Shown: one piece after another, positions 1-16,406 of the stretch | Layout of the letters: each line of letters starts with the position of its first letter | Numbering within the stretch: position 1 is the stretch's first letter | NCBI GenBank assembly: GCA_945867245.1 | Contig: CAMBHQ010000007.1 | Span: forward strand, 1 to 16,406 | Direction of reading: 5' to 3' | DNA length: 16,406 bases | Source: an uncultured Porphyromonas sp. | GTDB lineage: Bacteria; Bacteroidota; Bacteroidia; Bacteroidales; Porphyromonadaceae | Position numbers and translations under genes: made by a program | The notes under the pieces: model-generated | Seen by the model: the letters and a program-made list of their open reading frames with translations, nothing else | Databases searched by the model: none | What the model was told of the DNA's origin: nothing

Positions 1-660
1 GGCTATTGCGAAGATGGTCCCGAGGGACCAACACCCGTAGAGCGTTCCGAGCGTCTCTATCAGGGTACGGAGTATTTACAGGAGTATGCACTCGGCAATG
101 CTCGGAATGCCATAGTTTGGGATAGGATATATAGAGCCTCGTTGTTGAGAACTCTGCGCTTCGAGGAGGGTCTACTGCACGAGGATGAATATTTCTCGCT
201 ATCTCTATACGGTATGCATCCTCAGCTGTTGCTGTATGAATTGTCTCATATAGGCTATCATTATCGCTTGGGTAGAGCGGGTTCTATCACGAATAAACTT
301 ACAGAACGCAAGTATCAGGATCTTATAACGGGCTATGGGCTTGTGTTGGATCGCTTCATTCACGAGGGGGGGGAGGTCTTGGCTTTGGTACGTGCTCGCA
401 TCTTGCGTACCATGATCTACATTCAGACTACGGAGCTGAGTATCGCAGAGTTTCGTCCGGTTGTGGAGCGATATTACGCAGAGCTATTCCCACGGCTACG
501 GGGAGACCTCCCAAGGATCAATTTGCAGGAGCGTCTGCAGAATAGCTTATACCTGCGCTTCCCTGAGTGCTATGTCGGCAGATGGGGACGCTGCTTAAGA
601 GTGATAGTATCCATTGTCGGAGCTATTGACCGCCGTTTCCTTGGTGGACAGCATTATTAG
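1..660 (+). CDS. Family 2 glycosyltransferase, C-terminal part (5' end outside window)
   Basis: The frame is open from base 1 and ends at TAG 658-660, so this is the last 219 residues of a longer protein. Around residues 39-64 it reads VWDRIYRASLLRTLRFEEG followed by LLHEDEYFS. This matches the tail of the GT-A catalytic domain in family 2 glycosyltransferases, where an acidic ED(E) pair lies near the acceptor site. The remaining 150 residues are the helical C-terminal region seen in many Bacteroidota cell-surface glycan transferases, which act on the cytoplasmic side of the inner membrane. The DxD donor-binding region would lie upstream, outside the window. The donor and acceptor sugars cannot be read from what remains. 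The gene is 14 bases from the GH92 gene and probably in the same operon. A run of eight G at 366-373 lies inside the coding sequence. Confidence 0.8.
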   Translation, partial: GYCEDGPEGPTPVERSERLYQGTEYLQEYALGNARNAIVWDRIYRASLLRTLRFEEGLLHEDEYFSLSLYGMHPQLLLYELSHIGYHYRLGRAGSITNKLTERKYQDLITGYGLVLDRFIHEGGEVLALVRARILRTMIYIQTTELSIAEFRPVVERYYAELFPRLRGDLPRINLQERLQNSLYLRFPECYVGRWGRCLRVIVSIVGAIDRRFLGGQHY

Positions 661-674
661 ATCGTAAGGCTTAG

Positions 675-2945
675 ATGATTAAACAAATGAATATATATAG
701 ACTCCTAGGGGGCGTATTGTCCCTCGTAGGGGCAGCGATGCTCGGCACAGGCTGCCAGAGCCAGCGGGCAGAGGGGCGCGACCTCCTCGCCTATGTAGAC
801 CCCTTCGTCGGGACAGGAGCCCACGGACATACCTTCCCTGGGGCGACACGTCCCAATGCCATGGTGCAGTTCTCGCCCGATACACATCTGCTCGGCTGGG
901 AGGCCAGTAGCGGCTACCATAATAGCGATAGCCTTATCTATGCCTTCAGCCTAACGCACCTCAGTGGTACGGGCATTGGAGACCTCGGCGACGTGGCCCT
1001 CTTACCCTATTCGGGTGTCGATAGCCTCAAGCCCGTAGCACGCCTCGATAAGGCTAGCGAGACGGCTTCGCCTGGCTATTATAGTGTCAAGCTCAGCAAC
1101 TTCGACATCAAAACGGAGCTTACCTCTACCGAGCGTGTGGGCCTAATGCGTGCTACCTATCAGAATGCCCAGGAGCGTCGCCTCATGCTCGACCTTGGGC
1201 ATATACTACAGGCCAACTGGGGGCATCGGGTGGTGAAAAACGACCTAGAGGTCCTCAACGACTCTACCATCCGAGGCACCTACTATACCAAGGGCTGGGC
1301 AGAGCATCATCAGATGAGCTATACGCTACGCCTACAGCAGCCTGCCGATAGTATGGCGCTCTACTGCGATGGCGTACGTACGTCTGTGGCTTATCCGCTC
1401 ACGCTGAGCGATACGGCCGACCTCAAGCTACATATCTACCTGCCCGAGGGCACGGAGCCGGTGCTCGTCAAGGTGGGCCTCTCGCACGTTAGCCCCGAGG
1501 GGGCCGAGCGCAATATGCAGGCCGAGCTAGCGGACTGGGACTTCGAGCGTGTGCACCGCGAGAGCCGTGCTATATGGCAGGAGACGCTCGCCAAGATCGA
1601 GATTGAGAGTGATGAGGAAGAGGTCCTCAAGAACTTCTATACAGCTATGTATCATGCGCATATTGCGCCCTTCAACTATCAGGATGTAGACGGCTCGTTC
1701 CGTGGGATGGACAAGCAGGTGCATCGCAACGAGAACCCTGCCGACGGACACTATACCGTCTTCTCGCTCTGGGATACCTACCGCACGCTGCACCCCCTGC
1801 TGACGATTATCGACCCTGACAAGGCGCTGCGCTATGGCCGTAGCCTAGTGGGCGACTATCAGGAGGGGACGATACTGCCCCGCTGGCCTCTAGCAGCCAA
1901 CTATACCGGCTGTATGCCTGCCTATCACGCTGTGAGCGTGCTGGCCGACCTCGTGGCCAAGGGCCTGGCTACGGGCGAGGACCTACGTCTGTGGACAGAG
2001 GCAGCTATGGCGACCTCGGTGTACCGACAGGACCTAGCGGACAAGTTCCGTGGCACACGCGAGAGCGACCTCGTTACCCGTCATCCTTATTACAAGGAGA
2101 CTCTGGGCTTCGTCCCTGCCGATAGTGTCCCCGAGAGCGTCTCGTGGGCTGTGGAGATGGCCTACGACGACTGGTGCATCGCCCGTATTGCCGAGGCTGC
2201 GGGGCTGGATAGCATCCGTGCCGAGTACGACAAGCGTGCCGGCTATTACAAGCGCTATTGGGACCATGAGTATCAGCTTATGCGCCCTATTATGGCCGAT
2301 GGTAAGTTCCGCACGCCTTTTAATCCTCGCTTCTCGGCGCACGAGAAGAGCGACTATACCGAGGGCAACGCCTACCAGTGGAGTTTCTACGCTCCGCACG
2401 ATATGGAGGGCTTCATCGCTACGATGGGTGGCCGAGAGGTGCTGGAGCGCAACCTCGATACGCTCTTTACGACCTCGTCTCGCATCGATGGAGCCGAGCA
2501 GTCGGGCGATATCACAGGCCTTATCGGGCAGTATGCCCACGGCAACGAGCCCAGCCACCACATTGCCTATCTGTACAACTACACGGCTAATCCGCACAAG
2601 GGTCAGGCAATGCTCGATAGCATCATGCGCACTTTTTATCAGCCTACGCCCGAGGGCATCATCGGCAACGAGGATTGCGGACAGATGTCGGCTTGGTATG
2701 TGATGAGCGCCCTAGGCTTCTATCCTGTGTGTCCTGGTAGTGATGTCTATCACATTGGCCGTCCGATGGTCAATGAGGCCCGCATCAAGGTCAAGGGCGG
2801 GGTCTTTACGATTAAGGTCAAAAACAACAGCAAGACGAATAAGCGTGTCAAGAGCGTTCGCCTCGGAGGCAAGCCTCTAGAGGGTCTGACCTTCCGCCAC
2901 AGCGATATCAAGGCTGGGCAGACGCTGGAGCTAGAGATGATGTAG
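675..2945 (+). CDS. GH92 family alpha-mannosidase lipoprotein
   Basis: This 756-residue protein matches the usual length of calcium-dependent family 92 exo-alpha-mannosidases, which remove alpha-linked mannose from glycans. Residues 1-27 form a lipoprotein signal with lipobox LGTGC (Cys27). The N-terminal beta-sandwich opens with the family signature DPFVGTGAHGHTFPGA. The alpha/alpha-barrel half carries TEGNAYQW (Glu563), YAPHDMEGFIATMGG, GNEPSHHIAYLYNY (around 623-636) and GNEDCGQMSAWYVMSALGFY (around 664-683). By family analogy Glu563 is the likely acid and Asp667 part of the base site; this was assigned from motifs, not by alignment. ATG 675 is used; a second in-frame ATG at 687 is possible. 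The gene lies between a GT2 and a GT4 gene with almost no spacing, so it may trim the cell's own mannosylated glycan or forage host N-glycans. The linkage preference is unknown. Confidence 0.95.
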   Translation: MIKQMNIYRLLGGVLSLVGAAMLGTGCQSQRAEGRDLLAYVDPFVGTGAHGHTFPGATRPNAMVQFSPDTHLLGWEASSGYHNSDSLIYAFSLTHLSGTGIGDLGDVALLPYSGVDSLKPVARLDKASETASPGYYSVKLSNFDIKTELTSTERVGLMRATYQNAQERRLMLDLGHILQANWGHRVVKNDLEVLNDSTIRGTYYTKGWAEHHQMSYTLRLQQPADSMALYCDGVRTSVAYPLTLSDTADLKLHIYLPEGTEPVLVKVGLSHVSPEGAERNMQAELADWDFERVHRESRAIWQETLAKIEIESDEEEVLKNFYTAMYHAHIAPFNYQDVDGSFRGMDKQVHRNENPADGHYTVFSLWDTYRTLHPLLTIIDPDKALRYGRSLVGDYQEGTILPRWPLAANYTGCMPAYHAVSVLADLVAKGLATGEDLRLWTEAAMATSVYRQDLADKFRGTRESDLVTRHPYYKETLGFVPADSVPESVSWAVEMAYDDWCIARIAEAAGLDSIRAEYDKRAGYYKRYWDHEYQLMRPIMADGKFRTPFNPRFSAHEKSDYTEGNAYQWSFYAPHDMEGFIATMGGREVLERNLDTLFTTSSRIDGAEQSGDITGLIGQYAHGNEPSHHIAYLYNYTANPHKGQAMLDSIMRTFYQPTPEGIIGNEDCGQMSAWYVMSALGFYPVCPGSDVYHIGRPMVNEARIKVKGGVFTIKVKNNSKTNKRVKSVRLGGKPLEGLTFRHSDIKAGQTLELEMM

Positions 2946-2946
2946 T

Positions 2947-4089
2947 ATGCGTATCGTCTATTGCTTGCAGGCTCTGAGCCGCTCGGGCGGGATAGAACGC
3001 GTCGTTACTACCAAGGCGAACTATCTGGCTCGGCAGGGGCACGAGGTACACATCGTTACTACGGACCAGAGGGACGAGGCTAGTGCCTTCCCTCTGGAGC
3101 CTAGTATCCGCCTGCATGATCTCGGGCTCAACTACGAGCTGGACAATAGGCTCGGACGCTGGGGACGCCTACGAGCCCTCCGGCAGAAGGCGGGGCAGCA
3201 CCTAGAGGCCCTGCGTAGGCTCTTCGCCGAGCTACGCCCCGACGTGGCTATCTCTACGGGCTTTCAGGAGCGCGAGCTGCTCCCCCGTGTGGGCGACCGA
3301 AGCAAGAAGATATGCGAGCTACACACCAGTAAATATGCCTATGTGCGCATGTACCCCGAGGAGCAGAGACTTCATCGGCTCTATGGCCACTATCGTGTGT
3401 GGCAGCTGGAGCGCACGGCTAGGCGCTACGACCGCTTCGTTATCCTCACGGAGGAGGAGCTACCCCAGTGGCGGGGACTGCGTAATGTGCTGACTATCCC
3501 TAATCCACGTCCCTTCGCCTCGGCCGAGCGTGCCGATATGAGCCGTCCTCAGGTGATGGCTGTAGGACGGCTAGAGTACGTCAAAAACTTCGCCACCCTC
3601 CTAGACGTGTGGGCGATGATTCCTCGGGAGGACTTCCCCGACTGGCAACTCAATATCTACGGCTCGGGTCCCTACCACAGCCGACTACAGGCGCAGATAG
3701 AGCGCCTCTGCATAGGCGACCGCTGTGTGCTACAGGGCGATACCCCAGAGATACGCCAGCGCTATACAGAGCACAGCATATACGTGATGTGCTCGCACTA
3801 CGAGGGCTTGCCGATGGTACTGCTAGAGGCGCAGGCCGTGGGGCTACCGATTGTGTCCTATGCTTTCACTTCGGGTCCTAGGGACATCGTGACAGATGGC
3901 GTGGATGGCTTCCTGACACCCGCTGGCGAGCCTGAGGCCCTCGCCGCAGCCCTGCGCCGGCTGATGGCCGACGAGGAGCTCCGCCAGCGTATGAGCCAGG
4001 CAGCCCACCGAGCCTCGGAGCGCTTCGCCCTAGAGCGTATCATGGCACGCTGGGAGCAGCTATTCAGCGAATTGCTGGCCGAGGCCTAG
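2947..4089 (+). CDS. GT4-type (GT-B fold) glycosyltransferase
   Basis: This 380-residue retaining glycosyltransferase has the two-lobed GT-B layout. The N-terminal lobe begins MRIVYCLQALSRSGGIERVV, the usual GT4 opening with a GG loop after the first strand. The C-terminal lobe starts near residue 203 with VMAVGRLEYVKN. The donor site is marked by HYEGLPMVLLEAQAVGLP, which holds the E-x7-E pair (Glu286 and Glu294), followed by SGPRDIV. No membrane segment is seen, so it probably acts on the cytoplasmic face of the inner membrane on a lipid-linked or LPS/capsule acceptor. The ATG lies one base after the TAG of the GH92 gene, so the two are almost certainly co-transcribed and perhaps translationally coupled. 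The substrate is unknown. Confidence 0.92.
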   Translation: MRIVYCLQALSRSGGIERVVTTKANYLARQGHEVHIVTTDQRDEASAFPLEPSIRLHDLGLNYELDNRLGRWGRLRALRQKAGQHLEALRRLFAELRPDVAISTGFQERELLPRVGDRSKKICELHTSKYAYVRMYPEEQRLHRLYGHYRVWQLERTARRYDRFVILTEEELPQWRGLRNVLTIPNPRPFASAERADMSRPQVMAVGRLEYVKNFATLLDVWAMIPREDFPDWQLNIYGSGPYHSRLQAQIERLCIGDRCVLQGDTPEIRQRYTEHSIYVMCSHYEGLPMVLLEAQAVGLPIVSYAFTSGPRDIVTDGVDGFLTPAGEPEALAAALRRLMADEELRQRMSQAAHRASERFALERIMARWEQLFSELLAEA

Positions 4090-4129
4090 ACAGCGACTAT
4101 CACCCTCAGCATTCACTCATAATCCTCTT

Positions 4130-4762
4130 ATGAACAAGTCTATCAGCGCCCACGACCTCAGACGCTTGCCCCTCTTCGCAGAGGCGAGCGATGAGGCCGT
4201 GGGCGAGCTATTATCCGAAGCCCCGAGCCAGATGCGTCGCTACGAGCGGGGCGAGCTCATAGCCCTACAGGGCAGCAGCGTGCGTAGCCTATACATCCTG
4301 CTAGAGGGCGCTATACGTGCGCAGATGACCAACAGCGAGGGCAAGCGCCTGACGATGGATATGATATCAGCACCAGACCTACTGGCGGCGGCTTTTATCT
4401 ACGGCAGCGAGAATAAGCTCCCTGTAACTATCGAGGCCACCGAGCCGAGCCTCGTCTGGAGGCTGGACCGCGAATACTTCCTCGGCTTTATGAGTAGGCA
4501 CGTGCCGGTGATGCGTGCCTTCCTGCGTCTGATTTCGGACAGGAGCCACTTCCTCAGTCAGAAAATCAATGCCCTCAACCTACAGAGCCTACGTGAGCGC
4601 CTAGTGGCCTATCTGCGGACGCACGGCACCGTCGGCAAGCAGGAGGAGCTAGCTCTGCTGCTCGGTGTAGCACGCCCGTCCTTGGCACGTCTCCTCAGCG
4701 AGCTCGTCGACGAAGGTGTCCTCAGCAAAGACGCCTCGGGCTATTGCTTGGTGGGGGGCTAG
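4130..4762 (+). CDS. Crp/Fnr-family transcriptional regulator
   Basis: This 210-residue protein has the length and layout of the Crp/Fnr superfamily. An N-terminal cyclic-nucleotide-binding-like beta-barrel spans about residues 14-125, with RYERGELIALQGSSVRSLYI and LLEGAIRAQ typical of its first strands. A long dimer helix covers about 128-165. A C-terminal winged helix-turn-helix follows (about 166-208), with recognition-helix region LALLLGVARPSLARLLSEL. There is no N-terminal cysteine cluster of the Fnr iron-sulfur type, so the ligand, if any, is unknown. The gene follows the GT4 gene by 40 bases with no clear promoter motif, so it may be the last gene of the glycan operon. Its targets cannot be read from sequence. 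It ends in a glycine-rich tail at a G6 run just before the TAG. Confidence 0.9.
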   Translation: MNKSISAHDLRRLPLFAEASDEAVGELLSEAPSQMRRYERGELIALQGSSVRSLYILLEGAIRAQMTNSEGKRLTMDMISAPDLLAAAFIYGSENKLPVTIEATEPSLVWRLDREYFLGFMSRHVPVMRAFLRLISDRSHFLSQKINALNLQSLRERLVAYLRTHGTVGKQEELALLLGVARPSLARLLSELVDEGVLSKDASGYCLVGG

Positions 4763-4818
4763 GGGTAAATATCAGTATCATAGATATTAGGTTAATCAAA
4801 GAAAAATAAATAGTAATT

Positions 4819-6045
4819 ATGTCTGCAAAAGTTGAGGAGAAAGATACGCTTAATATAGCCTTTCATATTCATAATTTAATTGGTGGAGGGGTGGAGGTTG
4901 TTACCTCTTCGTTCGTTCACTACATCTCTAAACATTTGCCTCAGAAGCTGGGATACGGACAGGTCAAATGTTATATTCTCACGAACACAAGACCCGAGAA
5001 GCAAGTCTTTCATATAGAAGAGCATCTACGAGGGCTCATCGAGGTGCATACCCTCTCGACACCCATTGAGTTGTTGGGGCAAGAGCCTCAGAAGGTATCA
5101 GACGAGGTGAAACAATTTATCCTAGATAAGTCGGTGCGAGTGTTTTTCGTGACACAGAAGGGCTTTCTTCGTCCCCTTGATCTCCCTAAGAATATCAAGC
5201 AATATTACTGGTTGCATAACGAACCTTTCTACGAAGTCATAGAAATCGTAGAATGGTTGCGTGAGCATCCCAGTCTGGGTAATCGTCTCAAACTATGGCT
5301 CAAGCCATTCCTCCAAAAGAGATGGCAGAAGCGTATGATCGCTGAGTATCGCGATAGAATCAATGCTTGGGATGGATTCATAGTACTCTGCCCAGAATAC
5401 AAGCAACAGATAGTAGATACACTACAGCTTGATGAAGCGCAGCAAGGTAAACTTATCAGCGTAACCAACACTATTGATCTAGACTCTAGCTGCAGTAGTA
5501 GCAAAGAGAAGGCTATCGTGTGGGTCGGACGATTTGAGTCTCAGAAGAGAATAGATAGGATGCTCAGGATATGGCATAAAGTGCATCAAACTCTACCTGA
5601 GTGGACGCTCAAGGTTTACGGCAATGGCTCTCAGATTGGTATATGTCATGATATGATCAAAAAGCTAGCACTCCCGAGGGTACAGCTCTGTGGTCACGAA
5701 CATGATAAATCGAAGATCTATGGTCAAGCTCCCATCCTCTGTATGACCTCCGACTATGAGGGCTGGCCCATCGTGTTGATGGAGGCTCAGCGATATGCTT
5801 GTGTCCCTATTATATTCAATTCTTTTCGTGCGGCCTCCGTTATTGTCGGGCAGAGTCAAGAAGCTGGTGTCTTGGTGCCACCTTTCGACATAGAGGCATT
5901 CTGTCATCAACTGATTGCTCTATGTAATGATCCAGAGAGAAGAGAGAGCTTACAGAGCGCGTGTGTCATTAAAAGTCAAGCCTATGCTCCTCCGATCAAT
6001 GATCCAGTATGGCTCAGCCTACTAGACTGCAGGGATAGCAAGTAG
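4819..6045 (+). CDS. GT4-type glycosyltransferase, A+T-rich
   Basis: This 408-residue GT-B protein has the family marks: LNIAFHIHNLIGGGVEVVTS at residues 11-30 (acceptor-side GG loop), IVWVGRFESQKRIDRML near 233-249, and SDYEGWPIVLMEAQ at 311-324 with the E-x7-E donor pair Glu314 and Glu322. It begins at ATG 4819 after a short A+T-rich leader, 57 bases past the regulator stop. Codon use differs from the gene upstream: more A/T third positions (AAT, ATA, TTG) and a lower G+C look overall. This suggests a separate origin, perhaps horizontal exchange of a surface-glycan gene. No Bacteroides-type -7 motif stands out in the gap, so it may be read through from the regulator. The acceptor and sugar are unknown. 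Confidence 0.9.
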   Translation: MSAKVEEKDTLNIAFHIHNLIGGGVEVVTSSFVHYISKHLPQKLGYGQVKCYILTNTRPEKQVFHIEEHLRGLIEVHTLSTPIELLGQEPQKVSDEVKQFILDKSVRVFFVTQKGFLRPLDLPKNIKQYYWLHNEPFYEVIEIVEWLREHPSLGNRLKLWLKPFLQKRWQKRMIAEYRDRINAWDGFIVLCPEYKQQIVDTLQLDEAQQGKLISVTNTIDLDSSCSSSKEKAIVWVGRFESQKRIDRMLRIWHKVHQTLPEWTLKVYGNGSQIGICHDMIKKLALPRVQLCGHEHDKSKIYGQAPILCMTSDYEGWPIVLMEAQRYACVPIIFNSFRAASVIVGQSQEAGVLVPPFDIEAFCHQLIALCNDPERRESLQSACVIKSQAYAPPINDPVWLSLLDCRDSK

Positions 6046-6051
6046 GGTGGT

Positions 6052-6200
6052 CAGTATGCAGTATGCAGTATGCAGTGGTCAGTATGCAGTATGCAGTGAT
6101 CAGTGGGCGGGCTTAAGCCCGCCATGCTAGATCTAGTGGGCCTAGTGAGACTAGTGGGCCTAGTAATACTAGATCTAGCGTGCGCCAGCCACTAGTGATC
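6052..6200. repeat. Heptamer intergenic element, copy A
   Basis: Eight exact 7-base units run from 6052 to 6107: CAGTATG three times, CAGTGGT, CAGTATG twice, CAGTGAT and CAGTGGG. The perfect palindrome GGCGGGCTTAAGCCCGCC at 6106-6123 follows. Next is a CTAG-rich stretch with repeated GGGCCTAGT, and then the shared 19-base core CTAGCGTGCGCCAGCCACT at 6175-6193. The right heptamer arm is almost absent. The element fills the gap between the A+T-rich glycosyltransferase and the TM2 gene and ends just before a TAnnTTTG motif. Copies B, C and D share the core and heptamers. Confidence 0.9.
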
Positions 6201-6216
6201 TCTTATAAAGAATTAG

Positions 6217-6224
6217 TACCTTTG
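6217..6224 (+). promoter_or_regulatory. Bacteroidota -7 promoter element for the TM2/DUF2752 unit
   Basis: TACCTTTG matches the TAnnTTTG consensus. It sits 41 bases before the TM2 gene start, directly downstream of repeat element A. No TTG lies at the expected distance upstream, so only half of the consensus is present. Confidence 0.5.
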
Positions 6225-6265
6225 CTCTGTAGTACTCAGTCTAACATTTTATAAACAAGAAACCT

Positions 6266-6610
6266 ATGGATAGTCAGAAGGTAGACCTCTTCTTGGCGAT
6301 GAACTCTAAGCACTTCGCCCCTCACTTACTGCCACAGATACGTGAGCAACTGCTAGGCCTCGACGACAGTAAGGCACTAGCGATACAAGCTCAGGAGTTT
6401 AAGGACCCTACAACGATGCTCATAGTATCTTTACTTGTCGGTATTTGGGGCATTGATAGATTCCTTATCGGTGATGTCACTTTGGGCGTCGGCAAGCTCC
6501 TTACTGGCGGTGGCTGTGGTGTATGGGCTATTGTGGATTGCTTCCTTATCATGGATGCTACCAGAGAAAAGAACTATCAAAAGTTACAGGAAGTAATACG
6601 CTACTACTAG
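6266..6610 (+). CDS. TM2-domain membrane protein
   Basis: This is a 114-residue small membrane protein. Residues 1-48 are a charged, helical cytoplasmic N-terminus. Residues 49-96 form a TM2 domain: two hydrophobic helices (about 50-64 and 74-96) joined by the typical WGIDRFLIGD turn, then GVGKLLTGGGCGVWAIVDCF, where the glycines and final Asp are characteristic. The C-terminal tail is charged. TM2 proteins are widespread and their biochemical role in bacteria is not settled. Three bases after its TAG comes a DUF2752 gene. This pairing recurs in Bacteroidota, so the two probably work together in the inner membrane. The start ATG 6266 follows a -7 promoter motif with a short A-rich leader. Confidence 0.88.
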   Translation: MDSQKVDLFLAMNSKHFAPHLLPQIREQLLGLDDSKALAIQAQEFKDPTTMLIVSLLVGIWGIDRFLIGDVTLGVGKLLTGGGCGVWAIVDCFLIMDATREKNYQKLQEVIRYY

Positions 6611-6613
6611 GAG

Positions 6614-7033
6614 ATGCCCCTGTCTCGCCAACGACTAACAGCATTAAGCCTTACCCTCTCGCTATTAACTTATGCGTGGGTAGGGCTTAATTGGCTTTTG
6701 GCCGGTCGGGACCATGGTCTTGACTTGACTATTTGCCCGATACGACTGGCCACAGATGTCCCCTGTGCTAGCTGTGGTACTACTAGAGCTATATGCGCTT
6801 TGGCCGAGGGGCAGTGGCTAGAGTCGCTTGCGCTCAATCCCTTGGGACTTGTGATCGTTGTGGCAACGATAACAAGTAACCTATGGCTGGCCTACGACGC
6901 CCTTACAGGGAGGCAGAGTTATTATCAGTCCTACCTCAGAGTGGCGCTTAGCCCCAGACGGCGGTATATCGCCCTAGCTTTCTGCACTCTGCTATTTATC
7001 AATGGCCTGTGGAATATCCTCAAGGCCCACTGA
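6614..7033 (+). CDS. DUF2752-family membrane protein
   Basis: This 139-residue protein has the hallmark of the DUF2752 family: CPIR at residues 41-44, then VPCASCGTTRA at 49-59 (Cys51, Cys54, Arg58), and NPLGL at 75-79. Three hydrophobic segments (about 8-29, 77-96 and 117-136) suggest an inner-membrane protein with the cysteine motif near the membrane surface. The cysteines could bind metal or form a disulfide, but the family has no established activity that I know of. An AGGAG overlapping the TM2 stop region lies one base before the ATG, which supports this start and coupled translation. The last codon and stop (TGA 7031-7033) lie inside a heptamer of the next repeat element. Confidence 0.87.
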   Translation: MPLSRQRLTALSLTLSLLTYAWVGLNWLLAGRDHGLDLTICPIRLATDVPCASCGTTRAICALAEGQWLESLALNPLGLVIVVATITSNLWLAYDALTGRQSYYQSYLRVALSPRRRYIALAFCTLLFINGLWNILKAH

Positions 7034-7069
7034 TCACTTCGGGCTCTGCCCGCCCCACCGTCCACTGAC
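7028..7069. repeat. Short heptamer element, copy A' (reverse orientation)
   Basis: This short copy has CACTGAT at 7028-7034 and the 14-base hairpin block CGGGCTCTGCCCGC at 7040-7053. CCCACCG and TCCACTG heptamers follow at 7054-7067, all in 7-base phase. It lacks the 19-base core. It overlaps the end of the DUF2752 gene and ends about 11 bases before the pnp -7 motif. Confidence 0.75.
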
Positions 7070-7079
7070 TTATTTTCTC

Positions 7080-7087
7080 TATCTTTG
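7080..7087 (+). promoter_or_regulatory. Bacteroidota -7 promoter element for pnp
   Basis: TATCTTTG fits TAnnTTTG and is followed by TAGC, as at the lptC and histidine-rich gene promoters. The predicted start of transcription is about 7094, giving a leader of roughly 45-50 bases before ATG 7142. No clear TTG lies about 20 bases upstream. Confidence 0.55.
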
Positions 7088-7141
7088 TAGCTGATAATAA
7101 AAGGTTTTACAGATATAAATACAATTAACGAGACAGATTCT

Positions 7142-9373
7142 ATGCTGAATCCAATTAGCAAGAGCATCTTCTTGCCTGATGGTCGTGAGATCATTATCGA
7201 GACAGGCAAGCTGGCCAAGCAGGCCGATGGTGCCGTTACCGTGCGTATGGGTAACACAATGCTTCTGGCCACGGTATGTGCCGCCAAGGATGCTAACCCC
7301 GGGGTAGACTTCATGCCCCTACAGGTCGAATACAAGGAGAAATTTAGTGCTATTGGTCGCTTCCCTGGGGGCTTTACGCGCCGTGAGGGTAAGGCCAGTG
7401 ACTACGAGATATTGACTTGCCGTCTAGTGGACCGTGCTCTGCGCCCACTATTCCCCGATGATTATCATGCTGAGGTATTCGTAAACGTTACCCTATACTC
7501 TAGCGATGGCGTAGATATGCCCGACGCGCTCGCAGGACTTGCAGCTAGTGCAGCCCTCGCCGTGTCGGACATTCCTTTTAATGGCCCTATCTCTGAGGTG
7601 CGTGTAGCTCGTGTAGACGGCCAGTTCGTGATCAACCCTACCTTCGAGCAGCTAGAGCGTGCCGACATCGATATGATGGTCGGTGCTACCCTAGACAACA
7701 TCATGATGGTAGAGGGCGAGATGCAGGAGGTGCAGGAGAGCGAGATGCTCGAGGCTATCAAGGTAGCACACGAGGCTATCAAGATACAGTGTCAGGCGCA
7801 GCTAGAGCTTAGCGCAGCCTGTGGCAAGCTAGAGAAGCGCACTTACTGCCACGAGGAGAACGACGAGGACCTACGCCAGGACGTCAAGGACCAGTGCTAT
7901 GCCAAGGCTTATGCCGTGGCTACCTCGGGCACCGACAAGCACACACGTGCCGAGGCCTTCGCCAAGATTCTCGAGGACTACAAGGCTGACTTCCTAGAGG
8001 AGGAGCTCGCAGAGAAGGGCGCTATGATCAACCGCTACTACCACGATGTAGAGAAGGAGGCTATGCGCCGTGCTATCCTAGACGAGGGCAAGCGCCTAGA
8101 CGGCCGTAAGACTACCGAGATACGCCCTATCTGGATAGAGACCGACTACATCCCTGGGCCTCATGGCTCGGCTGTCTTCACCCGTGGCGAGACGCAGTCG
8201 CTCACGACTGTTACCCTCGGGACGAAGGACGATGAGAAGCTCGTCGATGACGTGCTCAACTACGGCAAGGAGCGCTTCCTGCTGCACTACAACTTCCCCC
8301 CATTCTCTACCGGCGATGCACGTCCACAGCGTGGCGTAGGCCGTCGTGAGATTGGCCACGGCAACCTAGCGCACCGCGCCCTCAAGCGTGTCCTACCCGC
8401 AGACTACCCTTATGTACTACGTGTGGTGAGCGATATCCTAGAGTCCAACGGCTCTAGCTCTATGGCTACGGTATGTGCCGGTACGCTGGCTCTGCGTGAT
8501 GCTGGTGTACATATTACGGCCCCTGTATCGGGTATTGCGATGGGTCTCATCAGCGAGAACAAGGGACAGAACTATGCCATCCTATCCGATATCCTCGGGG
8601 ACGAAGACCACCTCGGCGATATGGACTTTAAGGTAACAGGTACGGCCAAGGGTATCACTGCTACGCAGATGGATATCAAGGTCGATGGCCTCTCCTACGA
8701 AATCCTAGAGAACGCCCTAGCACAGGCTCGCGAGGGTCGTCTGCACATCCTCGGTAAGATGCTAGAGGCTCAGCCCGAGGCACGCCCAGACTTCAAGGAG
8801 CACGCCCCTCGTATCGAGACGCTGCGTGTGGCTAAGGAGTTCATCGGTGCTATCATCGGCCCTGGCGGTAAGATTATCCAGGGTATGCAGGAGAAGAGCG
8901 GTGCCAAGATCAGCATCGAGGAGATCGATGGCGAGGGCCGCGTAGAGGTAAGCGCTGCCAACAAGACGGCTATCGACACGGCTATGGGTATGATCAAGGC
9001 TATCGTAGCTATGCCAGAGGTAGGCGAGGTGTACGAGGGTAAGGTAAGCTCTATCATGAGCTTCGGTGCTTTCGTAGAGTTCATGCCAGGCAAGGACGGT
9101 CTACTGCACATCAGCGAGATAGACTGGAAGCGCTTCGATACGATGGAGGAGACAGGCATCACCGAGGGGCAGACCCTACGTGTGAAGCTACTGGATATTG
9201 ACCCCAAGACGGGCAAGTTCAAGCTAAGCCGTCGTGCCCTCCTCGACAAGCCCGAGGGCTATGTAGAGCCCGAGCGTCGCCCACGTCCTGAGCGTGGCGA
9301 GCGTGGCGACCGCCGCCCACGCCCCGAGCGCGGCGAACGTCGCGAGCCTCGTGAACCCCGTGGCGATAACTAA
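7142..9373 (+). CDS. pnp: Polyribonucleotide nucleotidyltransferase (PNPase)
   Basis: PNPase degrades RNA 3' to 5' by phosphorolysis as a homotrimer in the cytoplasm, releasing nucleoside diphosphates. The 743-residue protein has the full layout: first RNase PH domain (about 12-145, with [17 protein letters not shown]), helical linker (about 150-310), second RNase PH domain (about 320-545), KH domain (about 557-618, with IIGPGGKII), and S1 domain (about 628-698, with [20 protein letters not shown]). The catalytic motif [13 protein letters not shown] is intact; by comparison with E. coli Asp486, Asp492 and Lys494, these are Asp489, Asp495 and Lys497. The last 35 residues form an Arg/Pro/Glu/Gly-rich tail with two copies of RPRPERGER, likely disordered and RNA-contacting. 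It is a single-gene unit with its own promoter and terminator. Confidence 0.98.
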
Positions 9374-9395
9374 GGCATAGCCTAGACAGACAAGT

Positions 9396-9438
9396 AAAGC
9401 CCCCGCACTGCGATGTAATAGCAGTGCGGGGGCTTTTT
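9396..9438 (+). terminator. Intrinsic terminator of pnp
   Basis: A perfect 16-base-pair stem (9396-9411 with 9421-9436) encloses a 9-base loop and ends in TTTTT. It lies 23 bases after the pnp stop codon. The last T of the tract is also the first base of the heptamer element B. Confidence 0.93.
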
Positions 9439-9668
9439 AGTGGTCGGTGGGGCGGGCGGAGCCCGCAGTGGTCAGTGGCTAGTGGTGCGGGCAGAGCCCG
9501 CAGTGGTCAGTGGCTAGTGGTCGGTATGCAGTGGCTAGTATCCCTAGTAATACTAGCCCTAGCGTGCGCCAGCCACTGACCACCAGCCACTGATCACTAG
9601 CCACTAGTATTACTAGCCCTAGCGTGCGCCAGCCACTGACCACTGCTCACTGACCACTGCCCACTAGC
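9438..9668. repeat. Heptamer intergenic element, copy B (longest; core present twice)
   Basis: The stretch 9438-9556 reads as 17 consecutive 7-base units. It contains TAGTGGT, CGGTGGG, two 14-base hairpin blocks (9452-9465 and 9487-9500, GCGGGC/GCCCG type), CAGTGGT, CAGTGGC, CGGTATG and TAGTATC. The core CTAGCGTGCGCCAGCCACT follows at 9559-9577 and again at 9619-9637, 60 bases apart. Reverse-complement heptamers (CACTGAC, CACTGAT, CACTAGC) lie after each core. The element fills the whole gap between the pnp terminator and the stop codon of the convergent lipoprotein gene. Confidence 0.92.
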
Positions 9669-11336
9669 CTAGAACCAGCGGCCGGTGCTCTCGTCTATCT
9701 CGCCCGATAGGCGGAGGTCCATATCCGTGGCTAGAGAGACGAAGTCAATGCCTAGGAGCTTGAGTAGGGCACGGACGATAGGCTGATGCTTAGCTGATAG
9801 GTCCTCGACACTGCCATCGGGGTCTAGGTTGCCCGTGGCATCTCTGTCTAGCCAGGTATAGCAGGGTATCTGCACGCTTAGGAGCTTACTGCCTGTCTGT
9901 GTGATATGTGTCGAGGGTGTGTGCGCTGGCGAGAGCTTGCCGTCGCTACCGGCCTTGCCCTGTGGCGTGGCCCAGAGCTGTAGGTCGAGCATAAACTGTC
10001 GGTCGCCCTTATTGAATACGAAGTAGCCCTTGTGTCCGAAGGGGTCTCTGTCGCCAATGCGGTGCGTACGCTTGCTGTGTGCCGATTCGTTCCACAGCTG
10101 TGTATCCCAGTAGGTGTAGCTGAGGAAGTCCTCTGCGCGCTCCTGTACGGCCTCGCCTGTCGAGAAGCTACGGATATGTCGAGGCTGGTAAAAAATCTGA
10201 TGCTGAGCGCCTGCGAATTCGCCTGTTATATCCTGCCCCGAGGCATCGTAGAGACTCGTGAAGAGGCCGTACACAGGCATACCGAGTTGCCCCGCATCAT
10301 AGACCTTAGCCTGCATCATCAGTAGACGCTTGATGTCGCCCGAGGTAATCTGCCACTGGCCCTCGCGCCACTCGATTGTCATCTCCTGCTCGACGGCTAG
10401 ATTCTTGTAACGGAAGTCCTGAGAGCCTGGCACATAATGAAACTCAGGCCCGTGCATATGCCCCTCTAGGAGCTCTAGCTTAATCTTGCGGATACGGGTC
10501 GTATTGCTCCCGCCGAGCTTGGTCGTATTCATATCCGGAGCCGCTCCAGGCGTCTCGGGACCAGCGGGCTGTGCCTCGGGTGTGGCGGGTACGTCGCCTG
10601 CGCTACTGCCCTCCTCGCGGAAGAGTAGCTCTACGGAGATATCCATATCGCTGATGGTGCGTAGCTTACGCTCGGGGGCATAGTAGGGGCTAAGGCTGCC
10701 ATCCTCGAGGTACTTGCTCTTGTAGGCGTGTAGGAGCTCGGCCTTGATGGCTACCTGACCGAAGGCCTTTGGGAAGGCGAAGTAGCCCTCGAAGCCTAGG
10801 GGATTTTCCTTGCCGACAAGCTTACCCTCTAGGCGGTCGGCATAGAGGTAGCTGTAGGGGATGAGCGCGGGTTCGCGTACTAGGCGCTTATCGAGGTACA
10901 GAGAGAAGAAGTGCTGGTGGATCTTGTCCTGTCCGTTGTGGATGAACTGTGTATTCATCGCCTGTCCCGAGGGCGAGAAGTAGGCGATATCGAGCTTGTA
11001 CACCGTGTTGGGGCTAGTAGCCTGCGCCTTGACGACGAAGCTCTTGGCCGATCCCTCGGCATAGCCCCAGGAGGCATCACCTTTCTGCTCCCATACTATC
11101 TGCTGGGTCTTCGTGGTGGCAGTGATGCCAGCGATGGCGTTGTAGTCGAAGGTGCTGCCCTCGGCTAGCTCGGCCTCGGTGAGGGTATAGATAACCTTGC
11201 TGGGGTTCTCGTGGAGCTTATTCTCTATTTCGTTCTTAGGCTTTACGGGCTCGCTCTTGTCGCAGGCCGAGAGGCCTAGTAATGCTATCAGGGCGTAGCG
11301 AGCTAAGCGCCCTATGGATTGGAATTGCTTAATCAT
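9669..11336 (-). CDS. Lipoprotein with a duplicated domain, possibly metal- or haem-linked
   Basis: I do not recognise the family. Starting at ATG 11336 gives 555 residues with a clean lipoprotein signal ending LLGLSAC (Cys25). A longer TTG-initiated frame (11393) would bury that signal and is rejected. Two divergent copies of one domain are separated by a Pro/Ala-rich linker (about 247-268). GFEGYFAFPKAFGQVAIKAEL (181-201) parallels FGHKGYFVFNKGDRQFMLDL (433-452), and SYLYADRL parallels SYTYWDTQL. Near residues 125-142 and 370-387 both copies carry a Gln/His-rich stretch. The second copy also has GHMHGPEFHY (292-301), a possible metal site. The gene follows a histidine-rich small protein on the same strand, so a role in metal or haem capture at the outer membrane is possible. 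That function is inferred from composition and neighbours only. Confidence 0.75.
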   Translation of the reverse strand: MIKQFQSIGRLARYALIALLGLSACDKSEPVKPKNEIENKLHENPSKVIYTLTEAELAEGSTFDYNAIAGITATTKTQQIVWEQKGDASWGYAEGSAKSFVVKAQATSPNTVYKLDIAYFSPSGQAMNTQFIHNGQDKIHQHFFSLYLDKRLVREPALIPYSYLYADRLEGKLVGKENPLGFEGYFAFPKAFGQVAIKAELLHAYKSKYLEDGSLSPYYAPERKLRTISDMDISVELLFREEGSSAGDVPATPEAQPAGPETPGAAPDMNTTKLGGSNTTRIRKIKLELLEGHMHGPEFHYVPGSQDFRYKNLAVEQEMTIEWREGQWQITSGDIKRLLMMQAKVYDAGQLGMPVYGLFTSLYDASGQDITGEFAGAQHQIFYQPRHIRSFSTGEAVQERAEDFLSYTYWDTQLWNESAHSKRTHRIGDRDPFGHKGYFVFNKGDRQFMLDLQLWATPQGKAGSDGKLSPAHTPSTHITQTGSKLLSVQIPCYTWLDRDATGNLDPDGSVEDLSAKHQPIVRALLKLLGIDFVSLATDMDLRLSGEIDESTGRWF

Positions 11337-11502
11337 ACGTTTTTTCTTTTGGATGTGATTTATGACGCCACTGCTCGTAGCTGTGTATATCAAGCTAGGG
11401 GCACAAGCACGCAGTACGAGCCCTTAAGGTCGTAGGCCACGTGCCAGTGCAGTATGATGCAATGGCTTCTGTTAAGTTTTGGTAGTTGGGTCGGAGTCTA
11501 TG

Positions 11503-11844
11503 TTACCCTTGTACTAGACTCGGGGGAGCACGTAGGGAGAAAAAACGTGGGCTTGCCATGCTCGGCGGAGCGGGACAAGCGGCGGCCCTTAGGAGGACAT
11601 AGCTCTCGGCGGGGGCCACGATAGGCAGAGGCAGGCCGAGGGTGCTAGGGGCGAGGTTGTGCGTGGGTAGCTCGCAGTCGCCGTGGTCCTGATGGTAGTG
11701 TAGCTGTGTGCTACAGTGGTGGTCTAGAGGCCGTGTATGATGTGGATGGCTCTGTATATGCACGGCGAGGAGCCCCAGGACGCATAGATACATCCCGAGG
11801 AGCCACTGGGCAACAAGCCTCTGCAAACGTTCTCGTCTGTGCAT
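11503..11844 (-). CDS. Small histidine-rich exported or membrane-anchored protein
   Basis: This protein has 113 residues. Residues 9-29 form one hydrophobic segment after a basic start (MHRRERLQR), so it is either an uncleaved anchor or a signal peptide. Residues 29-62 contain ten His, two Cys (44, 57) and several Asp, including HPHHTRPLDHHC and HYHQDHGDC. That is a strong candidate for metal binding in the periplasm. The end (FFSLRAPPSL) resembles the R-x-PP tails of small Bacteroidota proteins found beside metal-uptake genes; this is a loose resemblance. The ATG lies only seven bases after a TAACTTTG -7 element, so the mRNA should be leaderless. The 555-residue lipoprotein follows 166 bases downstream with no promoter motif seen between, so the two are probably co-transcribed. 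Confidence 0.75.
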   Translation of the reverse strand: MHRRERLQRLVAQWLLGMYLCVLGLLAVHIQSHPHHTRPLDHHCSTQLHYHQDHGDCELPTHNLAPSTLGLPLPIVAPAESYVLLRAAACPAPPSMASPRFFSLRAPPSLVQG

Positions 11845-11851
11845 AACGCTA

Positions 11852-11859
11852 CAAAGTTA
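11852..11859 (-). promoter_or_regulatory. -7 element placed directly on the start codon of the histidine-rich gene
   Basis: On the minus strand the sequence reads TAACTTTGTAGCGTTATG, with the -7 box at 11859-11852 and ATG at 11844-11842. The predicted first transcribed base is at or next to the A of ATG. It is preceded by CCCACTAATAATCAC, which is also found before the lptC promoter. Confidence 0.6.
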
Positions 11860-11867
11860 GTGATTAT

Positions 11868-12038
11868 TAGTGGGCTGTGGTGCGGGCGGAGCCCGCAGTG
11901 GTCAGTATGCAGTGGCTAGTGGTCGGTATGCAGTGGCTAGTATTCCTAGTGAGACTAGCTCTAGCGTGCGCCAGCCACTGATCACCGACCACCGATCACC
12001 GACCACTGATCACTAACCACTGATCACTAGCCACCGGC
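11868..12038. repeat. Heptamer intergenic element, copy C
   Basis: From 11868 the units run in phase: TAGTGGG, CTGTGGT, the 14-base hairpin block at 11882-11895, then CAGTGGT, CAGTATG, CAGTGGC, TAGTGGT, CGGTATG, CAGTGGC and TAGTATT up to 11944. The core CTAGCGTGCGCCAGCCACT is at 11961-11979. Nine reverse-complement heptamers run from 11976 to 12038: CACTGAT, CACCGAC, CACCGAT, CACCGAC, CACTGAT, CACTAAC, CACTGAT, CACTAGC and CACCGGC. This is the most symmetrical copy, with both arms well developed. Its left end leads straight into the promoter of the histidine-rich gene on the minus strand. Confidence 0.92.
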
Positions 12039-12123
12039 CACCTAATAGGCAGACGATCGTCCGCCTACCGAGTCGCCACTCGTCCGCCTATTAGGCGGAC
12101 AAATGCTCGCCTAGTAGGTGGCC
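12036..12123. repeat. Nested inverted repeats upstream of the first peptide-lipoprotein cassette
   Basis: An outer pair (12036-12050 and 12109-12123, GGCCACCTAATAGGC type) matches with one mismatch. Inside lie an imperfect 22-base palindrome at 12046-12067 and the near-perfect hairpin GTCCGCCTATTAGGCGGAC at 12082-12100. All are built from the word TAGGCGGAC and its complement. With the end of element C and the promoters that follow, this accounts for the 440-base gap between the genes starting at 11844 (minus) and 12285 (plus). I see no gene in that gap. Confidence 0.75.
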
Positions 12124-12175
12124 AAGTGGCCCTCTAGTAAGTGCTGAGCAAAGCTCTGAGTAACTATAGGAGCTA

Positions 12176-12232
12176 TTGGATGATAAAAGAGTTTTTTATA
12201 TTTGCAAAAGTCTTATATTGTTTGTACCTTTG
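12176..12232 (+). promoter_or_regulatory. Promoter region of the first peptide-lipoprotein cassette
   Basis: TTTG at 12201-12204, a 20-base spacer and TACCTTTG at 12225-12232 form a full Bacteroidota promoter. An overlapping possible second one uses TTG 12176-12178 and TATATTTG 12197-12204 with an 18-base spacer, so the same TTTG could serve in both. Transcription from the downstream promoter would start near 12238, giving a leader of about 47 bases that contains a run of ten T (12266-12275). Confidence 0.75.
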
Positions 12233-12284
12233 CAGGCAAACAACAGCCCATACATCAAAGTATTGTTTTTTTTTTGTAAACATT

Positions 12285-12470
12285 ATGGATATTTCATTGC
12301 AAGAGGCCTCCCGAAGGTCTTATGTAGCTCCGAGTATAACTCGCTGGGGGCTATCCAGTGCACAGCACTTACTTAACTCATTCTCATTCAGAGGTAGCGT
12401 TTCGGACTGGGAACTATCGGTCGATGAGGTAGAAGTCACACAAGACAATAATCTAGAATGGTGGCAATGA
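12285..12470 (+). CDS. 61-residue acidic peptide, paralogue of the one at 15819
   Basis: No known family was recognised. Starting at ATG 12285, the first ATG after the promoter, the product has 61 residues. Residues 10-21 are RRSYVAPSITRW, followed by a Leu/Ser-rich middle with LLNSFSFRG, and then an acidic tail (WELSVDEVEVTQDN) ending LEWWQ. It aligns with the 61-residue peptide at 15819 at Y-x-x-P-x-I-x-x-W-x-L, then LN, then the acidic Trp-containing end. Short proteins with a Y-x-P-x-I/V motif are common beside Bacteroidota surface-lipoprotein genes. There is no signal peptide. Its TGA overlaps an ATG of the next gene (ATGA at 12467-12470), so it may couple translation, act as a regulator or partner of the lipoprotein, or be a precursor. 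A longer reading with a start at 12141 lies upstream of the promoter and is rejected. Confidence 0.7.
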   Translation: MDISLQEASRRSYVAPSITRWGLSSAQHLLNSFSFRGSVSDWELSVDEVEVTQDNNLEWWQ

Positions 12471-14683
12471 TTATGAAGAAAACAGCGCTGATATTATGCG
12501 GGTTACTATTACTCGCCAGTACATCGTGTCAGAAAGAAGAGACGAGAGCCACTGAGCCGACTGAGGCCGTGGCTGAGTATCAAGGCGAAGAGTTTTCGCT
12601 TGATATAAATGTTAGCCTAGATGAGGATGCTCTATTGCCCTCCGAACAGAGTCTGCGTAGCATTAGCCTGGGGCACGAGGAGGTAACGCAGCAGGGCAAG
12701 CAGGTGATGAAGCCTACGATACGTCTGGCAGAGGGCAATAATACCAAGATGCGTATCTTCCTGCGCAAGCTAGGAGACCCCGAGAGCCTGACGATGTTTG
12801 ATGCTCCTGTGAAAATTAGCCGTGATGCAGCGACGGGTACCTACCGCTTCGAGCTGCTGCAGGAGGCAGTACGTCTGAAAAAGGCACTCTCCAAGATTAC
12901 CGAGGGCGAGTGGTATATATCCGGCTTCTATGGCGGTAATAACCTCGCACAGTCGACGAGTCAGGAGCAGTATAATATCCAGATACAGGGGGCGAAGTCG
13001 AGTGCCACTACCAGAGAGAGCGTATTCGAGTATAATTTCCCGCTGGCTTTCGGCTGGAGCAAGCTAGAGCGTTCGGAGCGCTCGGGTAACAAGAGCTATG
13101 GTATGCACCACAACCTGCGCCTCAAGCCTGTGGGGACGCTCCTCGGCATAGAGCTAGAGAACGATTTGCTAGAGAGCGTTACGCTCAGCTCCGTAAAGAT
13201 GAGTGGTACTGATGCAAGCTTCTCGGGGAGCTTCGTCCCCTCTAGAGATAACGATGATGCGCTTAGGGCGGGCTCTGTGCCTACTTTTAGTCCTACGGCA
13301 TTATCCTCTACGAGCGACCCCGTCATCGAGAAGAATATCAATCCCAATCCTGTCGTCCTCCCTGCAGCACAGCGCTACAATGGCCGTCTGTACGTGTGGT
13401 TTATGCCACTGCATCAGGGTGATGAGACTATACGCTTTACCCTAGAGGCTGCCGAGCGCAAGAGCAATAGTAGTCCAGACGTATCGGAGAAGGATAGGTT
13501 CGTTGTCAAGAATAAAGAGGCTACGTTTCGCGATTCGTTCCGCTACGCTGTCTCTGTATCCGGAGGCTTCCAGTCGGGGCGTGTGTATATCTTCCCGCTC
13601 CGAGTATCCTCGGACCTCATGATTACCGAGGTCTACCATAAGTATGACAATGGCCTTAGCTATGCGGCCGTAGAGCTATACAACCCCAATAAGACGCCTA
13701 TCGACCTCAGCGACTATGCCCTAGCGCGCGTCAAGAATCAGTTCCTCAATGTCGAACACTGCATAGCGCCTAGAGGTGACAAGTGTATCGCCCCGAAGGT
13801 TGAGATACATCAGAAGTACTACACGCTCTATCCGCCTAGCTTCGATGAAAATAACCGTTCGGAGGCTAATGCTCTTATCCTGCCCCTTAGCCTAAGTACT
13901 ACGCACAATTGGTCGCCCTATCGCCTAGGAGTCAATAGAGACAACAAGACTCAGGGTGGAGCTGCCGACTATAGCGCTAGTAATCCCATCAAGCTACGCT
14001 TCCTCACGGAGTCTGGCTATGGCACGCTAGATAACAATACCTTGCCTGCAGGTGCCAAGCCTATGCTACAGGGAGGCAAGACACTGGTGGTCCTAGGCGA
14101 TGGCTATCAGCCAGCTAACGCTACGCTCAAGAGCGGAGGCCTTAGCGCTCAGCTCTACGAGGCTTACAAAAAAGGCTATTGCCAGTATATCGTAGCACTA
14201 GACAATCGCTCTACGGCTGCCAAGAGCTCGGAGATTAAGAATGATAACCAAGGGGGCTTCAGCGGTAATCGGAAATCGGGCGTTATGAACCTCCGCTATG
14301 AGGATGGGCTACTACTGGTCAAGCGCATCAGACAGCAGGGCGGAGAGACCCGCAGAGTCATAGACACTACGACGCCCAACCTCTACAGCGGTGGTCAGGA
14401 TGAGGGTTACAAGACCGGTAATGCCCTAGAATACTGGCTGAATATGATGGACCTAAAGGGAGAAAACCGTAAAGAGAAGGCGACAGCTGTATACTCTGCC
14501 AACTATCAGACGCGTACGGTCATCGAGCGCCTGCCTTCGTACGGATGGTCTAGGCATCACTGGAATGTGCATCGCCAAACGGATAATTTGGATAGAGTGG
14601 TGAGCCTAGGGTCGCGCAGATGGCTCGGTAGTGGCGATCAGGCTTCGTGGGCTGCGGTGCCACAGTACAGCCTCCCTCAGTAG
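12467..14683 (+). CDS. Fimbrillin-like lipoprotein with lamin-tail-like domain
   Basis: This large lipoprotein has 738 residues from ATG 12467, or 736 from ATG 12473; the signal MKKTALILCGLLLLASTSC favours one of these over ATG 12458. After the lipidated Cys comes QKEE, which fits the X-K-(D/E)2 surface-export signal described for Capnocytophaga lipoproteins, so it is probably exposed on the cell surface. Residues about 40-375 resemble fimbrillin-type beta-sandwiches, with KPTIRLAEG and TKMRIFLRKLG at 82-103 and LKPVGTLLGIELEN further on. From about 386, ITEVYHKYDNG, then AAVELYNPNKTPIDLSDYAL, looks like a lamin-tail (LTD) domain. The remainder is unassigned and rich in Tyr, Trp and Asn. It forms a cassette with the peptide gene upstream. 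An adhesin or pilus-associated role is inferred, not shown. Confidence 0.8.
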   Translation: MIMKKTALILCGLLLLASTSCQKEETRATEPTEAVAEYQGEEFSLDINVSLDEDALLPSEQSLRSISLGHEEVTQQGKQVMKPTIRLAEGNNTKMRIFLRKLGDPESLTMFDAPVKISRDAATGTYRFELLQEAVRLKKALSKITEGEWYISGFYGGNNLAQSTSQEQYNIQIQGAKSSATTRESVFEYNFPLAFGWSKLERSERSGNKSYGMHHNLRLKPVGTLLGIELENDLLESVTLSSVKMSGTDASFSGSFVPSRDNDDALRAGSVPTFSPTALSSTSDPVIEKNINPNPVVLPAAQRYNGRLYVWFMPLHQGDETIRFTLEAAERKSNSSPDVSEKDRFVVKNKEATFRDSFRYAVSVSGGFQSGRVYIFPLRVSSDLMITEVYHKYDNGLSYAAVELYNPNKTPIDLSDYALARVKNQFLNVEHCIAPRGDKCIAPKVEIHQKYYTLYPPSFDENNRSEANALILPLSLSTTHNWSPYRLGVNRDNKTQGGAADYSASNPIKLRFLTESGYGTLDNNTLPAGAKPMLQGGKTLVVLGDGYQPANATLKSGGLSAQLYEAYKKGYCQYIVALDNRSTAAKSSEIKNDNQGGFSGNRKSGVMNLRYEDGLLLVKRIRQQGGETRRVIDTTTPNLYSGGQDEGYKTGNALEYWLNMMDLKGENRKEKATAVYSANYQTRTVIERLPSYGWSRHHWNVHRQTDNLDRVVSLGSRRWLGSGDQASWAAVPQYSLPQ

Positions 14684-14684
14684 G

Positions 14685-14838
14685 GCGGGCAGAGCCCGCA
14701 GTGGTCGGTGGCTAGTGGGGCGGGCGGAGCCCGCAGTGGTCAGTGGCTAGTGATCAGTGATCAGTTGCTGGCGCACGCACGATACTGCCCACCGACCACC
14801 GACCACTGCCCACTGCCCACTGCCCACTAATAATCACT
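14685..14838. repeat. Heptamer intergenic element, copy D (inverted relative to A-C)
   Basis: In-phase units are a hairpin block at 14685-14698, CAGTGGT, CGGTGGC, TAGTGGG, a second hairpin block at 14720-14733, and CAGTGGT, CAGTGGC, TAGTGAT, CAGTGAT, CAGTTGC up to 14768. The core lies in the opposite orientation, as GCTGGCGCACGC at 14767-14778. The reverse-type arm follows: CACCGAC twice, CACTGCC three times, CACTAAT, AATCACT. The 7-base phase runs right up to the lptC promoter. The element starts two bases after the stop codon of the preceding lipoprotein gene. Confidence 0.9.
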
Positions 14839-14845
14839 ACCTTTG
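14838..14845 (+). promoter_or_regulatory. -7 element placed directly on the lptC start codon
   Basis: The sequence reads TACCTTTGTAGCGTCATG, with the -7 box at 14838-14845 and ATG at 14853. This differs from the block before the histidine-rich gene at only two positions and predicts a leaderless mRNA. It lies at the end of repeat element D. No TTG is found about 20 bases upstream. Confidence 0.6.
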
Positions 14846-14852
14846 TAGCGTC

Positions 14853-15572
14853 ATGACAAAGGAACAGGATAACAGACCTATATTATATAGGCCGTGGGCG
14901 TGGCTCGGGCTGTGCTGGCTGCTACTGGCCCTAGGGCTCGGCGCCTGCTCCAAGCCCAAGGTAGAGCGTAGCGACCTCGGCATCGAGCTAGACTCCGCCT
15001 ATATGATGCTGACACGTGGCGTCGATATGCTCGTGAGCGACTCGGGACAGACCAAGTACCGCCTCGTAAGCCCCATCTGGATTGTCTACGACAGACCCGA
15101 GCGCAAAGAGTGGCTATTCCCCGACAGCCTGCGTATGTATAGCGTCGATAGCGTGAAGCCTGCCATGCAGCTGGTAACAGCAGACTCGGCCATCTACTAC
15201 GTCCCTCGGCAAGAGTGGGTACTTATCGGCAACGTACGCATCCACGGCCTCAAGGGCGAGAAGCTATACACCCAGCGCCTGCACTGGCTACAGAGCGAGA
15301 AGCGCCTATTCTCCAACGACACTACTTATTTCTATACCGATGGGCGCGAGCTCCATGGCGACCGCTTCGAGGCCAAAGACGACCTCTCTAGCTACTCTAT
15401 TTATCAGAGCCGTGGCGACTTCCGTGTAGAGGAGCGCGAGGCAGGCACAGCTCCGCCCACAGGTAGCACTGCGCCTGCTACCCCCTCTGCGCCTACGACT
15501 ACCAACGGCGCCCCTGCCTCGACCTATCAGCCTACGAATGTCAAGCGAGGCGAGCGCCCCCCAGGGCATTAG
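14853..15572 (+). CDS. lptC: LPS export periplasmic lipoprotein LptC (Bacteroidota type)
   Basis: LptC is the bitopic or lipid-anchored periplasmic component that accepts LPS from LptB2FG and passes it to LptA. From ATG 14853 the protein has 239 residues. It begins with a signal segment and lipobox LGLGAC (Cys32). An OstA/LptC-like beta-jellyroll follows (about 55-193), recognisable by VSDSGQTKYRLVSP, ADSAIYYVPRQEWVLIGNV, GEKLYTQRLHWLQSEKRLFS and ELHGDRFEAKDDLS, the usual order in Bacteroidota LptC. Residues about 195-239 are an unusual Pro/Ala/Thr-rich tail. The start at 14853 is chosen because the signal follows it and a -7 promoter motif ends seven bases before; an upstream GTG at 14757 lies in repeat D. 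The gene is monocistronic, between two paralogous lipoprotein cassettes. Confidence 0.88.
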   Translation: MTKEQDNRPILYRPWAWLGLCWLLLALGLGACSKPKVERSDLGIELDSAYMMLTRGVDMLVSDSGQTKYRLVSPIWIVYDRPERKEWLFPDSLRMYSVDSVKPAMQLVTADSAIYYVPRQEWVLIGNVRIHGLKGEKLYTQRLHWLQSEKRLFSNDTTYFYTDGRELHGDRFEAKDDLSSYSIYQSRGDFRVEEREAGTAPPTGSTAPATPSAPTTTNGAPASTYQPTNVKRGERPPGH

Positions 15573-15593
15573 ACCCAGTAGCGCTACAGATGT

Positions 15594-15645
15594 AATATCC
15601 CCATCCCTAGGCACCTATTTTGCTAGGGCTGGGGATATTTTTATT
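15594..15645 (+). terminator. Intrinsic terminator of lptC
   Basis: A 17-base stem (15594-15610 with 15623-15639, one mismatch) surrounds a 12-base loop and runs into TTTTTA. It lies 22 bases after the lptC stop. Confidence 0.9.
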
Positions 15646-15677
15646 GAGACCGCACGCACGCAATATGTAGATAATAG

Positions 15678-15708
15678 TTGCATTATTTATATATTTTAAC
15701 TACCTTTG
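15678..15708 (+). promoter_or_regulatory. Promoter of the second peptide-lipoprotein cassette
   Basis: TTG at 15678-15680, a 20-base A+T-rich spacer and TACCTTTG at 15701-15708 give the full Bacteroidota promoter, with the same spacing as the promoter at 12201-12232. The predicted start near 15714 gives a leader of about 105 bases before ATG 15819, in which I see no clear structure. Confidence 0.8.
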
Positions 15709-15818
15709 CGATGTCTTAATCAACCAGAGTCGTTCTTAGCCCATACGTAATAGGTGCCGAGAGGGTCCTGAATAAAAGCTAGACTGTATTATAGGCTAGT
15801 GCTAGGTTGTATAAGTGT

Positions 15819-16004
15819 ATGAATTCAATCAATTATACTAACGTGGAACATATCAAACAGACCTATGCACCTCCGACGATAGAGGTGTGGTGTCTAGAGC
15901 ACCAAGCGAGTGTGTTAAACTTCCTCTCTACAGGGGGAGAAGTAGAGGACCTTATCAAAGGAGAGGTCAGTATCACCAGTGATGAATGGGATGAGTTTTC
16001 TTAA
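15819..16004 (+). CDS. 61-residue acidic peptide, paralogue of the one at 12285
   Basis: From ATG 15819 the product is 61 residues long, exactly the length of the peptide at 12285. It contains TYAPPTIEVWCLE at residues 15-27, VLNFLSTGGEVED, and an acidic end SDEWDEFS. The shared pattern is Y, P, I, W and L at fixed spacing, then LN, then a Glu/Asp-rich tail with Trp. It has no signal peptide and one Cys. The TAA is one base before the first possible ATG of the following lipoprotein gene. The TTG at 15807 would only add four residues and is less likely. The function is unknown. Because both the peptide and the downstream gene are paralogous to the first cassette, the pair appears to be inherited as a unit. 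Confidence 0.7.
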   Translation: MNSINYTNVEHIKQTYAPPTIEVWCLEHQASVLNFLSTGGEVEDLIKGEVSITSDEWDEFS

Positions 16005-16005
16005 G

Positions 16006-16406
16006 ATGAGAGCCATGCAGATGAAAATAATACATTTCTATGTCAGCTCTATGATTATGGTGCTGGCTTTGCTGATGGGATGCGCCCAGTCTGACGAGCA
16101 ACCAGTTCTCCCCACCGTCCAAAATCCTCAGGGTGAGGTCGTGAACCTAAGTATAGACTCTGAGTTCGATTTGCTGCAGGTATCTCAGGATGAGGAGACT
16201 ACCAGAGCCCTACAGCTAGGTCAGGAGGAGCAGGGTACCGAGAAGATACCCCACATCAAACTCCCAGAGGGGAAGGACACCAAACTCCGTGTCTTCCTCC
16301 GTAAGCTAGGGCAGTCGGGCGATGATGCTACGACCTCAGCGCTATTGCCTGCCGAGGTGAGCTACAACCAGCAGACCAAGAAATACAGAATAGTAGCCAA
16401 GGGGCC
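16006..16406 (+). CDS. Fimbrillin-like lipoprotein, N-terminal part (runs off window)
   Basis: This is the first 133 codons of a lipoprotein whose 3' end lies outside the window. In-frame ATGs at 16006, 16015 and 16021 are all possible; the last gives the tightest signal peptide, MKIIHFYVSSMIMVLALLMGC. After the Cys comes AQSDEQ, an acidic start that only partly fits the surface-export pattern. Residues near 81-102 read IPHIKLPEGKDTKLR, then VFLRKLG. Fourteen of 21 positions match the equivalent stretch of the lipoprotein at 12467, and both have an Arg-containing segment followed by an x-LG-x-EE stretch before it (TTRALQLGQEE here, LRSISLGHEE there). It is the second lipoprotein of a duplicated cassette. 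Whether it also has a lamin-tail domain cannot be seen. Confidence 0.75.
   Translation, partial: MRAMQMKIIHFYVSSMIMVLALLMGCAQSDEQPVLPTVQNPQGEVVNLSIDSEFDLLQVSQDEETTRALQLGQEEQGTEKIPHIKLPEGKDTKLRVFLRKLGQSGDDATTSALLPAEVSYNQQTKKYRIVAKG

Follow-up and report, generated by a model that had tools for sequence, protein, structure and literature searches.

The window, by which we mean the whole analysed stretch of 16,406 nucleotides from an uncultured Porphyromonas sp., contains five gaps between 6052 and 14838 filled by seven-base units; in-phase heptamers are readable across most of the arms in all five, as an earlier note on this DNA had proposed. The element layout is a left arm of YAGTR-NN heptamers, then a centre, then a right arm of the reverse-complement heptamers. 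Copy A begins with eight in-phase YAGTR heptamers (6052–6107, plus strand, by phase reading), followed by a centre with a GGCGGGCTTAAGCCCGCC hairpin (6106–6123, from sequence and folding) and an exact match to a 19-base core (6175–6193, plus strand), after which only a trace of the right arm is found. In addition, the copy A centre contains a nine-base array, (CTAGTNNNN)n, at 6133–6172 on the plus strand (matches 6133–6163 and 6142–6172), which is absent from the earlier note. A one-armed piece of 42 bases (7028–7069, minus strand) consists of six in-phase ACT-type heptamers with a GGGCTCTGCCCG block; its first heptamer includes the TGA stop codon (7031–7033) of the upstream ORF 6614–7033, and the piece was not called by the cluster finder. 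The left arm of copy B (9438–9542, plus strand) was counted by phase reading at 15 in-phase units, including two 14-base GCGGGC blocks (9452–9465 and 9487–9500), and not at the 17 previously given. It is followed by a first exact core (9559–9577, plus strand), right-arm heptamers between the two cores (9578–9606, minus strand), a second exact core (9619–9637, plus strand), and a phase-read right arm (9634–9668, minus strand) that directly abuts a minus-strand ORF ending at 9669. Copy C comprises a left arm (11868–11944, plus strand) with a 14-base GCGGGC block at 11882–11895, an exact core (11961–11979, plus strand), and a right arm (11975–12038, minus strand), both arms assigned by phase reading. 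Copy D, also read by phase, has a left arm (14685–14766, plus strand) with two 14-base GCGGGC blocks (14685–14698 and 14720–14733), an inverted 12-base core part, GCTGGCGCACGC (14767–14778, minus strand), and a right arm (14784–14831, minus strand) followed by a TANNTTTG promoter-like motif (TACCTTTG).

The core, or its inverse, had been placed in four of the five gaps. Its exact form occurs in three of them (at 6175, at 9559 and 9619, and at 11961); the gap at 14685–14838 holds only the inverted 12-base part, and the gap at 7028–7069 lacks any core. The lag-7 identity in the window peaks at 0.71 in 63-base windows, compared with at most 0.49 at lags 5, 6, 8, and 10, and the value of up to 0.68 at lag 9 is due to the second, nine-base array. 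The cluster finder called four clusters in the window versus a mean of 0.01 (maximum 1) in 200 dinucleotide shuffles, and the window thus carries seven-base tandem units beyond chance, as in the broad kind of intergenic heptanucleotide repeats. The claim that the 14-base GCGGGC blocks replace exactly two heptamers and preserve the phase holds for 21 of the 29 blocks whose neighbours on either side are readable and fails for the other eight, which break the seven-base phase; seven further blocks without readable neighbours lie outside these counts.

A scan of the 1.37-Mb draft genome found the pattern (YAGTRNN)3YAGTR 124 times versus three for the reversed control, which extends the heptamers well beyond the window. 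We located 54 clusters across 19 contig stretches, with a mean coding overlap of 0.14 against a coding share of 0.88 for the DNA, as judged by a mechanical ORF caller; they lie mainly between genes, in many sets per genome, as in the broad heptanucleotide kind. The elements sit in intergenic gaps, often adjoining stop codons, terminators, or promoter-like motifs. The core occurs in 21 clusters, 12 in one orientation and nine in the other. The 19-base core was found in this genome only, in contrast to the heptamers and the layout, which occur widely. An extended core pattern had no matches in 84,980 named species, a set from which the species of the window is possibly absent, and a 16-base core pattern gave 43 matches in IMG/VR, most of which are probably chance. 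Three stretches of the draft (C2, C8, and C9) have no cluster. A chimeric draft was considered as the cause, and the composition gives it no support: the tetranucleotide correlation of these stretches with the stretch C7 is 0.87 to 0.92, and CTA makes up 0.25 to 0.37 of their leucine codons compared with 0.30 in C7. Alternatively, assembly breaks at repeats could account for the uneven distribution.

The arms obey a single directional rule. All 30 two-armed clusters in the genome of the window have AGT running inward, and the same direction was found in 662 matches versus no outward match across 38 genomes, and in 38 versus no outward stretches in IMG/VR. Under a looser array finder, 55 pairs ran AGT-inward and one outward. 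The same inward layout appears in Chloroflexi, Planctomycetes, Acidobacteria, Bacteroidetes, Verrucomicrobia, and others, where the centres are unrelated in sequence. Two isolates, Alkalitalea saponilacus DSM 24412 and Chthoniobacter flavus Ellin428, have matches too. Outside the AGT class, other heptamer families gave 13 inverted pairs, too few for a polarity test, the left arm being G-richer in seven, C-richer in three, and equal in three. A backward control of the outward pattern, with RTGAY on the left and RTCAY on the right, gave 70 matches in five genomes and none in the opposite order; we set it aside as a second polarity family because AGTGATC arrays match the same pattern.

Comparisons with relatives show how the elements vary. 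The earlier note had proposed unit-wise growth and shrinkage around a fixed core, and the relatives support it, but no element was caught growing in the species of the window; the evidence comes from relatives because the closest genome compared has a PNPase identity of 88%. Arms change in whole units, often two or four together: three orthologous congener gaps differ in length by 14, 28, and 28 bases, in or beside the arms, with the nonamer centre largely aligned across them. One orthologous gap shows a difference of 22 bases as well, which is not divisible by seven, and in this congener pair the 28-base alignment gap also removes the edge of the centre. Two contigs with 99.8% identity are one seven-base unit apart, and seven of the 15 within-array indels between near-identical contigs (some counted twice) are exactly seven bases. 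The centre persists in orthologous gaps, and the heptamer can vary among congeners with a common centre type: a CTAG nonamer centre is common to the genome of the window and five of 25 congeners, and the arm heptamer of those five is TTAGARR, which is not found in the genome of the window and runs inward in 11 cases and outward in none. Among related IMG/VR contigs, some orthologous gaps carry, from one contig to the next, a different heptamer or a hairpin instead. In the gap downstream of PNPase, no paired YAGTR units were found within 300 bases in the 12 parsed loci of 25 congeners.

Another account of such arrays is that a seven-base unit simply slips during replication in selection-free DNA, with inverted arms arising by chance; this is in our judgement quite unlikely. 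Seven-base indels do occur, most genomes surveyed by Mrazek et al. 2007 have heptanucleotides as their commonest repeat class, as cited in PMC4679880, and 95 of 395 Bacteroidota genomes carry five-unit YAGTR arrays; in part of these, the reversed control is frequent too (395 against 99 in G150). However, slippage does not predict the inward polarity, which already strains it, nor a common centre type under different heptamers, nor the scarcity of identical adjacent units. The 30 commonest of 458 counted units are AGTGGTC, AGTGGCT, and similar; identical adjacent units are rarer than within-arm permutation gives in the genome of the window (34 of 275 versus 49.0, z −3.3), and identical next-but-one units are commoner (49 of 215 versus 38.6, z +2.5), which fits the earlier description of heptamer variants as reshuffled between copies. 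Identical neighbours are also scarce in the pooled named loci (z −2.8); one IMG/VR lineage has an excess (z +2.4), as plain slippage predicts.

The outer ends of the arms bear on a different possibility, a mobile element resembling a MITE or REPIN, in which the heptamer arrays are the terminal inverted repeats, with the polarity given by end orientation and copies spread by a transposase encoded elsewhere. In the genome of the window, an initial T is found in 29 of the 35 outermost units versus 82 of the 334 inside them (Fisher p 1e-11), and the bias recurs among named loci (22 of 116 versus 60 of 877) and IMG/VR contigs (14 of 60 versus 21 of 481). Such a T could be given by a TA target site, and the core copies are dispersed in both orientations; G001 likewise has three dispersed centres of nearly identical nonamer sequence (1064015, 1129745, and 1193231). 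Nevertheless, most of the terminal T's could belong to stop codons or to T runs in the flanks, the arm lengths vary, and beyond the T no constant outer end was observed. At one nearly unoccupied site in other taxa (L321 versus L318), no target duplication was evident. The difference in heptamer between congeners of one centre type and the unrelated centres of other phyla also argue against mobility, and we regard it as unlikely. None of the nine window proteins scanned has a transposase domain.

In folding, each of the five gaps except the 42-base piece (z −0.5) does better than 60 dinucleotide shuffles (z −3.8, −9.0, −4.3, and −5.2), and the energies on the opposite strand are similar. Together with the many elements that adjoin stop codons, this would suit bidirectional transcript terminators or insulators, with long post-stop hairpins on both strands. 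The gene neighbours speak against it: among 49 clusters with two neighbours, the orientations are >> 18, << 14, <> 11, and >< 6, versus a background of >> 73, << 55, <> 20, and >< 17, so that divergent pairs are not avoided (11 of 49 versus 20 of 165); in the named loci they number eight of 69 versus 83 of 434. Moreover, copy B is already preceded by a terminator-like hairpin with a T run that is separate from the element, and the arms of one element pair less well than chance within the family. The terminator reading is accordingly highly improbable. The arms of the same element are less complementary than the between-element null in two of three lineages tested (z −2.5 and −2.3 in the genome of the window, and −3.2 and −3.1 in one IMG/VR lineage), and the third, L090, with seven elements, is neutral (z +0.4 and −0.7). 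The idea that one arm is a fold-back copy of its partner was rejected for the first two lineages because it should make the arms within an element more alike, and the reverse was observed.

YAGTR is kept while the period changes from seven in the arms (322 same-strand pairs) to nine in the centre (76), as expected if arrays of YAGTR with a two- or four-base spacer were sites for a putative DNA- or RNA-binding protein, facing inward for looping or cooperativity. In 15 of 64 arm ends, TANNTTTG lies at most 60 bases outward, compared with 1.5% of random places, and MacGregor 2015 (PMC4679880), in its available text, proposed binding of a post-transcriptional regulator to TAACTGA repeats. We consider binding sites distinctly improbable, since elements occur between genes of all relative orientations, the congener arms of TTAGARR lack YAGTR, and unrelated heptamers fill the same gap in related contigs.

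The earlier statement that no such family had been described needs to be narrowed, as intergenic heptamer repeats are already known; the inward two-arm layout and the heptamer switch were not found in the published literature. The accessible part of MacGregor 2015 (PMC4679880) describes intergenic direct repeats of TAACTGA, together with Microcystis repeats of mixed heptamers and, in Elizabethkingia, larger heptamer assemblages. Like the present elements, the TAACTGA repeats are intergenic tandem seven-base units with many sets per genome, scattered over phyla; the opposite strand, TCAGTTA, contains AGT as the window units do, and the mixed Microcystis heptamers and seven-base indels between Cyanothece strains have their counterparts here. 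In contrast, one sequence dominates there and the sets are mostly short direct repeats, with one indirect repeat in the Maribeggiatoa genome, and the description, as far as it is available, mentions neither a layout of two inward arms nor a centre or an exchange of heptamers (PMC4679880). The unit of the present elements is not TAACTGA, which was not seen in the elements displayed; the counting pattern could not match its other-strand form, AGTTATC. Heptamer repeats of GGGNATC in Xanthomonas and Nostoc (PMC4692102), GGGACCG and MTYCTGA in Geobacter metallireducens (PMC2700814), and GATAGRA in Chloroflexus (PMC6749651) are likewise tandem, often intergenic, and present at many sites per genome, but they have other sequences, and the available parts of these sources describe no inward arm pair around a centre. 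The BrickBuilt MITE of Porphyromonas gingivalis is similar in being intergenic and multicopy, with a tandem array within inverted ends, and differs, according to the accessible text, in its 23-base units, IS5-type terminal repeats, leader, and tail (PMC4596501). No period-23 array was reported in the window, and the terminal repeat GAGACCTTTGCA gave three matches with two mismatches versus 2.1 expected and is not enriched. REP and REPIN sequences are also extragenic, palindromic, and multicopy, but are fixed palindromes of 20–40 bases carrying tags like GTAG or CGTC, and seven-base periodicity is not mentioned in the available portions of their descriptions (PMC3733652, PMC3116915). No Rfam RNA family matched the window at gathering score.

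Our preferred reading, to which we give a probability of about 0.5, is a directional, unit-stepped satellite, overwriting dispensable intergenic DNA, with inward heptamer arms and a lineage-specific centre. A directional process would write the arms, extending the same repeat from each flank towards the centre; the unit steps and the mixed units may come from misaligned strands or switched templates at the YAGTR match of five bases, and subsequent loss of long perfect palindromes would explain the poor match between the arms of one element. No specific gene-regulatory role is required, and the long hairpins possible on both strands may influence transcript ends as a side effect. Several observations sit uneasily with the satellite: the lack of an element caught in growth in the species of the window, the absence of a complementarity deficit in L090, the lineage rich in identical neighbours, the 22-base difference and the lost centre edge in that pair, the single outward pair, the lack of a known enzyme for the process, and the dispersed core and terminal T, which suit a mobile element. 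A more speculative and distinctly improbable idea is that the inward polarity reflects a telomere-fusion-like geometry, in which a break has the same repeat added to the 3' end on each side and the two ends are then sealed head to head. If so, many phyla would own a break-healing activity, templated and telomerase-like or acting by iterative polymerase extension, that writes lineage-specific heptamers into intergenic DNA, and the telomere-like TTAGARR arms and the heptamer exchange under a common centre would reflect a change of template.

Bacterial intergenic DNA is usually taken as regulatory or neutral; here it carries a repeat class with one directional rule in several phyla. Hairpin and promoter calls in such gaps should be treated with caution, as they may reflect repeat debris. 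The inward rule is sharp enough for testing any mechanism put forward, and the congeners with a stable centre and variable arms form a ready comparison set. The same inward layout around other centres in unrelated bacteria hints at a directional repeat-making process, and the class alters gaps by whole units, with the unit itself swapped between congeners that have a common centre.

In all five gaps in which the earlier note described a 7-base periodicity, in-phase heptamers occupy most of the arms. The periodicity of the window exists at lag 7 and is absent at lags 5, 6, 8, and 10, and the cluster finder called four heptamer clusters in the window versus a mean of 0.01 over 200 shuffled windows. 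Each element contains a left arm of heptamers, the unit of which is best written YAGTR-NN, a centre, and a right arm of the reverse complement. The elements are copies A (6052-6200), B (9438-9668), C (11868-12038), and D (14685-14838); the fifth gap (7028-7069) holds a one-armed piece of 42 bases, uncalled by the cluster finder. The 19-base core assigned to four gaps is exact in three of them (twice in copy B), but copy D contains only an inverted 12-base part. The left arm of copy B counts 15 units in phase instead of the 17 claimed, and the 14-base GCGGGC block, described as always keeping the phase, does so in 21 of 29 readable cases but not in the remainder. A nine-base array, (CTAGTNNNN)n, at 6133-6172 had been missed. 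At 12038-12110, a further repeat consists of CCTAATAGG and GTCCGCC pieces, inverted copies included; this repeat adjoins several elements, also in loci L054, L059, L062, L063, and L065. The end of the PNPase gene contains a 36-base tandem repeat (9271-9345) encoding an arginine-rich tail, and the long minus-strand ORF at 9669-11351 matched no Pfam family. Eight of the nine window ORFs with 150 or more codons have TAG as their stop, and TAG is a frequent start of the outer heptamer units.

The heptamers are not confined to the window, as a genome-wide scan proposed in the earlier note reveals: in the draft genome (1.37 Mb in 270 contigs, completeness 54.6%), the four-unit pattern matches 124 times and its reversed form 3 times. 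Clusters were counted in stretches of 19 contigs, of which 16 contain arrays and 3 contain none; the count is 54, and a slightly different cluster rule gave 56 versus 3 in the reversed sequence. Thirty clusters have both arms, and in all 30 the AGT-type units point inward, from the flanking genes to the centre; 16 have the left arm only and 8 the right only, some of these being halves of one element with a long centre between. The mean coding overlap of the clusters is 0.14, with 0.88 of the DNA called coding by a mechanical ORF caller, and many clusters start only a few bases from an ORF end. The motif TANNTTTG, which we take to be the Bacteroidota promoter motif, is located within 60 bases outward of 15 of 64 outer arm ends versus 1.5% of random places.

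Five types account for 353 of the 458 units in the stretches of this genome: AGTGGTC (118), AGTGGCT (90), AGTGGGC (64), AGTGATC (47), and AGTATGC (34). The unit may also be viewed as the hexamer TRNNYA, which is nearly palindromic, with one base added; left arms have G at this base and right arms C, so it would set the arm direction. The core GCTGGCGCACGC, with small variants allowed, lies in or near 21 of the 54 clusters, oriented one way in 12 and the opposite way in 9, and a GGCGGGC hairpin and the nine-base array are also present in some elements. The distance across the centre keeps the same phase in 12 of 15 two-armed cases.

Five-unit YAGTR arrays occur in 95 of 395 Bacteroidota genomes, and the reversed control also has many matches in some; heptamers as such are therefore common. 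A convergent (inward) pattern with four units per arm was found in 38 IMG/VR stretches (divergent control, 0) and in at least 120 stretches of named genomes. The 80 named stretches listed are labelled as Chloroflexi and relatives, Planctomycetes, Acidobacteria, Deltaproteobacteria, Bacteroidetes, Lentisphaerae, Elusimicrobia, a betaproteobacterium, Geitlerinema, and others, and include the strains Chthoniobacter flavus Ellin428 and Alkalitalea saponilacus DSM 24412. Among 38 genomes, including the window's, inward matches to a three-unit pattern number 662, overlapping ones counted, in 35 genomes, with no outward match in any of the 38. Every other genome was picked because it has one or more inward elements, a choice that cannot alone yield zero outward matches. 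At the 80 named loci, 92 of 100 clusters run left-then-right, 7 are one-armed, and 1 is a pair of consecutive elements. A less strict array finder detected 55 inward pairs and a single outward pair. The centres differ between lineages and may recur inside one lineage. In genomes G441, G459, G448, G455, and G435, the outward pattern written backward as a control (RTGAY left, RTCAY right) matched 70 times; these matches are either AGTGATC arrays or a further heptamer family with inward arms.

Within the genus, four-unit YAGTR matches exist in only 3 of 25 other genomes (G001, 1; G021, 3; G025, 5). The nonamer of the centre, the unit of the nine-base array at 6133-6172, matches 21, 68, 11, 7, and 32 times in the congeners G001, G021, G023, G024, and G025, 30 times in the window's genome, and not at all in the remaining 20 (control 0 in all). 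Around this centre, G001 and G024 carry another heptamer, TTAGARR, whose triplets number 193, 87, 222, 166, and 319 in the same five congeners (controls 0 to 4), with none in the window's genome and 1 in G008, equal to its control. The (TTAGARR)n arrays are telomere-like. Over 400 kb of G001, we found 18 TTAGARR clusters versus 1 in the reversed sequence, all with a coding overlap below 30%; all four two-armed clusters are inward, and the pairs at all subclade loci examined number 11 inward and 0 outward.

Unit number in orthologous gaps, which the earlier note had proposed to compare, was followed in three gaps among congeners. Differences of 14 bases (G001 and G024, 97.6% identity) and 28 bases (G001 and G021, 91.9%, with 11 and 5 elsewhere) lie in the left arm. 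In a second gap of G001 and G024 (89.0%), the left arm shows a difference of 22 bases, no multiple of 7, and a further difference of 28 bases covers the centre edge and extends into the right arm. Apart from this, the nonamer centre aligns in each of the three gaps. Near-identical IMG/VR contigs show single-heptamer differences, and 7 of 15 indels within their arrays are exactly 7 bases, some events being counted repeatedly from overlapping contig pairs. In related contigs, 28 occupied elements, some being one element from both strands, face an orthologous gap free of AGT arrays. Among the 16 listed, several gaps contain other heptamers (GTTCAAA, TTTCGGT, and CAGNAAA types) or GTAGGGGCGG hairpins, and one pair, L321 (Chloroflexi draft) and L318 (Ardenticatenaceae CFX1), has an almost empty gap. 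The GTAGGGGCGG...CCGCCCCTAC hairpins occupy gaps of the IMG/VR contigs L292, L295, L301, and L108 where related contigs hold heptamer elements, as if both shared a niche. The otherwise identical contigs L118 and L287 differ by a near-perfect 72-base tandem duplication in a repeat-filled gap.

Simple slippage of single units should leave neighbouring units alike. However, compared with within-arm permutation, identical neighbours are rarer (z -3.3 in the window's genome, -2.8 in the pooled named loci) and identical next-but-one neighbours commoner (z +2.5 and +4.6); one IMG/VR lineage has an excess at both steps (+2.4 and +2.9), and three small sets show no deviation in the neighbour statistic. 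Complementarity between the two arms of a single element is lower than between arms taken from different elements in the window's genome (22 elements) and in one IMG/VR lineage (27), a reduction not seen in L090 (7 elements). Such a pattern fits the loss of long perfect palindromes but not the copying of one arm from the other.

Any mechanism must explain the inward rule, the unit steps of often two or four, the persisting centre, the exchangeable heptamer, and the intergenic position. One repeat extended directionally from both flanks to the centre would produce the inward rule, and misalignment at the YAGTR match would give mixed units. A bold proposal, in which two 3' ends extended by a hypothetical enzyme are joined head-to-head, would have exactly the inward geometry. 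A mobile element with heptamer ends would also produce the polarity, and the terminal T of the outer units (29 of 35) favours it; against it stand the lack of fixed ends and the exchange of the heptamer around a centre of the same type.

Published passages describe one-sequence intergenic heptamers in Beggiatoaceae, Cyanobacteria, and Bacteroidetes and mixed arrays in Microcystis (MacGregor 2015, PMC4679880), another heptamer repeat in Xanthomonas and Nostoc (PMC4692102), heptamer repeats in Geobacter (PMC2700814) and Chloroflexus (PMC6749651), and BrickBuilt, a minisatellite MITE of P. gingivalis (PMC4596501). The titles, abstract openings, and passages covered, with subscription journals mostly outside, contain no description of the inward layout. 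Stable RNA folds are predicted for both strands of the elements, so effects on transcripts are possible, but in this genome the elements do not avoid gaps between divergent genes. The intergenic heptamer elements first noticed in the window thus hold and extend beyond the window, the genome, and the genus. They belong with the known intergenic heptamer repeats as a new variant, the surprising part of which is the inward rule together with the exchange of the heptamer.
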